From contig CP126121.1 of the NCBI GenBank assembly GCA_030123625.1, positions 1,342,179 through 1,406,178 on the forward strand: a DNA stretch of 64,000 bases, in the 5' to 3' direction. This DNA is from Nitrospira sp. GTDB taxonomy: Bacteria; Nitrospirota; Nitrospiria; Nitrospirales; Nitrospiraceae. The position numbers and the translations under genes were made by a program. The notes beneath the pieces are model-generated. The model searched no databases and had not been told where the DNA came from. It was given only the letters and a program-made list of their open reading frames with translations. Below, piece by piece: positions 1 to 64,000 of the stretch; positions within the stretch are counted from its first letter, which is position 1, and every line of letters begins with the position of its first letter.

Positions 1-483
1 TCCCTTGGCTCCGATCCGAATCGCTACCTGTCCGGAAGCCAAATTGATGATGGTCATGGGAATGAAAAACGGTGAAACACGCCCCGGCCCCCTGGTTTTG
101 AGCACCTCATGGTAGTGCTCGATCGATCCGAGCCCGCCGATCCCGGAGCCGATGTACACGCCGACCTTCGTGGCCTCTTCCGGCTTTATTTTCAGCCCGG
201 CATCATCCACCGCCAACTGAGCGGCACCCACGGCGTAGTGGATGAAGGCATCCATCTTCTTGATCTCTTTCTTTTCGATGAATTGAGCTGGATCAAAATC
301 CTTCACCTCGCCCGCAATTTGAGCGTCATATCCCGTCGGATCAAATTTGGTGATTCGGCCGATCCCGGACTCACCGGCGCAGATCGCTTTCCACGTCTTT
401 TCGACACCCGTCCCCAGCGGTGTCACCAGCCCAAGACCGGTGACCACAACGCGCCGAGTTATTTGATCAGACATTCCTGTCAT
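1..483 (-). CDS. fabF: Beta-ketoacyl-ACP synthase II (partial, N-terminal part)
   Basis: The visible part reads from the start to about residue 160 and is cut by the window edge. It opens with the thiolase-fold signature RRVVVTGLGLVTPLG and continues through the GVYIGSGIGG region, as in FabF, the condensing enzyme that elongates acyl-ACP with malonyl-ACP. The active-site Cys and the two His lie beyond the window. Two ATG codons in frame are possible, at 483 (2 nt after the acpP stop, with AAGGA about 12 nt upstream) and at 474. I prefer 483 because its spacing to a Shine-Dalgarno sequence is better. It is the last visible gene of the fab operon, directly after acpP, which is the usual order. 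Confidence 0.93.
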   Translation of the reverse strand, partial: MTGMSDQITRRVVVTGLGLVTPLGTGVEKTWKAICAGESGIGRITKFDPTGYDAQIAGEVKDFDPAQFIEKKEIKKMDAFIHYAVGAAQLAVDDAGLKIKPEEATKVGVYIGSGIGGLGSIEHYHEVLKTRGPGRVSPFFIPMTIINLASGQVAIRIGAKG

Positions 484-485
484 GC

Positions 486-719
486 CTAGGACTTTTCCTT
501 GATGTAGTCCAACGCCTTGCCGACGGTCAGAATTTTCTCCGCATCCTCATCGGGAATTTCGATTGAAAACTCTTCCTCCAACGCCATGACCAGCTCGACG
601 GTATCGAGCGAATCAGCCCCCAGATCTTCGACAAAGGAGGCCTCCGGCGTCACTTCATCCTCCTCCACACCGAGTTGCTCAGCAATAATCTTCTTGACTC
701 GCTCTTCAACAGTTGCCAT
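486..719 (-). CDS. acpP: Acyl carrier protein
   Basis: This 77-residue acidic protein carries the phosphopantetheine attachment motif [10 protein letters not shown], with Ser at about residue 37. It is the carrier of growing acyl chains in type II fatty-acid synthesis. Length, acidity and helix pattern are standard for AcpP. It lies between fabG and fabF, and the fabF start follows its stop by 2 nt, so the two are probably translationally coupled. Nothing unusual is seen. Confidence 0.98.
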
Positions 720-808
720 CGCTATGACTACCTCCTTCCCCGGTATGACACCCGCTGCACCGCCACATGGGGATCTGTGACAGCCGTATGTCTACATCAT
801 TCGACGCT

Positions 809-1552
809 TTATACCATCAACATCCCCCCGTTCACGTGCAAGACATGACCGGTGATGTAGGCCGCATCCTCGGACACCAGAAACCGAACGGCCGCCGCGA
901 CATCCGCCGGCATACCCAACCGCCCCAATGGGATTTGTTTCAGCAACGTTTCTTTCACATCAGCCGGTAACCCATGGGTCATGGCCGTGTCGATGAAACC
1001 GGGCGCCACCGCATTCACCGTCACATTACGGCTGGCATATTCGCGTCCAACGGTTTTTGTAAAGCCGATGACGGCTGCCTTCGAGGCCGAGTAATTGGCC
1101 TGCCCCGCGTTCCCGATCACCCCCACGATCGAAGCGATGTTGACGATGCGACCATACCGTTGCTTGGTCATCGGCTGCAAGACCGCTTTCGTGCAGTTAA
1201 ACGTACCGTTCAGGTTGATCTGAAGCACCAGATTCCAATCTTCTTCCTTCATCCGCAACAACAAGCCGTCACGAGTGATGCCGGCATTGTTGACGAGGAT
1301 ATCCACTTTCCCCCAAGCCTTCAGGACTTGCTCGACCATCGCCTTGGTTTCATTGGCATCGGCGACGTTGACTTTGATGTTCAGAGACCTCCGTCCTAGC
1401 TTCTCGACGGAATCGACCGTTTCCACGGAGCGGCCGGGGTCGAGGTCAGCCACGGCAATGTCGGCCCCTGCTTGGGCAAGGCATTCGGCAATGGCCCGAC
1501 CGATGCCTTGCGCCGCACCGGTGACAATAGCTGTTCTTCCTTGTAATGACAT
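809..1552 (-). CDS. fabG: 3-oxoacyl-ACP reductase
   Basis: This is a 247-residue short-chain dehydrogenase with the NADP-binding motif TGAAQGIG near residue 12, NNAG near residue 88 and the catalytic triad Ser, Tyr-x3-Lys in the stretch YSASKAAVIGF. It reduces 3-ketoacyl-ACP to 3-hydroxyacyl-ACP. Short-chain dehydrogenases are diverse, but the position between fabD and acpP makes FabG the clear assignment. About 90 nt separate it from acpP, leaving room for an acpP-specific promoter, though none was firmly identified. Confidence 0.96.
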   Translation of the reverse strand: MSLQGRTAIVTGAAQGIGRAIAECLAQAGADIAVADLDPGRSVETVDSVEKLGRRSLNIKVNVADANETKAMVEQVLKAWGKVDILVNNAGITRDGLLLRMKEEDWNLVLQINLNGTFNCTKAVLQPMTKQRYGRIVNIASIVGVIGNAGQANYSASKAAVIGFTKTVGREYASRNVTVNAVAPGFIDTAMTHGLPADVKETLLKQIPLGRLGMPADVAAAVRFLVSEDAAYITGHVLHVNGGMLMV

Positions 1553-1626
1553 TTCAGACCTTTCGGACGATACGTTAACAGGCTGATAGGGAATTCGTCA
1601 TCTGGTTTTCCATGCGGACGGTCTGC

Positions 1627-2562
1627 TTAGCTGACCGCCTTGAGTGTCGCGTCCAACGATTTCGAATCGTTCACGTTCAACAGTTTCGCATCAGGAAGAA
1701 TTCGTCTGATTAATCCGGTCAATACGGTACCAGGGCCGATTTCCACAAACGTGGTCACTCCCATCTTTCCCATGGTCTGCACGGTATCCTCCCACAGGAC
1801 AGAAGAGGGCAGCTGGCGGACCAACGATGCTTGGATCTCATGGGCCCGGCTGATCGCTTTCGCCTCCGCATTATTCACCAAAGGGGCGCTGAGGTCCGAC
1901 CATCGAATCGTGGCCAAGTCCTTGGCCAATCGATCGGCTGCTTGCTGCATCAACGGAGTATGAACCGGCACACTGACCGGCAGTGGGATGGCCTTTTTAC
2001 AGCCTTGTGCTTTGGCCAGTTCAATCGCTCGCTCCACGGCCGCCTTTTCACCGGCAATAACTATCTGGCCCGGCGAATTGAAGTTCGCTGCCGCGACGAC
2101 GCCGACTGCCGACGCCATACGGCAAACACTCTTGACCACTTCGGCGGTTAAGCCCAGCAGGGCTGCAACGAGACCGGCTCCCGGAGCCACGGCTTCGGAC
2201 ATGTAGCGTCCGCGTTTCTGGACCAGACCGACGGCATCACGAAACGACACGCCGCCTGCCGCAACCAGCGCCGAATACTCACCCAAACTATGGCCCGCCA
2301 CCGCAACCGGCCTGATCCTGACCGGCTCAAACAGTTTCAACGCCGCCACACTGCTCACGAGCAAGGCCGGCTGGGTGAATTCGGTCAGGTTGAGTCGTTC
2401 AGCCGGTCCGGTGAAGCACAATTCGGCGACATCATAACCCAAGACCGAAGACGCCTCATCATAGACGGATTTCAATGAGGGGTGAGCGTCATAGAGCGCC
2501 TTTCCCATCCCGACCGACTGAGAACCCTGTCCAGGGAAAACGAGCCCGATTCCTAGAGTCAT
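1627..2562 (-). CDS. fabD: Malonyl-CoA:ACP transacylase
   Basis: The 311-residue protein has the N-terminal FPGQGSQ motif and the nucleophile motif GHSLGEYSAL, with Ser at about residue 92. Downstream it has the His of the VPVHTPLM segment and a conserved GPGTVLTGL. It loads malonyl groups from CoA onto ACP. It stands between fabH and fabG in the usual order. About 120 nt of non-coding sequence separates its start from the end of fabH and contains a short CCTTCC/GGAAGG inverted repeat near 2625-2645. Confidence 0.97.
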   Translation of the reverse strand: MTLGIGLVFPGQGSQSVGMGKALYDAHPSLKSVYDEASSVLGYDVAELCFTGPAERLNLTEFTQPALLVSSVAALKLFEPVRIRPVAVAGHSLGEYSALVAAGGVSFRDAVGLVQKRGRYMSEAVAPGAGLVAALLGLTAEVVKSVCRMASAVGVVAAANFNSPGQIVIAGEKAAVERAIELAKAQGCKKAIPLPVSVPVHTPLMQQAADRLAKDLATIRWSDLSAPLVNNAEAKAISRAHEIQASLVRQLPSSVLWEDTVQTMGKMGVTTFVEIGPGTVLTGLIRRILPDAKLLNVNDSKSLDATLKAVS

Positions 2563-2684
2563 GGGGCGTTAGATATCTTCGAAATCCCGTGCAAAGTCAA
2601 CGGGAAAAGTTTTACAAGTCGTCCTTCCCATACTCTCAGGAAGGGCTCACGTCGAATGGTCCTGGATTACGACCTGGTCGTCCT

Positions 2685-3659
2685 CTACCATCGAATGACC
2701 GCAGATGCCCAGGTCAATCCCGCCCCAAACGCCCCGAGCATCACCAACGAGCCATCCTTGATGCGTCCTTCGCGAACCGCTTCATCCAGAGCAATCGGGA
2801 TAGACGCGGCAGAAGTGTTCCCGTAACGATCGAGGTTCAGGAGCACCTTTTCCCTCGGAAGGCCCAGCCGCTCTATCACCGCCTTCAGAATTCGTACATT
2901 GGCTTGGTGCGGCACATACAGGTCAAGATCCTCCACCCGGAGACCATTGGCCGAAAGAGTCGTACGAGCGATTTCTTCCAAGGTGCGTACGGCCACTTTG
3001 AATGTCTCGTTCCCTTTCATCTTGATGTACTGCAGACGCTCGGCGATCACTTTTTCGGATGGTGGAGTACGTGAGCCTCCTCCTGGCACCATGATCAATT
3101 CACAGAGCGTACCGTCGGAGCGAAGGTGAGTCGAAAGGATTCCTTGTTCTCCATCGCTTGCACTGACGACGACCGCGCCGGCCCCATCCCCGAACAGCAC
3201 GCAGGTGTTCCGGTCGGTCCAATCGGTAATGGCGGACATCACCTCTGATCCGATCACCAAGACATAACGCATCCCGTTTTTCACATAGGCATCCGCCACC
3301 GAGAGCGCATAGACAAACCCGCAGCAGGCGGCCGAAAGATCGCATGCGGCGGCTTTGGTGGCGCCGAGCTGATGCTGGACGAGACAGGCCGTTGCAGGGA
3401 GAGGATAATCACCCGTACAGGTGGCGACCAAAATCATGTCGAGATCGGTTGCCGCCAGACCGGCTGCAGTCAATGCCCGCTTTCCGGCCTGAACGGCGAG
3501 ATCCGAACAGGCTTCTCCTGTGGTTGCAATACGCCGTTCGCGGATGCCCGTTCGTTCTCGAATCCATTCATCGGAGGTGGCGACCATCCGTTCGAGATCC
3601 GCATTCGTCACGACGTTGGCAGGCGCGTAGGAGCCGGTTCCGGCAATACGAGCCTTCAT
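2685..3659 (-). CDS. fabH: 3-oxoacyl-ACP synthase III
   Basis: The 324-residue protein shows the KAS III pattern. The active-site Cys lies in the DLSAACCGFVYAL segment near residue 113, His in VPHQAN near residue 253 and Asn in YGNTSAAS near residue 283. It starts fatty-acid synthesis by condensing acetyl-CoA with malonyl-ACP. The start ATG overlaps the plsX stop in an ATGA arrangement, which indicates translational coupling. Adjacent Cys residues (CC) at the active site are common in this family. Confidence 0.97.
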   Translation of the reverse strand: MKARIAGTGSYAPANVVTNADLERMVATSDEWIRERTGIRERRIATTGEACSDLAVQAGKRALTAAGLAATDLDMILVATCTGDYPLPATACLVQHQLGATKAAACDLSAACCGFVYALSVADAYVKNGMRYVLVIGSEVMSAITDWTDRNTCVLFGDGAGAVVVSASDGEQGILSTHLRSDGTLCELIMVPGGGSRTPPSEKVIAERLQYIKMKGNETFKVAVRTLEEIARTTLSANGLRVEDLDLYVPHQANVRILKAVIERLGLPREKVLLNLDRYGNTSAASIPIALDEAVREGRIKDGSLVMLGAFGAGLTWASAVIRW

Positions 3660-4672
3660 GTCAGCTCCACCTGAGGACGGGAGCGACTCTCTTCAATATC
3701 CCGTTGAATCAGCTCTCGGACCCTTCCCTCTGCCATGCCCTTTGCTCGTCGAATCGCATTCTTGATGGCCTTGGCCGACGATCGGCCATGGCAGATCATT
3801 GTAATCCCATTGACTCCCAGCAGCGGGGCCCCGCCGAATTCGGCATAGTCGATTTTCCGCTTCAGATTCATGAGAGGCCCGGAGATCAAGGGATAGGCGA
3901 GTCGGCCAAGAAAGTGGCCCGAGATTTCCTTCAGCAACAGTCGCTTGATCATTTCGGCCACACCTTCTGAAATCTTCAAGGCGACGTTTCCGATAAACCC
4001 GTCACAGACGACGATATCGGCAATGCCGCTGTACACGTCACGTCCCTCGATATTCCCCACGAAATTCATCGAACTGCTTTTGAGCAGCTTAAACGCCTCT
4101 TTGGTGACTTCGTTGCCCTTGCCGTCTTCCTCCCCGATGCTCAGAAGACCGACACGGGGATTGGGCTTACGGAGCAGATGCTTCCCATACTCATTACCCA
4201 TCACGGCGAATTGTTCGAGATGCATGGCGGTACAGTCGACGTTGGCCCCCACATCGAGCATGATCGCTTCCCCGCTCAACGTCGGCAGGCTCGTGGCGAT
4301 CGCCGGCCGCTCGACTCCCTTCGTCAGTCCTAACACGAAGAATGACGCCACCATGCTCGCTCCCGTATTACCGGGGCTCACGACCGCGTCCGCATGGCCG
4401 TTCTTGACCAACTCTGTCGCAACCCAAATCGACGAGTCCCGTTTCTTTCGCGCGACAGCGGCAGGCGATTCATGCATTTCGACGACCTGGGACGCATGCC
4501 GAATGGTGAGGCGGGAATCGCGGCAGGACTGGCGCTCACATTCCTGTTTCAGGATGGTTTCGTCGCCGACGAGAATAACCTCGACATCTAATTCTTTCAC
4601 AGCCTGAAGAGCGCCCTCGACACAGGGTGCCGGGCCATGGTCGCCCCCCACCGCATCAAGTGCGATCTTCAT
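3656..4672 (-). CDS. plsX: Phosphate acyltransferase PlsX
   Basis: The protein begins with MKIALDAVGGDHGP, the typical PlsX N-terminus, and carries the family segments SPGNTGA and GLLSIGEE. PlsX makes acyl-phosphate from acyl-ACP for phosphatidic acid synthesis at the membrane. The frame stays open upstream to a TTG at 4765. I chose the ATG at 4672 because the extra 31 residues have no counterpart in the family. The 3' end overlaps fabH by 4 nt. The rpmF-plsX-fabH order is very common in bacteria. Confidence 0.95.
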   Translation of the reverse strand: MKIALDAVGGDHGPAPCVEGALQAVKELDVEVILVGDETILKQECERQSCRDSRLTIRHASQVVEMHESPAAVARKKRDSSIWVATELVKNGHADAVVSPGNTGASMVASFFVLGLTKGVERPAIATSLPTLSGEAIMLDVGANVDCTAMHLEQFAVMGNEYGKHLLRKPNPRVGLLSIGEEDGKGNEVTKEAFKLLKSSSMNFVGNIEGRDVYSGIADIVVCDGFIGNVALKISEGVAEMIKRLLLKEISGHFLGRLAYPLISGPLMNLKRKIDYAEFGGAPLLGVNGITMICHGRSSAKAIKNAIRRAKGMAEGRVRELIQRDIEESRSRPQVELT

Positions 4673-4787
4673 GGGAGATGGCGTACTCACGGATGGTGTT
4701 GGAATGACCGGCTGAACACGCGTCGCCCCTGGGCTCACGTCGAACGTGCTGGGAAACTCGCGCAATGGACCGACTTGTACAATCTAC

Positions 4788-4973
4788 TTACGCCTCTTCG
4801 ACTTGAATGACCGCCTTGCCCTTATAGGTGCCGCAGTTCAAACAGGTATAATGCGGCAGCTTCAGCTCATGGCACTGTGGGCACACGGCCATTCCCGGTG
4901 GGGTCATGCGCAGCTTTTGGGTACGGCGCTTATCGCGTCTCGCCCGTGAATGTTTATGTTTGGGATTCGGCAT
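4788..4973 (-). CDS. rpmF: 50S ribosomal protein L32
   Basis: This 61-residue basic protein starts with MPNPKHKHSRARRDKRR and has a four-Cys zinc site (CPQC and CLNC, 14 residues apart), as in the zinc-ribbon form of L32. It lies directly upstream of plsX and downstream of the yceD-type gene, the classical order. Confidence 0.98.
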   Translation of the reverse strand: MPNPKHKHSRARRDKRRTQKLRMTPPGMAVCPQCHELKLPHYTCLNCGTYKGKAVIQVEEA

Positions 4974-5008
4974 GATGACTCCTTCTTCCGCTTGATTCGG
5001 ACCACCGC

Positions 5009-5602
5009 TCAGCGCTCACGAGGGTCCATCAGCTTGTCTTTGATAGTGCGCAATACCTGAAACGGACTTCCCGTCGGTTCTTCGCCGCAACGACAGGGGC
5101 CTTCATTCCAATCTTTCCCGCAACGGGCGCACAATCCGCGGCATTCCTCGGAACAGAGCGGGTGCATGGGAGCAGCAAGAATCAATTGCTCCCGCAGCAT
5201 CGGCGCCAATTCCAGATGATCGCCCGTAAAATAGTAGAGATCGTCGTTCTGTTCTTCCGCTTCGCCTTCCGGCGGCGCTGCCGACTTCTTCTTCCGCGGA
5301 TCGTCTCGCCTTGCGACCGCATTCGGCGCTTTGACTTCCCGCTCATAGGCCACACGCAACGAAAACGCCAGCGAGTCGTCAAAATCTTTGAGGCACCGCA
5401 CGCATTGGCGGACCGCTGTTCCTTCCACGACTCCGGTCACATAGATGGTACGTTCAATCGCTCGAAGATCCAGCCCGACCGCCAAGGTTCCACGAATAGA
5501 CACGTCTCTATCCGTCAACCCCAACTCTTCTCCGGTCAGGTCTCCCGACACAGAAAGACCTTCCGCCGTGATGTCCGCGATTTTCGGTGTCAATACATCC
5601 AT
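5009..5602 (-). CDS. YceD/DUF177 family protein
   Basis: The protein belongs to the DUF177 (YceD) family by context and by its Cys-pair pattern: CVRCLKDF in the middle, then a Cys-rich C-terminal part with CSEEC, CARCGKDW and CRCGEE. YceD family members are encoded beside rpmF and have been linked to 23S rRNA maturation, but the function here is inferred only. A GTG at 5659 and an ATG at 5608 are in frame. The ATG at 5602 is preferred because GGAG lies 6 nt upstream. An Ala/Glu/Lys-rich low-complexity stretch in the middle is probably disordered. Confidence 0.85.
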   Translation of the reverse strand: MDVLTPKIADITAEGLSVSGDLTGEELGLTDRDVSIRGTLAVGLDLRAIERTIYVTGVVEGTAVRQCVRCLKDFDDSLAFSLRVAYEREVKAPNAVARRDDPRKKKSAAPPEGEAEEQNDDLYYFTGDHLELAPMLREQLILAAPMHPLCSEECRGLCARCGKDWNEGPCRCGEEPTGSPFQVLRTIKDKLMDPRER

Positions 5603-5664
5603 GGTCATCTCCGGCAGCGTGCCGCCGCCCCGCCTCGATGCGTCGAAATCGCCGATCACGTCCG

Positions 5665-5913
5665 TTATCGCTCCTCGGCAAAGCTGATGATGGCGATATG
5701 CCGAGCCCGCTTGACGGCCACCGTCAGTTCACGCTGATGGCGCATGCAATTCCCGGAGATACGGCGCGGGACGATCCTTCCCCGCTCCGTCAAGAAATTC
5801 CGAAGAAGCCCGGCGTCTTTAAAGTCGATCGGTGCCTTTTCCAGGCAAAATCTGCAGGGACGTCTTCGCTGGAATAACCGTCCCCCGCCACGTTCGTTGT
5901 CGCTTCGGTCCAT
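5665..5913 (-). CDS. rpsR: 30S ribosomal protein S18
   Basis: This 82-residue basic protein has the S18 core: [10 protein letters not shown], then [18 protein letters not shown] and [21 protein letters not shown]18 binds the platform of the 30S subunit with S6. The rpsF-ssb-rpsR order seen here is typical. The Cys residues suggest a zinc-binding variant, but this is not certain. Confidence 0.98.
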
Positions 5914-5940
5914 GACTGCCTCCTCATCATACTCGTGCGA

Positions 5941-6339
5941 TTAACTTTCTTCACCCATATCATAGCCGGAGTCGTCGTGCATCGGAGGTTCCGCACCCGT
6001 CCCACCGTCTTGGCGCTTGGGCATGAACGTCACAGTCTGAGCGACCACTTCGTGTTTGCTCCGCTTTTGTCCATCCTCAGTTTCCCATCGGCGCTGCTGC
6101 AACCGACCTTCGATGATCGCCCCGTTGCCTTTACTAAGATACTGCCCGCAATGTTCCGCCTGTCTGCCGAACACGACGATATCGACGAAACAGACTTCTT
6201 CCTTCAGGTCTTCACCCTGTTTAAACCGCCGGCTCACCGCCAAGCCGAAACTCGCCACCGGTGTCCCGCTGGGAGTATACCGGAGCTCAGGGTTACGGGT
6301 GAGGTTCCCCATCAGTATGACTTTGTTAAACCCGGCCAC
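5941..6339 (-). CDS. ssb: Single-stranded DNA-binding protein, unusual C-terminus
   Basis: The OB-fold is clear, from MAGFNKVILMGNLTRNPELR through ASFGLAVSRRF to a strand near GAIIEGRLQQRRWE. It protects single-stranded DNA in replication and repair. Translation starts at a GTG (6339) that overlaps the end of rpsF by 14 nt. The protein is short (132 residues). Its tail ends SGYDMGEES and lacks the usual acidic tip ending in Pro-Phe that docks partner proteins. Either another SSB serves that role or partner binding differs here. Confidence 0.94.
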   Translation of the reverse strand: MAGFNKVILMGNLTRNPELRYTPSGTPVASFGLAVSRRFKQGEDLKEEVCFVDIVVFGRQAEHCGQYLSKGNGAIIEGRLQQRRWETEDGQKRSKHEVVAQTVTFMPKRQDGGTGAEPPMHDDSGYDMGEES

Positions 6340-6673
6340 CGTCCGACTCCTGTGTCGAGGCTTCCACCGGGCGCCGCTCCATCAAGGGCTTTTCGTGATG
6401 GACCGTCAAAAACTTGATGATGTTGTCTTCCAATCGATACGCCCGTTCGAGCTCACCGACGGTGTTGTTCGGCGCCTTAAAGTAGAAATAGGCGTAGGTC
6501 CCCTTGCGCTCGCGACGCACTTCGTAGGCCAGCTTTTTCTTCCCTAAATTCTCGGCTTTGATGAATTGGGCGCCAGTCTTATCGGCGACGTTTTTCATCT
6601 TGTCGATGAGCATCTTGGTCTCCTCATCGGAGACGGACGGACGAATAATGAACAGAGACTCGTAGAGCTCCAT
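6326..6673 (-). CDS. rpsF: 30S ribosomal protein S6
   Basis: The protein reads MELYESLFIIRPSVSDEET and includes the family segment RKGTYAYFYFKAP, as in S6. An upstream in-frame codon at 6784 exists, but the ATG at 6673 is preceded by a strong AGGAGG 8 nt upstream and gives the normal length of 115 residues. It is the first gene of the rpsF-ssb-rpsR operon, and a sigma70-like promoter is visible about 80 nt upstream. Confidence 0.97.
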   Translation of the reverse strand: MELYESLFIIRPSVSDEETKMLIDKMKNVADKTGAQFIKAENLGKKKLAYEVRRERKGTYAYFYFKAPNNTVGELERAYRLEDNIIKFLTVHHEKPLMERRPVEASTQESDGGRV

Positions 6674-6752
6674 GCAGCGATCCTCCTGGACAAAGGCCCC
6701 CGAACCAGTCGGGAGCGAGGTGTAGGTGCCTATTTGGCGTAGAGAACGGTGG

Positions 6753-6781
6753 ACGGTAGCACAGGTGGAAATGGCTGTCAA
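6753..6781 (-). promoter_or_regulatory. Putative sigma70 promoter of the rpsF operon
   Basis: On the minus strand a TTGACA box (6776-6781) is separated by 17 nt from TACCGT (6753-6758), which keeps the TAnnnT pattern. It lies about 80 nt upstream of the rpsF start. Recognised by eye only. Confidence 0.5.
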
Positions 6782-6828
6782 CAAAGCGGGGCTGACAAGG
6801 AGGACACTTACTTGGCTTTTCTACGTAC

Positions 6829-6857
6829 TTGACAGGGGCATCTTTCAATTGTAACCA
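6829..6857 (+). promoter_or_regulatory. Putative promoter of the imuB-dnaE2 cassette
   Basis: TTGACA lies at 6829-6834. Seventeen nt downstream is TAACCA (6852-6857), a weak -10 that falls inside the palindrome at 6851-6865. A perfect -35 with a weak -10 covered by an inverted repeat would suit a repressed promoter. This is an inference. Confidence 0.4.
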
Positions 6858-6865
6858 TTGGTTAC
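6851..6865. promoter_or_regulatory. Perfect spaced palindrome, candidate repressor operator
   Basis: The sequence is GTAACC-ATT-GGTTAC, a perfect 6-bp inverted repeat with a 3-bp centre, 12 nt upstream of the imuB-like ATG. It covers the putative -10 region. ImuB-DnaE2 cassettes are usually under SOS control, so a LexA-type or other repressor site is plausible, but the motif is not one of the LexA boxes I know. Confidence 0.45.
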
Positions 6866-6877
6866 TTTTAAAGTGAA

Positions 6878-8053
6878 ATGGATCGCCATATTGTCTGTCT
6901 GCAGATCCCCGCTTTTAGAATCGTGTTGGCCCGTGCCGCTGATAGCGCGCTGCGGAACCGACCGGTGGCGGTAGCACCATTGCATACGCCGCGCGCATTG
7001 ATCAGAGAAATTTCCACGGAAGCGTTTCACGAGGGCCTACAGCCGGGGATGCCGGTGGATCTCGCGCGGCTGATCTGCCCTAATCTGCGGATAATTTCTC
7101 CGGATTCATCACTCATGCAAGCCGCCCATCGCGAGCTGCAACACCGTATCTCATCTTTTGCATCGACTTGGGAATCAATCAGGCCCGGCTCGCTCTTCGT
7201 GGACCTCACCGGCACAACCCGCCTCTTCGGCCCTCCCATCGATACGGCGACCCGCATCAGCCGGGAATTGACCAACCAGCAGGGATGGCCGAGTACGATC
7301 GGATTGGCGAGAAACAAGCTGGTCTCGCAACTGGCGGCGACCACTCTCACGGAACCACTCCAAGTGCTGTCGATCCATTCCGGCTGTGAGCAACCGTTCC
7401 TCGCTCCATTGCCGACCATGTTGCTTCCCGGCCTTCACCGAGCCCACATCTCTCGGGTCTTACAACGGTTAGAGGATTTAAACCTCCTTACACTCGGCGC
7501 AATCGCTTCTGTGCCGTTGGCTTATCTACAGATCGCCATCGGCCCTCCGGCCGGTTTAGTGCACGACTGGGCCTTGGGGATCGACCCTTCCCCGGTACAC
7601 CCACCAACCGCACAGCCGATGATGGAAGGATCCATTTCCATCGATCCGGATGAAGTCGACGATCGGCTTTTGCTGGGACGGCTATACCAATTATTAGAGC
7701 AGCTTTGCACCACACTGCGGCAACAGCAACGGATGTGCCGGTCTGTCTCGCTGACTGTTCGTCATAGCGATCATGTCGAGCAGACCGCTTATGAGACGCT
7801 GCCTCACGGCACCTACTGGGAGGACGATCTTCAGCCTGTGCTGACCGACCTGTTTTACCGATGTTTCCGTCGACGGGTGCGCCTCACCAGGCTGGTGCTT
7901 CAGGTCAGTCGGCTGGAGCCACCCGCCCGGCAACTTTCGCTTTTCGACGGATCTGTCGTGCTTCCCCGCTCTCACCGCCTCTCGCTGGCTCTGGATCAAG
8001 TTCGCGCAAAATTCGGCGCACAAGCTCTGTCTTGGGGAAGGACATTACGATGA
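6878..8053 (+). CDS. imuB: ImuB-like, catalytically inactive Y-family polymerase homologue
   Basis: The 391-residue protein has the Y-family fold pattern: an N-terminal HIVCLQIPAFRIVLAR strand, the WESIRPGSLFVDLTGTTRLFG segment at about 98-117, and a thumb/little-finger C-terminus. The acidic residues that bind metal in active DinB are absent. The first Asp site is replaced in LQIPAF, and the Asp-Glu of the second motif is Arg-Pro at about 102-103. ImuB proteins are known to be such inactive adaptors that bring DnaE2 to the clamp. A beta-clamp motif QLSLF stands at 352-356. The stop overlaps the dnaE2 ATG (ATGA), so the two are coupled. No imuA or lexA gene is adjacent in this window. Confidence 0.85.
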   Translation: MDRHIVCLQIPAFRIVLARAADSALRNRPVAVAPLHTPRALIREISTEAFHEGLQPGMPVDLARLICPNLRIISPDSSLMQAAHRELQHRISSFASTWESIRPGSLFVDLTGTTRLFGPPIDTATRISRELTNQQGWPSTIGLARNKLVSQLAATTLTEPLQVLSIHSGCEQPFLAPLPTMLLPGLHRAHISRVLQRLEDLNLLTLGAIASVPLAYLQIAIGPPAGLVHDWALGIDPSPVHPPTAQPMMEGSISIDPDEVDDRLLLGRLYQLLEQLCTTLRQQQRMCRSVSLTVRHSDHVEQTAYETLPHGTYWEDDLQPVLTDLFYRCFRRRVRLTRLVLQVSRLEPPARQLSLFDGSVVLPRSHRLSLALDQVRAKFGAQALSWGRTLR

Positions 8054-11000
8054 CGGCTGTCCAATTCGTCCATCTCCATGTCCATTCGGATTATTCGCCG
8101 ATGCGCGGCGTGTCGTCGCTGGAAGAGCTCTGCGCCTTGGCGCGGGGGCAAGGATCGCCGGCCATGGCCTTGACCGATACGAACGGATTGTATGGAGCGA
8201 TCCGATTTGTCGAACATGCGAAGCAACTGGGGCTCCGGCCGATTCTCGGCGCTGAGCTGACCGGTGCCGATCATCGGGCGGTTTTACTGGCCAAAACACC
8301 GGACGGGTATGCCAACCTCTGCCGTGTGCTGTCGGAAAGGCATTGCAATCCCTCGTTCGATGTCCTCGCGTCAGTCTCACGCTATCGTGACGGTCTCATC
8401 GTCCTCACGGACGACGAAGCGGCGCTCATGGCCTGGGCCAAAGACGCGCGGCAAGACCTCTACGTCGAATTGACACCGGGGCCGGCTCTGCATGATGCGC
8501 TCCTCTTGAGCCGCCGAATCAATCTCCCACCTGTCGCTACCAATCGTGTGTACTTTTCTCAGGCGAATGACTTTGCGACGCATCGTCTGCTGCGTACCAT
8601 CGCCCTCAACACGACGCTCTCGCGCCTGCCGAAAGAAGCTTGTTGCTCGCCTAGCCAATGGCTGGTGCCGCCGGCGCGTATGGCATCTCAGTTTCCTCAC
8701 GTTCCGGAGGCACTCGAAAATACCATCCGCATTGCCGAAGCTTGTCACAGCGACTGGCGTTTCGGCGAGGCAATCTTTCCGGCCTTTCGCCGGCTGACCG
8801 ATGAAGAAGCGTTTTTGACACTAAAAGACAAAACCTATGCCGGCGCACTGAATCGGTATGGGGCCATCTCACAAGAAGTCCGTGACCGGATTGAAAAAGA
8901 GCTGGCGATCATCCGAGAAAAACGCTTCGCTCACTATTTCCTTGTCGTGGAGGAGATTGTTACGGCATTAAAACGAACCACCTGTGGACGCGGTTCAGTC
9001 GCAGCTTCAATCGTTTCGTACTGTCTCAACATCACCCATGTCGATCCGATCAAGCATCACCTCTTCTTCGAACGATTTCTCAATCCCGGTCGGAAAGACC
9101 CACCGGACATCGATATCGATTTTGCATGGGACGAGCGCGACGACATTTTGCGATGGGTATTCGAACAATACGGCGAGCGCCAGGCCGCCATGGTGGCGAA
9201 TCACAACAGCCTCGACTTCCGGGCGGCCATTCGTGAAGTCGCCAAGGTATACGGCATGCCGGCTGAAGAAATCAGCAGGATGTCTTCGCTCGTTGTGCGT
9301 CAAAAAGATCTTCTTGGATTTTCAACTCCACCAACCAACGAGCAATGGCTCTCTCGGCTGTCACACATCCTACGATTGAAAGCTCCCTGGCCTGAGATTC
9401 TTGCCCAGGCGCTGAAAGCACAAAACCATTTCCGCCATCTCTCCATGCACTGCGGTGGAGTCGTCATCGTACCGGATGAAATCCGGCGCTACGTGCCGGT
9501 GCAATATACGGCTAAGGGCTTACCGGTCATCCAGTGGGAAAAGGACCAGACAGAGGACGCGGGGCTCGTGAAGATCGATATCTTGGGCAACCGGTCGCTC
9601 GCCGTGATTCGAAATGCTTTGGCGGCCATCGCCAAACATACGGGCTGGACGATCGACTACGAGACCTGGGATCCGCTCAACGACACCGCCACACAAAACA
9701 CGATCCGATGCGGCGACACGATCGGCTGCTTCTACATCGAATCGCCCGCCACGCGCCTCTTGCTGAGAAAACTGTGGATCGGCATGCCGCCGCACCGCCG
9801 CGCGGAGGCCAATGTCTTCGACTATCTCGTCATGGTTTCGTCCCTGGTCAGACCTGCGACCAATCCCTTCGTCGAAGACTTCATCCGAATGGCCCAAAAA
9901 GACTCATGCGTACACTGGCATGACAAGTTAGAGGACATTTTGAAGGAAACACACGGCATCATGACCTACCAGGAAGACGTCTCGAAGGTTGCGATGGAAC
10001 TGGCGGACTTTTCCATCGATGATGCCGACCAGCTCCGAAAAGTGCTGAGCAAGAAGCACAAGGCCAAGCAGCTGCAGGATTACCGTATCCAATTTTTTAA
10101 CGGCGCCAAAAAGAACGGTGCGTCACGGGAAATAATCGACCAACTCTGGCAGATGATTATGAGTTTCGCTGGCTACAGTTTTTGCAAGCCTCATTCGGCC
10201 AGCTATGCGCAGGTGTCGTTCAAGTCCGCCTATCTCCGCACTCACTATCCGGCGGAATTCATCGCCGCGGTCATCAGCAACGAAGGGGGATTTTACTCGA
10301 CGTTCGCGTACATCTCCGAAGCGCGGCGCATGGGACTGGCCATCCTTCTGCCGGATATCAACGAGAGCGATTGGGCCTACCGCGGCGAAGGGGAGCGGCT
10401 TCGGATGGGTTTGATGCAGGTGAAGACAATCCCGGAAGCACTCGGCGTGAGGATCGTCGAAGAACGCACGCAGCATGGTCCGTATCGGTCATTTCAGGAC
10501 TTTCTTCGGCGTGTAAAACCGGAGTCGTCCCATGCCAGGGCATTGGTCCGTGCCGGCTGCTGCGACTCCATCGCCGGCGAGCTGACAAGGCCGGCCTTGA
10601 TGTGGCGGCTATATGTGGGGAGCGATGTCGCCTCAAGTCCCTTACCGATTCCGAACGACTATTCAGCCGCTCAGAAGCGAGCCCATGAGATCGAGTCGTT
10701 TGGCTTTCTGGCCAGCCGTCATCCTCTGACTCTCTACCGCAAGCAGATCGAACGGCTCCGACCGGTGCCGGCCTCCCAGATGCATTGCTACGTCGGTCGG
10801 CGCATCATCATGGTCGGTGTGCTGATCACGGAAAAGACAGCTGAGACCAAACATGGCCAAGCCATGGAATTCATCACTCTGGAAGACATGACAGCCCTTT
10901 ACGACGCCACGCTGTTTCCCGAGGTCTATCGTCGCTGCTGCCATCTGCTCTCACCCAATCGCCCGTACGTGGTCCGGGGGTCGGTAGAAGAAACATTCGG

Positions 11001-11151
11001 TGTCGTTACCCTGACTGCGTTAGATCTGCAAGTGCTGGAACCAACGATGGACGAGGGAAATCACTCGCTGCCCAACTGGCAAGAATCGCGGTATGGTAAA
11101 CTATGCGTCGCCCCGTCCGATCCGCCGCTCAATTCCTTCCCCCCCGCTTGA
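8050..11151 (+). CDS. dnaE2: Error-prone DNA polymerase III alpha subunit, DnaE2 type
   Basis: The roughly 1033-residue protein begins with a PHP domain (HLHVHSDYSPMRG, residues 8-20; TDTNGLYG). It continues with the C-family polymerase core, including GRGSVAASIVSYCLNITHVDP and the catalytic PPDIDIDF around 351-357. The helix-hairpin-helix and OB parts follow. The start is the ATG overlapping the upstream stop; a longer open frame upstream only shadows the imuB-like gene. DnaE2 works with ImuB in damage-induced mutagenesis and translesion synthesis, as known for Mycobacterium and Caulobacter. The position directly after an ImuB-like gene supports DnaE2 rather than the replicative DnaE1. The next gene overlaps its 3' end by 49 nt. 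Confidence 0.9.
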   Translation: MTAVQFVHLHVHSDYSPMRGVSSLEELCALARGQGSPAMALTDTNGLYGAIRFVEHAKQLGLRPILGAELTGADHRAVLLAKTPDGYANLCRVLSERHCNPSFDVLASVSRYRDGLIVLTDDEAALMAWAKDARQDLYVELTPGPALHDALLLSRRINLPPVATNRVYFSQANDFATHRLLRTIALNTTLSRLPKEACCSPSQWLVPPARMASQFPHVPEALENTIRIAEACHSDWRFGEAIFPAFRRLTDEEAFLTLKDKTYAGALNRYGAISQEVRDRIEKELAIIREKRFAHYFLVVEEIVTALKRTTCGRGSVAASIVSYCLNITHVDPIKHHLFFERFLNPGRKDPPDIDIDFAWDERDDILRWVFEQYGERQAAMVANHNSLDFRAAIREVAKVYGMPAEEISRMSSLVVRQKDLLGFSTPPTNEQWLSRLSHILRLKAPWPEILAQALKAQNHFRHLSMHCGGVVIVPDEIRRYVPVQYTAKGLPVIQWEKDQTEDAGLVKIDILGNRSLAVIRNALAAIAKHTGWTIDYETWDPLNDTATQNTIRCGDTIGCFYIESPATRLLLRKLWIGMPPHRRAEANVFDYLVMVSSLVRPATNPFVEDFIRMAQKDSCVHWHDKLEDILKETHGIMTYQEDVSKVAMELADFSIDDADQLRKVLSKKHKAKQLQDYRIQFFNGAKKNGASREIIDQLWQMIMSFAGYSFCKPHSASYAQVSFKSAYLRTHYPAEFIAAVISNEGGFYSTFAYISEARRMGLAILLPDINESDWAYRGEGERLRMGLMQVKTIPEALGVRIVEERTQHGPYRSFQDFLRRVKPESSHARALVRAGCCDSIAGELTRPALMWRLYVGSDVASSPLPIPNDYSAAQKRAHEIESFGFLASRHPLTLYRKQIERLRPVPASQMHCYVGRRIIMVGVLITEKTAETKHGQAMEFITLEDMTALYDATLFPEVYRRCCHLLSPNRPYVVRGSVEETFGVVTLTALDLQVLEPTMDEGNHSLPNWQESRYGKLCVAPSDPPLNSFPPA

Positions 11152-11744
11152 CAATCCCTGCGTTGCAGGAGACTGCCGCCTCTTGTACCGGATGCGATCT
11201 GTACCAACGAGCCACTCAAACAGTGTTTGGAGAAGGCTCAACCCATGCGACGATCATGTTCGTCGGCGAGCAGCCTGGCGACCAGGAGGACCGGGCCGGA
11301 CATCCTTTTGTCGGACCAGCCGGTAAAATCTTGGACAAGGCGTTGGCTGAAGCGGGAATTGAGCGGCAGAGCGTGTATGTCACGAATGCCGTGAAGCATT
11401 TCAAATGGGAACCACAAGGCAAGCGCCGTAAGCACAAGAAACCGTCGGCCTCCGAAATCGCCGCCTGTCGTCCATGGCTTGAAGCGGAAGTGCAAGCGGT
11501 CAAGCCACAAGTGATCGCATGTCTCGGCGTGACGGCAGCCCAGTCGGCTTTTAAAAAGACTATCCGTCTGAATGACCTGCGAGGGCGGCCTTGGAGCACA
11601 CCTATCGCTCCGAACGTCTTTGTGACTGTTCACCCATCGGCAATTCTTCGACATCCGGAAGCAGCACAGCGCGAAGAGGAATATCATCGCTTCGTCGAGG
11701 ATCTGAAACGAATCAAGCAATTTCTCCAGGCACAGGCGGCTTAA
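11103..11744 (+). CDS. udgX: UdgX-type uracil-DNA glycosylase
   Basis: The 213-residue protein is a family 4-like uracil-DNA glycosylase with GEQPGDQEDRAGHPFVGPAGK (residues 55-75) and the C-terminal VHPSAILR motif. Fe-S ligand candidates are Cys28 and Cys31 (CTGC), Cys122 and Cys140. A KRRKH loop at 107-111 matches the KRRIH loop that defines UdgX, in which the His attacks the abasic sugar and leaves the enzyme covalently bound to the DNA. Here the fourth loop residue is Lys instead of Ile and the His (111) is kept. The gene overlaps dnaE2 by 49 nt and its stop is coupled to the next start, so it belongs to the mutagenesis cassette. Confidence 0.88.
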   Translation: MRRPVRSAAQFLPPRLTIPALQETAASCTGCDLYQRATQTVFGEGSTHATIMFVGEQPGDQEDRAGHPFVGPAGKILDKALAEAGIERQSVYVTNAVKHFKWEPQGKRRKHKKPSASEIAACRPWLEAEVQAVKPQVIACLGVTAAQSAFKKTIRLNDLRGRPWSTPIAPNVFVTVHPSAILRHPEAAQREEEYHRFVEDLKRIKQFLQAQAA

Positions 11745-12319
11745 TGACGTCGCGCCAACCGGATCGCACTCAGACCTGCCTGCTCATCATCGACATGATC
11801 AACGAGTTCACGTTCGACGGCGCCGAGAAACTCTTCCCAGCCATCGAACAGACGGCAGCAACCATCGCGACACTCAAGCAACGCGCCAAATCAGTTGGGT
11901 TGCCAGTCTTGTATGTGAACGACAACTTCGGCAAGTGGCGTTCGGATTTCAAAACGCTCGTGGACCGGTGTTTGGAGAGCGATTGTCGAGGGAAGCGGAT
12001 TGCGGAAATCTTAAGGCCGGAGGAAAACGACTACTTCGTCCTGAAGCCCAAGCACTCAGGATTTTATGCGACGCCGTTGGAGCTGTTACTCCGCCATCTC
12101 AACATCCAAAGAGTCGTCCTGACCGGTGTCGCAGGTGACAACTGTGTGCTTTTCACTGCCGCCGATGCCTATATGCGCAACTTCGATGTGGTCGTGCCGG
12201 CAGACTGCACCGTATCCATCAATCCCGATGCCAACCGTTCCGCGCTGGAGCACATGCGTCACACCTTGAAGGCCGATACGGCTCCATCCAAAATGATCAT
12301 GGATAAATTGACCGCATAA
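11744..12319 (+). CDS. Isochorismatase-family cysteine hydrolase
   Basis: The 191-residue protein has the cysteine-hydrolase triad pattern: Asp17 in LLIIDMINEF, Lys101 in VLKPKHSGFYATPLE and the nucleophile Cys134 in GVAGDNCVLFTA. Family members hydrolyse amide bonds (nicotinamidase, biuret hydrolase and others) or isochorismate. The substrate cannot be told from sequence. The start is the ATG that overlaps the udgX stop by one base (TAATG), giving tight coupling to the DNA-repair genes. A longer open frame from 11591 is only a shadow of udgX. A role in nucleotide-base or NAD salvage after damage is speculation. Confidence 0.88.
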   Translation: MTSRQPDRTQTCLLIIDMINEFTFDGAEKLFPAIEQTAATIATLKQRAKSVGLPVLYVNDNFGKWRSDFKTLVDRCLESDCRGKRIAEILRPEENDYFVLKPKHSGFYATPLELLLRHLNIQRVVLTGVAGDNCVLFTAADAYMRNFDVVVPADCTVSINPDANRSALEHMRHTLKADTAPSKMIMDKLTA

Positions 12320-12400
12320 GAAGCTGTGCGCAAATTGGCTGAAGAACCGTGTCACGCCGCTCGTGCCTCAATGCACCGCGATGCACATAGAAAGCCCGCA

Positions 12401-12949
12401 ATGGACAATACAAGTTCCGGATCTGCGGCTTTTACACGGAATCAGAAGTTGCCGGAACGACAGGTGAGGTCCTTCCCTCGAACAGCCCCATGTTGGTGTC
12501 CATTACAAGAGGGCGGAGTCCGAACGGACGACGAGCACTTTGAGACACTGACGGCAGCCGTGTTTTGTGCGAGATTCAGGCCGGATATCGTCCGTAGCAG
12601 GTGGAGAGCTATTCGACGGTGTTTCGCCTATTTCAATCTGGCTGTGGTCGCCTCTTGGCCGGAGCATGAAATCGAACGGTTAATGCAGCAGCCGGGAATC
12701 ATTCGAAACCGCAAGAAGATTGTTGCTACGTTGCGGAACGCAGGTGAGCTGATGAGACTACGGAGGCATTACGGAAGCGTGCAGGCATACTTGAGGTGCG
12801 CTCAAGGGAGCCGCTCGGGCTTGGTGCAGGCGGTCGATCGTTGGGCGCATTATATCGGTGCTCCTTCGATTCGGTGTTATCTCGCCTGCGCCGGGCTCGA
12901 TCCGGACAACGCAAAAAGGAACGGTATCACCGTGAAAGCGGCCAAATGA
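12401..12949 (+). CDS. Divergent Tag-like (DNA-3-methyladenine glycosylase I fold) protein
   Basis: The stretch from EHFETL to the IIRNRKKIVATLRNA segment aligns without gaps to E. coli Tag (LFEMICLEGQQAGLSW through AGIIRNRGKIQAIIGNA). The catalytic Glu of the LEGQQ motif is Ala here, the base-stacking Trp of LSW is Pro, and the C-terminal zinc ligands (His-x3-Cys) are missing. The protein therefore has the HhH-GPD helix pattern but probably not classical 3-methyladenine glycosylase activity. The frame is open from a GTG at 12326. I use the ATG at 12401, but the ATG at 12371 is also possible and no strong Shine-Dalgarno decides. It follows the repair cassette on the same strand. Confidence 0.7.
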   Translation: MDNTSSGSAAFTRNQKLPERQVRSFPRTAPCWCPLQEGGVRTDDEHFETLTAAVFCARFRPDIVRSRWRAIRRCFAYFNLAVVASWPEHEIERLMQQPGIIRNRKKIVATLRNAGELMRLRRHYGSVQAYLRCAQGSRSGLVQAVDRWAHYIGAPSIRCYLACAGLDPDNAKRNGITVKAAK

Positions 12950-13178
12950 GAGTCTATGAGACCTCGAGAACATTACGATCGACTGCTGACAACGAGCGGC
13001 CTCCGCTGCGGCGTAGATCTCGGTGATCCGCCGCCCTCGAGGTGCCCAAAGCGTCTCGAAGAAAACTGCATTTCGGCGGAGACACCGTCTCACTGACCGG
13101 CAAGACGCATAATTACATCAACGGCGAAGTGACGAAGACACTGGGTCTCATTTGGAACAGCAATCACCCGGACGCGGG

Positions 13179-14549
13179 TTATGAAGTCACGTACTCTCTT
13201 CCAGCCTCGAACTCGCCGCGCGAATTCGACTCAGCGGGCAGGAACGGAATCCAGAAGAACGCGGCCAGCGTGACGGCGGCGGCGAGAATGATTAACGGCC
13301 TGAGTTGGTGGTCGAAGATGCTCTCGTACAAATGGCCGCCGATCATCGCGGAGAGATGGGTGGTGACACTATGGATCGCCATGAGCGAGGCGAAGGCGAA
13401 CCCCGCGGCCTGCGGAGGACAGACCGAGGCCGCAAGGCTGAACAGTGTGAGGAGTGCGATCATGCTCACGATGCCCCCGAAGAAGTACAACACGACGGCG
13501 GTGCTTCCGTTCAGCCATAAGTACCCCAGCGCTAAGATGGTGTTTAGCGCGATGCTGAGAGCCACCAGATGTTGAGTGGAGAGACGGTCGGCTAGATAGC
13601 GGCGGTAGATCAAGGCGCCGAGCACCGCGCCGATCGAGCCGATCGAGACCAGCTGTCCGATAAAATACTGATCGAATCGCAAATGGTCGGTCAGATGGTA
13701 ATACAGCGGAGTGCTGAAATTGGGAATGAGATTCCAGAAGGCCAAGAAGCCGGCCACGGTCCAGAGCGCTCTCGACTTCAACGCGGTGCCGATCTTCCAG
13801 GCGGTCCTCCGCATCCGTGCCGGGTCGAGCGCCACTTTGTCTTCCTTCACCAGGAATAGGGCGGCGAGCATTACGGCAGCCGGAGCACCGATTACGATCA
13901 TCGCCGCCGTGTGGACGGCCTCTGCAGGATCGAGCGCCTGGCTGAGCCAACCGCCGAGCAAGGCGGCCATGATCGCCGCGACATTCAACCAGAGCCACTG
14001 CTGGCCTTGAAATTGTTTCACCCGCCCAAGGCGAAGGCCCTGTTCCACCATCAATGCATCCACAACTACGTCGGTCGCCGCGATGCCCAGCGTGGCGACG
14101 AGCAAAGCCCATACCATGACATCCGGCGACGCACATTGGATGAGCCCGAGAAGTCCGATCGTAGCGAAGCCGGCCGTCACCATGAGGTATGTTTTTCTGC
14201 GATAGCCCCACAGCGGGACAAGATCAGTGAGCAGTCCGTATAGCGGTTTGATCATCCACGGTAGAGCGGCCACGGCCGCGAACACCGTCACGGTGTTCGC
14301 GGCCATACCTTGCGACTTCAAATAATAGGTGAAGGGCTGAGCGAGCAGACCGCACAAGAGGCCTTGGGCAAAATAGACGAGCCCGAAGAACACCATCAGA
14401 CCGCGCTCGATCGAACCCTCGGTGAGCTGGACTTTCCACGATCGAGCGAGCATAGATGGAGTCTGTCCCGTGGGGGGCCCTGCGGTACACTCGGCAAAGC
14501 CCTGATCGTCCTCTTGCCGATTTTTTCCTGAGCGATCATTCAGGCTCAC
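13179..14549 (-). CDS. BT1/folate-biopterin transporter family membrane protein (MFS)
   Basis: The 456-residue protein has about 12 hydrophobic segments. Near residues 75-120 it carries the BT1-family signature, with PFTYYLKSQG, LPWMIKPLYGLLTDLVPLWG and YRRKTYL. BT1 proteins form an MFS-related family that includes folate and biopterin transporters of trypanosomatids and plants. The bacterial substrate is unknown. About 230 nt downstream, before the Tag-like gene, carry no gene I can recognise. The N-terminal 45 residues are polar and the true start may be later, for example the Met at residue 33. Confidence 0.8.
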   Translation of the reverse strand: MSLNDRSGKNRQEDDQGFAECTAGPPTGQTPSMLARSWKVQLTEGSIERGLMVFFGLVYFAQGLLCGLLAQPFTYYLKSQGMAANTVTVFAAVAALPWMIKPLYGLLTDLVPLWGYRRKTYLMVTAGFATIGLLGLIQCASPDVMVWALLVATLGIAATDVVVDALMVEQGLRLGRVKQFQGQQWLWLNVAAIMAALLGGWLSQALDPAEAVHTAAMIVIGAPAAVMLAALFLVKEDKVALDPARMRRTAWKIGTALKSRALWTVAGFLAFWNLIPNFSTPLYYHLTDHLRFDQYFIGQLVSIGSIGAVLGALIYRRYLADRLSTQHLVALSIALNTILALGYLWLNGSTAVVLYFFGGIVSMIALLTLFSLAASVCPPQAAGFAFASLMAIHSVTTHLSAMIGGHLYESIFDHQLRPLIILAAAVTLAAFFWIPFLPAESNSRGEFEAGREYVTS

Positions 14550-14619
14550 GTCGCTTTCATCGAAAAGCTGGAATACTATTCACCTTTCCCTGAAACGACT
14601 CCGGAGCGCCTGTACGGCT

Positions 14620-14649
14620 TTGACAAGCACGACGATCCTTGGGTTTAAT
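14620..14649 (+). promoter_or_regulatory. Putative sigma70 promoter of the membrane protein gene
   Basis: TTGACA (14620-14625), an 18-nt spacer and TTTAAT (14644-14649) lie 54 nt upstream of the ATG at 14703. Confidence 0.55.
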
Positions 14650-14702
14650 GAGGGTTGATTGAGGGAAACCTGGCGATTCAGCGATCGAAGCGGAAGGTGT
14701 CA

Positions 14703-15401
14703 ATGCTCGTACGTACCGTAAGGATGCTCGCGTGGGTTTGGCTCATTGCAGCCTGTTCTTTGATTCTGATTGGTCATGCGTCGACGTGGTATCGAGGAGG
14801 ATCCGCCGCCCTTAGGGAGCTGTTTGGTCCGTATATTATTACAAACAGTATCGCCGTAAGTTTGGCTCTCGCTCCGGCTTTCTTTCTTTCCAGGTTAGCG
14901 AGAGGACTTCAAGAGAAGAATCGAGGCAAGATTCTTCTTTCAGCGGCGGCGCTTGTTGTCAGTGTGGCTGCCCTTGCACTTATGGTCTTACTGCCCGTAA
15001 CGCTAGAAGGGAATAAGTCACAACATGCCGAGGAGGAGAACGGCAAGGCGAGGGAATATCAAGCTCAGTCGATTCGCGTGAAAGACCGGAGTGCTGCCAT
15101 GTATCAGTACAAGGATCATTCACTGACCGGCCCAATGGGAAACGAGGAGATACCGGAATCGATTCAGATTGGCGACGTGGTTACGGTCAATGGCAAGACG
15201 ATTCGAGCGCAGCACATTCTCGTCAAAGAAATCCTGTCTGACATTCGTTATGGCGGACAAGTCCTCGGCAAGACGGGGGATACTCAGTGTGTCATTACAG
15301 AGTCGCCGGAGAACTTCCCGTCCGCTGATAAAAGCGCCGCGCGTGACCGTTTATGGATTGTGGTGGAGAAGTGCGACCCAATCACTGTTGCAATCCCTTA
15401 G
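14703..15401 (+). CDS. Hypothetical membrane protein with periplasmic/soluble C-terminus
   Basis: I do not recognise a family. The 232-residue protein has three hydrophobic segments at about 8-26, 44-64 and 75-97, followed by a polar domain of about 135 residues. This domain contains the beta-rich stretch IQIGDVVTVNGKTIRAQHILVKEI and a conserved-looking GDTQCVI. The ATG at 14703 is preceded by GGAAGG with good spacing and is chosen over the TTG at 14655. A promoter is visible upstream. The gene stands alone between a transporter and a toxin-antitoxin locus. Confidence 0.7.
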   Translation: MLVRTVRMLAWVWLIAACSLILIGHASTWYRGGSAALRELFGPYIITNSIAVSLALAPAFFLSRLARGLQEKNRGKILLSAAALVVSVAALALMVLLPVTLEGNKSQHAEEENGKAREYQAQSIRVKDRSAAMYQYKDHSLTGPMGNEEIPESIQIGDVVTVNGKTIRAQHILVKEILSDIRYGGQVLGKTGDTQCVITESPENFPSADKSAARDRLWIVVEKCDPITVAIP

Positions 15402-15463
15402 GATGTCCGACACCTCGATGGTCAACCGCTTGAACGAACGGAAATCGGCCGCAAATGCTGCGG

Positions 15464-15803
15464 TCATCGCTCGGGTGGAACGATTTTCTCGAGATCTTCG
15501 ATCAATGGCTGGAGCTCCTGAGTCACTGAGTCCCAGCGATGTCTTCGTCTACGTTCATATAGTCGTGCACGATCTTGCTCCGCATACCTGCGATGGCATC
15601 CCACGAAATGTGTGGGTGCCGCTCTCGGAATTGCGGCGAAACCCGGCGAGCGGCTTCGCCGATCACTTGGATGAGATGTGTACGTGCTAAGCGGAGAGCA
15701 AGATCATTGTCGTAATCATGGCGGGTCTTTCCACGAGCCAATGAGAGTGCATCATGCGCCTTGTCCAGCATATGCCGACATAGACCATCTCATCTTTCGG
15801 CAT
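15464..15803 (-). pseudogene. hepT: HepT-like (DUF86) toxin, broken by two frameshifts
   Basis: The conceptual gene starts at ATG 15803 (MPKDEMVYVG) inside the end of the antitoxin gene. A missing base at about 15774 shifts the frame to HMLDKAHDALSLARGK. A second missing base at about 15535 shifts it again to WDSVTQELQPLIEDLEKIVPPER, ending at a TGA at 15464. Joined, the three frames match HepT end to end, including the catalytic RX4HXY motif (RSKIVHDY). HepT is an RNase toxin of the type VII HepT/MntA system and is inactivated by AMPylation. The 82-residue open frame left at 15523-15771 lacks both ends. Either the toxin has decayed or the sequence has two single-base errors. Confidence 0.85.
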
Positions 15804-16101
15804 ACTGAATCTCGGCGTTGGCCAGCACTTGATCGCGAATTCGGCGGTTCAGGAATTTTTCTGTGACTAGATCGACTTTTCGTCCGCCCAACAAAGAGGA
15901 CAACTCCATTTCCATTTTCATGAGGCCGATAAAACCCGGCCCATGGCCCGGCTCAAACTCCACCAAGACGTCTACATCGCTGTCCGGCCGGTAGTCGTCC
16001 CTGAGCACTGAACCAAACAGGGAGAGTTTCCGAATGTGATGACGGCGGGAGAATTCCGCTATCTGCTCCTTGGAAATGTCGATGTGACCTTTGCTAACCA
16101 T
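15790..16101 (-). CDS. mntA: MntA-like nucleotidyltransferase antitoxin
   Basis: The 103-residue protein has the minimal nucleotidyltransferase motif GSVLRDDYRPDSDVDVLVEF (G-S-x10-D-x-D), as in MntA antitoxins that AMPylate HepT. The third acidic residue lies in the strand KVDLVTE. An N-terminal helix and length are normal. It overlaps the conceptual start of hepT by 14 nt, the usual operon arrangement. It appears intact while its partner is broken, so its present role is unclear. Confidence 0.88.
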   Translation of the reverse strand: MVSKGHIDISKEQIAEFSRRHHIRKLSLFGSVLRDDYRPDSDVDVLVEFEPGHGPGFIGLMKMEMELSSLLGGRKVDLVTEKFLNRRIRDQVLANAEIQYAER

Positions 16102-16261
16102 TGCCGACCATCATTTTTCTCTCAATGGCTTCGATCATTGCCTTGAAATTGGCCCGATTGTTATGCACTCCCACGACGGGATTATCCTACGCCTCCTTAC
16201 TGTGGTCAAGAAACCACTAGCTCCGGCAACAATCGAAGTTGATGACCGCTCGCTGTTGCAC

Positions 16262-16665
16262 TTAAACCCCGACTGCCATACGGACAGGATGGACGGTTTC
16301 CTGAATGCCATACGGTCCTCTCAAATCCACCTGCTCCGGATCGACATACGTCCCAAACAACCGATCCCCCACGGTAAACAGGACCTCAAAATTTTCCCCG
16401 GCCCTCCCGATCTCTCTCAAGTGATGCACGCGATGATACCGACGCCAGTAGGAGTAGTGAGGAAACGGGATTCGATCCGTCAGTTGTGCGGCAAAGACGA
16501 AGAAAACTGGTACGTGGTGAGGGCTGCCACATCCGGCAGGAATACCTGGAGATAGGGGACCGGACGTGTGGGCCACCAATACTCCGCTGCGAAAAAGACC
16601 AGGCCAATTCCCCAATAAATGGCGATCCCTTCCCACGCAAACGCACTAACAAGCGAGTCGAGCAT
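16262..16665 (-). pseudogene. Remnant of a fatty-acid hydroxylase / sterol desaturase family gene
   Basis: The N-terminal part starts at ATG 16665 (MLDSLVSAFAWEGIAIYWG) and runs to about LPDVAALTTYQ. A frameshift in the TTTT run near 16510 leads into FFVFAAQLTDRIPFPHY, which joins directly to WRRYHRVHHLREIG and the C-terminal DRLFGTYVDPEQVDLRGPYG. The C-terminal pattern, with HRVHH followed by DRLFGTY, is that of the membrane di-iron hydroxylase family. The middle, with two of the three His boxes, is missing. The gene is thus both internally deleted and frameshifted. The flanking stretches 16102-16261 and 16666-16855 hold nothing I can recognise. Confidence 0.7.
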
Positions 16666-16855
16666 TGTTATAACCTAGGAGAGGTGACTTAGAGTTAACT
16701 TAAAGGGCGAGGCAAGAAGATCGCCTATCTTGAAGGCGCCGATCAAGTCAGCACCGTACTGCGGCTCTTGTCAGTTGATGAGAGACTGATGTGCGATGAT
16801 CGTGAGCTTCCGTCGTCAACTGTCAGAATGTTAGTCAGAAGAATTATGCGGGAGG

Positions 16856-17947
16856 CTACACGTTGAACCTAAAATACACAATATCCGCTTCTTTGATGAC
16901 ATAGTCTTTGCCTTCGAGGCGGAACAATCCTTTCTCCTTCACCTTGGCCTCTGAGCCGCAAGCGAGCAGGTCGTCGTAGTGATAGACCTCGGCACGGATG
17001 AAGCCTCGCTCCATGTCGGAATGGATCTTGCCCGCTGCTTGGGGGGCCTTGGTGCCCTTCGGAATCGGCCAGGCCCGAGATTCAATCTCGCCGGCAGTGA
17101 AGAAGGTAATCATGTCCAGCAAGATATAGGCTTCTCGCGTCAATCGGACGAGCCCCGATTCAGTCAGCCCCATTTCGTTCAAGAAATCCTCCCGTTCGCT
17201 CTCAGGCAATGACGATAGCTCGGCCTCCAGCTGTCCGCAGATGGTCACGACCCGGGCGCCGCGCTTCGCAGCGAACTCGCGCACAGTTTGCACCATGGCT
17301 TCGTCCGCATTGTTCCCTTCGGACACGTTCGCGACAAACAGAACCGGTTTGGCGGAGAGCAATTGACATTCGCTGAGAATCACACGTTCTTCCGTGGTGT
17401 ATGCCCGGTTGCCCAACCATTCCCCTTTATCGAGCAATCCGATGAGTTTGGCGAGAAACTCCACTTCAAACGCCGCCTTTTTATCGCCGGCCCGGACTTT
17501 CTTTTCCGTCTTCTGTTTCCGTCGATCGAGTGTCTCCAGATCGGACAGCATGAGTTCGGTTTCGATCACGCCGATGTCACGGAGCGGATCGATCCCGCCG
17601 CTGACGTGAACCACATCGGTACCCTGGAAACAGCGGACCACATGAAGAAGCGCATCCACTTCCCGGATGTGGCCAAGAAATTGATTGCCGAGGCCCTCGC
17701 CCTTGCTGGCCCCTTCGACGAGCCCGGCGATGTCTCGTACCTCCAACGTGCTGTAGGTGGTTTTCTTCGAGACGAAGATTTCGGTCAATTTGATGAGGCG
17801 AGGGTCCGGCACCAAGGCGATACCGGTGTTTGGATCGACGGTCGCGAACGGATAGTTAGCCGCCAGGGCGCCTCCACCGGTCAGCGCATTGAAGACCGTC
17901 GTTTTGCCGACGTTCGGGAGACCGATCATGCCACAACAGAGGCCCAT
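16856..17947 (-). CDS. ychF: Ribosome-binding ATPase YchF
   Basis: The 363-residue Obg-family P-loop protein has GLPNVGKTT near residue 9. It has the YchF/OLA1-specific N-terminal pattern (CGMIGLPNVGKTTVFNALT, NYPFATVDPN) and a C-terminal TGS domain ending YVIKEADIVYFRFNV. YchF prefers ATP over GTP and binds ribosomes, with roles in translation and stress responses. It is the first of a row leading to pth, rplY and prs. Confidence 0.97.
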   Translation of the reverse strand: MGLCCGMIGLPNVGKTTVFNALTGGGALAANYPFATVDPNTGIALVPDPRLIKLTEIFVSKKTTYSTLEVRDIAGLVEGASKGEGLGNQFLGHIREVDALLHVVRCFQGTDVVHVSGGIDPLRDIGVIETELMLSDLETLDRRKQKTEKKVRAGDKKAAFEVEFLAKLIGLLDKGEWLGNRAYTTEERVILSECQLLSAKPVLFVANVSEGNNADEAMVQTVREFAAKRGARVVTICGQLEAELSSLPESEREDFLNEMGLTESGLVRLTREAYILLDMITFFTAGEIESRAWPIPKGTKAPQAAGKIHSDMERGFIRAEVYHYDDLLACGSEAKVKEKGLFRLEGKDYVIKEADIVYFRFNV

Positions 17948-17958
17948 GAATCTCCTGC

Positions 17959-18032
17959 AGTGCTGAGAGTAAAGTGCTGGGTGCTGAGTTGAGGATCGGA
18001 GCCGTCTTACTCAACACTCAGGACTCAGCACT
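17959..18032. repeat. Inverted repeat between ychF and pth
   Basis: AGTGCTGAG (17959-17967) is repeated as its exact complement CTCAGCACT (18024-18032). Between them are further partial copies of the same CTGAG/GTGCTG words and a second imperfect pairing (GTGCTGAGTTGAG with CTCAACACTCAGGAC). The structure touches the pth stop codon. It has no T-run, so it resembles a REP-like hairpin more than a classical terminator. Confidence 0.6.
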
Positions 18033-18612
18033 ATTCTTCGGTCGTTTCTCGCTCTCTAACATTAAATTGATTCATCGCTGCTTCCGGTCCCCGATGAATC
18101 AAACATTCCACGGCATCCACTGCCCGTTCCAGGCAAGGTTCAAAGACCGCCATCTCATGCTTCGTCACCGGCTCTAAGACATAGTCGGCGGAATCTTGGC
18201 CCGGAGGAGGACGACCGATTCCAATCTTCAATCTCACGAATTGCTGAGTTCCGAGCGCTTCGATGACAGATTTGATCCCGTTGTGCCCCCCATGGCCACC
18301 GGCAAGCCTGATCCGCAGACGGCCACGCTCTAAATCCAAATCATCGTGCACAACGATGAGTTCGTTGGCGGTGAGACCGAATTCTCGTAAGATGCCTTTC
18401 AGCGGAGGTCCGGAAATGTTCATCCAATCAAGTAGGCCGGCTAGTTCGACCAACTTTCCTCCCAGCCGCCCGGAACCTCGTTGAGCTGTGCCGCGCGGTG
18501 AGAGTCGAATGGACCATCGAGCGGCCGCCCGCTCGATGACCCACATGCCGACATTGTGACGGGTCTGGGCGTAGGCTTTTCCGGGGTTGCCCAGTCCAAC
18601 GAGCAGGTGCAA
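18031..18612 (-). CDS. pth: Peptidyl-tRNA hydrolase
   Basis: The 193-residue protein carries LLVGLGNPG, the catalytic His in TRHNVGM near residue 19, the MNISG segment, the VVHDDLDLE Asp and GGHGGHNGIKS. It frees tRNA from prematurely released peptidyl-tRNA. The common LNxSG motif reads MNISG here, which keeps the Asn. It lies 2 nt after rplY, a typical rplY-pth pair. Confidence 0.97.
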   Translation of the reverse strand: MHLLVGLGNPGKAYAQTRHNVGMWVIERAAARWSIRLSPRGTAQRGSGRLGGKLVELAGLLDWMNISGPPLKGILREFGLTANELIVVHDDLDLERGRLRIRLAGGHGGHNGIKSVIEALGTQQFVRLKIGIGRPPPGQDSADYVLEPVTKHEMAVFEPCLERAVDAVECLIHRGPEAAMNQFNVRERETTEE

Positions 18613-18614
18613 CG

Positions 18615-19397
18615 TTACTTCTTCTTTTCAGCTTCCTTCTTTTCAGCCTTGGGAGCGGCTGCAGCTTCTTTCTTTTCGCCGGCCTTCGCTTCACCCGCAG
18701 GCGCTGCAGCACCGGCTTTGGCGGGCTCGGCACCTGCTGCGCCTTCAGCCCCAGCCTCCTTGCCTTTTGCCACTACTTCTGGCTCACCCGCTGCTCCTGC
18801 ACCGCTGGTGAGCAACGCTTCGAGTTTGGCATCCGACATCGGTGCCGCAACGCTGACAACCATTTGGTCGGCATCATCTAAGAAGCGGACGCCTTCACGC
18901 GCTCCGATTTCTTTCACATGAATACCGCTGCCGATGGTCAAGGCCGACGCGTCGACCTCTATGTGATCCGGCAGAGCGTCTGGAAGACATTCGACGTGCA
19001 CATCGCGCATGTTGTGGTGCAGCACACCGCCCTCCTTGACACCGGCTGGGACCCCGCCGATGATCTTGATGGGGACTTTCACCCGAATCGGCTTGCTCAT
19101 GGAAATCTCAAAGAGGTCCGCGTGCAGGACCGCCCCGGTTACTGGATCGATTTGATAGTCGCGTAAGAGGGCCGTGCGATTCTGCTTGGACTGTGCTCCG
19201 TTCACCGTGAGCGAAATCAGCGCGGTGCTGCCCGCATGAGACTTGAGGATCTTGACTAATTCTTCCGGATTGACGGTCAGCAAGAGACATTCCCCTTGGC
19301 CGTAGAGCACAGCCGGAATTTTTCCAGCCCGCCGCATAGACCGCGCGGCTCCTTTCCCCGCTTGTTCTCTTACTGCCACTGTCAAATCGAATTTCAT
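18615..19397 (-). CDS. rplY: 50S ribosomal protein L25/general stress protein Ctc
   Basis: The protein begins MKFDLTVAVREQAGKGAARSMR and has the L25 N-terminal 5S-rRNA-binding domain (KIPAVLYGQG) followed by the TL5/Ctc beta domain (VKVPIKIIGG). The last 70 residues are an Ala/Glu/Lys-rich tail, probably disordered, as in several long L25 proteins. The ATG at 19397 has GGAGG 6 nt upstream and is chosen over an upstream codon at 19448. Confidence 0.95.
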   Translation of the reverse strand: MKFDLTVAVREQAGKGAARSMRRAGKIPAVLYGQGECLLLTVNPEELVKILKSHAGSTALISLTVNGAQSKQNRTALLRDYQIDPVTGAVLHADLFEISMSKPIRVKVPIKIIGGVPAGVKEGGVLHHNMRDVHVECLPDALPDHIEVDASALTIGSGIHVKEIGAREGVRFLDDADQMVVSVAAPMSDAKLEALLTSGAGAAGEPEVVAKGKEAGAEGAAGAEPAKAGAAAPAGEAKAGEKKEAAAAPKAEKKEAEKKK

Positions 19398-19449
19398 GAT
19401 CTTCCTCCGTCTCCTCTGCTTCTTACACAGATGTCCTATCGATAGCAAC

Positions 19450-20391
19450 TCAGGCGAATAGTGAACTCACCGACTCATCTTCATGGATCCGTCTGATGGC
19501 TTCGCCCAACAGAGGTGCCACCGACAATTGATGCAACTTCGGACAGGCCAACTCTTTCCCTCGCAGCGGAATCGTGTTGGTCACCACTACTTGCGAGAGG
19601 CACGACGCCTGTAATCGTTCCAGCGCTGGCCCCGACAGCACAGCATGGGTGCAGGCCGTCATCACCTCTCGGGCACCATGATCGAGACAGGCCTGGGCAC
19701 CTTGAACGATGGTACCCGCCGTATCGATCATGTCGTCGAGGAGCAACACACTTTTCCCTTGTACGTCTCCGATGATGTTCATAATCTGCGCCTGATTCGG
19801 CCCCTCGCGCCGCTTGTCGATGATGGCCAGATTGGCCTGAAGGCGTTTGGCGAATGCCCTGGCCCTTTCCACACCTCCCGCATCGGGCGAGACGACGACC
19901 AAGTCCGCAATCTGCTTCTTCACGATATAGTCCAGCAGAACAGGGAGCGCATACAAATGATCCACCGGCACATTGAAAAATCCCTGGATTTGTCCGGCGT
20001 GAAGATCCATTGACAACACACGATCGGCCCCGGCGGTGGTCATCAAATCCGCGACCAATTTTGCGGTGATGGGGACACGCGGTTGATCCTTGCGATCCTG
20101 ACGAGCATATCCGAAATAGGGAATGACGGCCGTAATACGGTTGGCCGACGAGCGTTTTAACGCATCGATGATGATCAGCAACTCCATCAAGGAATCGTTG
20201 ACCGGTTGACAACAGGACTGCACAACGAACACGTCGGCACCACGCACATTTTCGTCGATCTTGACCCGAATTTCCCCATCGCTGAAAGATGAGACCGTCG
20301 CCTCACCCAACTTCTGTCCAAGGTAAGCGCAGATCTCATGGGCAAGCGCAAGGTTGGCGTTCCCAGAGAAAATTTTCAGTTCTCTGTTCAT
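19450..20391 (-). CDS. prs: Ribose-phosphate pyrophosphokinase
   Basis: The 313-residue protein has the class I PRPP synthetase features: [20 protein letters not shown], the metal-binding [11 protein letters not shown] and the PRPP loop [10 protein letters not shown]. It makes PRPP from ATP and ribose 5-phosphate for nucleotide, His and Trp synthesis. It lies between ispE and rplY, an order found in many bacteria. No tRNA was found in the 190 nt between it and ispE. Confidence 0.97.
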
Positions 20392-20581
20392 CGGACTTTC
20401 CTGATCCGTCGTTTTTCTATAACGTATTGGATTCTCTAGTGGTTATACGGTAAGCAGTGTTGACCTTTGTTAGGCCAATACTCTCGTTCGCTGAACACAC
20501 TACCGGCGAAGCAGTCAAGGGAAGAGACTGTATCGGAAACTGCGGGGCCCTGTCAACAAATGACCATGGAACGTATGTGCG

Positions 20582-21496
20582 TTACTGCCGAAAGGCAGAG
20601 GAAGTTGAAACGGTATAGATCTTGAGATGGGGTTCGGTCCGAAAACCAATCTCGGCCTGTCGAGCTGTCGTCTCGTCACGAAACACACCAAAAACCGTTG
20701 CGCCGCTCCCCGACAATAGCGCCGTCTCGGCCCCCTCGGCGAGAAGCTTCTGTTTGATTTTGTAAAGGATGGGGTGAGCTTTGAACACCGTGGCTTCAAA
20801 ATCGTTTTCGGCCGCTTGGAACACCTCTTCCCATGAGAGCTCACATGCTTTCCCGAGCCCCGCATGCATATCCGAAAGCGGCTGTACCCCTGTGCGGCTT
20901 ACAGAAAGCTGCTGGTACGCCCATTTCGTTTCGATCGGGAATCCCGGATTAACCAGCATGACCCATCGACTCCCTTTGATCTGTACAGGGACCACCTTTT
21001 CACCACGTCCTTCCACGATCGCAGAAGGAGCGGAAAAGAAGAACGGGACATCACTTCCAAGTGTCTGACCGATGTGCGCCATCTTCTCCGCCGACCATTC
21101 CAAATTCAATAGCCGGTTCAAGCCTGCGATCGTCGCAGCTGCATCACTGCTGCCGCCCCCCAACCCTGCTCCCATCGGAATCCGTTTTGTCAGGACCATA
21201 TCCAATCCAACGGTTTGCCCACTGACTTCGAGTACCGACGCTGCAGCGCGATACACCAGGTTGGAAGGGTCCGTCTTCAAGGAAGATTCATCGCATCGTA
21301 AGGTGATGGTCGAATGGTTATCGTTAAGCGAAAGTGCGAGCGTGTCCTCCAACCGCACGGTTTGCATCAGAGACCAGAGGTTGTGATAACCGTCGGGCCG
21401 ACGGTCGAGAATACGAAGGACGAGGTTGATTTTGGCTGGTGCGGAAACGGTAATGGAGGCAGGTGAAACGGTCGATCGCGAAGAGGGATTAGTCAC
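20582..21496 (-). CDS. ispE: 4-diphosphocytidyl-2-C-methyl-D-erythritol kinase
   Basis: The 304-residue GHMP kinase has APAKINLVL near residue 20, the ATP loop PMGAGLGGGSSDAAA and the C-terminal LLSGSGATVFGVF. It is the fourth enzyme of the MEP isoprenoid pathway. It starts at a GTG that overlaps the end of the response-regulator gene by 8 nt, so the two are translated together although functionally unrelated. Confidence 0.96.
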   Translation of the reverse strand: MTNPSSRSTVSPASITVSAPAKINLVLRILDRRPDGYHNLWSLMQTVRLEDTLALSLNDNHSTITLRCDESSLKTDPSNLVYRAAASVLEVSGQTVGLDMVLTKRIPMGAGLGGGSSDAAATIAGLNRLLNLEWSAEKMAHIGQTLGSDVPFFFSAPSAIVEGRGEKVVPVQIKGSRWVMLVNPGFPIETKWAYQQLSVSRTGVQPLSDMHAGLGKACELSWEEVFQAAENDFEATVFKAHPILYKIKQKLLAEGAETALLSGSGATVFGVFRDETTARQAEIGFRTEPHLKIYTVSTSSAFRQ

Positions 21497-22874
21497 GACC
21501 TCCCTTTATAGCATACTTCTCCAAGCGATACCGAAACGATCTGGTATTCAGACGGAGCATTCGCGCGGCTTTCTTTTTGACCCATTTCGATCGTTCAAGC
21601 GCCTTCAGCAAGAGATCTTTTTCGATGCCGTTGATGAGTCCTTCAAGGTCCAACCCGTCGTCAGTCAGATCCAGCGGCATCGCCGGTTGCTGCGACTGTG
21701 TCGCGGGTCGATGAAGCCATCCGCGCACTTCGGCGTCGGTCACCGGCCCTTCCGTGGAGAAGGCGACGACCCGTTCGATCAGATTCTCCAACTCACGGAC
21801 GTTGCCGCGCCATTCATGTCCCAGCAGGACGTGCATCGCCTCCGAGCCGATCATGGGTTTTGGCCTACCGCTTTCCTTCGAAAACCGTTCCAGAAAGTGA
21901 TTGACCAGTAAAGGAATATCGCCGGTACGCATGCGCAAGGGCGGGAGTCGTATGGGAATCACGTCCAAACGATAGTATAGGTCTTCTCGAAACGAGCCTT
22001 CCGCGACTGCTTTCTCGAGATCCTTATTGGTGGCGGCCACCACACGGACATCGACTTTGATGTCTTGATTGCCGCCCACTCGCCGAAACTCTCGTTCTTG
22101 GATGACCCGCAACAGCTTCACTTGAATCGTCGGGGTGGTATCGCCGATCTCGTCGAGAAAAATGGTCCCTCCGTTGGCGATCTCGAACAACCCCGCTTTG
22201 TTCGAAATCGCTCCGGTGAACGATCCCTTCATATGGCCGAACAACTCACTCTCCAACAACGTTTCCGGCACCGCACTGCAATTCACGGCCACAAACGGGT
22301 GGGCACTCCTGGCGCTGTTGTAATGAATCGCGCGCGCGACCAACTCTTTCCCCGTTCCGCTTTCGCCGCAGATGAGGACATTGCTTTTCGAGTCAGCGAC
22401 TTTCCGCACGACGTCGAACACCTTCTGCATCGCCTCACTTTGACCGACCAGCTGCGCGAATGACGACTGACTGGCCATCTCCCGCTTGAGCAGCATGTTC
22501 TCAGTCGTGAGGCGCCGCTTTTCCAACGCATTTCGGATGATCAACTGGACTTCATCGACCTGAAACGGCTTCGTCAAATAGTCGTACGCGCCCTGTTTCA
22601 TGGCCTCGACGGCGGAGTCCGCGGTGGCAAAGGCCGTGATGATCAGCACGACCGTTTCCGGCGAGACTGACCTTACAGCCTTAAGGACCTCCATTCCGTC
22701 GATCTTCGGCATCCGTAAATCGGTAATGACCAAATCAAAGATTTCCTTGTTCAGAAGCTCGATGGCTTCTTCGCCGTCCATAGCACTCGTCACGGCATAT
22801 CCGGCCCGTTTGAGCATGATGCTCAATACGTCGCGCAAACTTTGTTCGTCATCAACGACTAGGACCTTTTCCAC
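21489..22874 (-). CDS. pilR: Sigma54-dependent response regulator, PilR/NtrC type
   Basis: The 461-residue protein has a receiver domain with phospho-acceptor Asp52 (VITDLRMP). The AAA+ sigma54 activator domain has Walker A GESGTGKE (170-177), KGSFTGA at 216-222 as a variant of the GAFTGA loop, and IFLDEIGD. The C-terminus has a Fis-type HTH (KKKAARMLRLNTRSFRYRLEKY). It overlaps the sensor kinase gene by 16 nt, and the pilC gene next to them suggests PilR, the activator of type IV pilus genes. AtoC/ZraR-like functions cannot be excluded. Confidence 0.88.
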   Translation of the reverse strand: MEKVLVVDDEQSLRDVLSIMLKRAGYAVTSAMDGEEAIELLNKEIFDLVITDLRMPKIDGMEVLKAVRSVSPETVVLIITAFATADSAVEAMKQGAYDYLTKPFQVDEVQLIIRNALEKRRLTTENMLLKREMASQSSFAQLVGQSEAMQKVFDVVRKVADSKSNVLICGESGTGKELVARAIHYNSARSAHPFVAVNCSAVPETLLESELFGHMKGSFTGAISNKAGLFEIANGGTIFLDEIGDTTPTIQVKLLRVIQEREFRRVGGNQDIKVDVRVVAATNKDLEKAVAEGSFREDLYYRLDVIPIRLPPLRMRTGDIPLLVNHFLERFSKESGRPKPMIGSEAMHVLLGHEWRGNVRELENLIERVVAFSTEGPVTDAEVRGWLHRPATQSQQPAMPLDLTDDGLDLEGLINGIEKDLLLKALERSKWVKKKAARMLRLNTRSFRYRLEKYAIKGGRD

Positions 22875-24553
22875 GGTTCTCTACCCTCGTGCCAGAGTCG
22901 CACTCCTGAATCCGCCGTACGAGGCAAGCAGACGCCAAACCTTGTACCTTGCCCTTCCCGGCTTTCCACTTTGATCCACCCTCCGTGAAGATCGACAATG
23001 CGATGGACTGCGGCCAAACCCAATCCCGATCCTTGCCTTTTGGTGGTAAAGAATGGGAGAAAAATTTTGTCGAGATTTTTCTTCGGAATGCCTTCCCCCG
23101 TATCCTGGAATGAGACCTCGACCACCTCGGCCTTTCGCCCGGCGACATCCACCTTTCTACATCCGGTTGCAATCGTCAGTTGCCCGCCCGTGGGCATGGC
23201 ATCAAAGGCATTCACCGCGAGATTCCAGAACACTTGTTTCATTTGGTCCTGATCCACTTGCGCAGGCAAAGCCCCTGTGCACGGAACAGCCGCGATGGTG
23301 ATGTTCGTTCTGCTTCGTGCTTCATGTTGTACCAGATCAAGGGTCTCAGCAAGGACTTTGTTTAAATCGTACTCCGCCAAATTCAATGCAGGCGGCCTGG
23401 CATACTGAAGAAATTCAGTGATAATAGCGTCCAATCTGGTGGATTCACGAACTGCGATCTCGATCAGGCGTTGGCTGGTCTCATCGGCCTCAAGATCTTT
23501 ACGAAGCATTTGCATCGCTCCAGCCAGCGCTCCCAAAGGATTCCGGATCTCGTGCGCCATTCCCGCCGACATCTCTCCCAAACTAGCCAACCACTCTTTC
23601 CGGCGCATTTCTTCTTCCAGGTCACGGATCTGAGTAAGATCTTTGAACACTCCGACCAGTCCGGTTTTTTTACCTTGCTCCTGCAACGGCGAGAGCGTCA
23701 TGCCGAGAACTAACCGATTGCCGCCGGCTCGCTTGCACTCGACTTCGAACCGCATGTTGGCAGACACATCCTGCATGCGATCGGCATCTTGCTGACTGGG
23801 ATGCCAGTTAAATACTTCCCGCCACGGATGCCCCTGTACTTGCCCAAAGCTGTAGCCCGTGGCTTCCTGCGCCGCAGGATTGAACGAAGTAATATGGCCT
23901 TTCTCATCGGTCGTAAAGACACCGCTGCTGATGCTGTGAACGATATTTTCATGAAACGCCTGAAGGCGGCTCAACCCCTGTTCTTTTTCACGGATCGATT
24001 GATCTGCCAGCAAAAGCTGGTCCGCAAGGGCTCCGCTCAAAAAACCGACGACCAGGAATGCCAGACCATAGACACCGAACGCATGGAGCGTCTCAGTGGC
24101 GCTGAGGTCCGCGCGGGGCAACCATCCCCATGCTTCAGCAAGACCGTAGAGCTGCACATTGGTCACAATCCCAAACAGAATGATGCAGAGACTGGCCGTC
24201 AATAGACCCACGCGGCGACGCGGGACCAAACTGGCAACCGTCACACTGATGACATAGAGCACGGCAAACGGGCTTTCAATTCCTCCCGTCCTTGCGATTA
24301 ATACCGTCTCGAGCAAGAAATCGACGGCAATCTGCACCCATGCGAATTGCACGAGAACTTGAGGAGCGGTGAGCCTTCGAAAGAGAAACGCGTAGAGAAT
24401 CGTGACAGCATACGTGAAAATGATCAGGGCATAGAACGTTTCAACGCGTTCTCCTTTTGTCACCTCGAACGCGAGGGACAACCCCAAGAGAAGCGTAACA
24501 AGGATGACTCGCCATCCCATCAACCAATATATTCTGGCTTTGATGTCTCCCAT
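22859..24553 (-). CDS. pilS: Membrane sensor histidine kinase, PilS type
   Basis: The 564-residue protein has about six N-terminal membrane segments (residues 12-175) and a PAS domain at about 205-310. A HisKA domain carries phospho-acceptor His334 (GMAHEIRNPLG), followed by an HATPase domain with GEGIPKKNLDKIFLPF and GSGLGLA. The membrane N-terminus followed by PAS is the PilS layout. It overlaps the downstream regulator gene and would phosphorylate it. A gap of 200 nt to pilC contains no gene that I can see. Confidence 0.88.
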   Translation of the reverse strand: MGDIKARIYWLMGWRVILVTLLLGLSLAFEVTKGERVETFYALIIFTYAVTILYAFLFRRLTAPQVLVQFAWVQIAVDFLLETVLIARTGGIESPFAVLYVISVTVASLVPRRRVGLLTASLCIILFGIVTNVQLYGLAEAWGWLPRADLSATETLHAFGVYGLAFLVVGFLSGALADQLLLADQSIREKEQGLSRLQAFHENIVHSISSGVFTTDEKGHITSFNPAAQEATGYSFGQVQGHPWREVFNWHPSQQDADRMQDVSANMRFEVECKRAGGNRLVLGMTLSPLQEQGKKTGLVGVFKDLTQIRDLEEEMRRKEWLASLGEMSAGMAHEIRNPLGALAGAMQMLRKDLEADETSQRLIEIAVRESTRLDAIITEFLQYARPPALNLAEYDLNKVLAETLDLVQHEARSRTNITIAAVPCTGALPAQVDQDQMKQVFWNLAVNAFDAMPTGGQLTIATGCRKVDVAGRKAEVVEVSFQDTGEGIPKKNLDKIFLPFFTTKRQGSGLGLAAVHRIVDLHGGWIKVESREGQGTRFGVCLPRTADSGVRLWHEGREPWKRS

Positions 24554-24753
24554 GAAGCGAAACCCCGCCTACAATGGCCTTCATCACGGCATCTCGCCCG
24601 GCTCTGTGGAGGTGCCGACCGATTCCACTATGTTTTGGGAAATACGTCGCTCGTTATCGTAGCGATGAAGGGAGACCTTCGAGAAACCGGCGGCTTCATA
24701 TTCTTCATGTGAAGGCCAGGAAGCCGTTTTGTAAGGTCGGATCGTCGATTTGC

Positions 24754-25968
24754 TTACCCGATCGCGGACGCCATCGTAAAGATCGGCAGATACATCGCGA
24801 CCACGATAAATCCAACGGTGACCCCCAAGAACACCATCATCATCGGCTCCAAGAGGGCGGTGAGATTCGTCACGGCTTGGTCCACCTCATCCTCATAAAA
24901 ATCGGCGATTTTCCCAAGCATGCTATCCAGCGCGCCCGTTGATTCCCCGACCGATATCATATGGGTCACCATCTTGGGGAATGTCCCGCTTTTGGCGAGC
25001 GGTTCAGCGATCGTCTTCCCTCCACTGATACTGACTTTGGCATCAAGGAGCGCTCCCTCCACCACTTTGTTTCCGGAAGTCTTCGCGCAAATCGTCAATG
25101 CTTCCAGCAGTGGAACACCGCTCGCCAGCAGAGTCCCCAGAGTCCGCGTGAATTTCGCGACCGACGCTTTCCGTATGAGATCTCCAAACACCGGCAGTTT
25201 CAGCAAGAGCTTATCGATGGCCAGCTTGCCTTGTGGAGTCGCATAGTATTTTTTGACCGACACCACGATTGCAACGATCACGCCCAGGATGATGTACCAA
25301 TTTCCTTGGGCGAAATTACTCATGTCGATGACAAGCTGTGTCGGTCCGGGAAGCGCCATCTTCCCGCCGGACATTTCTTTAAACATTTTTTCAAATACAG
25401 GGATAACCCAAATCATCAGGACTGTAATCACGATACCGGCGATGCCGACGATGGCGGCAGGATAGACCAGTGCGCTTTTGATTTGGCCCTTCAACTTCAT
25501 CGCCTTCTCGATATGCTTGGAGAGACGACCAAGAATGGTATCCAGCAACCCTCCGACTTCACCGGCATGGACCATATTGACATACAGGTCATCAAAGATT
25601 TTAGGGTGTTTGCGGAGAGCATCTGAAAACGTCGAACCTCCCTCGACCTGGACTTTGATCTCACCCACAGATTTTCTCAGAGCCGCATTTTCCGATTGCG
25701 TCGATAAGATTTCCAAGCATTGAATCAAAGGCAAGCCGGCATTGATCATGGTCCCGAATTGTCTGGTAAAAACAACCAAGTCTTTTTCGCTCACTCCACT
25801 TCCGAGCTTAAAGCTGAATCCCTCTTTGGCGGCCTTTTCCTCGAGACTCGTCACGACTACGCTTTGTTTGCGTAACTGGTCCACAGCCTCGTCGCGAGAC
25901 TTCGCCACGAGTTCGCCTTTTTTCACCGCTCCGGATTTGGTCCGCCCCGCATATGCAAATGTGGCCAT
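24754..25968 (-). CDS. pilC: Type IV pilus inner-membrane platform protein PilC
   Basis: The 404-residue protein has two repeats of the T2SS-F domain (FTRQFGTMINAGLPLIQCL near residue 67 and FTRTLGTLLASGVPLLEAL near residue 274) and three membrane segments. The last of these is near the C-terminus (VFLGVTVGFIVVAMYLPIF). PilC anchors the pilus assembly machinery. Here it is the first gene upstream of pilS and pilR, with its own promoter. The pilB and pilT partners are not in this window. Confidence 0.93.
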   Translation of the reverse strand: MATFAYAGRTKSGAVKKGELVAKSRDEAVDQLRKQSVVVTSLEEKAAKEGFSFKLGSGVSEKDLVVFTRQFGTMINAGLPLIQCLEILSTQSENAALRKSVGEIKVQVEGGSTFSDALRKHPKIFDDLYVNMVHAGEVGGLLDTILGRLSKHIEKAMKLKGQIKSALVYPAAIVGIAGIVITVLMIWVIPVFEKMFKEMSGGKMALPGPTQLVIDMSNFAQGNWYIILGVIVAIVVSVKKYYATPQGKLAIDKLLLKLPVFGDLIRKASVAKFTRTLGTLLASGVPLLEALTICAKTSGNKVVEGALLDAKVSISGGKTIAEPLAKSGTFPKMVTHMISVGESTGALDSMLGKIADFYEDEVDQAVTNLTALLEPMMMVFLGVTVGFIVVAMYLPIFTMASAIG

Positions 25969-26027
25969 AGAATCTCTTCCTGTTAGGGATCGCTAAGCCT
26001 GTACGGGAAGGCTAGGACTACGAAACG

Positions 26028-26056
26028 AGTCTACTGGCGGGTCGAAAACCTGTCAA
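26028..26056 (-). promoter_or_regulatory. Putative sigma70 promoter of the pilC-pilS-pilR operon
   Basis: On the minus strand TTGACA (26051-26056), a 17-nt spacer and TAGACT (26028-26033) lie about 60 nt upstream of the pilC ATG. Confidence 0.55.
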
Positions 26057-26100
26057 AAACTATTGCATAATTCACCAACCGCTGAACGCAGCTGCGGCCG

Positions 26101-26643
26101 CTAGGCAAGCGGAGGAGCCCCATTCGTGTCTCGATATCCTCTATAAAGGTAATGTAACCCGGAGGCGAGGGTGAACCCAACCATCAGCACGACGAGTGGA
26201 TTGAGTATAGAACGGTCGAGCTCTCGCCACGTCAGGAGAACAATCAAAAGGACATAGCTCAACTGAAGGAGAGTTGTTCCTTTTCCCAAAAAGGTCGGAG
26301 TCACATTGATCGGTGTACTGGTGACGTGTGCCACCGCAGTCCCCAAGAGGAGAATAATGTCCCGGCTCACGACCAAGATGACAAGCCAGGATGGCACCAG
26401 ATGCAGCATCGCCAGCGAGATGAAGCTCGACGTCAACAGCAGCTTGTCAGCAAGAGGATCAAGGAAAGTCCCCAATCGTGTCCGCTGATTCAGTTTACGT
26501 GCAAGATGACCGTCAATGGCATCCGTCAGTCCTGCGATGAGTAGTGTCAGCAGTGCGAGCCCATAGGCGCCGTAGGTCATAAACCCTATATAGACAGGGA
26601 CCAAAAGGATTCGAAGAATCGTGAGGCTATTGGGAATGTTCAT
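26101..26643 (-). CDS. pgsA: CDP-diacylglycerol-glycerol-3-phosphate 3-phosphatidyltransferase
   Basis: The 180-residue membrane protein has the CDP-alcohol phosphotransferase signature DGHLARKLNQRTRLGTFLD followed by PLAD (D-G-x2-A-R-x8-G-x3-D-x3-D), preceded by the typical NSLTILRILLVPV start. It makes phosphatidylglycerol phosphate at the inner membrane. A separate, more distant member of the same family lies at 58265-59701. Confidence 0.93.
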   Translation of the reverse strand: MNIPNSLTILRILLVPVYIGFMTYGAYGLALLTLLIAGLTDAIDGHLARKLNQRTRLGTFLDPLADKLLLTSSFISLAMLHLVPSWLVILVVSRDIILLLGTAVAHVTSTPINVTPTFLGKGTTLLQLSYVLLIVLLTWRELDRSILNPLVVLMVGFTLASGLHYLYRGYRDTNGAPPLA

Positions 26644-26684
26644 GGAATGGAGCTGGACGGGCCTCTGACTGGATGCGGAGAGGC

Positions 26685-26713
26685 ATCATAGTAATCGAAG
26701 CTACGCTTGTCAA
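26685..26713 (-). promoter_or_regulatory. Putative strong promoter of pgsA
   Basis: On the minus strand TTGACA (26708-26713), 17 nt and TATGAT (26685-26690) lie about 40 nt upstream of the pgsA ATG. It stands back to back with a plus-strand promoter at 26718-26747. Confidence 0.65.
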
Positions 26714-26717
26714 CGTG

Positions 26718-26747
26718 TTGCAGGTTGCATAAATCGCCTCCTATAAT
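26718..26747 (+). promoter_or_regulatory. Putative promoter of the small protein gene at 26794
   Basis: A perfect TATAAT (26742-26747) lies 18 nt after TTGCAG (26718-26723). The -35 is weak. The ATG at 26794 follows a GGAGG and an AGGA. Confidence 0.5.
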
Positions 26748-26793
26748 GAATTTATCGGGGTCGTCAACTGTTATTTCGGAGGAAATAGGAAGC

Positions 26794-27111
26794 ATGAGCA
26801 CATTGCCATTGATGTTCAAAAAAGAAGGATTGGTCGAGAAACACCAGCTTGAAGGGGTAGATCCGAGCGATCGATATTTCAACCGCACCATCTTGGTCAA
26901 TCGAATCCCATCGGGGTACTCGGCGAAAATCATGTATGAGGCATTCGTGGTTGAGAGTCGGTCACACTCTACCATTGCAGCTGCCGTAAAGGAGTTAGTG
27001 GATAAACTTCAAGAATCCGGGTTCACTCGCATGAGAACACGGACCAATTTCAAGGGGACACGCTATCTTGCCGAAAAAGAAACGTGGCTTGATCATCCAG
27101 ACCGGTCTTAA
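26794..27111 (+). CDS. Hypothetical small soluble protein
   Basis: This protein of 105 residues is not recognised. It is mixed alpha/beta with an amphipathic helix near STIAAAVKELVDKLQESG (about residues 58-75) followed by the basic segment FTRMRTRTNFKGTRYL. It has no signal peptide or membrane segment. The ATG at 26794 has a clear Shine-Dalgarno, and the longer frame upstream (26707) would include the promoter, so it is rejected. The promoter and ribosome site make it a likely real gene. An inverted-repeat element begins 80 nt downstream of its stop. Confidence 0.75.
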   Translation: MSTLPLMFKKEGLVEKHQLEGVDPSDRYFNRTILVNRIPSGYSAKIMYEAFVVESRSHSTIAAAVKELVDKLQESGFTRMRTRTNFKGTRYLAEKETWLDHPDRS

Positions 27112-27191
27112 CGGGCTGCGGAAAAGCCTAGCTGATGCCACAATCTGGCCGGAAGTTTCCGTTCGGTGCTAAACCTAAACCAGAATCGCTT

Positions 27192-27321
27192 CAGGATGCT
27201 CAAAAACGGCTACTGATCTCACCCGCCCACCCCTAGCCGGAGGAGCTGCTCTGTCCCGACTTGGTACGTTGAGCCTCTGACCGATGCGAGAACGCCGCTG
27301 GCGGACTTTTTCAGCATCCTG
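27192..27321. mobile_element. MITE-like inverted-repeat element, copy 1
   Basis: The ends are CAGGATGCTCAAAAA (27192-27206) and the complement of CAGGATGCTGAAAAA (27307-27321), a 14/15 match. The right half (from about 27267) shares the words GTTGAGCCTCTGA, GAGAACGC, CTGG and TTTTTCA with copies at 40869 (reversed) and 52604. The element carries no gene. Its right end directly precedes TTA, which forms the stop codon of the serine hydrolase gene on the minus strand. Confidence 0.65.
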
Positions 27322-28458
27322 TTAAATCGAGCCGATGAATTCCTGATACACCAGATCATGAATGGCTGGACGGAATTCCCTGATTGCTTCATTTCTACTC
27401 GAAGGATGTACACGATTCGAGAGCAGCACGACTTCCAATTTACGCACCGGATCAATCCAGACGGAAGTCCCCGTATAGCCGAGATGCCCAAACGATCGAG
27501 CTCCGAAATAGTGCCCTGCAGAGGACGACCCCGATGGAGTGTCCCATCCCAGCGCCCAACTAGAAGATCCGTCCGGTTTCTGTCGTCGTGTAAATTCCTG
27601 GACCATTGCCTGATCGAGGATCATCCCTCGACCGTGATAAGCTCGTAACCATTCTCCCGAGATAGCCAACACCGCATCGGCGGTCCCAAACAGCCCTGCA
27701 TGGCCGGCTTCGCCACCCAAAGCGGCGGCATTCTGATCATGCACCTCTCCACATAAGAGATGCCCTCGCCATTCATCAATCTCTGTCGAAGCCACCCCGC
27801 CGACCTCGCCATCGACACCATCAGAAAATGCACGGAGCCGTTCGGGCAGAATGAATCCGATCCGCGGTCCTCCCAGCGGACCCACGATGTGATTAAGAAA
27901 GTAGTCGCTCATCGATTGTCGGCTGCTTCGCTCAACGATAAGGCCGAGCAATATGAAACCGAGATCGCTGTAGAGGCTGCGAGTGCCCCGTTCATATACC
28001 GGAGCCTCTGACCGGATGAGACTGAGCATAGCCCGTTTGGCCTGTTCTCTTTCTTCAGCCGACGAAGGAATTGCTCCAATCGGACTTAGTCGTTCATAGA
28101 ATCCGCGCCAGCCCGGCAATCCAGACGAGTGCGTCAAGAGATGGCGAATCATCGCAGAGCCGATGGAGACATCGGCACATTCCGGAAGATGGTCGGCCAC
28201 ACGGTCATCAAGCCGACAACTGCCTTTCTGCATCAATAGAACGAGAGCCGTGACGGTTGCCAACGGTTTGGTCAACGAAGCCAGATCATAGATCGTGGAG
28301 ATACTGACCGGGGGGCCGGGAGGAACAGTCGAAAGATGACCGGCATGGAAGTGGGAAACCGGTCTGTCTCCGTACCGCACCGCCAATACAGCTCCCGGGA
28401 ACACCCCTTCGGTAACGGCTCGACCGAGTGCTGTTTGAATAACACCGGGATCAGACAT
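27322..28458 (-). CDS. Beta-lactamase/esterase family serine hydrolase
   Basis: The 378-residue protein has the class C/penicillin-binding serine hydrolase motifs: SLTK at 61-64, YSD at 163-165 (Tyr-x-Asn type position) and HLGYTGTS in place of the KTG box. Family members include esterases, D-amino-acid amidases and PBP4*-like proteins. No signal peptide is apparent, so a cytoplasmic role, perhaps in peptidoglycan recycling near the division cluster, is possible but unproven. The stop codon is supplied by an inverted-repeat element. Confidence 0.87.
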   Translation of the reverse strand: MSDPGVIQTALGRAVTEGVFPGAVLAVRYGDRPVSHFHAGHLSTVPPGPPVSISTIYDLASLTKPLATVTALVLLMQKGSCRLDDRVADHLPECADVSIGSAMIRHLLTHSSGLPGWRGFYERLSPIGAIPSSAEEREQAKRAMLSLIRSEAPVYERGTRSLYSDLGFILLGLIVERSSRQSMSDYFLNHIVGPLGGPRIGFILPERLRAFSDGVDGEVGGVASTEIDEWRGHLLCGEVHDQNAAALGGEAGHAGLFGTADAVLAISGEWLRAYHGRGMILDQAMVQEFTRRQKPDGSSSWALGWDTPSGSSSAGHYFGARSFGHLGYTGTSVWIDPVRKLEVVLLSNRVHPSSRNEAIREFRPAIHDLVYQEFIGSI

Positions 28459-28536
28459 CGAGATGATGATCGACGGAGGACACGCAGGACAAACGATCAG
28501 GCACTACGCAGCAGCGGCACCATCACCGAAAAACGG

Positions 28537-29049
28537 TCAACGGGTAGGGCTGGATTGCCCTTCCAGCTTTTCTTCCTGCAGGACGCCAGTATCTTGATAG
28601 ACTTCACTGGCTTCCACGTCCAACATCCGCTCGAAGGTATGAAGCGTCGCCCGCATCCGCTCAACCATGAGCAGCCGCTGTTTCTGCAGCACAGAGAGAT
28701 CCCGTTGTGTATTTCCCAGCTCGATTCGAGCTTGTCGGAACAGCTCGCCGGCTTTCAACTCCGCTTCTTTGACGATCAGCTCGGCATCGCGTTGCGCGCT
28801 TCGCTTGACATCCTCGGCCAAAGATTGAGCCGAGACCAACGTGGTAGACAAGGTCGCCTCTGTGCGTTTCAACTCCGAGATTTGCTGCTCAAGCGACGCA
28901 ATCCGGTCGCGCAATATGGCATTGTCACGGTTCAGAAATTCGACGGTTTGTGCAATCTCCTCTAAAAAGCGGTTGACCTCTTCACGGTCATAGCCACGAA
29001 GCTTGACTTGAAAGACCATCTGTTGAATGTCGAGCGGTGTGATCTTCAT
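28537..29049 (-). CDS. divIVA: DivIVA-domain cell-division/polarity protein
   Basis: The protein begins MKITPLDIQQMVFQVKLRGYD, the classical DivIVA N-terminus that binds curved membrane. It continues as a long coiled coil (about residues 25-150). The ATG at 29049 has a GGGG ribosome site 5 nt upstream and is preferred over a TTG at 29073. It is the last gene of the division cluster in transcription order, after yggT, as in Gram-positives and some other phyla. Confidence 0.92.
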   Translation of the reverse strand: MKITPLDIQQMVFQVKLRGYDREEVNRFLEEIAQTVEFLNRDNAILRDRIASLEQQISELKRTEATLSTTLVSAQSLAEDVKRSAQRDAELIVKEAELKAGELFRQARIELGNTQRDLSVLQKQRLLMVERMRATLHTFERMLDVEASEVYQDTGVLQEEKLEGQSSPTR

Positions 29050-29069
29050 GGCATCCCCCATTGGTTGAG

Positions 29070-29366
29070 TCAATTTATCCGTACCGCGAGGTCCTTAATC
29101 GACTGGACGACCGCAATTTGTAAAAACCAAATAGCCACGATGACGACCAACGGCGACAAATCTACGCCGATGCCCCAGCCCAATCGCCGTCTGATCGGAA
29201 CCAAGACCGGTTCAGTGGCACGAGTGAGGAATTGAACAATCGGATTCCACGGATCCGGATTCACCCAAGAAATCAGAGCCCGAGCGATGACGATCCAGCT
29301 GTAGAACGTCAGCGCATAGTCCAGTACCGTGGCGAAACCTAACAAGGCATTTCCTACCACAAACAT
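29070..29366 (-). CDS. yggT: YggT family membrane protein
   Basis: The small protein has two hydrophobic segments (about 2-28 and 72-92). A conserved loop between them contains ISWVNPDPWNPIVQFL and EPVLVPIRR, the YggT pattern. Its biochemical role is unknown; relatives are linked to osmotic tolerance and thylakoid organisation. The ATG at 29366 overlaps the proC stop (TGATG). Confidence 0.92.
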   Translation of the reverse strand: MFVVGNALLGFATVLDYALTFYSWIVIARALISWVNPDPWNPIVQFLTRATEPVLVPIRRRLGWGIGVDLSPLVVIVAIWFLQIAVVQSIKDLAVRIN

Positions 29367-30184
29367 CAATCCCCCAGTTCTTGAGAACGCCTCGCCGCAG
29401 CCTCAACGGCGTCGATCAGTACGCCCCGGAGGCCCCCTTGCTCCAGTCGATGCAAACCCGCAATCGTCGTTCCGCCAGGAGATGCGACTTGATCTTTAAG
29501 ACGAGCAGGATGGTCTCCGGTTTCCAAGACCATCCGTGCCGCCCCCAACACGGTCTGGGCTGCGAGAAGACTTGCCGTCTCCCGCGGCAAACCCATTTTG
29601 ACGCCGCCATCGACCATCGCTTCGATCATGAGAAAGACGTACGCCGGCCCGCTTCCGCTCAACCCGGTCACGGCATCCATGAACCGCTCGTCGACACGCA
29701 CAACCTTGCCGACCGATTCAAAGATCTGTCGCGCACATCTCATCTCGCTTTCCTCTACCCCAGGCCCGATCGCCAAGGCAGTCATCCCTTCACCGATCAT
29801 CGCCGGTGTATTCGGCATCGCGCGAATGATGCGAGCCTGGGGCCCGCACGCCTCAATCATTCGACCGAGCCGCACTCCCGCAACCACCGAGATCACGAGC
29901 CGTTTCGTCAGCACATCCCCGATCTCTTTGAGGACTTCGGCCATGACCTGAGGTTTCACGGCCAGTACGACGACGTCACTGGAGACCACTGCCTCATGAT
30001 TCGTGACGCCAATTTGAACGCCATACTGAGTCTTGAGATGATCGAGCCGAGCCGTATTTGGATCAGCGACGTGGATCTGTTCGGCTGTGTAGTTTCCTGC
30101 GGAAAGCACCCCATTGATCAAGGCCTCTGCCATCCGACCACCGCCTACAAACGAGAGCTTGTGTGCGAGCGTTGGATCAGACAT
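29366..30184 (-). CDS. proC: Pyrroline-5-carboxylate reductase
   Basis: The protein starts MSDPTLAHKLSFVGGGRMAEALI, with the NAD(P)-binding loop VGGGRMAEA. It has the family motif RAMPNTPAMIGEGMTA and the C-terminal signature TGLSGSGPAYVFLMIEAMVDGGVKMGL in shortened view (near residues 160-187). It makes proline in the last step of its synthesis. The chosen ATG at 30184 overlaps the end of yggS by 8 nt. An upstream codon at 30238 would add residues with no family counterpart. Confidence 0.95.
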   Translation of the reverse strand: MSDPTLAHKLSFVGGGRMAEALINGVLSAGNYTAEQIHVADPNTARLDHLKTQYGVQIGVTNHEAVVSSDVVVLAVKPQVMAEVLKEIGDVLTKRLVISVVAGVRLGRMIEACGPQARIIRAMPNTPAMIGEGMTALAIGPGVEESEMRCARQIFESVGKVVRVDERFMDAVTGLSGSGPAYVFLMIEAMVDGGVKMGLPRETASLLAAQTVLGAARMVLETGDHPARLKDQVASPGGTTIAGLHRLEQGGLRGVLIDAVEAAARRSQELGD

Positions 30185-30887
30185 GACGCGCTCCAAAGAC
30201 GGCGGTGCCGACACGCACCAGTGTCGCCCCTTCCTCAATGGCTATTTCATAGTCGTTCGACATTCCCATCGATAGTTCATCCATTCTCACAGTCGGTAAG
30301 TCTAAGGCCGAAATCTGCCGAGCGAGTTGATGGAGTTTACGAAAATACGGCCTCGCCGACTCCGAATCAGCAGTCGGGGGAGGGATCGCCATCAAACCTC
30401 TGATACAGATATGAGAGAGCTGCGCCATCATGGGCACCGATCGCAAAACGTCATCGGGATGGAATCCCGCCTTTGTCGGTTCCTTCCCGATATTCACTTC
30501 CAGCAAGACATTCTGCTGACGACCGGCCTCTCCCGCACGGCGATCGATTTCTTGCGCCAGGTCTAGACTATCCACCGAATGAATCAGATCGAATAGACCG
30601 ATCACGTTCCGTACCTTCCTTCGTTGCAGCTGTCCGATAAAATGCCAATGAACCGATGCCTGCGTGAAGGCGGCTATTTTAAGAAGCGCTTCCTGTACAC
30701 GATTTTCACCCAAGATGGACAAGCCGGCACGCACACCTTCCGCAATATGCTCGACGGTGACGGTCTTGGTCGCGGCCACCAATCGCACTGTACCGGCAGG
30801 ACGCCCGGCTTTTTCTTCCGCCGACCGGATTTTCGTGAGAACCGACTGAACATGTTCCGCTATCGTTTCTGGGATGAGCGGTTCCAT
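30177..30887 (-). CDS. yggS: PLP homeostasis protein YggS (COG0325)
   Basis: The alanine-racemase-like TIM-barrel protein has the PLP-binding Lys in LVAATKTV, then LGENRVQEAL, HFIGQLQRRK and the C-terminal SMGMSNDYEIAIEEGATLVRVG region. It binds pyridoxal phosphate and balances its level rather than catalysing a reaction. Two ATG codons (30917 and 30887) are in frame. The latter has GAGG at good spacing and is preferred. It is followed by proC, a very common pair. Confidence 0.94.
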   Translation of the reverse strand: MEPLIPETIAEHVQSVLTKIRSAEEKAGRPAGTVRLVAATKTVTVEHIAEGVRAGLSILGENRVQEALLKIAAFTQASVHWHFIGQLQRRKVRNVIGLFDLIHSVDSLDLAQEIDRRAGEAGRQQNVLLEVNIGKEPTKAGFHPDDVLRSVPMMAQLSHICIRGLMAIPPPTADSESARPYFRKLHQLARQISALDLPTVRMDELSMGMSNDYEIAIEEGATLVRVGTAVFGARHV

Positions 30888-30971
30888 CGTCCCCTCGCAC
30901 GAGTCGCGGCCGCTCATTCAGCGAACCGTCCTTATTCTAGCGGAAGAGCCTCAGAATTGGCAGAGTCTGAC

Positions 30972-31715
30972 TTATCCTCGTCTCATCGGCAACCCGATGG
31001 CGCTGACCATGGTGCCGTTGACCTTCCTCTCCCGCCGATAGGAGAAAAAGAGGTCTTCATGGCAAATTGTACAGAGGTTGACAGTCGTGATGGACTTTGG
31101 AGCCGCCCCAAAGGCTTGCGCCTGTTCTTTGACGAGCGCTTTCAAATTAAGATGCGCTTTTCCGTCTCCTCGCATTCGTACCACTTTGTTCCAATCCGGA
31201 AATTCCTGACACAGCCGATCGAGAACCGGCTCATCCACCTCATAGCAGCAAACCCCAGCGGATGGGCCGATACTGATCCGTACATGCTCCGGACACGAGC
31301 CAAAACGAGACTCCAACAGTGCCAACGTTTTGGGGACAATGCCGGCAACAGCTCCCCGCCAGCCGGCATGGACGGCGGCCACGACCCGACGTTTAGGATC
31401 ATGCATCAGTACGGGAACGCAATCCGCCGTCCGCACCGCCACCATAATTCCAGGTTGATCAGTGATCAAAGCATCCCAGCCGCCCACAAATCGGTCCGTC
31501 GAAGCCAAGGCACGGTCCACCACCAGCGCTTCCGTTCCATGGACTTGCTTCACTGAGAGCATCCATGAGGACAATGCCACCTCTGCGATCCCCATCTGCG
31601 GGATCCCCACTTCAAGGCCAAGACCCACGGCATGCCGACGGGTTCCGAAAAAATGACGGACCTGATTCCCGGCGTCCGCAAACGCCGGCACCGTAATGAC
31701 CGATACGCTTGTCAT
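30972..31715 (-). CDS. pgeF: Laccase-domain purine nucleoside phosphorylase (YfiH/PgeF)
   Basis: The 247-residue protein has the family motifs KQVHG, TADCVPVLM, AVHAGWRG, IGPSAGVCCYEV and CTICHEDLFFSYRR, which hold the Cys/His metal site. YfiH proteins cleave adenosine and inosine, and in E. coli correct misincorporated Ser in peptidoglycan precursors (PgeF). It lies just downstream of ftsZ, the usual position. Confidence 0.94.
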   Translation of the reverse strand: MTSVSVITVPAFADAGNQVRHFFGTRRHAVGLGLEVGIPQMGIAEVALSSWMLSVKQVHGTEALVVDRALASTDRFVGGWDALITDQPGIMVAVRTADCVPVLMHDPKRRVVAAVHAGWRGAVAGIVPKTLALLESRFGSCPEHVRISIGPSAGVCCYEVDEPVLDRLCQEFPDWNKVVRMRGDGKAHLNLKALVKEQAQAFGAAPKSITTVNLCTICHEDLFFSYRRERKVNGTMVSAIGLPMRRG

Positions 31716-31755
31716 ATCAAGATCAATACCCCATCACGTGAAAATATGCACGAGA

Positions 31756-32952
31756 TCAGTCTGTTTGTTTACGAAGAAATGTCGGCACATCCCATTCATC
31801 TTCGGCAGTCAACACCGCCCGGTCCATCGACTCCCGCGCATCGTTCATTCTTCTCAAAAAGGCGGGTCGATCGAGGTCTTTCATCGATCGCTCTACCGCC
31901 AATGACGAGCCCATGCCTGCCAACACGGATGGGACGGGCTTGACCGGTCGACTCACCCCCCTTTCAGCTCCGATCGTGGCTGCAGTTGAGTCCTCTTCTC
32001 GTTCAAACCCCGTTGCGATCACCGTAATGATAAGTTCTTCGCCCATGTCAGGGTTGATGACCTGCCCGACAATGATATTGGCTTCGGGATCGGCCGTTTG
32101 TTGGATGATCGAGGCGGCTTCTTCGATCTCATGCAGGGACATACTGGGGCCTCCGGTAATATTCAGGAGGACGCCCCGAGCCCCTTCGACACTTCCTTCC
32201 TCAAGAAGAGGACTGCACATGGCCTTTTGAGCCGCTTCGATCGCTCGATTCGGTCCATAGGAAACGCCCATGCCCATCACCGCTCGTCCGGTATGCGACA
32301 TCACGGTACGGACATCGGCAAAATCGACGTTCACATGGCCTGTAGTGGTAATGACGTCGGCAATGCCTTGGATAGCTTGCCGCAACACATCATCCGCGAC
32401 TTTGAACGCTTCGAGAAGCGGAGTCGATTTGTCGACGATTCCCAACAACCGCTGGTTCGGAATGATGAGCAGTGTATCGACGTGCCGACGCAAGTCGCGG
32501 ATTCCTTCCTCCGCGTGTTTGTTTCGCCGTTTGCCCTCATACTGAAACGGTTTCGTGACGACGCCTACCGTGAGAATACCCATTTCACGGGCGATGCTGG
32601 CCACAATTGGGGCGGCTCCGGTGCCGGTCCCTCCTCCCATTCCTGCCGTGACGAAGACCATATCGGCCCCTTCGAGACATTCTCGGATATGCTCTTTACT
32701 CTCAAGCGCGGCATCTCTACCGATCTCCGGTTTTGCCCCCGCCCCCAGCCCCCGGGTTCGTTCCGGCCCGAGTTGGATCTTGTACGGTGCCAACGACCGA
32801 TCAAGCGCCTGGAGGTCGGTGTTACTCGCGATAAAATCGACACGCGCGAGTCCGGAGGTGATCATCGTATTGATCGCATTGCACCCGCCCCCGCCGATTC
32901 CGATGACCTTGATGCGGACCGGCGACAGTAGATCTTCTTGAAATGAGAACAT
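31756..32952 (-). CDS. ftsZ: Cell-division protein FtsZ
   Basis: The 398-residue tubulin homologue has the GTP-binding [12 protein letters not shown] (105-115), the T7 region [11 protein letters not shown] and a conserved C-terminal peptide (DVPTFLRKQ) that binds FtsA. It polymerises into the Z ring at midcell. A C-terminal linker of about 50 residues is normal. It follows ftsA by 61 nt. Confidence 0.98.
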
Positions 32953-33013
32953 CGGGGCACCTCCTCACATCGCCTCGCACGGCGACCATCTGCCGCCCGC
33001 AAGGGTTTAAAGG

Positions 33014-34255
33014 TTAAAAGACCTCCAACACCCGCTTCGTCCACCTACGCATTTTGTCCCAGGTTCCTCCATTGCGAAGCCCGGCTGTTTCCAGTTCATC
33101 GACGTGTCGGCGGCCGTGTAACAAAAGACCGACTCCGGTCGAATGACTGGGATGGCCGACAATATCGCGCAATCCTCCCACACCGGCAGGTATGCCTCGG
33201 CGTGCCGGCAAGTCTAAAACCTTCTCAGCGGCATCGGGCATGCCGTCCAATAAGGACGTGCCGCCTGTAATCACGACACCGGCCCCCAGCATTCCTTCAT
33301 AGCCGGCGCGCACAATTTCTCTTCGGACAAGCTCAAACATCTCATCAACACGCGGCTCCAAGATCTCGGCAATATCCCGCCTGGAAAATGTCCGAGCCGG
33401 CCGATCTCCCACCGACGGCACTTCGACGATCTGATGTCCGGTCACCAATTCGGTCCGTGCAATGCCATGCTGAGTCTTGATTTTCTCAGCCTCGGTCTGT
33501 GAGGTGAGGAGGCCGATGGCCAAATCCTTCGTCAAATTTTGTCCGCCGATGGGGAGGACCGCTGAGTGCCGAATGCTGCCGTCCAGAAAAATAGCCAGGT
33601 CCGTCGTTCCTCCTCCCAGGTCCACCATCGCCACGCCGAGGTCGCGCTCTTCTTGACTCAACACCGCCTCGCTGGACGCCAACGGCTGGAGAATGATGTC
33701 CACAACATCGAGTCCCGCTCGATTCACACTCTTCACGATGTTCTGTGCAGAAGTCACCGCGCCGGTGATGACATGTACGTTGACTTCCAAACGATTACCC
33801 GACAGACCCAATGGTTCTCGGACTCCCTCCTGCCCGTCCACCATAAATTCTCTCGGTAACACATGGAGAATCCTGCGTTCATGGGGAATCACGGCGAGCG
33901 TACGAGCGCTTTCGATGGCCCGCTGAATATCCTCACGAGTCACCTCCGCCCGTTTCAGCGCCACCACCCCCTTGCAGTTTTCAGCAGAAATGTGACTGCC
34001 CGCAATGCCGGTGTAGACCGAGTTGATCTGGACCGCCGCCATCAACTCCGCTTCTTCGACCGCTTTCTTAATGGACTCGACGGTGCTTTCGATATCAACA
34101 ACGACTCCTTTACGTAAGCCGCGGGAAGGACACGATCCAACACCGATAATGCTGATTCCTCCGGTGTCGGCTATCTCCGCCACGATCGCACAAATCTTCG
34201 TGGTTCCGATGTCGAGTCCGACCAGAATTTGATCCCGCTTCGGCACCGCAATCAC
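33014..34255 (-). CDS. ftsA: Cell-division protein FtsA
   Basis: The 413-residue actin-like protein has the phosphate-binding LVGLDIGTTKI, AMVDLGGGTTDLAIF and the adenosine motif VVITGGTSLLDG. It ends in an amphipathic tail (KMRRWTKRVLEVF) that anchors it to the membrane. It links FtsZ to the membrane and the divisome. It starts at a GTG overlapping the ftsQ stop by 4 nt (GTGA). Confidence 0.97.
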   Translation of the reverse strand: MIAVPKRDQILVGLDIGTTKICAIVAEIADTGGISIIGVGSCPSRGLRKGVVVDIESTVESIKKAVEEAELMAAVQINSVYTGIAGSHISAENCKGVVALKRAEVTREDIQRAIESARTLAVIPHERRILHVLPREFMVDGQEGVREPLGLSGNRLEVNVHVITGAVTSAQNIVKSVNRAGLDVVDIILQPLASSEAVLSQEERDLGVAMVDLGGGTTDLAIFLDGSIRHSAVLPIGGQNLTKDLAIGLLTSQTEAEKIKTQHGIARTELVTGHQIVEVPSVGDRPARTFSRRDIAEILEPRVDEMFELVRREIVRAGYEGMLGAGVVITGGTSLLDGMPDAAEKVLDLPARRGIPAGVGGLRDIVGHPSHSTGVGLLLHGRRHVDELETAGLRNGGTWDKMRRWTKRVLEVF

Positions 34256-35109
34256 CCCCCTTCCCGTACGACGATTCGATTTCCGTACCGGAGGTCCACT
34301 TCGTTCGCTCTGCGTCCATGACCGTCAAAGTTCAGCGTTCTTAGCGGCGGTTTGACGCGTCGGAACCGTTCCCACTGTTCTTCCACCGCTTCTTCACCGA
34401 ACTGGAATCGCACTCCCTGTACGAGTGCAACAAGGTTCGATGGATTTTCCGCGTTCACTTGCAGCCGGCCTTCGAATGTTTGTCCGATCAATTTTGCAAG
34501 CTCGATGCCCGATGCGATGACCTTCCTCACCGATTCAGTCCCTTCCAACAGACCTTTGGAATCGATCCCCGTCACAAGAGGCAACGCGTCATCATCAGTC
34601 TGACCAAGCCTGGTAAGCACATGCCCCTCCGCGTCAGTCAGAAAATTTTGGGAATCGGCACGGATAACGGCGGCAGGTATTCGTTCGACGAGAGATATGC
34701 GTAACTCATGAAACGGCACACGGGTCACTTCGGCCTCTTTGATCCACGGATGGGATTCCAGCTCCTCCTTAATCACTCTCGTGGCGATATGGTGGAGCGC
34801 GGTACCAGGCTTCACCTTTGATAGATCGAGCACGTTCTGTTTATCGATGTGGTGAACGCCTTCAACCGTGATGGTCTTGACCGCCAGCAACATTTGGAGC
34901 GCAGGGCCGGAATATTTCACACCCATCACGGTGAGCCATGCCACGAGCACCATACCGGTCATCACACCGATCCATCGAGCAAGAGCCTTTCGCCTGGCTG
35001 TTTTTGTCCGGATGGCGTTCTTCGCCGCTCTCTCTCCTTGCGGATCCTTCCACTGATTTTTTCGTGGCCCGGCTGGAGGCGGTCGACGCTTTTTCCCCAG
35101 AAATCGCAT
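34252..35109 (-). CDS. ftsQ: Cell-division protein FtsQ
   Basis: The protein has a basic cytoplasmic N-terminus, one membrane segment (WIGVMTGMVLVAWLTVMGV, about residues 45-65) and a POTRA domain beginning ITVEGVHHIDKQNVLDL. The FtsQ beta domain follows. It connects to FtsL/FtsB in the divisome. The ATG at 35109 with GGAG 8 nt upstream is preferred to the GTG at 35118. It is coupled to ftsA and follows ddl. Confidence 0.93.
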   Translation of the reverse strand: MRFLGKKRRPPPAGPRKNQWKDPQGERAAKNAIRTKTARRKALARWIGVMTGMVLVAWLTVMGVKYSGPALQMLLAVKTITVEGVHHIDKQNVLDLSKVKPGTALHHIATRVIKEELESHPWIKEAEVTRVPFHELRISLVERIPAAVIRADSQNFLTDAEGHVLTRLGQTDDDALPLVTGIDSKGLLEGTESVRKVIASGIELAKLIGQTFEGRLQVNAENPSNLVALVQGVRFQFGEEAVEEQWERFRRVKPPLRTLNFDGHGRRANEVDLRYGNRIVVREGG

Positions 35110-35114
35110 CACAC

Positions 35115-36098
35115 TCACTCCGTTGGGACAACCCGCGCGAGGCGACTCGCACGATCGAGCGCCGACTTCAGAATCTGTTCAACTAAGTCGTCATACGCAA
35201 TTCCCACATGAGCGGCGGCCATAGGGAGAAGGCTCGTTTCTGTCATGCCGGGAACTGTATTGATTTCCAAGACATAGGGGCGACCTCTCGGAGTGATACG
35301 AAAATCCACTCGAGCGGCTCCCTCGCACCCCAACACCTCGTAGGTTCGCCTCGCCAACTCACCGATGTGGTGAACCACTTTGGCCGGTAGCGGAGCGGGA
35401 CAGAGATATTGCGTCCTGCCCTTCTGATATTTTGCTGCGAAGTCATAAAAACCATCGGACGCCACGATCTCGATGGCCGGCAGTACTTTTGGGCCTTCTG
35501 CCGCGGTACCCAGAATTGAAACGGTGGCTTCATGGCCGGGAATATAACTCTCCACCATCACCTCCGGATCATAGCGATGCGCCAGAGAAAGCGCCTCTTT
35601 CCATTGGCGGCCATGGCGTACGATTGTCACTCCGATCGTGGACCCCTGTGAAACCGGCTTGACGACGATCGGTAATGTTAATTTTGTTTGCCTTAAAACC
35701 TTCACCAATGATGGCCTCTCGCATTCCCGCACGACGGTTCCGGCAGGGAGCGGAATACCATGCGCGGCCAGTAACATTTTTGTGGCCGCCTTGTGCATTC
35801 CCACGGCACTCGCGCGTACACCTGAACCGGTGTAGGGAATCCCCATTGTCTCGAGAAATCCTTGAACGGCTCCGTCTTCACCGCCCGGTCCATGCAACGA
35901 GAGAAAGGCTATGGCGACTTTCTGATCCTCCAAATCTCGATGCAGACGATCGGTGACGTCGATAGCCACCGCGTCGTACCCTCGACGGATCAAAGCCTGA
36001 TAGACAGCCCGACCAGTCTTCAGCGAAATATCCCGTTCCGAAGATCGTCCTCCCATGAGCACGCCGATCCGGGCATGTGTCAGTCGGCCCATCGTCAT
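35115..36098 (-). CDS. ddl: D-alanine-D-alanine ligase
   Basis: The 327-residue ATP-grasp protein has GVLMGGRSSERDISL, SLHGPGGEDGAVQGF, KPVSQGSTIGVT and the metal-binding YVLEINTVPGMTETSLLP. It joins two D-Ala for peptidoglycan stem peptides. It stands between murB and ftsQ, as in many dcw clusters. Confidence 0.97.
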   Translation of the reverse strand: MTMGRLTHARIGVLMGGRSSERDISLKTGRAVYQALIRRGYDAVAIDVTDRLHRDLEDQKVAIAFLSLHGPGGEDGAVQGFLETMGIPYTGSGVRASAVGMHKAATKMLLAAHGIPLPAGTVVRECERPSLVKVLRQTKLTLPIVVKPVSQGSTIGVTIVRHGRQWKEALSLAHRYDPEVMVESYIPGHEATVSILGTAAEGPKVLPAIEIVASDGFYDFAAKYQKGRTQYLCPAPLPAKVVHHIGELARRTYEVLGCEGAARVDFRITPRGRPYVLEINTVPGMTETSLLPMAAAHVGIAYDDLVEQILKSALDRASRLARVVPTE

Positions 36099-36113
36099 GA
36101 CTATATCCTTTCG

Positions 36114-37058
36114 CTACGCTTCACCCACGATCTTCAATTCCAGCTCCAATTTGATCCCCATCTTTCCGGCGATTCGAGCACGCACTTTCTTGATCAGCGA
36201 GAGCACGTCGGCGGCACTGGCATGCCCTTGATTCACGATAAAGTTGGCATGCTTGGTCGAAACCTGTGCATCACCGACCGATGTCCCTTTGAGCCCTGCC
36301 GCCTCGATGACTCGCCCGGCCGAATCATTCAGCGGGTTCTTGAATACACAGCCGGCGCTCGGTAGCGTGAGCGGCTGCGTATCACGGCGGTAACGGAGAT
36401 AGTCTTTCACGATCTGTTCGATGTCCGACCGCACTCCCGCCCTCAGCTTCAACCATACTCCGACCACAACACCAGGCGGCAATGTCGCCCGGCGATATCG
36501 AAAGCCGATTGATTCTGCCGGACAGTGGACCAGCGCGCCTTTCGGGGACACAATCCGGACGGCTTTCACCGAGTCCTTCATTTCACCGAGTCGTGTCCCT
36601 GCGTTCATCACGACACAACCTGCGACAGTGCCGGGAATACCGGCCGCCCATTCCAATCCGGTCAAAGACCGGCGGATAGCATGACCGATCAGCGTGGGCA
36701 TGCCGACGCCTCCTTCGGCATACAACACGGATCCTGGTTCTTCTTTGATTGCACGCAATTTCGCCAGACTGACCACCACACCTCGGATCCCCTTGTCCCG
36801 AACAAGGACGTTGGTGCCGCCCAAAACAAAGAGCGGAAGCGCCTGTTCATGCGTCTGCTTGGCAAGGCGCGCAACATCCTCCACGTCGACCGGCTCCACC
36901 AACACATCGGCCGGACCACCGATGTGGAACGACGTGTACTCTTTAAGCGGGGCATTGAAACGAACCACCCCGAGAATTCCCGCCACGGCAGACTCCAATC
37001 TGCGCTGTGCCCGCGTGAGTCGTACCTGCGTTCCATCCGTTTGCATCCGATGCTTCAT
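36114..37058 (-). CDS. murB: UDP-N-acetylenolpyruvoylglucosamine reductase
   Basis: The 314-residue FAD protein has the FAD-binding LFVLGGTNVLVRD, the GIPGTVAGCVVMNAG segment, the catalytic Ser in SAGCVFKNP and the C-terminal Glu in LELELKIVG. It reduces UDP-GlcNAc-enolpyruvate to UDP-MurNAc. It lies 6 nt from murC. The absence of the extra loop after residue 190 is consistent with the type II MurB form. Confidence 0.96.
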   Translation of the reverse strand: MKHRMQTDGTQVRLTRAQRRLESAVAGILGVVRFNAPLKEYTSFHIGGPADVLVEPVDVEDVARLAKQTHEQALPLFVLGGTNVLVRDKGIRGVVVSLAKLRAIKEEPGSVLYAEGGVGMPTLIGHAIRRSLTGLEWAAGIPGTVAGCVVMNAGTRLGEMKDSVKAVRIVSPKGALVHCPAESIGFRYRRATLPPGVVVGVWLKLRAGVRSDIEQIVKDYLRYRRDTQPLTLPSAGCVFKNPLNDSAGRVIEAAGLKGTSVGDAQVSTKHANFIVNQGHASAADVLSLIKKVRARIAGKMGIKLELELKIVGEA

Positions 37059-37064
37059 GAACCA

Positions 37065-38456
37065 TCAAGCAGACTCAAGACGGGCTAGAATCCCGGTTCC
37101 AGCCTTCCAGATATCACCCGCACCCAACGTGAGAACGAGATCGCCCGGTCTTAAATGAGGCAGTACTTGATCCGGCAGGGTTTCCTTGCGCTCGATGAAG
37201 GTCACCGATGGATGGCCCGCCGACTTGATCGTTTCAGCAAGGGCGGCTCCGGACACTCCCGGTATCGGTGATTCACCCGCCGGATAAATTTCCGTCGTGA
37301 ACAGCTGGTCGGCATGATCAAAGGCATGCGCGAATTCCCCGATACAATCCCTCGTGCGGCTGTATCGATGCGGCTGAAAAAGGACTACCAATCGACGGTC
37401 CCAGCCCTGCTTGGCGGCAGTGAGGGTCGCTTTCACCTCGGTGGGATGGTGGCCATAGTCGTCGACCACCATGACCCCGCCGGCTTCGCCTCGCAAATGA
37501 AACCGCCGTTCGACTCCCGTGAATGCCGCCAACCCTTTGCGAATCAAATCGACAGGAATCTCCAGCTCGAGGCCGATGGCAATGGCAACCAACGCGTTGG
37601 AAACGTTGTGGGCACCCGGCACGGCCAACCGGAAGGGGCCAAGATTCTTTCCCCGGAAGTACGTCCGAAACTCGGCACCCCATTGTCTCAAGCTGATGTC
37701 GGTTGCCTTGAAATCCGGTGCTATCCCATCGCGATCGCGGAGCCCATAGGTGTGATACCGTTTGACCAGGCGAGGGAACAGCGCGGCCAGATGCTCGTCG
37801 TCGGCGCACAAGACCGCCAATCCATAAAATGGGACTTTGTTGATGAACTCCAAGAAGCTTTCGTTGATACGTTCCATCGATCCGTAGTGATCCAGGTGTT
37901 CGCGGTCCAGATTAGTCACGGCCACGATGGTCGGAGAGAGGCGAAGAAACGATCCATCGCTTTCATCTGCCTCCGCCACAAGCAAGTCGCCTCGTCCAAG
38001 CCGCGCGTGACTGCCCAAGGCATTGACCTTTCCTCCGATCACCATCGTAGGGTCAAGGCCACCCTGCGCCAACACATTCGCGACCATCGATGTGGTGGTA
38101 GTTTTTCCATGAGCGCCGGCGATGGCCACTCCAAACTTCAGACGCATCAGTTCAGCCAACATCTCCGCCCGGGGAATCACTGGAATCTGCTTCGCCTTTG
38201 CGGCCATAACTTCGGGGTTGCTCGCCGCCACAGCGGAAGAGATGACCACAACTTGCGCCTCCCCCACATTGGACTCCTGATGACCGATGAACACTTTCCC
38301 ACCGAGTTCTTCCAGTCGCTTCGTGGTCTCCGACGCGTTCAGATCTGAACCGGTCACTTTGTATCCCATCGTGAGAAGGACTTCTGCGATGCCGCTCATA
38401 CCGGCTCCACCGATGCCGACGAGATGAATCTGCTGTGTCTTACGAAAGAGCGTCAT
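37065..38456 (-). CDS. murC: UDP-N-acetylmuramate-L-alanine ligase
   Basis: The Mur ligase has the N-terminal IHLVGIGGAGMSGIAEVL, the ATP loop GAHGKTTTTSMV, and NLDREHLDHYG. The C-terminal part has GVERRFHLRG and DDYGHHPTEV. It adds L-Ala to UDP-MurNAc. Two starts are possible. The ATG at 38456 fits family N-termini, while the ATG at 38555 has a good GGAG site but would add 33 residues without counterpart and overlap murG by 38 nt. Confidence 0.95.
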   Translation of the reverse strand: MTLFRKTQQIHLVGIGGAGMSGIAEVLLTMGYKVTGSDLNASETTKRLEELGGKVFIGHQESNVGEAQVVVISSAVAASNPEVMAAKAKQIPVIPRAEMLAELMRLKFGVAIAGAHGKTTTTSMVANVLAQGGLDPTMVIGGKVNALGSHARLGRGDLLVAEADESDGSFLRLSPTIVAVTNLDREHLDHYGSMERINESFLEFINKVPFYGLAVLCADDEHLAALFPRLVKRYHTYGLRDRDGIAPDFKATDISLRQWGAEFRTYFRGKNLGPFRLAVPGAHNVSNALVAIAIGLELEIPVDLIRKGLAAFTGVERRFHLRGEAGGVMVVDDYGHHPTEVKATLTAAKQGWDRRLVVLFQPHRYSRTRDCIGEFAHAFDHADQLFTTEIYPAGESPIPGVSGAALAETIKSAGHPSVTFIERKETLPDQVLPHLRPGDLVLTLGAGDIWKAGTGILARLESA

Positions 38457-38517
38457 ACGGCTGAACCTTTGTCGTCCTGCAGAAGTCTGTGATCGAATCC
38501 CCCGCTCCCCAACACCG

Positions 38518-39639
38518 TTAACCTCCGGTCGCTCCAGTAGATTGGTTGATGTCATGTGTCACTCCCATGAGCGCGTAACATTCACCGACGATCACTTCGC
38601 CGGCATCGACTCGTCTCATTTCCAAACTCTTCCGTTGCATCTTCTCCAACCGCTGCGGGTCCGATAAGGCGGTTTCGATCATGCCAACCAATTTCTCTCC
38701 GGTAAGATCTGCCTGCGGAAGAACCATGGCACCTCCCGCCGCTTCCATCGCCCGCGCATTCTTCATCTGGTGATCATAGATGGCGGTGGGCAGCGGAATC
38801 AGAATGGCGGCTTTCCCACAGGCCGCCAATTCGGCAATCGTCATCGCACCGGCACGAGCCACCACCAGATCGGCGGTCTGAAGAACGGCCGGCATATCGT
38901 AGAGAAAGGGAACGACCGTGGCTCGGATACCCAGCGCCCGGTACACATTTCTGACTCGCTCAAAATCTCCCTCTCCGGTTTGATGCGTGATGGTCAAACC
39001 GGGAAGACGCTGGCTCATGAGAGATAACCCTTCCAACACCGCGTTATTGATGGCCCTGGCCCCCTGGCTCCCGCCGAAAATCAGCACGTGCCGGACGTCC
39101 TGCTTGGTTGACGCGCTGTCGGTTGGTTGCACCAAGAACTCTTGTCGGATCGGTGTGCCGACGACACGAATCTTTCGCCGGTCAAAGAAAGCCCCGGCCG
39201 ACTCAAATGCCAAAAAGATCCTTTGCGCAAAGGGAGCGACAACTTTATTGGCCATTCCGGGATGGGCATTCGGCTCCAGAATCACCCGGGCAATTCCCTT
39301 CAAGGCAGCAGCAACCAACACGCTCGGGCTCGTATAGCCTCCTACTCCGACCACTAAATCAGCCTGCCGCCGCTTTAGAATGTCGAGCGATTGCCAGATT
39401 CCAATAGGCACAGAGAGCATCCCCCTTGCGACATCCAGCAGTCCCTTTCCCATGATCGGCTTGGCGGTGATCAGCGCCAGCTCGAATCTCTCATGAGCGA
39501 GCACCCTGGACTCGATCCCGCGCACCGTCCCGACAAAGAGAATGTTGGCGGAAGGATCGCGGCGCAGAAACTCTCGAGCCAGCGCGACAGCCGGATAGAG
39601 ATGCCCGCCGGTACCACCCGCCGCAATCACGACCGTCAT
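38518..39639 (-). CDS. murG: UDP-GlcNAc:undecaprenyl-PP-MurNAc-pentapeptide GlcNAc transferase
   Basis: The protein begins MTVVIAAGGTGGHLYPAVAL, the classical MurG donor loop. It has GVGGYTSPS, the acceptor-side EPNAHPGMANK, GGSQGARAIN and the sugar-binding ARAGAMTIAEL. It converts lipid I to lipid II at the membrane face. The start ATG overlaps the ftsW stop (ATGA). A longer open frame upstream (to 40971) is a shadow of ftsW. Confidence 0.97.
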   Translation of the reverse strand: MTVVIAAGGTGGHLYPAVALAREFLRRDPSANILFVGTVRGIESRVLAHERFELALITAKPIMGKGLLDVARGMLSVPIGIWQSLDILKRRQADLVVGVGGYTSPSVLVAAALKGIARVILEPNAHPGMANKVVAPFAQRIFLAFESAGAFFDRRKIRVVGTPIRQEFLVQPTDSASTKQDVRHVLIFGGSQGARAINNAVLEGLSLMSQRLPGLTITHQTGEGDFERVRNVYRALGIRATVVPFLYDMPAVLQTADLVVARAGAMTIAELAACGKAAILIPLPTAIYDHQMKNARAMEAAGGAMVLPQADLTGEKLVGMIETALSDPQRLEKMQRKSLEMRRVDAGEVIVGECYALMGVTHDINQSTGATGG

Positions 39640-40841
39640 TGTCGGCTCGCCCATCCACGTCCGCTCTGCCGGCTCGTCTCTTCTCGTCCAGCCTGTCGAT
39701 CCCGCGAGATGTTCAGCAAAATCCCTACTCCGGTCAGGCTGATCACCAAGGACGATCCGCCATAACTGACGAACGGCAATGTCAGACCCTTGGTCGGCAA
39801 CAACCCCGTCACAACACAGGCATTGATCAGTGCCTGGATACCGATGAGCGTCGTGATGCCGATTCCCAGATAGCGTCCGAACGGTATCCGCGCCCTGGTG
39901 GAGATCTGAAACCCCCGGATTACGAAGAGCGCGAAAGAAAGAACGATGATCCCCGCTCCAACGAACCCGAGCTCTTCGCCGACGAGTGCCAGCACAAAAT
40001 CGGTATGGGCTTCCGGAAGAAAGAACAATTTTTGTTTGCCTTCCCCCAACCCAACCCCGAAGAGTCCCCCGCTGCCGAATGCAAGAAACGATTGGTTGAT
40101 CTGGAATCCCGTCCCGGTCGGATCCCGCTCCGGATAGAAAAACGCGATGAGCCGTTGCCATCGATAGGGTGATAACCATATCAACGCCGCCACTCCGACC
40201 AACGCAACCGGCACGAGACTGAGGAGATGGGTTATTCTTGCTCCACCGAGGAACAACATGCCAGCCGTCACCAATCCGATCACCACAATGGTCCCCAAAT
40301 CTGGTTCCATGAGGACCAACCCACTGATGATCCCAATAATGAGCAGCGCCGGCAGCAGCCCGGTCGAAAAATGCCGAAGCCGATTTTCTTTTTTGGCGAG
40401 GTACGCAGCGAGATAGATCATACTGATCAACTTCGCCATCTCGGCCGGCTGAATCGAAATAGACCCCAACCGTAACCAACGCCGGGCCCCATTGGCGGAG
40501 ACACCGACGGAAGGAATAAGGACAACCACCAGCAACACAATGATGAGGCCGAGGAGAGGAAGCGCAAGGCGCCTCCACCATATGTAATCGACCCGAGACA
40601 CTACATGCAAAAGCACCAAACCAAGCGTGAGCCATGCCAGTTGCCGCTTCAGGTAGTACCATGAGTCGTGGTGCTTCTGGCCGGCCACCACGGCACTTGC
40701 GCTGAAGATCATCACAAGGCCGACCAGCGCCAGCATAATGGCTACAAACAGCAAGATATGATCCATCCCCACCCGCTTCGGAGGGCGCGCGCTGACCGTG
40801 GACCACGGCAACGCCAAGGTCCCTGCAGATCTCTGTGGCAT
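39636..40841 (-). CDS. ftsW: SEDS peptidoglycan polymerase FtsW
   Basis: This 401-residue protein with about 10 membrane segments has the SEDS features: the first segment ending MIFSASAV, NGARRWLRLG followed by IQPAEMAKL, EPDLGT, and the late loop FVSYGGSSL. It polymerises septal glycan strands with FtsI. An internal ATG at 40766 (MDHILLF) could also serve. An inverted-repeat element fills the gap to murD. Confidence 0.95.
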   Translation of the reverse strand: MPQRSAGTLALPWSTVSARPPKRVGMDHILLFVAIMLALVGLVMIFSASAVVAGQKHHDSWYYLKRQLAWLTLGLVLLHVVSRVDYIWWRRLALPLLGLIIVLLVVVLIPSVGVSANGARRWLRLGSISIQPAEMAKLISMIYLAAYLAKKENRLRHFSTGLLPALLIIGIISGLVLMEPDLGTIVVIGLVTAGMLFLGGARITHLLSLVPVALVGVAALIWLSPYRWQRLIAFFYPERDPTGTGFQINQSFLAFGSGGLFGVGLGEGKQKLFFLPEAHTDFVLALVGEELGFVGAGIIVLSFALFVIRGFQISTRARIPFGRYLGIGITTLIGIQALINACVVTGLLPTKGLTLPFVSYGGSSLVISLTGVGILLNISRDRQAGREETSRQSGRGWASRQ

Positions 40842-40868
40842 CTTCCAGCTTCAATGCTCCTCTGCTAG

Positions 40869-41031
40869 CAGACTGTTGAAAAAGTCCGCCAACGGCGGAC
40901 TCGCATCGCTGAGAGCGCTCAAGATACAGCCGGCTCACCATCTCGCCGGCGCGCACAAAACGTGGCGTCACTTATCCGTGACGCCGTGCACCTTGCTGCG
41001 GTCTTGCCGGACGGTCTTTTTGAACAGCCTG
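40869..41031. mobile_element. MITE-like inverted-repeat element, copy 2
   Basis: The ends are CAGACTGTTGAAAAA (40869-40883) and the complement of CAGGCTGTTCAAAAA (41017-41031), a 13/15 match. Inside is a perfect hairpin GTCCGCC-AAC-GGCGGAC (40884-40900). The left half is the reverse of the right half of copies 1 and 3, and the right half matches the left end of copy 3 (GTTCAAA, TC/CCGGTAAG or CCGGCAAG, then GCCGC or ACCGC). No gene is encoded. It splits the murD-ftsW junction of the cell-wall operon without breaking either gene. Confidence 0.65.
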
Positions 41032-41041
41032 TGAACCCTCG

Positions 41042-42451
41042 TTACTCCGGTAACGATTGCACAAGAGCTTTAAATTGCCGCCCTCGATCTTGGTAATCGA
41101 CAAACATGTCGAAACTCGCGCAGGCCGGCGACAGAAGCACCACATCGCCGGCGTCCGCTTCGGATGCCGCAAGCTCAACGGCCTCATGCAATGTGCCCGC
41201 CCGTTCGATACCCTGATACCCTTTCATCGCAGTCGCAATAAGCGGTGCTGCCTCACCGATTAAAACAAGTCGCTTCACTCGCTGACGAATTGCGGGAACC
41301 AGCCTGGAGAAATCCCCCCCTTTGTCACGTCCACCGGCAATGAGCCAGATCGGCTGGTCGATACTCTCCAGCGCTTTGAGTGTCGCATCCACGTTGGTCC
41401 CCTTGGAGTCGTTGATGAACCGTATGCCCCGCCGCTCACGAACGACCTCCAACGCATGTTCCAATCCGGGAAACTCTCTGAGAACTTGACGAATTATGCC
41501 GAGAGGACACCCGCTTAAGAGCGCATACGTTGCAGCCACCATCGCGTTTTCGATGTTGTGATTGCCGATGATCTTGACCTCGCTCCGAGCACAAATTTCC
41601 TGCATCTGACCGCCAATGGTCGTCATGATGCGGTCTCGATCGAGATAGGTCCCCCCTGCCAGATCGGAAGGCAATGTCCGGGTCCTTGTGAAACCGAGTA
41701 CCCTGGCCCTTGCGCTCTGCCGCAGAGGAGCCACCCTCGCATCATCCAAATTGAAGAGAGCATAGTCGGATGGGGTTTGGTTCTCGAATATTCTGTTTTT
41801 GGTCGCGATGTATTCGTCGATCGACTCATAGCGATCCTGATGGTCCACCGTCACGTTGAGAATTGCGGCAATCCATGGATGAAACTGCTCGACGGTTTCG
41901 AGCTGGAAGCTGGACACTTCCACTACCAAAGCGTCGTACGGGCATGGACGGCCCGACTTCATGGCTCGCAGCGATTGTATGGCGGCTTCACTGATCGCCG
42001 TGCCCAGATTCCCGCCGACAAAGACCCGCTTTCCGCTCTCTTGCAGCATCTTCCCGATCAGCGTAACCGTCGTGCTCTTCCCATTGGTGCCGGTCAACGC
42101 CAGAATGGGGGCAGAAAGAAACCGCGATGCGAGATCGAGTTCGCTGATGACCCTCACACCTCGATGGCGAACACGTTCAAGGGCTTCGAGCCGATAGGGG
42201 ACTCCCGGACTGATCACGACGAGTTCGGCCTGGCTGAGAGCCGATTCATAATCGTTGCCTAGCACGAGGCGGGTTGCCGTCTGATCCAGCGATCCAAGCA
42301 TACCGAGCAACTCTCCCCGATCCTTCCGGTCGGCCACCGTCACCAAGGCGCCGGCGTCCTGCAATAAGCGGGCAGCAGCGACGCCGCTCCGTGCCATCCC
42401 GACGACTGTGACACGGACCCCTGTCAACTGCGTGGTGTCCACCTCCACCAT
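41042..42451 (-). CDS. murD: UDP-N-acetylmuramoylalanine-D-glutamate ligase
   Basis: The 469-residue Mur ligase has [15 protein letters not shown], the ATP loop [13 protein letters not shown], the [14 protein letters not shown] motif and the [15 protein letters not shown] segment typical of MurD. It adds D-Glu to UDP-MurNAc-Ala. It ends about 10 nt before an inverted-repeat element. The murD-mraY gap is short, about 4 nt. Confidence 0.97.
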
Positions 42452-42455
42452 CCCA

Positions 42456-43532
42456 TTACCTCAACTTCAGCGTGCTCAAGCTCAACAGCGCCAGCAAAAT
42501 GGCGATGATCCACAGACGCACGACGACTTTCGGTTCTTCCCACCCTTTCATCTCAAAATGGTGGTGAATCGGAGCCATGAGGAAGATCCGCTTTCCTCGG
42601 GATTTGTATGAGGCCACTTGAAAAATGACCGAGACCGCCTCGATCACGAAGACGCCGCCGACCATCAGCAATAACAACTCATGCTTGCTGATGACCGCTA
42701 CCGTCCCAAGAGCCGCCCCAAGCGGAAGCGAACCGACATCCCCCATGAAGACCGAGGCCGGATAGGTGTTGAACCAAAGAAATCCAAGACTCGAACCCAG
42801 GATAGCCGCCGTAAAGACCGCCAACTCTCCGGCTCCGTCGATGTGCGGAATCAGGAGATATTCCGACATCAATCGGTGACCGGTGACGTAGGCGACCACG
42901 GTGTACGCCAATGCCGCAATCATTACCGGACCAATTGCCAGCCCATCGAGACCATCAGTGAGGTTGACGGCATTGGAACTGCCGACAATCACCAGCACGG
43001 CAAAGACAACATAAAACCATCCCAAGTCTGGCATGAAATTCTTAAAAAACGGCACGCTCAGCTTCGTGTTGTAGCCGGGTAGCGAGTACAAAATCAGGGC
43101 CACGATGAGCGCAATGGTTATTTGTGCCGTGAACTTTTGCGATGCCGAGAGCCCTTTCGAGCGAGCCTTGATGAATTTGAGATAGTCGTCCACAAACCCA
43201 ATGACACAAAACCCCAGGGTCGCGGAAAGAACCAGCCAGATATGGGGGCGTGAGATGTCGGCCCAGAGCAAGGTCGACAGCGTGACTGCAAAGATAATGA
43301 GGATGCCGCCCATCGTGGGTGTTCCACTCTTGGCCAAATGCCGCTTCGGTCCATCGTCGCGTATCTGTTGCCCCAGCTTGATTTCTTGAAGCTTTCGGAT
43401 CACCCACGGTGCCAGCACGAATGCGATCAGGAACGCCGTGACGGCGGCATAAATGATGCGAAAGCTCTGATAACGAAAAACATTCAGAAACGAGAATTCC
43501 TTATGGAGCGGGTAGAGCCAGATATACAGCAT
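42456..43532 (-). CDS. mraY: Phospho-MurNAc-pentapeptide transferase
   Basis: The 358-residue, 10-segment membrane protein has [12 protein letters not shown], the Asp pair in [21 protein letters not shown] and the cytoplasmic [19 protein letters not shown] loop. It makes lipid I. It follows murF and precedes murD in the usual order. Confidence 0.97.
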
Positions 43533-43546
43533 AGCCCGGACGACCG

Positions 43547-44995
43547 TTAGGAAGCCTTTTTCGATGTACGTTTTGTTTCCTGGAGCGCGTCAACGACAAG
43601 CTCTAGCTTCATGCCGCGCGACGCTTTGATCAGCACGGCATCACCCGGTTGTACAACCGTTTTCACTACAGCTGCTGCCGCGCGGGCATCCGGCATTTCG
43701 AGAATAGACGTCGGATCCAGTCCCGCCTGTTTCGCTCCTTTGGCGAGGCTTCTCGCTAAGACACCGCAGGCTACGAGCTGATCGATACCTTGGCACGCCA
43801 AGAATGCTCCGACTTCCTCATGCAGCTGAGCGGCATTCGGGCCGAGTTCCAGCATGTCTCCGAGGACGGCAATTTTCTTTCGTTTTGTTCCCATTTGTGC
43901 GAGCAGCTGCACCGCCGCCTTCATAGACGCAGGATTGGCGTTGTAACAGTCGATGATCAACTTCACGCCCTGATTGACCGATACCTGTGATCGCATCGCA
44001 GCGGGCAGGAAACGGGACAGTCCCTCAGCGATCATCCCTCCGGGCAAGCCCAACACCAAACCGACCGCTCCTGCGGCCAAGGCATTCGTGATGTTATGCT
44101 CTCCGGCAATTCGAATATGAACAGTAGTGTGACGTACTGCTCCGGGAAGCAGAAGACGAAAGATCGTCCCATTCCTCCCGTCGGATTTCACGTCCATCGC
44201 ACGAACGTCCGCCTTTGATGAAAACCCAAACGACACCACATGACATCGAGCTCGTGCGGCAAGATAGTCGTAATACGAATCATCTGCGTTCAGGATTGCG
44301 GTCCCATCACAAGGAAGAAAATCGAGCAACTCCGCCTTTGCCTGAGCTGATGCCTCCATCGTCCCGAAAAACTCCAAGTGGTCGGGGCCGATGTTCGTAA
44401 TGATCCCGATCGTGGGTCGGGCCATTTCACACAGTCTGGCGGTCTGACCGATATTATCGACTCCCATCTCGATGACCGCTCCCTTGTGTCGATCGTTGAG
44501 ACGGAGCAGCGTCTGCGGAACTCCTACACGGTTGTTTAAGTTGCCTTCGGTCTTGAGGATCTTCCAGCGGCGAGCCAGGACACTGGCGACCATGTCCTTC
44601 GTCGTCGTCTTGCCGTTGCTTCCCGTGACGGCAATGACAGGTATTCGAAATCGACCTCGATGATACGCAGCCAGCTGCTGGTATGCAGAGAGTGTGTCGC
44701 TGACGCCGAGGATAAACGGCCGGGTTCGCTTCGAGCCACGCTTCAAGGCAAGCTCCGTCACATCGTACGAATCGAGCACAATCACCCCCACCGCTCCGCG
44801 CGACAGCGCTGTGGCAACAAAGTCGTGGCCGTCGAATCGGTCTCCTCGTAGCGCAAGAAAGAGATCGCCAGGTCGAAGAGACCGAGTATCGAGACTGATT
44901 CGCCGGATACGGTGCTTTGTCCATCCCATTCCCTCTCCGGCCAAGACTCTCGCGCTGACTACTTCCCGCAATTCTTCGACGGTAAACAGCGTCAT
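43547..44995 (-). CDS. murF: UDP-MurNAc-tripeptide:D-Ala-D-Ala ligase
   Basis: The Mur ligase has the N-terminal SLDTRSLRPGDLFLAL, the ATP loop VTGSNGKTTTKDMV and NLNNRVGVPQTLL, and the C-terminal DCYNANPASMKAAV and VLGDMLELG of MurF. It adds D-Ala-D-Ala. The ATG at 44995 fits the family start. An earlier ATG at 45067 would overlap murE by 32 nt and adds 24 unmatched residues. Confidence 0.95.
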   Translation of the reverse strand: MTLFTVEELREVVSARVLAGEGMGWTKHRIRRISLDTRSLRPGDLFLALRGDRFDGHDFVATALSRGAVGVIVLDSYDVTELALKRGSKRTRPFILGVSDTLSAYQQLAAYHRGRFRIPVIAVTGSNGKTTTKDMVASVLARRWKILKTEGNLNNRVGVPQTLLRLNDRHKGAVIEMGVDNIGQTARLCEMARPTIGIITNIGPDHLEFFGTMEASAQAKAELLDFLPCDGTAILNADDSYYDYLAARARCHVVSFGFSSKADVRAMDVKSDGRNGTIFRLLLPGAVRHTTVHIRIAGEHNITNALAAGAVGLVLGLPGGMIAEGLSRFLPAAMRSQVSVNQGVKLIIDCYNANPASMKAAVQLLAQMGTKRKKIAVLGDMLELGPNAAQLHEEVGAFLACQGIDQLVACGVLARSLAKGAKQAGLDPTSILEMPDARAAAAVVKTVVQPGDAVLIKASRGMKLELVVDALQETKRTSKKAS

Positions 44996-45035
44996 CTGAT
45001 GCTTCCGTGCACCGACCGGTCCTTGCACCCACTGG

Positions 45036-46544
45036 CTAGAGGCGGGTCCCAAGTCGTTGGATGGCATCGCGCGCCACCTCGCGATCGTCGAAATGGACCT
45101 TCTGCGTGCCGAGAATCTGATAATCTTCGTGCCCTTTACCGGCGATCAATACCATGTCGGCACTATGGGCCTCCCTCACCGCTTCCTCGATGGCTTCCCG
45201 TCGATCAGGCACTTTTCGGTACTGGACGTGTGGCCGTTGCCGCAGCGCCTCGATCACTCCGACTTCGACTTGTTCTAGAATTGAGAGGGGATCCTCGGTT
45301 CTGGGGTTGTCCGAAGTCAATATCACGACGTCGCTGTAGCGTACGGCCGCTTCTCCCATCTTCGGCCTCTTTCCCCGGTCGCGGTCTCCACCGCACCCAA
45401 AGACTGTGATGATGCGTCCCGTTTTCAGGGCTTGTGCCGCCGCCAGCAATCGGACGAGCGCGTCTTCGGTATGGGCGTAATCCACGGCCACCGTGAACGG
45501 CTGGCCTGCGATCACACGTTCAAACCGTCCCGGCACGTTAATGATCCTTGTCACAGCATCACAAATTTGTGCAGGTGTGGCTCCTTCGTGAAGCGCGACT
45601 CCGATAGCAGCTAATAAATTATAGATGTTGTGCTCACCGACGAGGTGACTCTCAATGGTGAAGTTTCCGAACGGAGTCGCAGCGGTAAAGGTTGTTCCTT
45701 CAAGAGACAACCGTACCGCTTCAGCACGCAGATCTGCCTTGGCTCTTAATGCATAGGTCCAAACCGGGGCGTGGCAGGCCTCGACAATACGATTCCCATA
45801 GCGATCATCGATATTGATGATCGCTCGTTTATTCGCCTTAAGACCTCTCTTCAATCCTGTAAAAAGCCTCAGTTTTGCTTGGAAGTACTCCTCCATGGTT
45901 TTGTGGAAATCGAGATGGTCCTGAGTCAAATTCGAAAAGACCGCCACATCATATTCGCATCCGCTCGTGCGATCCTGCGCCAGAGCGTGAGAGGACACTT
46001 CCATCACTGCAGTGGTGCACCCGCCGGCGACCATCGTGGCCAGCAACTGTTGTAGTTCAAGAGAGCCGGGTGTCGTGTGTGTTGCCGGCATCGTGCGTTC
46101 ACCGATCTGATAGGCGACTGTTCCAATCAATCCTACCGGGTGATGCAGGGCTTCCAGAAGCGCTTTGCAGACATAGGTCGTGGTGGTTTTTCCGTTTGTC
46201 CCGGTCACGCCGATCATCCGAATATGCGACGAGGGGTCTCCGTAAAAGCGGCTTCCCAATAATCCAAGTGCCTTTCTGGAGTCGTCAACGCGGACCAATG
46301 GAAGCAACACCCCATTCACCGGCTGTTGCGACACCAATGCGGCCATGCCTCTCTTCACTGCCGCCGGAATAAATTTGTGCCCATCGACCCTCTCCCCTTT
46401 TACCGCTACAAAGAGACTGCCGGTCGAAACGGCTCGGGAATCATCAGTGATCGATTTTATGGACACGTCCAAATTTCCATGACGATCAAGAATCCTCACC
46501 TGTCCTTCCAGTGCCTGAAGCAGGGTTGCCATGGTCCTCGACAT
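45036..46544 (-). CDS. murE: UDP-MurNAc-L-alanyl-D-glutamate ligase (third residue, probably meso-DAP)
   Basis: The Mur ligase has DSRAVSTGSLFVAVKG, the ATP loop VTGTNGKTTTTYV, TTPGSLELQQLL, the EVSSHAL motif and a DNPRTEDP segment. DNPR is the meso-diaminopimelate-specifying motif in Gram-negative MurE; Lys-adding enzymes differ here. Three start codons are close together (TTG 46550, ATG 46544, ATG 46532). I use 46544. Confidence 0.95.
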   Translation of the reverse strand: MSRTMATLLQALEGQVRILDRHGNLDVSIKSITDDSRAVSTGSLFVAVKGERVDGHKFIPAAVKRGMAALVSQQPVNGVLLPLVRVDDSRKALGLLGSRFYGDPSSHIRMIGVTGTNGKTTTTYVCKALLEALHHPVGLIGTVAYQIGERTMPATHTTPGSLELQQLLATMVAGGCTTAVMEVSSHALAQDRTSGCEYDVAVFSNLTQDHLDFHKTMEEYFQAKLRLFTGLKRGLKANKRAIINIDDRYGNRIVEACHAPVWTYALRAKADLRAEAVRLSLEGTTFTAATPFGNFTIESHLVGEHNIYNLLAAIGVALHEGATPAQICDAVTRIINVPGRFERVIAGQPFTVAVDYAHTEDALVRLLAAAQALKTGRIITVFGCGGDRDRGKRPKMGEAAVRYSDVVILTSDNPRTEDPLSILEQVEVGVIEALRQRPHVQYRKVPDRREAIEEAVREAHSADMVLIAGKGHEDYQILGTQKVHFDDREVARDAIQRLGTRL

Positions 46545-46559
46545 TTCCAAGTATGATTA

Positions 46560-48272
46560 CTATTTCCGGGCCATCGCCAACGTGACGGGCTCACTCGATG
46601 GCACGCCTAAGTAGCTTAATACCTGTTCCCCGACACGGCTAAACACGGGAGCGGCAACAGCCCCGCCCCACGCCTCACCTTGAGGCTCATCGATAACCAC
46701 AATCATTGCGAGCTGAGGGTTGTCAGCGGGCACGTACCCTGTGAAAGATGCAATAAATCGTGAGGCCGAGTAGGTACCGGTTCGTGGGTCGATCTTTTGG
46801 GCCGTACCGGTTTTCCCAGCCACCCGAAATCCCCGAATAGCCGCCTTGGTCCCGGTGCCGTCCGTGATGACGCCTTCAAGAATCTTCGTCACGCTGCGGG
46901 CCGTTTCCGGAGAAATGACCCGTCGCTTGGCTTGAGGAGGTATCTGCCTAAGGATGTGGCCGTCAGCATCCCGTATTTCTGAAACCACGTATGGTTTCAT
47001 CAACACACCTCCGTTTGCGATGGCTGCAACTGCGGATATCATTTGAAGCGGCGTTACACCGATCTCTTGCCCCATGGAAATAGATGCGACCGAACGGCGC
47101 CCCCACTCTCTTGGATTTCTCACCAATCCGACCCCCTCCCCAGGGAGATCGATCTCCGTTCGCTGTCCGAAACCGAATGCCTGGAGATATCGATAGAGCC
47201 GATCTTCTCCAAGCGCCATACCGGTTTTCGCCGCCCCGATATTGCTGGACTTCTGAATCACCTGGGCAAAGGATACCCATCCCAGCCGCTCATGGTCATG
47301 GATCACGGTGTTCGCGACCGTCATATGGCCATGCTCGCCGAATACCATCGTATTCGGCCTTACCACTCCTTCCTCAATGGCCGCCGCGGCCATCATTGCC
47401 TTCATGGTGGACCCTGGCTCATAGGCATCCGTAAGCGCTCTGTTTCGCCAGCGATCAGGGTTGAGAGCCGACACGGCATTGGGATCAAATCGCGGACTAA
47501 CCGCCATAGCCAACACCGCTCCGGTCTTTGGATTAAGTACAATCATTGTGCCTGACTTTGCCTGCGCACGGCTAACTGCGTCCTCCAGCTCTCTTTCGGC
47601 GATATACTGGATCACCTCATCGATTGTAAGCGTGAGGTTTTGGCCGGGTGTCGGACTCCGTTCCATCATTCCCTTGGGAAACACCGTACGTCCTAAGGCA
47701 TCGCGCTGCAGCACCATCATCCGCTTCTCACCACGCAGGTACGATTCATATCGATGCTCTACACCTTCCAAACCTTCACCATCCATTCCTGAAAAACCCA
47801 GCACATGAGCCAGGAGTGCCCCTTTTGGATAGAACCGTCTCCCTTCCATCACAACCCCAATTCCATCAAGCGGCAAACGATCGAGCCGCCGCCCCTGTTC
47901 AGGGTCCAATTTTCGGGCCAACCACACGAAACTCCGCTCCTGTCGAAGTTTTCGTTCCAACTCATCGGTCCTCACATGCAGAATCGGCGATAACTGCCGG
48001 GCGATCGTGAGAGGACTATCCAACGCGTTTGGGATTCCGAATACGGACGGCACTTCTACATTTATGGCCAGAATCTTGCCGTGTCGGTCGGCAATCGTGC
48101 CGCGCGCCCCTTCCAGCGATACTGTCTTTTGGTGCTGTCGATCCGCTTTGGCCGCAAGTTTCGCCGCTTGCCACACTTGCAATGTGACCAATCGGAACAG
48201 AACCACTCCAAACCCGCATAACAATAACAACAACAGAACATACCGACGACCGCGAGAAAAGGAACCGGTCAC
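46560..48272 (-). CDS. ftsI: Penicillin-binding protein 3 / FtsI transpeptidase
   Basis: The 570-residue protein has a short cytoplasmic start, one membrane segment (residues 11-28), a PBP dimerisation domain and a transpeptidase domain. The three motifs are STMK at 288-291, SSN at 342-344 and KTGT near 470. It crosslinks septal peptidoglycan with FtsW. The first motif reads STMK where STFK is usual. The GTG start overlaps the ftsL stop by 1 nt and has AGGAGG 5 nt upstream. Confidence 0.95.
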   Translation of the reverse strand: MTGSFSRGRRYVLLLLLLCGFGVVLFRLVTLQVWQAAKLAAKADRQHQKTVSLEGARGTIADRHGKILAINVEVPSVFGIPNALDSPLTIARQLSPILHVRTDELERKLRQERSFVWLARKLDPEQGRRLDRLPLDGIGVVMEGRRFYPKGALLAHVLGFSGMDGEGLEGVEHRYESYLRGEKRMMVLQRDALGRTVFPKGMMERSPTPGQNLTLTIDEVIQYIAERELEDAVSRAQAKSGTMIVLNPKTGAVLAMAVSPRFDPNAVSALNPDRWRNRALTDAYEPGSTMKAMMAAAAIEEGVVRPNTMVFGEHGHMTVANTVIHDHERLGWVSFAQVIQKSSNIGAAKTGMALGEDRLYRYLQAFGFGQRTEIDLPGEGVGLVRNPREWGRRSVASISMGQEIGVTPLQMISAVAAIANGGVLMKPYVVSEIRDADGHILRQIPPQAKRRVISPETARSVTKILEGVITDGTGTKAAIRGFRVAGKTGTAQKIDPRTGTYSASRFIASFTGYVPADNPQLAMIVVIDEPQGEAWGGAVAAPVFSRVGEQVLSYLGVPSSEPVTLAMARK

Positions 48273-48604
48273 TAGAACCTCCTGATGGGAAGATAATCCT
48301 TGGCGATCTTCAGCTCAACCTGCACAATATCTGCGGGAGGGGTATAACTTGGCCTGGACTGAACCATAATGATCTGGCCATGTTGAGGCAGACTCATACC
48401 GAGCTTTTCGGTCGCCAATTTCGCGATCCGATCAGCGGCACTCAGTGCCGAAACCTTAACGCGGAGCTCATCCCGTTGACGTTCAAGTAACGTCTTCTCA
48501 CGCTTCAACCGCTCGATTTGGTAACCCATCCGAACCATATCTACGCGCTCCCACACAAACACGAACACGAGACAGAGCCCTAGAAAAACAGTGACGGTCT
48601 TCAT
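48272..48604 (-). CDS. ftsL: FtsL-like cell-division protein
   Basis: The 110-residue protein has one N-terminal membrane segment (about residues 2-20) followed by a heptad coiled coil (IERLKREKTLLERQRDELRVKVSAL in shortened view, about 29-55). This is the FtsL layout. Position between rsmH and ftsI, with a 4-nt ATGA overlap to rsmH, supports it. Sequence alone is not diagnostic for this family. Confidence 0.88.
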   Translation of the reverse strand: MKTVTVFLGLCLVFVFVWERVDMVRMGYQIERLKREKTLLERQRDELRVKVSALSAADRIAKLATEKLGMSLPQHGQIIMVQSRPSYTPPADIVQVELKIAKDYLPIRRF

Positions 48605-49533
48605 GAAAGACCCGTCTTTTGTTGGCGCTCAGCGACTCGTAATTTAGCGCTTCGCGATCGGGGATTCGCTTCACATTCTGTTTTAGAAGGAAAGACCGGT
48701 TTCTTGGTAAGTATCGAAAGGGTCGCTTCCGACCCTTGTGAGAGGGACCGGAATGTATGTTTGACGATACGATCTTCGAGAGAATGAAAGGAAATCGTGC
48801 AGATCCTTCCTCCCGAAGTCAGCACTTCGGTTGCATCTCGAAGCGACGACTCCAATGAGTCCAGTTCATGATTCACTGCAATACGAAGCGCCTGAAATGT
48901 ACGCGTTGCCCAGTGAATCCGTCCGTGGCGATATGATCCCGGCACGGACCGCGCGATGATGGAAACGAGCGCTCCCGTGGTCTCGACCGGACGACATTGC
49001 CTTTCCTGCACGATTGCTCGAGCAATCCGCCTGGCATATCGCTCTTCTCCATACTGAAAGATTATGTCTGCGAGCTCATGTTCAGAACTGCGGTTCACCA
49101 GATCTGTCGCAGTTTTCCCCATCGTTTGATCCATACGCATATCAAGTGGACCCTCTTGCTGAAAGCTGAAACCTCGCGACGGATCATCCAACTGTGGAGA
49201 TGAAACCCCAAAATCGAAGAGCACACCATCGACTTTCGCGATACCTATTTCAGCGAGATGCGACTTCAAGTCCCGATAGTCTCCTTGTCGCAACACAATA
49301 CGATCTCCAAATCGATTTAAGCGCCGCCTACAGAAATCAATTGCCTCAACGTCCTTGTCTAGCCCGATGATCATTGTTCCAGCTGAGGTTGATGTAAGAA
49401 GCATTTCTGCATGCCCACCATACCCCACTGTACAATCCAAAATAGTGATTGATCGCTCAGAGGTTAGCCAAAAACATACTTCCTGACCAAGCACTGGGAC
49501 ATGCAAATTTTTGTGAACAATATTGTCGCCCAC
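48601..49533 (-). CDS. rsmH: 16S rRNA (cytosine1402-N4)-methyltransferase
   Basis: The protein has HVPVLGQEV at its start, the SAM motif DCTVGYGGHAEMLL, GVLFDFGVSSPQLDD, RGFSF and the C-terminal FHSLEDRIVKHTF. It methylates C1402 in 16S rRNA. The open frame extends to a TTG at 49590, but that codon is part of the -35 box of the operon promoter, so it cannot be the start. The GTG at 49533 is the best remaining choice. No mraZ lies upstream. Confidence 0.94.
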   Translation of the reverse strand: MGDNIVHKNLHVPVLGQEVCFWLTSERSITILDCTVGYGGHAEMLLTSTSAGTMIIGLDKDVEAIDFCRRRLNRFGDRIVLRQGDYRDLKSHLAEIGIAKVDGVLFDFGVSSPQLDDPSRGFSFQQEGPLDMRMDQTMGKTATDLVNRSSEHELADIIFQYGEERYARRIARAIVQERQCRPVETTGALVSIIARSVPGSYRHGRIHWATRTFQALRIAVNHELDSLESSLRDATEVLTSGGRICTISFHSLEDRIVKHTFRSLSQGSEATLSILTKKPVFPSKTECEANPRSRSAKLRVAERQQKTGLS

Positions 49534-49562
49534 TCGCTTCCACTTCTTCCCACGCCAGACGA

Positions 49563-49590
49563 AGTATACTCTCGCATTTTTGGTTGTCAA
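49563..49590 (-). promoter_or_regulatory. Strong sigma70-type promoter of the division/cell-wall operon
   Basis: On the minus strand TTGACA (49585-49590), a 16-nt spacer and TATACT (49563-49568) stand 30 nt upstream of the rsmH GTG. Both boxes are close to consensus. It also decides the rsmH start. Confidence 0.75.
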
Positions 49591-49786
49591 CAGACTTTAG
49601 CGTATCGCTAATTATGCAAGAGATGAATTTTACATGCGATGTGGAGCAGACACGTTTTTCGAGTCATTTGCTTTTCAATACAATAGGCTACACCACTTAA
49701 ACCCATGACCAATACCGATAAATTCCACCGATCAAACTCGTAGAGTTTCATTGACTTCAAGGGGGTTTCAATTAGAGAATGTTTTT

Positions 49787-50899
49787 ATGGGTACATGCCA
49801 TTTGGGCCGTTCATACACAAGACTGCTTCTGTTCCTTATCAGTCCACTCCTTTGTTTTGAACAGGCCGGTGCGAAGGACTTCAATCCCGATAACCCTCTT
49901 AACCAACCCGCAGCGGTCTACTGGTGCTCGAACAAGACGCCCGACCAACAGATTTCAACGAAAAGAAGTTCGGGTTGTGAGCCCCTTTACGACCAACAGG
50001 AGGCGGAATCTTTCAGGGAGAATGCGCGCCAACAGGGGTTTGATCTTCCTGAACGCGATCCGATAAAGATCATGGAATTGCAGAATGCAGCCTCAAAATT
50101 TTCAGATCGCTATCGGACATTCGTCTCATGTTGCTTGACTGACAACAGCGCACCCGCAGAAATTGTCGATTTAATCGATGAGGCTAACCATATTCTCAAA
50201 GCGGTACAGCAGAAAGGCATTTACAACTCGTCCGGATTCGGCATCGGCAGCAGAGCAGACGGCAGCCCTGGCATCGGCCCTGGAGATGGAAGTGGAAGCG
50301 GTGGCTTAGGGGGAGGTGCTGGACGAAGTCCCAAGCTTGGTACATTTGCTCGACAATTCACGCTCAGCGAAATTGTCGGAACCGTCGCGCACGCACGTGC
50401 AGACCTGTTTCGACTCAAGGGACGCCTGGATAAATTGAACGAGGCACAGCAAAGTCTCGGCAACGTCGACTATGAAGCCAGCGGCCGGGCCAAAGCGCAG
50501 ATCCAAGAGGATGAAGAGGCGATTAAGAAAGAGTTCAAAGCCAAAAGGCCGCCATCATCAGCACCAACCGGGATGGAGATTCAAGACACGACCTTGCGCT
50601 CACGAATTGGAGGAGACATTGAGGATACCAAGTTAAACTCGCACTTCGGTGCGGACATCGGAGCCTCAGTATCTCCCTACAGCAATGTGGGCGAGTCGCT
50701 TCGCCCGCGCAGAGGGGAGGATGTTCACGACAGCCAACTCCCGCATCGGCCAGGAACGGATGTACAGGACACATCTATGTCCAGCAGCACAGGGTTCGAA
50801 ATCGACGGCGCACAAAATCGGGAAGGATCTTCCACACTTCCGCGACGCGGAGTCGGAGCTTCTATCGGGGATTCCGACCTGAACAGTCGGAGACGATAG
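49787..50899 (+). CDS. Secreted protein with Gly-rich linker and degenerate C-terminal repeats
   Basis: I do not recognise a family. The 370-residue protein has a signal peptide (RLLLFLISPLLCFEQAGA, cleavage near residue 29) and an N-terminal region with several Cys. Next come a Gly/Ser-rich stretch (about residues 145-175) and a helical region. About 110 C-terminal residues contain a loose repeat of about 13 residues, pattern G-x-[DE]-[IV]-x-D-[TS]-x-[LM]-x-S, seen in GMEIQDTTLRSRI, GGDIEDTKLNSHF, GEDVHDSQLPHRP and GTDVQDTSMSSST. It converges with the lipoprotein gene 5 nt away. The ATG at 49787 is a judgement; a TTG at 49751 is also open. Confidence 0.7.
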   Translation: MGTCHLGRSYTRLLLFLISPLLCFEQAGAKDFNPDNPLNQPAAVYWCSNKTPDQQISTKRSSGCEPLYDQQEAESFRENARQQGFDLPERDPIKIMELQNAASKFSDRYRTFVSCCLTDNSAPAEIVDLIDEANHILKAVQQKGIYNSSGFGIGSRADGSPGIGPGDGSGSGGLGGGAGRSPKLGTFARQFTLSEIVGTVAHARADLFRLKGRLDKLNEAQQSLGNVDYEASGRAKAQIQEDEEAIKKEFKAKRPPSSAPTGMEIQDTTLRSRIGGDIEDTKLNSHFGADIGASVSPYSNVGESLRPRRGEDVHDSQLPHRPGTDVQDTSMSSSTGFEIDGAQNREGSSTLPRRGVGASIGDSDLNSRRR

Positions 50900-50904
50900 T
50901 CCAA

Positions 50905-51927
50905 TCACGACTTATCTTTGACTACCGGTATCGGTTCCCACGTCTCCCCAGCATCCTTGCTGCGATACAAACCGCTGCCGTTTGTGCCGGCATAGAAAAC
51001 TTTCGGCTCCGTTGCACTTTGTGCAATTGTTCTGATGTTGGTGGTCACAAACCCGCTGTTGACCAGCTTCCATGTCGCACCGGCATCTTCGCTTCGATGC
51101 ACTCCATCCCGCCCCGTGACGTAGATCGTGCCTCGACGCGCTCCATCGAGCACCATCGCAACGATCATCTGGTCGGAAAGCGACTCTCCGATTCGCTTCC
51201 AAGCCTTGCCTGCATCCGTTGATTTATACAGCCCTGCGAGTGTGGCAGCATAAACGGTATCGGGCTCGTATGGATCGACCAGGATTGAGGTGACGTTCAG
51301 CGCTCGCGACGTTTTCAACATATCCGGCGGAACCAGCCCGTTGTTCATTTTTTCCCAATGGCCGGCCTGATCAACCGATTTATAGACGCCGCCGCTCGTT
51401 CCAGCGTACAGAATGGAAGGCCTGGTCGGATCCATGCCCAGCGTTACGACCATCAACACTTCTTTCATCCCCTCCATTTTCTTCACCCATTGTTCGCCGC
51501 CGTTTTTTGTTTCGAACACGCCCATCGTCGTCGCAAGAAAGATGTGCTGCGCGTCGGAAGGATCAAAGAGAAACTGATTCACGACCGAGGTGATCGTCGC
51601 ATCATCAAGCCCGGAACGCATCGAGACCCAGCGTTGCCCCCCATCATGGCTTTTATAGACGGCATCGCCCTTCGTCCCTGCATAGACCGTCGCCGGATAA
51701 ACAGGATCGATTGCCATGGCGATCACACGGGAGTGACTCATTCCTTTGGAGAGATTCGTCCATGTCCGCCCGCCGTCACGAGTCTTATAAATATAGTCGT
51801 TCGTCGCCACATATATGATATCAGGATTGTTCGGATGAAGTTGAATGACCACGATCGGATCACTGCGATTGCAGCCAAAAATGGAAAACCCAAGCATCAA
51901 AAGCAGAAAGCCGATGAGTGTTTTCAT
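50905..51927 (-). CDS. Lipoprotein with BNR/Ycf48-like beta-propeller repeats
   Basis: The 340-residue protein has a lipoprotein signal (FSIFGC, Cys19). It then has at least six repeats of the BNR/sortilin type, pattern Y-[KR]-[ST]-x-D-[AG]-G-x-x-W. Examples are YKTRDGGRTW, YKSHDGGQRW, YKSTDAGKAW and YRSKDAGETW. This predicts a beta-propeller at the outer or inner membrane face. Related proteins include photosystem II assembly factor Ycf48 and many uncharacterised bacterial lipoproteins. The molecular partner is unknown. Confidence 0.85.
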   Translation of the reverse strand: MKTLIGFLLLMLGFSIFGCNRSDPIVVIQLHPNNPDIIYVATNDYIYKTRDGGRTWTNLSKGMSHSRVIAMAIDPVYPATVYAGTKGDAVYKSHDGGQRWVSMRSGLDDATITSVVNQFLFDPSDAQHIFLATTMGVFETKNGGEQWVKKMEGMKEVLMVVTLGMDPTRPSILYAGTSGGVYKSVDQAGHWEKMNNGLVPPDMLKTSRALNVTSILVDPYEPDTVYAATLAGLYKSTDAGKAWKRIGESLSDQMIVAMVLDGARRGTIYVTGRDGVHRSEDAGATWKLVNSGFVTTNIRTIAQSATEPKVFYAGTNGSGLYRSKDAGETWEPIPVVKDKS

Positions 51928-52070
51928 AAGCAGGCGGGATGAGCGATAAAGAATTCCTGAGAACGGCTTGATTGATCTTCACATGCGCGGATGGAACGAG
52001 CATGCGTTCCCTCCCAGTGCCCCGACAAGGGGACTTGTGCGTTCCGCGAGCAGGGGGGCAAGAGCACTCC

Positions 52071-52568
52071 TCATCGGTAGTTCATAAACTGCAAGTCGAC
52101 TCCGAAATCCTTACTTTTCAAGAATGCGATCGCGGACTGCAATTCATCCTTGCTCTTCCCCAGCACCCGCACCTGCTCGCCCTGAATCTGTGCTTGGACT
52201 TTCAGCTTGGAATCCTTGACCGCCTTTGTGACCTCCTTGGCCTTGTCCGATGCCAAGCCACTTTGAATCTTCGCCACTTGCCGCACAGTCCCACTCAACG
52301 CCGGCTCGATCGCGCCCTGCGTGAACGCTTTCAGCGAGACGCCCCGTTTCACGCATTTCGTTTTAATAATCTCCTGCACCGCCTTGAGCTTGTACTCATC
52401 ATCCGAAACGACGACCAATTCTTTTTCCTTTTCCTTCAGCGTGATCTCTGTCTTCGAGTCCTTGAAGTCGAACCGCTGCTTGATTTCTTTCGTCGCCTGA
52501 TCCAGTGCATTCTTCAGTTCCTGCATATTCACTTCCGACACCACGTCGAATGAAAACTGATCAGCCAT
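52071..52568 (-). CDS. yajQ: YajQ family nucleotide/c-di-GMP-binding protein
   Basis: The 165-residue protein has the YajQ start MADQFSFDVVSEVNMQELKNALDQ, shown here in parts, and the FDFKDSKTEI, KRGVSLKAFTQG and GKSKDELQSAI segments. YajQ binds tRNA/ribosomes in some reports and acts as a c-di-GMP receptor in Xanthomonas. It stands alone here, followed by an inverted-repeat element. Confidence 0.95.
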   Translation of the reverse strand: MADQFSFDVVSEVNMQELKNALDQATKEIKQRFDFKDSKTEITLKEKEKELVVVSDDEYKLKAVQEIIKTKCVKRGVSLKAFTQGAIEPALSGTVRQVAKIQSGLASDKAKEVTKAVKDSKLKVQAQIQGEQVRVLGKSKDELQSAIAFLKSKDFGVDLQFMNYR

Positions 52569-52603
52569 GTGTCAACCCCTTATCTTGCAGCTTATGCGTC
52601 CTA

Positions 52604-52731
52604 CAGATGTTCAAAGAAGGTCTTCCGGTAAGGCCGCTATGAGCAAAGGGGCGAGGCACGCGTCATCGTTGTTTGGCATGTTGAGCCTCTGAGCGATACA
52701 AGAACGCAGCTGGAAGCCTTTTCAACATCCG
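52604..52731. mobile_element. MITE-like inverted-repeat element, copy 3
   Basis: The ends are CAGATGTTCAAAGAAGG (from 52604) and the complement of CGGATGTTGAAAAGG (to 52731). The right half (from about 52679) repeats GTTGAGCCTCTGAGCGAT and AGAACGCAGCTGGAAG of copy 1. The left half matches the right end of copy 2 reversed. As in copy 1, the element is followed by TTA, which is the stop codon of the minus-strand neighbour, here the cstA gene. Confidence 0.65.
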
Positions 52732-54747
52732 TTAGCAGCACCCTGTTCTGTGCGGCAATTTAAACGCCTTCTCTTCATCACGATGAATCGCAGTTTGTAT
52801 CCTCCCAGCAGCCCCGCCGCCTGCCCTCACGACGACTTCACTTGATGTAAACGGCTTCTTCAAGACCACGTAGCCATACCACTGCCTGATACTGTCGCTC
52901 AAGACAATCATGCCCAATACCGCCACCAGTGCCACCAACACCGCGTCCAGATAGAGAGCAACGGCCTGTCCTGCCGCCAATGTTCCGGCTTTCTTCAAGA
53001 ACAGCCAAAACATTTCATACGATCCGGTCAATGTAATCATGCCCACGAAAAGCATCGGCAGCGCCGTCACCCAGAGATAGGGCGACTTCCACATCTTGAT
53101 CAACACCGTTGTCCCAATGCAGAGAGCCAGCATCCCCAGCAGCTGATTCGCCGCACCGAACATCGGCCAAATCGTCGAAATGCTCCCTGTTCCGATCAAA
53201 TAGGCCCAGGCTCCCACGACTAGACCACTGCTCAACAGAACGCCCGGCACCCAGTTCATTCGACGAAAGGGCGCATAGACTCGCCCCGCCATCTCTTGAA
53301 TGAGATACCGCGCCACGCGCGTTCCCGTATCGATCGTCGTGAGAATGAACAAGGCCTCGAACACCAACGCGAACTGATACCAATAGGCCATCCAGCCCGA
53401 CATACCAGGCAACGCCGAGAAGATCGACGCCATCCCGACCGCCAAGGATACGGCGCCGCCTGGACGCCCCGCCACATCTACCTCGACCAATTGGGACAGT
53501 TCGGAAATTCGTGCCGGTGGAAACCCTATCGCTGTCAATGTCTCTGTGCCTACTGTCGTATTGATTGCCAGGTAATCGCCGGGAATCAACACTGAGGCCG
53601 CAATCAACGCCATCACGCCGACAAAACTTTCCAGCAGCATCGCTGCGTACCCCACCACGGCCTGCGACTCCTGCTCGATCATCTTGGGCGTCGTGCCTGA
53701 TGAGACGAGCGAATGGAAACCCGAGATCGCTCCGCAGGCGATCGTAATGAAGAGAAATGGGAAGAGTGTGCCGGGAATAATCGGCCCCCCTCCGCTGGCA
53801 AAAGTCGTCACTCGCGGCATTTCAATCGTCGGCGCCATCAGGATGACGCCGAATCCGAGCAGAAACACGACCCCAAGCTTCATGAAGGTCGAGAGATAGC
53901 CTCTCGGTACCAACAACATCCATCCCGGCAACACCGAGGCGAGAAAGCCATAGCCGGCTAGGAGCCAGATCAGCGCCGGTTTGTCGAATTCGAAGAGCCA
54001 CGCATAGGAAGACTGTGCGACGACACGGCCGAACAGTACCGCCCCAATCAGCAGGACAATGCCAAGCACCGACACTTCCGCCACCGCACCGGAACGAAAC
54101 TTCTGCAGATACACGCCCATGAGAAAGCCAATCGGTATCGTCATCGCAATCGTAAACGTGCCCCAGGCATTATGATAGAGGGCATTCACGACGGCGAACC
54201 CCAATCCCGCCAATGCCACCACGACAATAAAGAGTACCGCTATTGCCGTTGCCGTGCCGGTGATCGAGCCCAATTCATCATGCGCAATTTCAGGTAGCGA
54301 GCGCCCGTTGCGTCTCATGGAGGCCACCAGAATGATGAAATCCTGCACCGCTCCGGCAAGCACCGCGCCAATCACCAGCCAAAGAAACCCGGGGAGAAAA
54401 CCAAACTGCGCCGCCAAGACCGGACCAAGCAAGGGCCCCGCCCCTGCAATCGCCGCAAAGTGGTGGCCGAATAGCACGACCTTGTTGGTGGGGTGAAAAT
54501 TCACGCCGTCATTCAGCCGCACCGCAGGTGTCACATGCTGATTATTGAGTTCGACGACTTGCCTGGCAATCCAGCGGCCATAGAACCGATAGGCCAGCAC
54601 ATAAATGCAGGCAGCCGCCACAACCAGCCAAAGACCGTTCACCTTTTCTTCAGGACTGATGAACCCTGCGACCTGCGCAAGAGCCAAGGCACCAAGTAGC
54701 GACAAAATTATCCAAAGCACAACCTGTGCGATTTTCATGCGCGGCAT
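52732..54747 (-). CDS. cstA: CstA-family carbon starvation / pyruvate-peptide transporter
   Basis: The protein of about 670 residues has some 16 hydrophobic segments and the CstA pattern: FHPTNKVVLFGHHFAAIAGAGPLLGPVLA shown in parts, the GFHSLVSSGTTPKM segment and GANQLLGMLAL. CstA and BtsT proteins take up peptides or pyruvate during starvation. The ATG at 54747 is chosen; 54738 is also possible. The last codons and the stop lie next to an inverted-repeat element. Confidence 0.93.
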   Translation of the reverse strand: MPRMKIAQVVLWIILSLLGALALAQVAGFISPEEKVNGLWLVVAAACIYVLAYRFYGRWIARQVVELNNQHVTPAVRLNDGVNFHPTNKVVLFGHHFAAIAGAGPLLGPVLAAQFGFLPGFLWLVIGAVLAGAVQDFIILVASMRRNGRSLPEIAHDELGSITGTATAIAVLFIVVVALAGLGFAVVNALYHNAWGTFTIAMTIPIGFLMGVYLQKFRSGAVAEVSVLGIVLLIGAVLFGRVVAQSSYAWLFEFDKPALIWLLAGYGFLASVLPGWMLLVPRGYLSTFMKLGVVFLLGFGVILMAPTIEMPRVTTFASGGGPIIPGTLFPFLFITIACGAISGFHSLVSSGTTPKMIEQESQAVVGYAAMLLESFVGVMALIAASVLIPGDYLAINTTVGTETLTAIGFPPARISELSQLVEVDVAGRPGGAVSLAVGMASIFSALPGMSGWMAYWYQFALVFEALFILTTIDTGTRVARYLIQEMAGRVYAPFRRMNWVPGVLLSSGLVVGAWAYLIGTGSISTIWPMFGAANQLLGMLALCIGTTVLIKMWKSPYLWVTALPMLFVGMITLTGSYEMFWLFLKKAGTLAAGQAVALYLDAVLVALVAVLGMIVLSDSIRQWYGYVVLKKPFTSSEVVVRAGGGAAGRIQTAIHRDEEKAFKLPHRTGCC

Positions 54748-54811
54748 AGTACCACAATCATCCAAGCCTGTACTCTTATCCCGCATATGTACATCGGATT
54801 GACGGCTCGGT

Positions 54812-56239
54812 ATGGTGACAAGAGCGTCTGTTTTTGGTAATCATTCTGACATCTTCCCTATGAGCCCACAGAATGTCTCGCAATCGGACACCGCTGCTCT
54901 GCGGCGTGCATACAACGAGCAATATGGTATCCGTGAAGGTGCCTACACGGCGATCATGCAAGGAGCCGGGGAAAATTATCTCACGGCTTTCGCCCTCACC
55001 CTACAGGCCAGCACATCTCAGATCGGCATGCTCAACACCCTTCCGGCCTTTATCGGCACCTTTGCCCAATTTGGATCGGTCATATGGCTGCGATGGTTCG
55101 GACATCGCCATGCAGTCGTCGTCGCTGGTGCAATCGCCCAGGCGCTGTTGTGGTTGCCTCTCCTTTTTCTCCCCATGGTGTTTCCGGAATACGGTGCGAT
55201 CCTGGTCATTGTGTGCGCCGTTCCCTTCGTGGTCGTCGGTCACTTTTCTATCCCTGCGTGGAATAGCCTGATCACGGACTTGATTGACCCCGACCGTCGC
55301 GGTGCGTACTTTGCTCGGCGGGCTCGAATCATGTCGGCCGCCAGTTTTATTGCCTTAATGACCGGAGGTCTCGTGCTGACGTGGGCTCAACATCGAGGAG
55401 TCGCATGGGCCGGCTTCACGGCACTCTTTCTCGTGGCGGCCGGCGCACGCGGGATGGCTGCTCATTATCTGCGCCGATTGGACGAATCTGCAGTCCCTGT
55501 AACGGCTCACTTGCATTTGCGTCTCCGCGATTGCGTGATGGCCGGCCGACACGGCGATCTTATAAGATTTCTCTGGTTTTCTGGTTGCATGCACTTTGCC
55601 GCATTGTTGGCCGGTCCCTACTTTGCCGTTTACTTGTTACGCGATTTGCATTTTACGTACTTTGAGTATTCTGCTTGGGCAGCCACGGCCATCATCGGCG
55701 GCTTCATAGCGCTGAACGGGTGGGGACGCATTGGAGACCGCTACGGAAACAAGAAACTGCTGTGGGCCACAGGCATCGGCGTACCGATTCTGCCGGCGTT
55801 ATACCTAATAACTGACCAGATTTGGTGGTTGATGATCATCAATTGCCTGGGTGGCGTGGTGTGGTCGGGATTCAATCTAGGATTGCAGAACACGGTCTAT
55901 GATCTGGTGCCGAGCGAGGAACGCGCCGGCGCCGTGGCGGTGAGCAATGGCGTCAACGCCACGAGCGCGTTCCTTGGAACCATGGCGGGAGGATGGCTCA
56001 GTACCGTGCTCGCGCCCGAGATCGTCGTCGGAGGATTTAAAGTGCATTTCGTGTCGAACCTTTTGGTGATTTTTCTGGTCTCGGCCTTGCTGCGATTAGC
56101 CGTGGCCATCATGTTTATCAAGCCGCTCAAAGAAGTTCGGGAAGTGGAACCGATTTCTCACCACGAACTCTTCCAGGAACTTCCCCTCATCAAACCGATG
56201 ATGGACGTCATCGGCCGCCGCGTCGGCCATCAGCCGTAA
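54812..56239 (+). CDS. MFS transporter of unknown substrate
   Basis: The 475-residue protein has about 12 membrane segments and an MFS-like repeat: SIPAWNSLITDLIDPDRRGAYFARRARI near residues 150-175 and YDLVPSEERAGAVAVSNGVNA near 365-385. The DPDRRGAYFARR loop resembles that of the MFS_1 family found next to sugar or drug transporters, but no substrate can be given. The start may be the ATG at 54860. The gene is divergent from cstA, with only about 60 nt between them. Confidence 0.85.
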   Translation: MVTRASVFGNHSDIFPMSPQNVSQSDTAALRRAYNEQYGIREGAYTAIMQGAGENYLTAFALTLQASTSQIGMLNTLPAFIGTFAQFGSVIWLRWFGHRHAVVVAGAIAQALLWLPLLFLPMVFPEYGAILVIVCAVPFVVVGHFSIPAWNSLITDLIDPDRRGAYFARRARIMSAASFIALMTGGLVLTWAQHRGVAWAGFTALFLVAAGARGMAAHYLRRLDESAVPVTAHLHLRLRDCVMAGRHGDLIRFLWFSGCMHFAALLAGPYFAVYLLRDLHFTYFEYSAWAATAIIGGFIALNGWGRIGDRYGNKKLLWATGIGVPILPALYLITDQIWWLMIINCLGGVVWSGFNLGLQNTVYDLVPSEERAGAVAVSNGVNATSAFLGTMAGGWLSTVLAPEIVVGGFKVHFVSNLLVIFLVSALLRLAVAIMFIKPLKEVREVEPISHHELFQELPLIKPMMDVIGRRVGHQP

Positions 56240-56382
56240 GTAGGAAGTCTGTAGTTCTCGAATGAGGTTGGGAAAATGTGAATTTTAGCAATGTTCGGAT
56301 GGCGACTACATTATCGTGCTCGCTAAAAGACTCCGACCTCCGGCGCGAGCGACATCCTTCTTTTGCTATACTCCTCTCCACC

Positions 56383-56781
56383 ATGCCATCGGATACCCCG
56401 CCTTCGCAGCCGTCTTCGAAAGATCGCCGTGAGTTTTATCGCATCACCGTCACCTTGCCCATCTGTCTTCAGCCTGAGAGCAACACGGAGGAGGCAACGC
56501 TCATCCAGCGATCCGTCAACATCAGCGGCGGCGGCATCGGCGTCACACTCAACCAAGTCTTCGCGGTCAATGAGATTCTCTCTTGCACCCTGCTCCTTCC
56601 TGGCCAGGTGCTCTTTAAGTCCTACCTCGAAGTATTGCGTGTCGACCCTATTCCTTACCCACTCAACACGTATCGCCTCCATGGCCGCTTTGTCGGGATG
56701 ACCAATCAGGATCGAGAACTGCTGATCAGGCATATTATGCAGTTCCAGAGAGAACACCTCAATAAACACTACTCCGCATGA
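56383..56781 (+). CDS. PilZ-domain protein
   Basis: The protein of 132 residues has a PilZ domain with the c-di-GMP-binding R-x3-R (16-20, REFYR) and [D/N]-x-S-x-x-G (46-51, NISGGG). PilZ proteins sense c-di-GMP and control motility, adhesion or exopolysaccharide. The ATG at 56383 is chosen because the upstream codon at 56278 adds an implausible N-terminus. It is followed after about 100 nt by a second PilZ-like gene. Confidence 0.85.
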   Translation: MPSDTPPSQPSSKDRREFYRITVTLPICLQPESNTEEATLIQRSVNISGGGIGVTLNQVFAVNEILSCTLLLPGQVLFKSYLEVLRVDPIPYPLNTYRLHGRFVGMTNQDRELLIRHIMQFQREHLNKHYSA

Positions 56782-56884
56782 GGCGGTCCTCGCGGCGCAA
56801 TGATTCAAGACAACTCCGGGGAGCCCGCTTCGTCCCCGCCAAAGGGGGATTCATTCCGCCACGCAAGACTCACTACACTGGGAC

Positions 56885-57256
56885 GTGGAATCCACACCTC
56901 CCCATTTTCGGCATCACTATCGAGTCCCACTCGCCGTGCAATACCCCGTGATGTTTTCCGATGCGGAGACGATCGCGGAAGGGAAGGTGATGAACCTCAC
57001 GGTGTTCGGCTGTGCGATCGAGTGTGCCGGTGCCGCACCCCAACGGACCACCCTCCGCGTACGACTGATCCTCCCGGATCAGGCACAGTCACTCCCGGTC
57101 GAAGAGGCGGAGGTGCGATGGATTCAAGGAAATCGAATGGGACTTCAATTCCACAAGGTGGAGCGGGCGGCCGATTTTCGGCTTCACGGATTTGTGTGGG
57201 ACCGGATGATCGAACGGCTCCGAGCGATCACTCAGGAAGGATTTTCCATCTCTTGA
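56885..57256 (+). CDS. PilZ-like protein
   Basis: The 123-residue protein has a PilZ-type fold with R-x3-R (RHHYR, 9-13) and NLTVFG in place of N-x-S-x-x-G, so Ser is Thr. It starts at a GTG. Its 3' end overlaps the 3' end of the convergent membrane-protein gene by 25 nt. Whether it binds c-di-GMP is open because of the altered motif. Confidence 0.75.
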   Translation: MESTPPHFRHHYRVPLAVQYPVMFSDAETIAEGKVMNLTVFGCAIECAGAAPQRTTLRVRLILPDQAQSLPVEEAEVRWIQGNRMGLQFHKVERAADFRLHGFVWDRMIERLRAITQEGFSIS

Positions 57257-58239
57257 TCCGAAGGAATCCTGCCTTTCCCCACCGTTGCCAAACACAACAG
57301 CCCGATACCGATCCACACCAGCTCTCGAAACCGTCGCAGCAGCGCGAAGGTGATCCCCGTTACATCACTGTAGCCGAAAGTTTGGAGCAACAGGAGATTG
57401 CCGGCATCTTGGGCACCCAGACTGCCGGGGATGAAGAAGGAGCCGCCCTTGATAAAAACCGCGAGCGCCCCTATCGAGAGGGCGGACAATGGACTCACCG
57501 AACCACCGAGCAAATAGATAATCCCGAAGACTTCCATCGATTCGGCCATCCAGCCCAAAAAGTATACCCCCATCGACCCATAAAAGGCCTTTTGATGGTT
57601 GCGATAGAAATTCCGGATCGTCTGGTCGATTGAACGCAGGTGTTCTCCCTGCGCTTCCAGAGACCGGATTCGCAAGCCCAATTTCTTGACCAATGACAGA
57701 ATCGATGCAAAGAGCCCACGCTGTTGGATGAAGACAAATCCTGCAATTGAACACACCAACAGTCCGACACTTAACAATGCCGCCATGATAGTCTGCCCCG
57801 CCGAACTGCCGGCACCCAGAATCCAAAAGGCAAGGGCGATTCCCGTGAGGATATAGAACACTTCGGCGATCGTCATGGTCGTCTTTGCAATTACGACTGA
57901 CGCGGCCCCCTCCGCCATGGGAACATCGTACCGTTTGAGCAGATAGACCTTCAGTGGTTCGCCTCCCAGGTAGGCCGTCGGTGTGGTCATATTCACCACT
58001 TCGCCGGCGCTTCGAATCGTCAGCAGTCGCCAAAACGGAACTCCTTGTGCCGCCCGACCCAGCACTACTTTCCACCCATAGGCTTCAACGGAATACATAA
58101 GGACCGATGGGATCAGGATGGCCAGCAAAGCTGTCGGACCGAGTCTGGTAGCGGCTTCATAGATATTCGCCGGACCGATATGCCAGACGAGAAGGCTCAG
58201 AACGATGAGGCCAAGGGCTAGAAGGATAGAGCGCAACAC
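57232..58239 (-). CDS. LPG-synthase-TM/UPF0104 family membrane protein (HpnL-like, flippase-like)
   Basis: The 335-residue protein has about eight hydrophobic segments. The pattern includes GEVVNMTTPTAYLGGEPLKVYLL (near residues 78-100, shown in parts) and FIPGSLGAQDAG (near 284-295). This is the lysylphosphatidylglycerol synthase transmembrane/AglD family, proposed to move lipids across membranes. HpnL is the hopanoid-cluster member. It starts with GTG and follows the CDP-alcohol phosphotransferase gene, so it may act on the lipid made there. The function is an inference from family and context. Confidence 0.82.
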   Translation of the reverse strand: MLRSILLALGLIVLSLLVWHIGPANIYEAATRLGPTALLAILIPSVLMYSVEAYGWKVVLGRAAQGVPFWRLLTIRSAGEVVNMTTPTAYLGGEPLKVYLLKRYDVPMAEGAASVVIAKTTMTIAEVFYILTGIALAFWILGAGSSAGQTIMAALLSVGLLVCSIAGFVFIQQRGLFASILSLVKKLGLRIRSLEAQGEHLRSIDQTIRNFYRNHQKAFYGSMGVYFLGWMAESMEVFGIIYLLGGSVSPLSALSIGALAVFIKGGSFFIPGSLGAQDAGNLLLLQTFGYSDVTGITFALLRRFRELVWIGIGLLCLATVGKGRIPSDQEMENPS

Positions 58240-58264
58240 GTTAGTCGGATGGTAAGCGCGACAT

Positions 58265-59701
58265 TTATGGCAGAAGAGATGACACTGCAGACGGACGGAT
58301 GGCCCAAATCATGGCGCCGGCAAACAGTAAAGAACCGGCTGCCGCAAAGAGTAGAAACCAATAGAGTTGATCGAACAGCGCAAACCCCAGTAAGGCCGCC
58401 GAGAAATCACGGCTGGCGACATTTTTCAACATGACGTCCGCCCAGGCTGCATGAACAGGTGTTCTCCAGCCACTCACCGTTTTAATCTTTTGCGCCTTTT
58501 CGACAAGTAAGAATGAGAGACCGTTGCCGAGCACAGCGGCGGCGCCTAGCGCGAGAGGTACCCAGTCGTTCGCTTGCCCCATCTGACTCGTGTAGAGTCC
58601 CACGGCGATGCCGGCAAAAATCGCCATATGCACAATGTTGTCCAACACAATATCGAGCCAAGCGCCAAAAGACGACTCGGTAAAAGTCAATCGCGCGACT
58701 TCGCCGTCGCAGCAATCAATGACGGCTGCCAATTGAAACAAGAGGGCTGCCACAATACCGGCACTGTACGTGCCCATCCCAAACCCCGCCGCAGCAACCA
58801 GACCGATAAATCCGGCAAGGACCGTGATGGAATTGGGCGACAGCCCCATGGCGAGAAAGAGGCGCGTGAACCAGCGAGAGACCTTGCGATTGAAATAGCG
58901 ATCGACGAACCCTTCAAATTCTCCCTTGAGCGAATTGAGCAACTTCTTTTCGGCTGTTTGGACGTCGAACACGTTTCGGACGGGTTGATACCAAGCCCCC
59001 CGCTTCTCTTCAGCCGAGACGAGCCGCACTCGACCATCCGCCTCTGCCTGCTCAAGCCACTGCCGGATCGGAGGACTTCCCTTTTCGCTCGCCGCTTGAT
59101 TGGCGGTGCTCATCAGACTTGCCGGCACAACCACCAGCTCGGCGATACGCAAGGCCGGATCGTCGAAACGAGGAGGGGCGAAAAGCGCCGGGCGACTGGA
59201 TGGGACCTTCGATCGCACACCCTGCACCGTGAACTGATCGACCTGCCTCTGTGGGGCTTGAGAGACCACGATGGCCTGACCGTCCTGTACATCACGCCGC
59301 AACCGTTCGATCAGCCCTCGAGAGAACACGCCATTGATGCTCGCGACCAGCGCAAAGCCATGCACTTCCGCCGCCAAGGCTTCCCATGTTCGAGGATCAT
59401 CGAGAGGAAACTCACGGATTGGCATCCATCGGACGGGAATCGTAACGCGCGGCCCTTTGCCCAGCGCCTGCTTCAGCTGCTCCTCCTCGGAACCGGAAAG
59501 GACGATTAATTGACGAATCCCCGCCCGTTGCAAGGTGAGCACGGCCCGTTGAAAGAGTCCGATCCCCACGACGTTCGTCAGAGGTCCCACGTCGTCGACC
59601 TGCGACCCGATCGGACCGCCGAATACCCCGACAGACGGCAGCAGAATCGCCGTCGCCAGTCCTTGGATTTCGGCTCTTCTTTGAAGGGTGCTCTTACTCA
59701 T
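58265..59701 (-). CDS. CDP-alcohol phosphotransferase with N-terminal nucleotidyltransferase-like domain
   Basis: The 478-residue protein has two parts. The N-terminal 240 residues resemble a nucleotidyltransferase fold (IRQLIVLSG, VRNVFDVQTAEKKLLNSL at its end), but the glycine-rich NTP loop is not recognisable. The C-terminal 220 residues form a CDP-alcohol phosphotransferase with D329, D332-G333-x2-A336-R337, Gly346, Asp350 and Asp354. This fused layout is that of the IPCT-DIPPS family, in which the N-terminal domain makes the CDP-alcohol. Here the adjacent gene supplies a separate nucleotidyltransferase, so the fused domain may be degenerate. Confidence 0.85.
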   Translation of the reverse strand: MSKSTLQRRAEIQGLATAILLPSVGVFGGPIGSQVDDVGPLTNVVGIGLFQRAVLTLQRAGIRQLIVLSGSEEEQLKQALGKGPRVTIPVRWMPIREFPLDDPRTWEALAAEVHGFALVASINGVFSRGLIERLRRDVQDGQAIVVSQAPQRQVDQFTVQGVRSKVPSSRPALFAPPRFDDPALRIAELVVVPASLMSTANQAASEKGSPPIRQWLEQAEADGRVRLVSAEEKRGAWYQPVRNVFDVQTAEKKLLNSLKGEFEGFVDRYFNRKVSRWFTRLFLAMGLSPNSITVLAGFIGLVAAAGFGMGTYSAGIVAALLFQLAAVIDCCDGEVARLTFTESSFGAWLDIVLDNIVHMAIFAGIAVGLYTSQMGQANDWVPLALGAAAVLGNGLSFLLVEKAQKIKTVSGWRTPVHAAWADVMLKNVASRDFSAALLGFALFDQLYWFLLFAAAGSLLFAGAMIWAIRPSAVSSLLP

Positions 59702-59757
59702 GGCTTCCCTTATGCAGGGTCCGCTCCATCGGACATCCTATCATGGGAAAGACTTTC

Positions 59758-60477
59758 TCATAATCTTGGCGAAACTTCCAACTCGGCTTTTCTTATGTCT
59801 TCGATGAAATCGATCTCGGTCCAGGGCAGACCGCCGATCCGCTCATACCCGACCCGCACATCCTGAAAATACTGCAGCAGCGCGTCCTCATACTCCATAT
59901 CCCATAAGCCTCTATCGATGGCGCCGCGCAGCGCAGACACCACACGAGGCGTGTCGGCATGCCGAACACGAAGAAATCCAACCCCTTCACCGGCGAAGTC
60001 GTACTGTTCCGGCATGTTCTTTGTCAGTGCGACAACTCGGCCTCCCGCGACGACCACCATGCATTCTTCTCCGGTCTGCTTCACCGTCTCATCCATCAAC
60101 AGCGCATTCTCAGAAGGCGACGACACCAGACGCCGTAGGATTTCCGGATGGAACAGCACATCGGCATCCATCACGATAGTATCGTCGTCGAACGCGGTTC
60201 GTGCGATCCACAGCGAGGAAATACTGCCTCTGTGAAACTGCTCGTTGACCAGAAACGTGACGTTGACGCCGCACGCATCCTGCTCGACCGCCGTACGAAT
60301 CATTTCCTGTTTGTACCCGACGACGATCTCGGCCCGGCGAATCCCGACGGAAGCCAGCGACTCCAAGTACCGACGCAAAAGCGACTGTCCGCCGATCTCG
60401 ATGAGGCATTTCGGACGATGCTGGGTCACTTCCCACAGACGTTTCCCCACTCCCGCTGCCAGAATGACCGCCTTCAT
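59758..60477 (-). CDS. Nucleotidyltransferase, probably phosphonate/sugar-phosphate cytidylyltransferase
   Basis: The 239-residue protein has the NTP-transferase signature MKAVILAAGVGKRL with Lys23 in RPKCLIEIGG and the metal-binding Asp104-Ala-Asp106. Members include LicC-type choline-phosphate cytidylyltransferases and PntC, which activates 2-aminoethylphosphonate with CTP. The start ATG overlaps the transaminase stop (ATGA). That coupling, with PEP mutase nearby, favours a PntC-type function. In some organisms PntC is fused to the transaminase. Confidence 0.85.
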   Translation of the reverse strand: MKAVILAAGVGKRLWEVTQHRPKCLIEIGGQSLLRRYLESLASVGIRRAEIVVGYKQEMIRTAVEQDACGVNVTFLVNEQFHRGSISSLWIARTAFDDDTIVMDADVLFHPEILRRLVSSPSENALLMDETVKQTGEECMVVVAGGRVVALTKNMPEQYDFAGEGVGFLRVRHADTPRVVSALRGAIDRGLWDMEYEDALLQYFQDVRVGYERIGGLPWTEIDFIEDIRKAELEVSPRL

Positions 60478-61556
60478 GCCGACTTGCACACGTGCTCGAA
60501 GGCGTCAAGAAACCCGCCGAATTCCGCCTCGGACAAGGCCCCCATATTGGCCACGCGGAAGATCTTGTTTTCCAAGTTGCCTTGACCGGCATAAATAACA
60601 TAACCCTGCTGCTTCAGGCGGTCATGCAACGTGTGATAGGACACACCATCCGGCAGGTGATAGGCCGTGATCGTATTCGATTGCCGGTCCGCCGGGAGGA
60701 GCGCCTTCACGCCGAGTTTGGCCATTCGCTCACGGATCAAGGTCGCCATCTTCTTGTACCGTTGGATGCGATTGACCACGCCTTCTTCGAGTAGCTCGTT
60801 GAGTGCTTCGTCAAAGGCATAGTAGACCTGCACGGCGGGCGTGAAGGGAATCGTGCCTCGCCCCTCGTTGTCGATGTAATGAGTCAGTTGGAGATACCAC
60901 GAGCGCTTCGGGTACGAACGCATTTTTTCGACGAACCCCTTCCGCACCAGCACGAATGAGACGCCTGGGAACCCTTGAATACACTTTCCCGCCGTCCCCA
61001 TCACCATATAGATGTGCGACCGCGCAATGTCGATCGTCTCGCCCGCCAGAGCGCTGACGGCATCCAGCACAAACACCCGATTCTGATTATCGACGATCTC
61101 GGCAATCTCGTGGACCGGATTGAGGAGTCCGGTGGTGGTCTCATGATGGACCATGCCGACGGCATGCACCTCCTGATGCTGTCGCAAGGCAAGAAGCAAT
61201 CTTTCCGGATCGGGCCGAACCGTCCATTCATATTTCAACTCGCTCACCCCCAGGCGATGGAGCCCCACGATTTGAGACATCCGTTCACCGTAGACGCCGT
61301 TGTTGAGAATGAGCATACGGCGGCCGTGAGGGAGCGACGACATCAAGGCGGCTTCGACGACGGCCGTCCCTGACCCGGTCATCACGACGGCGACGTATTC
61401 CGATTCAGCCCCAGGGGTAAAGGCCTTGAGCAGTTTGGCTTGGATACGGTGGAGCAGCTCGTAAAATTCATCTTCTCGATGACAGATATCGGGTTTCAGC
61501 AGCGCCTGCCGTACCCGTTCGGAAACGTTCACCGGCCCAGGATTGAGGAGAACCAC
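60474..61556 (-). CDS. Class V aminotransferase, 2-aminoethylphosphonate-pyruvate transaminase type
   Basis: The 360-residue PLP enzyme opens with LLNPGPVNVSERVRQALL and has the cofactor-binding Asp165 in VLDAVSALAGE and Lys191 in GTAGKCIQGFPGVSFVLV. Length and motifs match AEP transaminases (PhnW type), which interconvert phosphonoacetaldehyde and 2-aminoethylphosphonate. Alanine-glyoxylate-type relatives cannot be excluded by sequence alone, but the adjacent genes support AEP synthesis. It starts with GTG. An inverted-repeat block lies between it and the decarboxylase. Confidence 0.88.
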   Translation of the reverse strand: MVLLNPGPVNVSERVRQALLKPDICHREDEFYELLHRIQAKLLKAFTPGAESEYVAVVMTGSGTAVVEAALMSSLPHGRRMLILNNGVYGERMSQIVGLHRLGVSELKYEWTVRPDPERLLLALRQHQEVHAVGMVHHETTTGLLNPVHEIAEIVDNQNRVFVLDAVSALAGETIDIARSHIYMVMGTAGKCIQGFPGVSFVLVRKGFVEKMRSYPKRSWYLQLTHYIDNEGRGTIPFTPAVQVYYAFDEALNELLEEGVVNRIQRYKKMATLIRERMAKLGVKALLPADRQSNTITAYHLPDGVSYHTLHDRLKQQGYVIYAGQGNLENKIFRVANMGALSEAEFGGFLDAFEHVCKSA

Positions 61557-61565
61557 TCTTTTCTC

Positions 61566-61651
61566 CGTTATTCGTTAACCGTGAAGCGTTAATCGCAAAA
61601 TGCCGATTCTACTTCGTACATCAAATAGCGATTTACGAATAACGTTTCACG
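61566..61651. repeat. Nested inverted repeats between transaminase and decarboxylase genes
   Basis: CGTTATTCGT (61566-61575) pairs exactly with ACGAATAACG (61635-61644). CGTGAAGCGTT (from about 61580) pairs with AACGTTTCACG (to about 61651) in 10 of 11 positions. Together they form a two-armed structure without T-run. It may be a REP-like element or a processing site between the two genes. Confidence 0.6.
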
Positions 61652-61658
61652 AGTGACG

Positions 61659-62252
61659 TCATTCAATCGCCTTCATGAATCGGCGGGTGATATCCGGAGG
61701 ATCGTGCAAGACACGGCCTGCATCTTCCACAAATTCATTCACCTTGATGAGCAGCATGCTGGGTCCATCCTTTTTCAGCATGTCTTTGAACTCGTAGACA
61801 AGATCGTCGCGATCAAGGACCCGTTCCACATTCACGTAGCCCGCCGACTTCGCCACTTTCTCCAGCGGCACCACGTTGGAGATCGTGGGCTGGTTCCCGG
61901 TCGTCCCGTACACTTCGTTGTCGAAGACGACGTGGATAAAGTTTTTCGGTTTTAACGCACCGACCGTCGCGACAGTACCCATTCCCATTAACACATTTCC
62001 ATCGCCGTCGAAGGTGATCACCTGTTTATTGGGTTTTGCGAGCGCGACACCGAGTGCAATCGCCGCGGCATTCCCCATGGAACCGATCATGTAGAAATGG
62101 GTGGACCGATCCGCGATCTTGTGAGCCTCGCGCGAGGGAAACCCGTTGCAGATAATGACGGGTTGATCGGTCAGTAGTTCCAACAAAGCCGCCATCGCCT
62201 GCGCTCGGCTGATCAATGTGCCTTGTTCAGGTCTCACGGATGCAACTTGCAA
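61659..62252 (-). CDS. Phosphonopyruvate decarboxylase, C-terminal (TPP-binding) subunit
   Basis: The 197-residue protein matches the C-terminal TPP-binding half of decarboxylases, with GSMGNAAAIALGVALA, the TPP motif GDGNVLMGMG from residue 83 and DNEVYGTTGN at about 111-120. It would pair with the N-terminal half encoded at 62307-62804. Together they resemble phosphonopyruvate decarboxylase (Ppd) or the related sulfopyruvate decarboxylase ComDE. The phosphonate neighbours favour Ppd. The start is uncertain (TTG 62252 or GTG 62237) because a 36-bp repeat covers the junction. Confidence 0.87.
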   Translation of the reverse strand: MQVASVRPEQGTLISRAQAMAALLELLTDQPVIICNGFPSREAHKIADRSTHFYMIGSMGNAAAIALGVALAKPNKQVITFDGDGNVLMGMGTVATVGALKPKNFIHVVFDNEVYGTTGNQPTISNVVPLEKVAKSAGYVNVERVLDRDDLVYEFKDMLKKDGPSMLLIKVNEFVEDAGRVLHDPPDITRRFMKAIE

Positions 62253-62319
62253 AGTCCGCAGCCGTCACGCCGCCCCAGCCGATGATCAATGTGCCTTGTT
62301 CAGGTCTCACGGATGCAAC
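62211..62319. repeat. 36-bp direct repeat at the subunit junction
   Basis: The same 36 bp occur at 62211-62246 and 62284-62319, separated by 37 bp. The first copy lies at the start of the C-terminal subunit gene and the second covers the end of the N-terminal subunit gene. In the second copy CCGTGA contains the stop of the alpha gene and a GTG that could have been the original start of the beta gene. The arrangement suggests a duplication that separated two formerly overlapping genes. Confidence 0.85.
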
Positions 62320-62804
62320 CCTTTCACCACGCCCTTGGTGATGAGCAACGCGACCGGAATCTGTTGCTGCATGAATGTCTGAGCCACCCACCTGAAATCT
62401 TCGATGGCTGTTTTTTCAGTCAAGGTACGATGCGGAATTTTGACGGTATCGAGCAATTGCGGCATCACTTCCCCCATCACCAAATGTTCGGGAGCATCCT
62501 TTCCTCCTTGACCCCGCCATGAAACAATCAATATGCAGGGTTGCTTATAGATCACATTAAGGGAAATGAGCGTATTGAGTGAGGTGCCGAGTCCTGAATT
62601 CTGCATTAATACGGCGGGCGTTTTTCCCGCCATATACGCCCCCGCAGCCATGCCCACCGCTTCATCCTCCCGAACCGCAGGGGTGTAGAGTCGACGGTTC
62701 ATGAGTTCCGCAATGATCCCGCCCAGAATCGAATCCGGCACGCCGGTGAAAAAATTGACCCCCATATCCTGCATGGCCTGCACGAACACGTCGCTTTCAA
62801 TCAC
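62307..62804 (-). CDS. Phosphonopyruvate decarboxylase, N-terminal subunit
   Basis: The 165-residue protein matches the N-terminal (PYR) half of TPP decarboxylases: FFTGVPDSILGG, the conserved Glu in AVREDEAVGMAAGAYMAGK and MQNSGLGTSLNTLISL. The GVPDS and QNSGLG patterns are typical of phosphonopyruvate and sulfopyruvate decarboxylases. Ppd turns phosphonopyruvate into phosphonoacetaldehyde and makes the reversible PEP mutase step irreversible. Most Ppd are single chains; here it is split. It is transcribed away from the pepM-like gene. Confidence 0.87.
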   Translation of the reverse strand: MIESDVFVQAMQDMGVNFFTGVPDSILGGIIAELMNRRLYTPAVREDEAVGMAAGAYMAGKTPAVLMQNSGLGTSLNTLISLNVIYKQPCILIVSWRGQGGKDAPEHLVMGEVMPQLLDTVKIPHRTLTEKTAIEDFRWVAQTFMQQQIPVALLITKGVVKGLHP

Positions 62805-62961
62805 TGAAAATTCCCTTGGAATATTGACACACGTCCACGCAAAATCGGCGCATTATAAAATATGCCCTGCAGGGTTCTCAAGAAAGATCCGCGGTTGAGT
62901 TGACTCCACTCGCATGTTAGCGTGAGTTCCAATACGGCTATCGCCCGATCTGCATACAGAG

Positions 62962-63489
62962 ATGAAAAATCCCATTCAATCAGCATCCCATCCTTGGCTG
63001 TTGGTCCTGATGCTCGCAATCATGATCAGTGCCGACTCGGTATGGGCTGTGCCCATGACGAATGATCCGAAGGGATTTCACGATATTCCCTGGGGAACCT
63101 CCTTATCTTCGCGTCAGGACATGGAACCAATACAGGCAGATCCGCATATCGCCGAATATCTCCGCAAGACAGAGCCAGCATCATTTGCGGGAACCCAGAT
63201 GATCAGCATCCTCTATGTCTCGGTGGACGACCAATTCGCGCGTGTCAGCATTCGGTATCGAGGAGACCACGTGCATCGCCAGGTGCTAGGATTCTTGGAA
63301 AGCCGCTTCGGTCGGCTGGAACACATTCCCGGGCAAATGGCGCGAGGACTCACCCAGCAATACACCTGGCGTGGGTCCGACACCGAAATCAATTTGACAT
63401 ATCAGGCCGGTACAGAGCGTGGCTATATCTTCATCGATAGTCGCACGCTCGCCCCACGATTCAATGACGACATTACCGATTCCCCATAA
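62962..63489 (+). CDS. Hypothetical secreted protein
   Basis: The 175-residue protein has a signal peptide (LLVLMLAIMISADSVWA, cleavage near residue 29). A mature domain follows, beginning DPKGFHDIPWGTSL and containing LEHIPGQMARGLTQQYTWRG and ESRTLAPRFND-like DSRTLAPRFND. It recalls small periplasmic proteins I associate with this phylum, of unknown function. It lies between the divergent decarboxylase and mutase genes. A role in the phosphonate pathway is not supported by any motif. Confidence 0.75.
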   Translation: MKNPIQSASHPWLLVLMLAIMISADSVWAVPMTNDPKGFHDIPWGTSLSSRQDMEPIQADPHIAEYLRKTEPASFAGTQMISILYVSVDDQFARVSIRYRGDHVHRQVLGFLESRFGRLEHIPGQMARGLTQQYTWRGSDTEINLTYQAGTERGYIFIDSRTLAPRFNDDITDSP

Positions 63490-63700
63490 AATGGTTGGAT
63501 GGAACGTTTCCCGGAGGCCAGCTTTGCTGAAGTACTTTCGTTAAAATCCGGAAGCTGGTCGCTTACGGATTTATGAACGGAGTAGATGACTGCCCCCTGT
63601 GCGGCACAGTCCTGATCACTCGATACGAGTGCGATATTTGACGGGAAGTTTGGCCCACGGCATTTTAACTCTCTATCACCTGAATTCACAAAATTTTTCA

Positions 63701-63729
63701 TTGACAACCGCCGCACGCTTTCGCATCAT
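63701..63729 (+). promoter_or_regulatory. Putative promoter of the PEP mutase gene
   Basis: TTGACA (63701-63706), a 17-nt spacer and CATCAT (63724-63729) end only 9 nt before the ATG at 63739. If correct, the transcript would be nearly leaderless. No Shine-Dalgarno is visible. Confidence 0.45.
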
Positions 63730-63738
63730 GTTGGCCCT

Positions 63739-64000
63739 ATGACTAACGCCGCAAAACTCCGAGCCGCATTGAAAAGGCCCGGTGCTTTGAAGATAGTCGG
63801 CGCTCACGATGCGCTCAGCGCCCGTCTCATCGAACGCGCCGGTTTCGACGGTGTCTGGGCGAGCGGCTTCGCCATTTCAGCCTCTCTGAAATGTATCCCC
63901 GACGCCAGTTTTATCACCTCCAGCGAGCAACTCGACATTGAACGGAATATCGTTGAGGCCGTGAACATTCCAGTGATCGCTGATTGCGACACCGGATATG
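63739..64000 (+). CDS. pepM: Phosphoenolpyruvate mutase (partial, N-terminal part)
   Basis: Only the first 87 residues are in the window. They match the PEP mutase/isocitrate lyase superfamily: GAHDALSARLIERAGFDGVWASGF, shown in parts around residues 21-43, with Trp40 and Ser42, and IADCDTGY with Asp82 and Asp84 for Mg binding. PEP mutase makes phosphonopyruvate, the entry to nearly all phosphonates. The diagnostic EDKxxxxxNS loop lies beyond the edge, so phosphonopyruvate hydrolase or methylisocitrate-lyase-like proteins are not excluded. Neighbouring Ppd and transaminase genes make PepM the best call. Confidence 0.85.
   Translation, partial: MTNAAKLRAALKRPGALKIVGAHDALSARLIERAGFDGVWASGFAISASLKCIPDASFITSSEQLDIERNIVEAVNIPVIADCDTGY

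Follow-up and report, generated by a model that had tools for sequence, protein, structure and literature searches.

The imuB-dnaE2 operon and its promoter

The window, a stretch of 64,000 nucleotides (G000:C1:1342179-1406178) from a 4.69 Mb single-contig Nitrospira genome, contains three overlapping forward-strand genes of a mutagenesis operon. The first, imuB (6878 to 8053), encodes a Y-family polymerase-like protein in which profile search placed PF00817 and PF11799 (IMS and IMS_C) over cut-off. Its product contains the sequence RQLSLF, which resembles a clamp-binding motif, and has presumably lost the catalytic acids, judging by eye against known motifs. The second gene (8050 to 11151) overlaps the imuB stop codon and encodes a DnaE2/ImuC-like error-prone polymerase III alpha subunit of 1033 aa. 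The equivalog models for DnaE2 and DnaE stayed below cut-off for this protein (NF004225, matched in one stretch over residues 2-1001, 589 bits against 939; NF004226, 678 bits against 1002), and it is the gene context that favors its assignment as DnaE2. Overlapping its end is a gene of the uracil-DNA glycosylase (UDG) superfamily (11103 to 11744), UdgX-like according to TIGR03914 (277.9 bits, cut-off 189.95). The glycosylase carries the sequence KRRKH, which is near KRRIH, the motif of the UdgX proteins that bind uracil-DNA covalently, and a UDG that closes a mutasome operon is possibly an SOS-linked UdgX. No imuA adjoins imuB-dnaE2 in the window, and the genome has a single match to the RecA family (PF00154). 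Upstream of the imuB promoter, rpsF and ssb are encoded on the opposite strand.

The promoter consists of a consensus forward-strand -35 element, TTGACA (6829 to 6834), followed after 16 nt by the palindrome GTAACCATTGGTTAC (6851 to 6865) and after a further 12 nt by the imuB ATG at 6878. An earlier note on this DNA had described a perfect palindrome of two 6-base arms around 3 central bases between the -35 and the start codon. Both the palindrome and its placement proved real, the repeat being slightly longer than described, with perfect 7 bp arms (GTAACCA/TGGTTAC) around a single central T. The note had also placed the palindrome over the -10 region. It does occupy the expected -10 position, and the exact -10 is uncertain because the hexamer at 17-nt spacing from the -35, TAACCA, is a poor match to TATAAT.

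As a palindrome, GTAACCATTGGTTAC is not significant per se. The window has 13 perfect palindromes of the same 7-1-7 size, and the palindrome pattern with up to two mismatches was observed once against 0.83 expected. Such palindromes are thus common in the window, and the case for this one rests on where its sequence recurs.

Recurrence of the palindrome across genomes

The distribution of the motif was analyzed in 59 genomes, comprising the host and its relatives. The pattern GTAACCATNGGTTAC, which specifies 14 bases and imposes no promoter condition, occurred 28 times, and its reversed control once. When these 28 places were assigned by coordinates to regulon promoters that had been identified separately, all of them fell in the promoters of three families: 13 in front of genes for a LexA-like repressor, 7 in front of imuB, and 8 in front of a gene for a small protein. 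With the -35 included, TTGACN{14,20}TAACCNNNGGTTA was found at 30 places in 25 of the 59 genomes, and its reversed control at none. All 30 belonged to the same three families, one of them (L095, where the imuB frame is broken or short) being assigned by eye.

The same three families dominated a scan of 84,980 species, each represented by one genome. The pattern TTGACN{16,17}GTAACCNNNGGTTAC matched 104 places, of which 88 were in regulon promoters (59 repressor, 15 small protein and 14 imuB) and 16 were elsewhere. The 88 carried the record labels Nitrospira or Nitrospirota (83), Nitrosospira (3), Proteobacteria (1) and Nitrospinota (1), and in every one of them the central triplet was ATT, ATC, AAT or ATG. 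The remaining 16 were scattered over other phyla (14) or were Nitrospira loci ending at the edge of the fetched stretch (L158 and L178), and these two edge-cut loci were the only ones among the 16 with any of those triplets. In two unrelated MAGs (L193, near 2518, and L215, near 613), TTGAC preceded a double site of the form GTAACC-N3-GGTTAC TAACC-N3-GGTTAC, with a TetR-like gene downstream in L193.

Spacing was conserved together with sequence. In all 12 imuB promoters examined, that of the window included, 10 to 12 of the 12 specified operator bases and the TTGAC were kept, and the distance between the two was constant at 16-17 nt. This fixed distance, with the operator at the -10 position, fits repression by blocking of RNA polymerase.

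The possibility of a phage origin for the operator was pursued with a relaxed scan of viral sequences, which gave at least 120 places. Only 1 of the 120 listed loci matched the query proteins, with 26% identity to one of the repressors (type A, below), and the flanks of the operator in the matches listed appeared random, leaving a phage origin without support.

A small regulon in the host genome

Searched with the relaxed pattern TTGACN{15,18}GTNNCCNNNGGNNAC, the host genome gave four places, and the reversed control none. Three of the four were regulon promoters, namely the imuB promoter of the window and those of the small-protein gene (operator at 2605613-2605627) and of a repressor gene designated type B (operator at 4547317-4547331); the fourth, at 46283, was a poor match. 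Matches with one mismatch were rejected as a definition of the regulon, since only one of the six in this genome, in front of the small-protein gene (L004), has a promoter with a -35. The regulon is therefore very small, comprising about three promoters.

The earlier note had suggested a search upstream of lexA and recA. The motif does precede a LexA-like repressor gene, and none was found near the start of recA, where the only match of at least 9 of the 12 bases was a 9/12 match about 900 nt before the start. The reading offered in the note would fall if the motif stood before no other DNA-repair gene and were not bound by LexA; the motif in fact precedes imuB-dnaE2 in relatives as well as the LexA-like gene. 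Its view that the palindrome is either an SOS box or a site for some other damage regulator is supported, with the qualification that the regulator has a DNA-binding domain of the XRE type and not that of canonical LexA. The suggestion of an SOS box for the whole phylum has to be narrowed, as the evidence reaches the level of the order Nitrospirales.

Besides the lack of a site at recA, two features of the distribution count against the circuit proposed below. Many genomes have the repressor with no window-type imuB. In addition, one genome (G026) has the sites of both imuB and the small protein, and the repressor gene was not found in its 380-contig assembly.

LexA-like repressors of the XRE-S24 type

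Three proteins with an S24 domain are encoded in the host genome. Two of them, of about 180 aa, combine an XRE/HTH_3 domain (PF01381) with S24 (PF00717), and for the third (L018) neither an HTH_3 match nor a nearby site was found. The type B repressor (about 181 aa; C1:4547335-4547877) has valine at residue 29 and arginine at residue 39, and its own operator is GTTACCAATGGATAC. The type A repressor (C1:3786587-3787120) has Q29 and V39, and its own operator is GTAACATTTTGTTAC. The two proteins are about 56% identical, and their operators share GTAAC-N5-GTTAC. Type A heads a second operon (L016, about 3785105-3787157), in which the repressor, imuB2 and a dnaE2-type gene lie behind GTAACATTTTGTTAC. 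Palindromic operators of XRE-S24 repressors are thus found both at the repressors' own promoter and at promoters of error-prone polymerases, and because type A, with its different operator, heads a second imuB-dnaE2, each of the two mutagenesis operons seems to have a circuit of its own.

Canonical LexA was ruled out as the binder of the window site, since its winged HTH (PF01726) has no match in the host genome at E ≤ 0.001; in the order as a whole, 17 of 146 genomes had PF01726 over cut-off. The S24 halves of the XRE-S24 repressors align to the LexA proteins of E. coli and Thermotoga with the Ala-Gly, Ser and Lys in place, and Ala66-Gly67, Ser100 and Lys137 were invariant in all 33 aligned sequences. 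Through the S24 half alone, both repressors exceed the cut-off of the NCBI lexA model (TIGR00498), so automatic annotation would probably label them LexA. An AlphaFold2 model (pLDDT 86), with helices at residues 3-12, 17-24, 28-35 and 43-53, matched LexA, UmuD and lambda-type repressors, the S24 half being closest to LexA and UmuD.

The type B operator is imperfect, with only 4 of 6 arm pairs, which counts against the type B protein as repressor of the window site. As the imuB operator is perfect, self-repression may be weaker than repression of the target. Many repressor operators end 0-3 nt before the start codon, so that the repressor transcripts would be nearly leaderless. In five repressor promoters (L016, L035, L036, L084 and L108) no nucleotide separates the operator from the start codon.

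Matching of repressor residues to operator bases

Palindromic sites in front of repressor genes are the rule. Upstream DNA was available for 144 distinct repressors. In 135 of them it contains a palindrome that pairs in 4 or more of the 6 arm positions, and a -35 matching in 4 or more of 5 bases lies 16-17 nt from it. The same holds for 75 of the 83 repressors found by protein search alone, and in 51 of these 83 every arm position pairs (6/6). Leaving out unclear sites and short proteins from the 144 gave 136 usable pairs of repressor and operator. These fell into seven classes: GTAACC (86), GTAACA (15), GTGACA (10), GTATCC (9), GTAACG (8), GTGACC (6) and GTATCG (2), asymmetric sites being assigned by base 6. 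In other words, seven of the nine combinations of AA, GA or AT at bases 3-4 with A, C or G at base 6 occur.

Residue 39 accounts for base 6 in all 272 half-sites: R39 occurs with C6 (202/202), H39 or L39 with G6 (20/20), and V, M, F, S, C, I or W at this position with A6 (50/50). At bases 3-4, R29 occurs with G3 (32/32) and L29 with T4 (22/22), the rule for these bases deviating in 39 of the 272 half-sites. None of 2000 shuffles reached the residue-operator association, for a rule that was derived from the same data it describes. In the model, residue 29 falls within helix 3 (residues 28-35), and the loop that follows this helix contains residue 39. One column of the S24 half, K95, also correlates with base 3, presumably through descent.

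A set of 24 fresh repressors, from which at least 12 further loci were excluded as duplicates of known proteins, provided a weak test of the rule because most of them are close relatives. Base 6 was predicted correctly in 23, the miss having no recognizable site, and at bases 3-4 one or both half-sites agreed with the rule for 16 of the 24. The misses at bases 3-4 were seven asymmetric GTTACC-type sites and one repressor with no site. In a tree of the S24 halves, many forks of which were unresolved, base 6 changed seven times and the class of residue 39 also seven times; independent pairs on well-supported branches numbered 2, 3 and 1, all concordant and too few for significance. Thirteen genomes have two or three paired repressors, and 18 of 19 within-genome pairs differ in class (the exception being in G012), a descriptive count from hand-chosen loci. 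One locus (L266, G011:C28) has two tandem GTAACG operators in front of a K29/H39 repressor with the unusual helix motif TTRKTVNCYE.

This covariation of the residues of a LexA-like protein with the palindrome upholds the idea that the palindrome is the site of a damage regulator. The window site, with A3, A4 and C6, belongs to class GTAACC, which fits V29/R39 and not Q29/V39, and it therefore matches type B and not type A.

A small protein under the same operator

The third family of the regulon is a protein of about 114-133 aa with a C-terminal QLRLF that resembles the clamp-binding consensus, QLxLF. All 14 aligned members end in (N/D/K)QLR(L/M)F. Among the 59 genomes the protein is confined to the genus, where it was found in 17 genomes, and 22 of 24 loci have at least 11 of the 12 operator bases behind TTGAC. 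The host genome has two copies, both ending in QLRLFEDF: one with the operator present (C1:2605628-2605903, L232) and one that has lost it, with 9 of 12 bases (C1:115674-115931, L235). No match to the protein was found in NCBIfam, PHROGs or, at cut-off, Pfam, and a low-confidence structural model (pLDDT 66) gave weak SH3/Tudor/BAH-like matches (E > 0.02). Co-regulation with ImuB, which itself has RQLSLF, suggests a clamp-linked role for the small protein. For comparison, a mycobacterial ImuB uses QLPLWG, according to the available text of PMC10421592.

A proposed damage-response circuit

The sites, the genes, their conservation and the matching of residues to operators are features of the sequences themselves. 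They are best explained if the palindrome serves as operator, or SOS box, for a LexA of non-canonical type whose regulon is very small, a prediction to which we give a probability of roughly 0.88. From these features we infer binding, repression, cleavage, induction and the insulation of the two circuits from each other, and from homology the part played by RecA. In the undamaged cell, a dimer of the XRE/HTH_3-S24 protein of about 181 aa would sit on GTAACCATTGGTTAC, cover the -10 and block transcription of imuB-dnaE2-UDG. Upon DNA damage, RecA filaments would stimulate the repressor to cleave itself at the Ala-Gly bond, and the cleaved repressor would leave the operator, allowing the error-prone mutasome to be made. 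The cognate repressor of the window site would be the product of the distant gene at C1:4547335, and this one repressor would govern the imuB operon of the window, its own gene, and the small protein with the clamp-binding-like end.

The circuit could differ from this in its signal. An XRE-S24 repressor might bind as proposed and respond to another stress or to a partner protein, a behavior known from some repressors of the phage type. XRE-S24 proteins are diverse, HdiR is also described as responsive to heat shock in the available text of PMC8565304, and recA lies outside the regulon. We nevertheless consider a signal other than DNA damage unlikely, given that the targets are a translesion polymerase module, that neither the cleavage site nor the catalytic dyad varies, and that LexA and UmuD are the closest matches of the S24 half. 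Somewhat less likely still is that the type A paralogue at C1:3786587 binds the window site and a single repressor serves both mutasomes. The similarity of the two repressors and the shared frame of their operators would allow this; the site of the paralogue itself has A6, to go with valine at residue 39, and the division between V39-type with A6 and R39 with C6 ran through all 272 half-sites. Moreover, the window type of imuB goes with GTAACC-type sites in 12 of 12 promoters, one or two deviating bases being allowed.

That the repeat is a hairpin of an RNA leader or a chance palindrome is very improbable. Palindromes of this size are plentiful in the window and the start codon is close, but the site and its spacing are conserved and its arms covary with residues of a protein. 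The repeat also overlaps the -10 and lies mostly before the expected start of the transcript.

Returning to the LexA-like repressor as the regulator of the site, a wider proposal can be made tentatively, and we hold it to be slightly less probable than not. In the Nitrospirales, a family of LexA-like repressors may have taken the place of canonical LexA and may acquire new, mutually insulated operator specificities through changes at about two positions: bases 3-4 would be set by residue 29, in helix 3, and base 6 by residue 39, in the loop after it. A single cell could then maintain two or three copies of ImuB-DnaE2, each under its own switch, and in the small protein it would have a new sliding-clamp ligand that is SOS-induced and acts as a partner of the mutasome.

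The proposed circuit gives a lineage of environmentally central nitrite and ammonia oxidizers a testable SOS-like system, with an operator, a likely repressor and a list of targets, in a genome in which the DNA-binding domain of canonical LexA went undetected. The 160 repressors whose own operators were read form a large natural data set in which residues and bases match almost one to one, and because of this match, point mutants offer a way to test how a LexA-type repressor changes its box. A new candidate component of the error-prone replication machinery is added with the small protein.

Comparison with known systems

Literature searches, with most subscription journals outside their coverage, found neither the operator box in any of three spellings nor a report on an SOS circuit of Nitrospira. 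The lineage, the operator, the small regulon member and the residue code appear to be new.

The closest precedent is provided by the HTH_3-S24 SOS regulators of the Bacteroidetes, for which binding and induction by mitomycin are demonstrated in the available text of PMC8565304. As described there, they share with the Nitrospira repressors the PF01381 HTH joined to S24, palindromes whose arms are separated by an N5 spacer, regulation of their own genes, targets among the error-prone polymerases, and paralogues with diverged palindromes. The Bacteroidetes operators given in that text are CTAA-N5-TTAG or GGA-N5-TCC, and many of the regulons are large, whereas the Nitrospirales have GTNNCN-N3 palindromes, about three promoters, ImuB-DnaE2 as targets, and a residue-to-base match.

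HdiR and UmuDAb are further minimal networks. HdiR of the Streptococcaceae, compared here by its description in the available text of PMC8565304 and PMC9578287, is likewise a LexA-like S24 repressor acting where LexA is absent, with a network made up of itself and a translesion polymerase; it differs in belonging to another lineage and in targeting umuC instead of imuB-dnaE2. Like the LexA-regulated imuA-imuB-dnaE2 cassette, as far as it is described in the available text of PMC3919608 and PMC10421592, the window has imuB adjoining a DnaE2-type gene, with an operator of the damage type in front of them. Unlike that cassette, its operon has no adjacent imuA, an unlinked repressor, a terminal UdgX-like gene and a separate co-regulated small protein. 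With canonical LexA itself, the Nitrospira repressors have in common the S24 domain, the Ala-Gly cleavage site and the Ser-Lys dyad, and they differ from it in having an XRE/HTH_3 domain in place of PF01726, no site at recA, and a different operator.

Follow-up and report, generated by a model that had tools for sequence, protein, structure and literature searches.

The stretch of Nitrospira DNA analysed here (64,000 nucleotides, hereafter the window) carries on its forward strand a compact operon, the first gene of which (positions 6878–8053) encodes an ImuB-like protein of the Y polymerase family, identified from Pfam IMS and IMS_C matches, alignment to DinB and inspection of its C-terminus. 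The second gene, dnaE2 (8050–11151; Pfam/NCBIfam), specifies a DnaE2B-like, error-prone polymerase III alpha subunit and shares an ATGA with the first. The third, udgX (11103–11744), encodes a 213-aa protein and overlaps dnaE2 by 49 nt. Inspection of the sequence confirmed the three-gene arrangement, with coordinates and overlaps as described in an earlier, sequence-only reading of the locus. The operon runs on beyond udgX, whose stop codon overlaps (TAATG, at 11744) the start of an isochorismatase-like hydrolase gene (11744–12319; PF00857, 133 bits). This is followed by a gene of the Tag-like 3-methyladenine glycosylase family (12326–12949; partial PF03352 match, 60 bits), the start of which is uncertain.

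The UdgX protein scores 277.9 bits against the NCBIfam model TIGR03914, well above the curated cut-off (189.95). Its best PDB matches are to Mycobacterium smegmatis UdgX, with which it shares 50% identity over the aligned region. Residue mapping showed that all catalytic residues tested in the mycobacterial enzyme are kept: the D56-D59-R107 triad, N91, K94, H178 and R184 correspond to D60, D63, R109, N95, K98, H177 and R183, and the conserved set further includes E56, Q57, F69, K107, R108 and H111. Motif A (GEQPGDQED, 11265–11291, forward strand) comprises E56, Q57, D60 and D63; within its GEQPG core (G55-E56-Q57-P58-G59) Gln takes the place of Ala/Gly. Motif B (HPSAILR) lies at 11631–11651 and the R-loop (KRRKH, K107 to H111) at 11421–11435, both on the same strand. 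The loop and its putative cross-linking His111 are thus as the sequence-only reading had them, and the full set of covalent-site residues is present. The R-loop His occurs in 151 of 161 relatives; the preceding position, Lys here, varies among them (I/L/K). The enzyme is expected to excise uracil and then lock onto the damaged spot. The same genome encodes a family-4 uracil-DNA glycosylase (UDG) and other UDG-superfamily genes. Phage matches to UdgX were set aside as distant UDG relatives (<41% identity).

Alignment to DinB showed that the polymerase catalytic carboxylates of the ImuB-like protein are replaced, which marks it as an inactive Y-family protein (iPolY). Its C-terminus carries a clamp-type motif (QLSLF) and a RecA-NT-like motif (LALDQVRAKFG), in which the 391-aa protein ends; it has neither an ImuB-C domain nor the W(F)..G(I/V)YD tail found on the proteins of loci L129 and L213. 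No ImuA was identified: matches to the ImuA model NF033429, a weak model for which no control genome gave a score over the cut-off, were confined to RecA-size and RadA-size ORFs, both below cut-off. Elsewhere, weak “ImuA” matches at three loci (L218, L221 and L224) turned out on inspection to be recA. The dnaE2 product shares about 30% identity with DnaE2 of the ImuA-ImuB type and 60% with the genome's other copy. Of the “ImuB-DnaE2 pair” proposed from the sequence, the inactive Y-family protein and DnaE2 stand; since ImuA and ImuB-C are missing, the pair looks like the iPolY-DnaE2B type more than the canonical ImuA-ImuB-DnaE2. In gene content and motifs, it fits a DnaE2B-iPolY-RecA composition (DnaE2 plus an inactive PolY with a RecA-NT motif, no ImuA or ImuB-C).

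Upstream of the operon, a likely -35 box (TTGACA, 6829–6834, forward strand) precedes a 15-bp palindrome, GTAACCATTGGTTAC (6851–6865, same strand), which occupies the -10 position 12 nt upstream of the first codon of imuB and constitutes a candidate operator. Nearly all orthologous promoters have TTGAC(A) 5′ of this palindrome. The palindrome itself is kept with at most two mismatches in 16 of 16 imuB1 promoters, and the motif is also found upstream of an XRE-S24 repressor gene in 30 of 30 orthologues, against a background of 0.6% of random 79-nt windows. Support for the operator comes from this conservation across species and not from the scan of the window alone, which was unremarkable at three mismatches. 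In a pattern search of the whole genome, 6851–6865 was the sole perfect copy; allowing two mismatches, the operator gave 6 hits and the reversed control 14, so that the repressor gene and the present operon are the only supported targets. The repressor combines HTH_3 and Peptidase_S24 domains with an AAG cleavage site, and the canonical LexA DNA-binding domain (PF01726) is absent from the genome. The protein is a candidate SOS repressor of Nitrospira, of a non-canonical LexA-like kind; the open-licence PMC literature yielded no description of it or of its GTNACCAWTGGNTAC operator. The sharing of the operator between the operon and the gene for an S24-type repressor strongly implies that the operon is induced by DNA damage.

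The sequence-only reading had staked its proposal on recurrent co-location of these genes in other genomes, and UdgX was indeed found to adjoin mutasome genes in several layouts and three phyla. The same gene order is present in four Nitrospira genomes (G044, G052, G016 and G084) and two of a sister genus (G197 and G233), and in decayed form in G001 and G027. The isochorismatase-like gene stays downstream of udgX in G044, G052 and G001, and G044 also retains the Tag-like gene. A displaced udgX in G012 was rejected as a separate location: it is a relic, interrupted by an internal TAA and still carrying the dnaE2 tail. Other arrangements occur in another Nitrospirota family, in Acidobacteriota and in Chloroflexota. 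The independent layouts are udgX-lexA-imuA-imuB-dnaE2 (G227), dnaE2-imuB-imuA<>udgX with lexA (G359), udgX<>dnaE2 (G675), udgX<>imuA (L130 and L157) and udgX near imuA-imuB-dnaE2 (G783); recA neighbours are found as well. Both UdgX contexts in Acidobacteriota have a LexA-type direct repeat upstream. Seven changes are needed to place the mutasome label on the UdgX tree. Standalone UdgX genes of Acidobacteriota and Chloroflexota lie near mutasome genes, lexA or recA in 8 of 62 places, where 0.5–1 would be expected (P 4e-8 to 7e-6, not corrected for kinship). Mutasome neighbours are lacking for the majority of UdgX genes elsewhere (103 of 161 entries were without SOS or rSAM context), and none of the 24 family-4 UDG loci checked adjoins mutasome genes. 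Recurrence of the pairing in other phyla suggests that UdgX and the error-prone polymerase probably act together during DNA-damage stress.

Purifying selection on UdgX (dN/dS about 0.05–0.29), together with a gene order common to the sister genus, argues that the arrangement is not due to chance. Within Nitrospira UdgX is optional and missing from most members: it exceeds the cut-off in 6 of 59 genomes, and a homologue of the ImuB-like protein is present in 32 of 59. As most Nitrospira with the polymerase pair have no UdgX, the pair works without it. Conversely, dnaE2 is interrupted beside an intact udgX in G016, suggesting that UdgX may also act alone.

The best reading of the locus, to which we would give about an even chance, is that UdgX, induced in the SOS response, captures uracil or abasic sites covalently alongside translesion synthesis. 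The XRE-S24 protein, a presumed self-cleaving LexA stand-in of Nitrospira, would occupy the palindrome until damage led RecA filaments to trigger its cleavage, turning the operon on. The inactive Y-family protein would recruit DnaE2 to the clamp and to gaps coated with RecA, where translesion synthesis would take place. Translated from the same transcript, UdgX would excise uracil, arising by deamination of single-stranded DNA or by dUTP misincorporation, and its His111 would then bond to the resulting abasic sugar. The cap may guard sites that, while in the gap, are otherwise prone to strand breakage or cutting; later the adduct would be cleared and the site handed over to DnaE2 for bypass, or repaired.

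A serious contender, though on the whole unlikely, is that an SOS-controlled UdgX merely cleans up, removing uracil or misinserted nucleotides after error-prone synthesis, with a covalent step that has no special role for DnaE2. The same has been proposed for the SOS uracil-DNA glycosylases of COG1573-COG4277 operons in Bacteroidetes (PMC8565304), and the second glycosylase-family gene in the operon and the other UDG-superfamily genes in the genome would suit it. However, M. smegmatis UdgX acts without turnover (PMC10359453), a poor design for clean-up, and there is already a family-4 UDG in this genome, of a kind never seen beside mutasome genes in the loci checked. We give little credence to a pro-mutagenic device, in which UdgX would leave in place of uracil an abasic site or blocking adduct that the DnaE2 complex alone can pass, so that deaminated cytosines yield transversions under stress. 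The operon shared with an error-prone polymerase and the mention of UdgX in C-to-G base editing studies speak for it; against it, HMCES, a covalent shield of the SRAP type, is reported to inhibit mutagenic translesion synthesis (PMC9436759).

Lastly, udgX might be an incidental neighbour, inserted once behind dnaE2 in a Nitrospiraceae ancestor, often lost and functionally unlinked. A single origin does account for the Nitrospiraceae cases, and loss is frequent, but the differing layouts in unrelated lineages, the excess of such places in Acidobacteriota and Chloroflexota and the purifying selection on UdgX make this improbable. Beyond covalent capture at the present locus, we hold more tentatively, and as somewhat doubtful, that UdgX has a general part in the SOS response, capping covalently the abasic sites that arise from uracil, and that in many bacteria its gene has been rearranged, repeatedly and independently, to lie with those for mutagenic polymerase, LexA or RecA. 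Alongside SRAP, to which it is unrelated, it would form a second abasic-site shield during translesion synthesis.

The claim that this link had not been stated before holds in part. SOS regulation of uracil-DNA glycosylases is already published, for the COG1573-COG4277 operon (PMC8565304), and mutagenic polymerases had earlier been placed in a SplB-DUF4130-UDG context (PMC3765255). The chemistry of M. smegmatis UdgX is also known, protection of AP sites under stress being a proposal of its discoverers (PMC10359453). A search of open-licence PMC papers found none that treats UdgX together with LexA, and of the 20 listed among 77 papers naming two of UdgX, DnaE2 and ImuB, none mentions UdgX. Recurrent placement by mutasome genes, lexA or recA, with shared operators, gives the physiological role of UdgX a concrete setting, the SOS response with DnaE2. 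Nitrospira gains a candidate SOS repressor and a candidate operator, and a second abasic-site binder besides SRAP, its covalency predicted here, is tied to mutagenic polymerases.

Among known systems, the closest to the Nitrospira protein is M. smegmatis UdgX (TIGR03914; PDB 6AIL, 6IO9, 8IIE), of the same family, with the same GEQPG motif A, HPSxxxR motif B and R-loop His and the equivalents of D56-D59-R107, N91 and K94. The two differ in the loop (KRRIH in M. smegmatis) and in setting, since the two mycobacterial UdgX loci examined (L180 and L190) are free of mutasome genes for 8 kb around. The SRAP proteins YedK and HMCES likewise cap abasic sites covalently, but they have an unrelated fold, bond through a Cys and do not excise uracil. 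SRAP genes, too, are found within mutasome operons (PMC3765255, PMC9436759). The ImuA-ImuB-DnaE2 mutasome and the DnaE2B-iPolY-RecA system (PMC12926913) resemble the present operon in having DnaE2, a damage-type promoter and an inactive Y-family protein that bears clamp-type and RecA-NT-like motifs. The Nitrospira operon differs in lacking ImuA and ImuB-C and in its extra udgX, isochorismatase-like and Tag-like genes. The COG1573-COG4277 SOS operon, in which we take COG4277 to be rSAM_link_UDG (TIGR03916), next to a DUF4130-UdgX fusion (TIGR03915/TIGR03914), also has a UDG under SOS-type control; PMC8565304 describes it from Bacteroidetes, Verrucomicrobia and Alphaproteobacteria. In contrast, the present UdgX is standalone, within a polymerase operon and without radical-SAM partner or DUF4130. 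In Bradyrhizobium, an rSAM/UdgX fusion adjoins imuB-dnaE2. Finally, the candidate repressor resembles the non-canonical LexA of Bacteroidetes (PMC8565304), in which an S24 peptidase joined to a non-LexA helix-turn-helix serves as SOS repressor.

In this genome, a single contig of 4.69 Mb, the gene for an ImuB-like, inactive Y-family polymerase (plus strand, positions 6878-8053) shares an ATGA with the start of dnaE2 (plus strand, 8050-11151), which in turn overlaps udgX (plus strand, 11103-11744) by 49 nt, as the sequence-only reading had placed them. An isochorismatase-like hydrolase gene (plus strand, 11744-12319), starting within the udgX stop (TAATG), and a partial Tag-like glycosylase gene 6 nt further on (plus strand, 12326-12949) appear to be the final genes of the operon. 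In several species the isochorismatase-like gene keeps its place behind udgX.

The UdgX protein scores 277.9 bits against TIGR03914 (cut-off 189.95) and its closest PDB matches are Mycobacterium smegmatis UdgX structures. Residue mapping equates E56, Q57, D60, D63, F69, N95, K98, K107, R108, R109, H111, H177 and R183 with M. smegmatis E52, Q53, D56, D59, F65, N91, K94, K105, R106, R107, H109, H178 and R184, a set comprising all residues probed experimentally in the latter (PMC10359453, PMC10776899) plus the remaining loop residues. The KRRKH loop noted previously has its lysine at a variable site (I in 80, L in 61 and K in 12 of 161 relatives) and retains the histidine kept in 151 of the 161. 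Cross-linking by this UdgX is expected, because the loop histidine is near-constant, the Ile-to-Lys site is variable and the residues tested in M. smegmatis are kept. Intact udgX copies show dN/dS values of about 0.05-0.29.

The pair previously named ImuB-DnaE2 does combine an inactive Y-family protein with a DnaE2. The ImuB-like protein, which in alignment is devoid of the Y-family catalytic carboxylates, bears QLSLF and a C-terminal LALDQVRAKFGAQALSWGR similar to the RecA N-terminus. This protein has no ImuB-C tail, and a profile search of the genome, with a weak model, found no ImuA gene. The DnaE2 is just 25-31% identical to DnaE2 of ImuA-ImuB-type loci and falls below the NCBIfam cut-offs of the DnaE1 equivalogs and of the error-prone subfamily. 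By composition, the pair appears to fit the DnaE2B-iPolY-RecA type (PMC12926913) rather than the canonical mutasome. A second cassette (XRE-S24 repressor, inactive Y-family protein, DnaE2; fetched loci L083 and L014, genome 3777500-3789500) lacks UdgX; its polymerases are 45% (Y-family) and 60% (DnaE2) identical to the window pair. This cassette may be mobile, since a phage-type tyrosine integrase adjoins it and homologous cassettes occur in many Nitrospira.

A putative operator, GTAACCATTGGTTAC (plus strand, 6851-6865), lies 12 nt before the ImuB-like start codon, just behind a TTGACA (plus strand, 6829-6834). It is kept, with at most two mismatches, in 16/16 orthologous operon promoters. The same motif, found in 0.6% of random windows, precedes the gene for an XRE-S24 protein in all 30 orthologues examined (22 + 8; the -35 region of one is masked by N), following TTGAC(A) a few nt ahead of the start codon. 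The putative self-operator of the XRE-S24 gene reads GTNACCAWTGGNTAC. The protein (L013:1836-2378) combines HTH_3 with Peptidase_S24, exceeds the lexA equivalog cut-off via its peptidase part, and carries an AAG cleavage site together with Ser/Lys residues in a LexA-like setting. It occurs in most of 59 Nitrospira genomes, generally at 69-96% identity, and a profile search of this genome found no canonical LexA DNA-binding domain (PF01726). The XRE-S24 protein appears to be the Nitrospira SOS repressor replacing canonical LexA; Bacteroidetes have non-canonical LexA proteins of broadly similar type (PMC8565304).

The ImuB-like protein has homologues in 32 of the 59 genomes, and a UdgX over cut-off is present in six. 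The three genes are contiguous in five Nitrospira (G000, the genome studied here, G052, G016, G084 and G044, the last split across two contigs) and in two genomes of the sister genus (G197, G233). The version in G001 is decayed, G027 retains only the first 40 UdgX residues behind dnaE2, and in G012 a relic of udgX that contains a stop and carries the tail of dnaE2 lies displaced, close to transposase genes (L051:8013-8703). The order shared with the sister genus and these remnants argue that the arrangement arose before the two genera diverged and that UdgX was lost repeatedly. UdgX may also outlast the polymerase, since in G016 (L050:4672-8201) about 450 extra bases interrupt dnaE2 and the downstream udgX is intact.

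One rival explanation makes udgX an incidental neighbour of the polymerase genes. The survey of neighbourhoods proposed earlier revealed recurrent co-location with mutasome genes in Nitrospirota, Acidobacteriota (347 genomes sampled) and Chloroflexota (380). G227, a member of a different family in the class that includes Nitrospira, carries udgX-lexA-imuA-imuB-dnaE2 along a single strand and encodes a canonical LexA and an ImuA-like protein. In Acidobacteriota, udgX is divergent from dnaE2-imuB-imuA, with lexA adjoining (G359), from dnaE2 (G675) or, in two genomes additional to the 347, from imuA (L130, L157), and three related genomes, forming one clade, have it beside recA or within 3.6 kb. 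In Chloroflexota, udgX precedes imuA-imuB-dnaE2 (G783) or has recA at about 4 kb or nearer (two genomes). At L140 and L148 the mutasome lies 4-5 kb from udgX, the L148 fragment ending after imuA, the sole mutasome gene visible. Standalone udgX genes near recA in these two phyla are at L218, L221, L224, L282 and L301. With context-chosen genomes left out, 8/62 standalone UdgX places are near mutasome, lexA or recA genes (P 4e-8 to 7e-6 at a rough chance of 0.8-1.6% each, uncorrected for kinship), as compared to 0/24 control loci of family-4 UDG (1.5 kb flanks). The mutasome label requires seven changes on the UdgX tree (161 rows). The other main context is a radical-SAM gene with a DUF4130-UdgX fusion (TIGR03916, TIGR03915, TIGR03914), which in Bradyrhizobium adjoins dnaE2-imuB.

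A TTCGC-N6-TTCGC direct repeat, present in 0.8% of random 250-nt windows, lies 41-61 nt ahead of this radical-SAM operon in 10 of 13 Acidobacteriota loci, and with one mismatch in two more; there it is likely a LexA operator. At L165, L206, L235, L238, L239, L241-L244 and L247 it overlaps the -10 region. Because the repeat also occurs in udgX/imuA and udgX/dnaE2 intergenic regions (L130, L157, L231) and, with one mismatch, ahead of a canonical lexA gene (L159), a single LexA-type operator is probably common to both UdgX contexts in Acidobacteriota.

Most likely, SOS induction would supply the polymerase pair and UdgX together, and UdgX would covalently cap uracil-derived abasic sites in single-stranded gaps until they are dealt with. 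The capping step agrees with the protection of abasic sites proposed in PMC10359453. The remaining rivals assign UdgX to plain uracil clean-up or to a pro-mutagenic role. SRAP (YedK/HMCES) binds abasic sites covalently like UdgX but is unrelated; its genes also occur in mutasome operons (PMC3765255), and the human form is reported as inhibitory to mutagenic translesion synthesis (PMC9436759). If UdgX acts likewise, DnaE2 would be restrained rather than guided.

A uracil-DNA glycosylase operon (COG1573-COG4277) has already been reported to be under SOS control in Bacteroidetes, Verrucomicrobia and Alphaproteobacteria (PMC8565304). Mutagenic polymerases had likewise been described in a SplB-DUF4130-UDG context (PMC3765255). 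Among the open-licence PMC literature we found no paper treating UdgX together with LexA. Features that look new against this background are the standalone UdgX encoded within a mutasome operon, the several layouts in which it recurs and the operator seen in Nitrospira.
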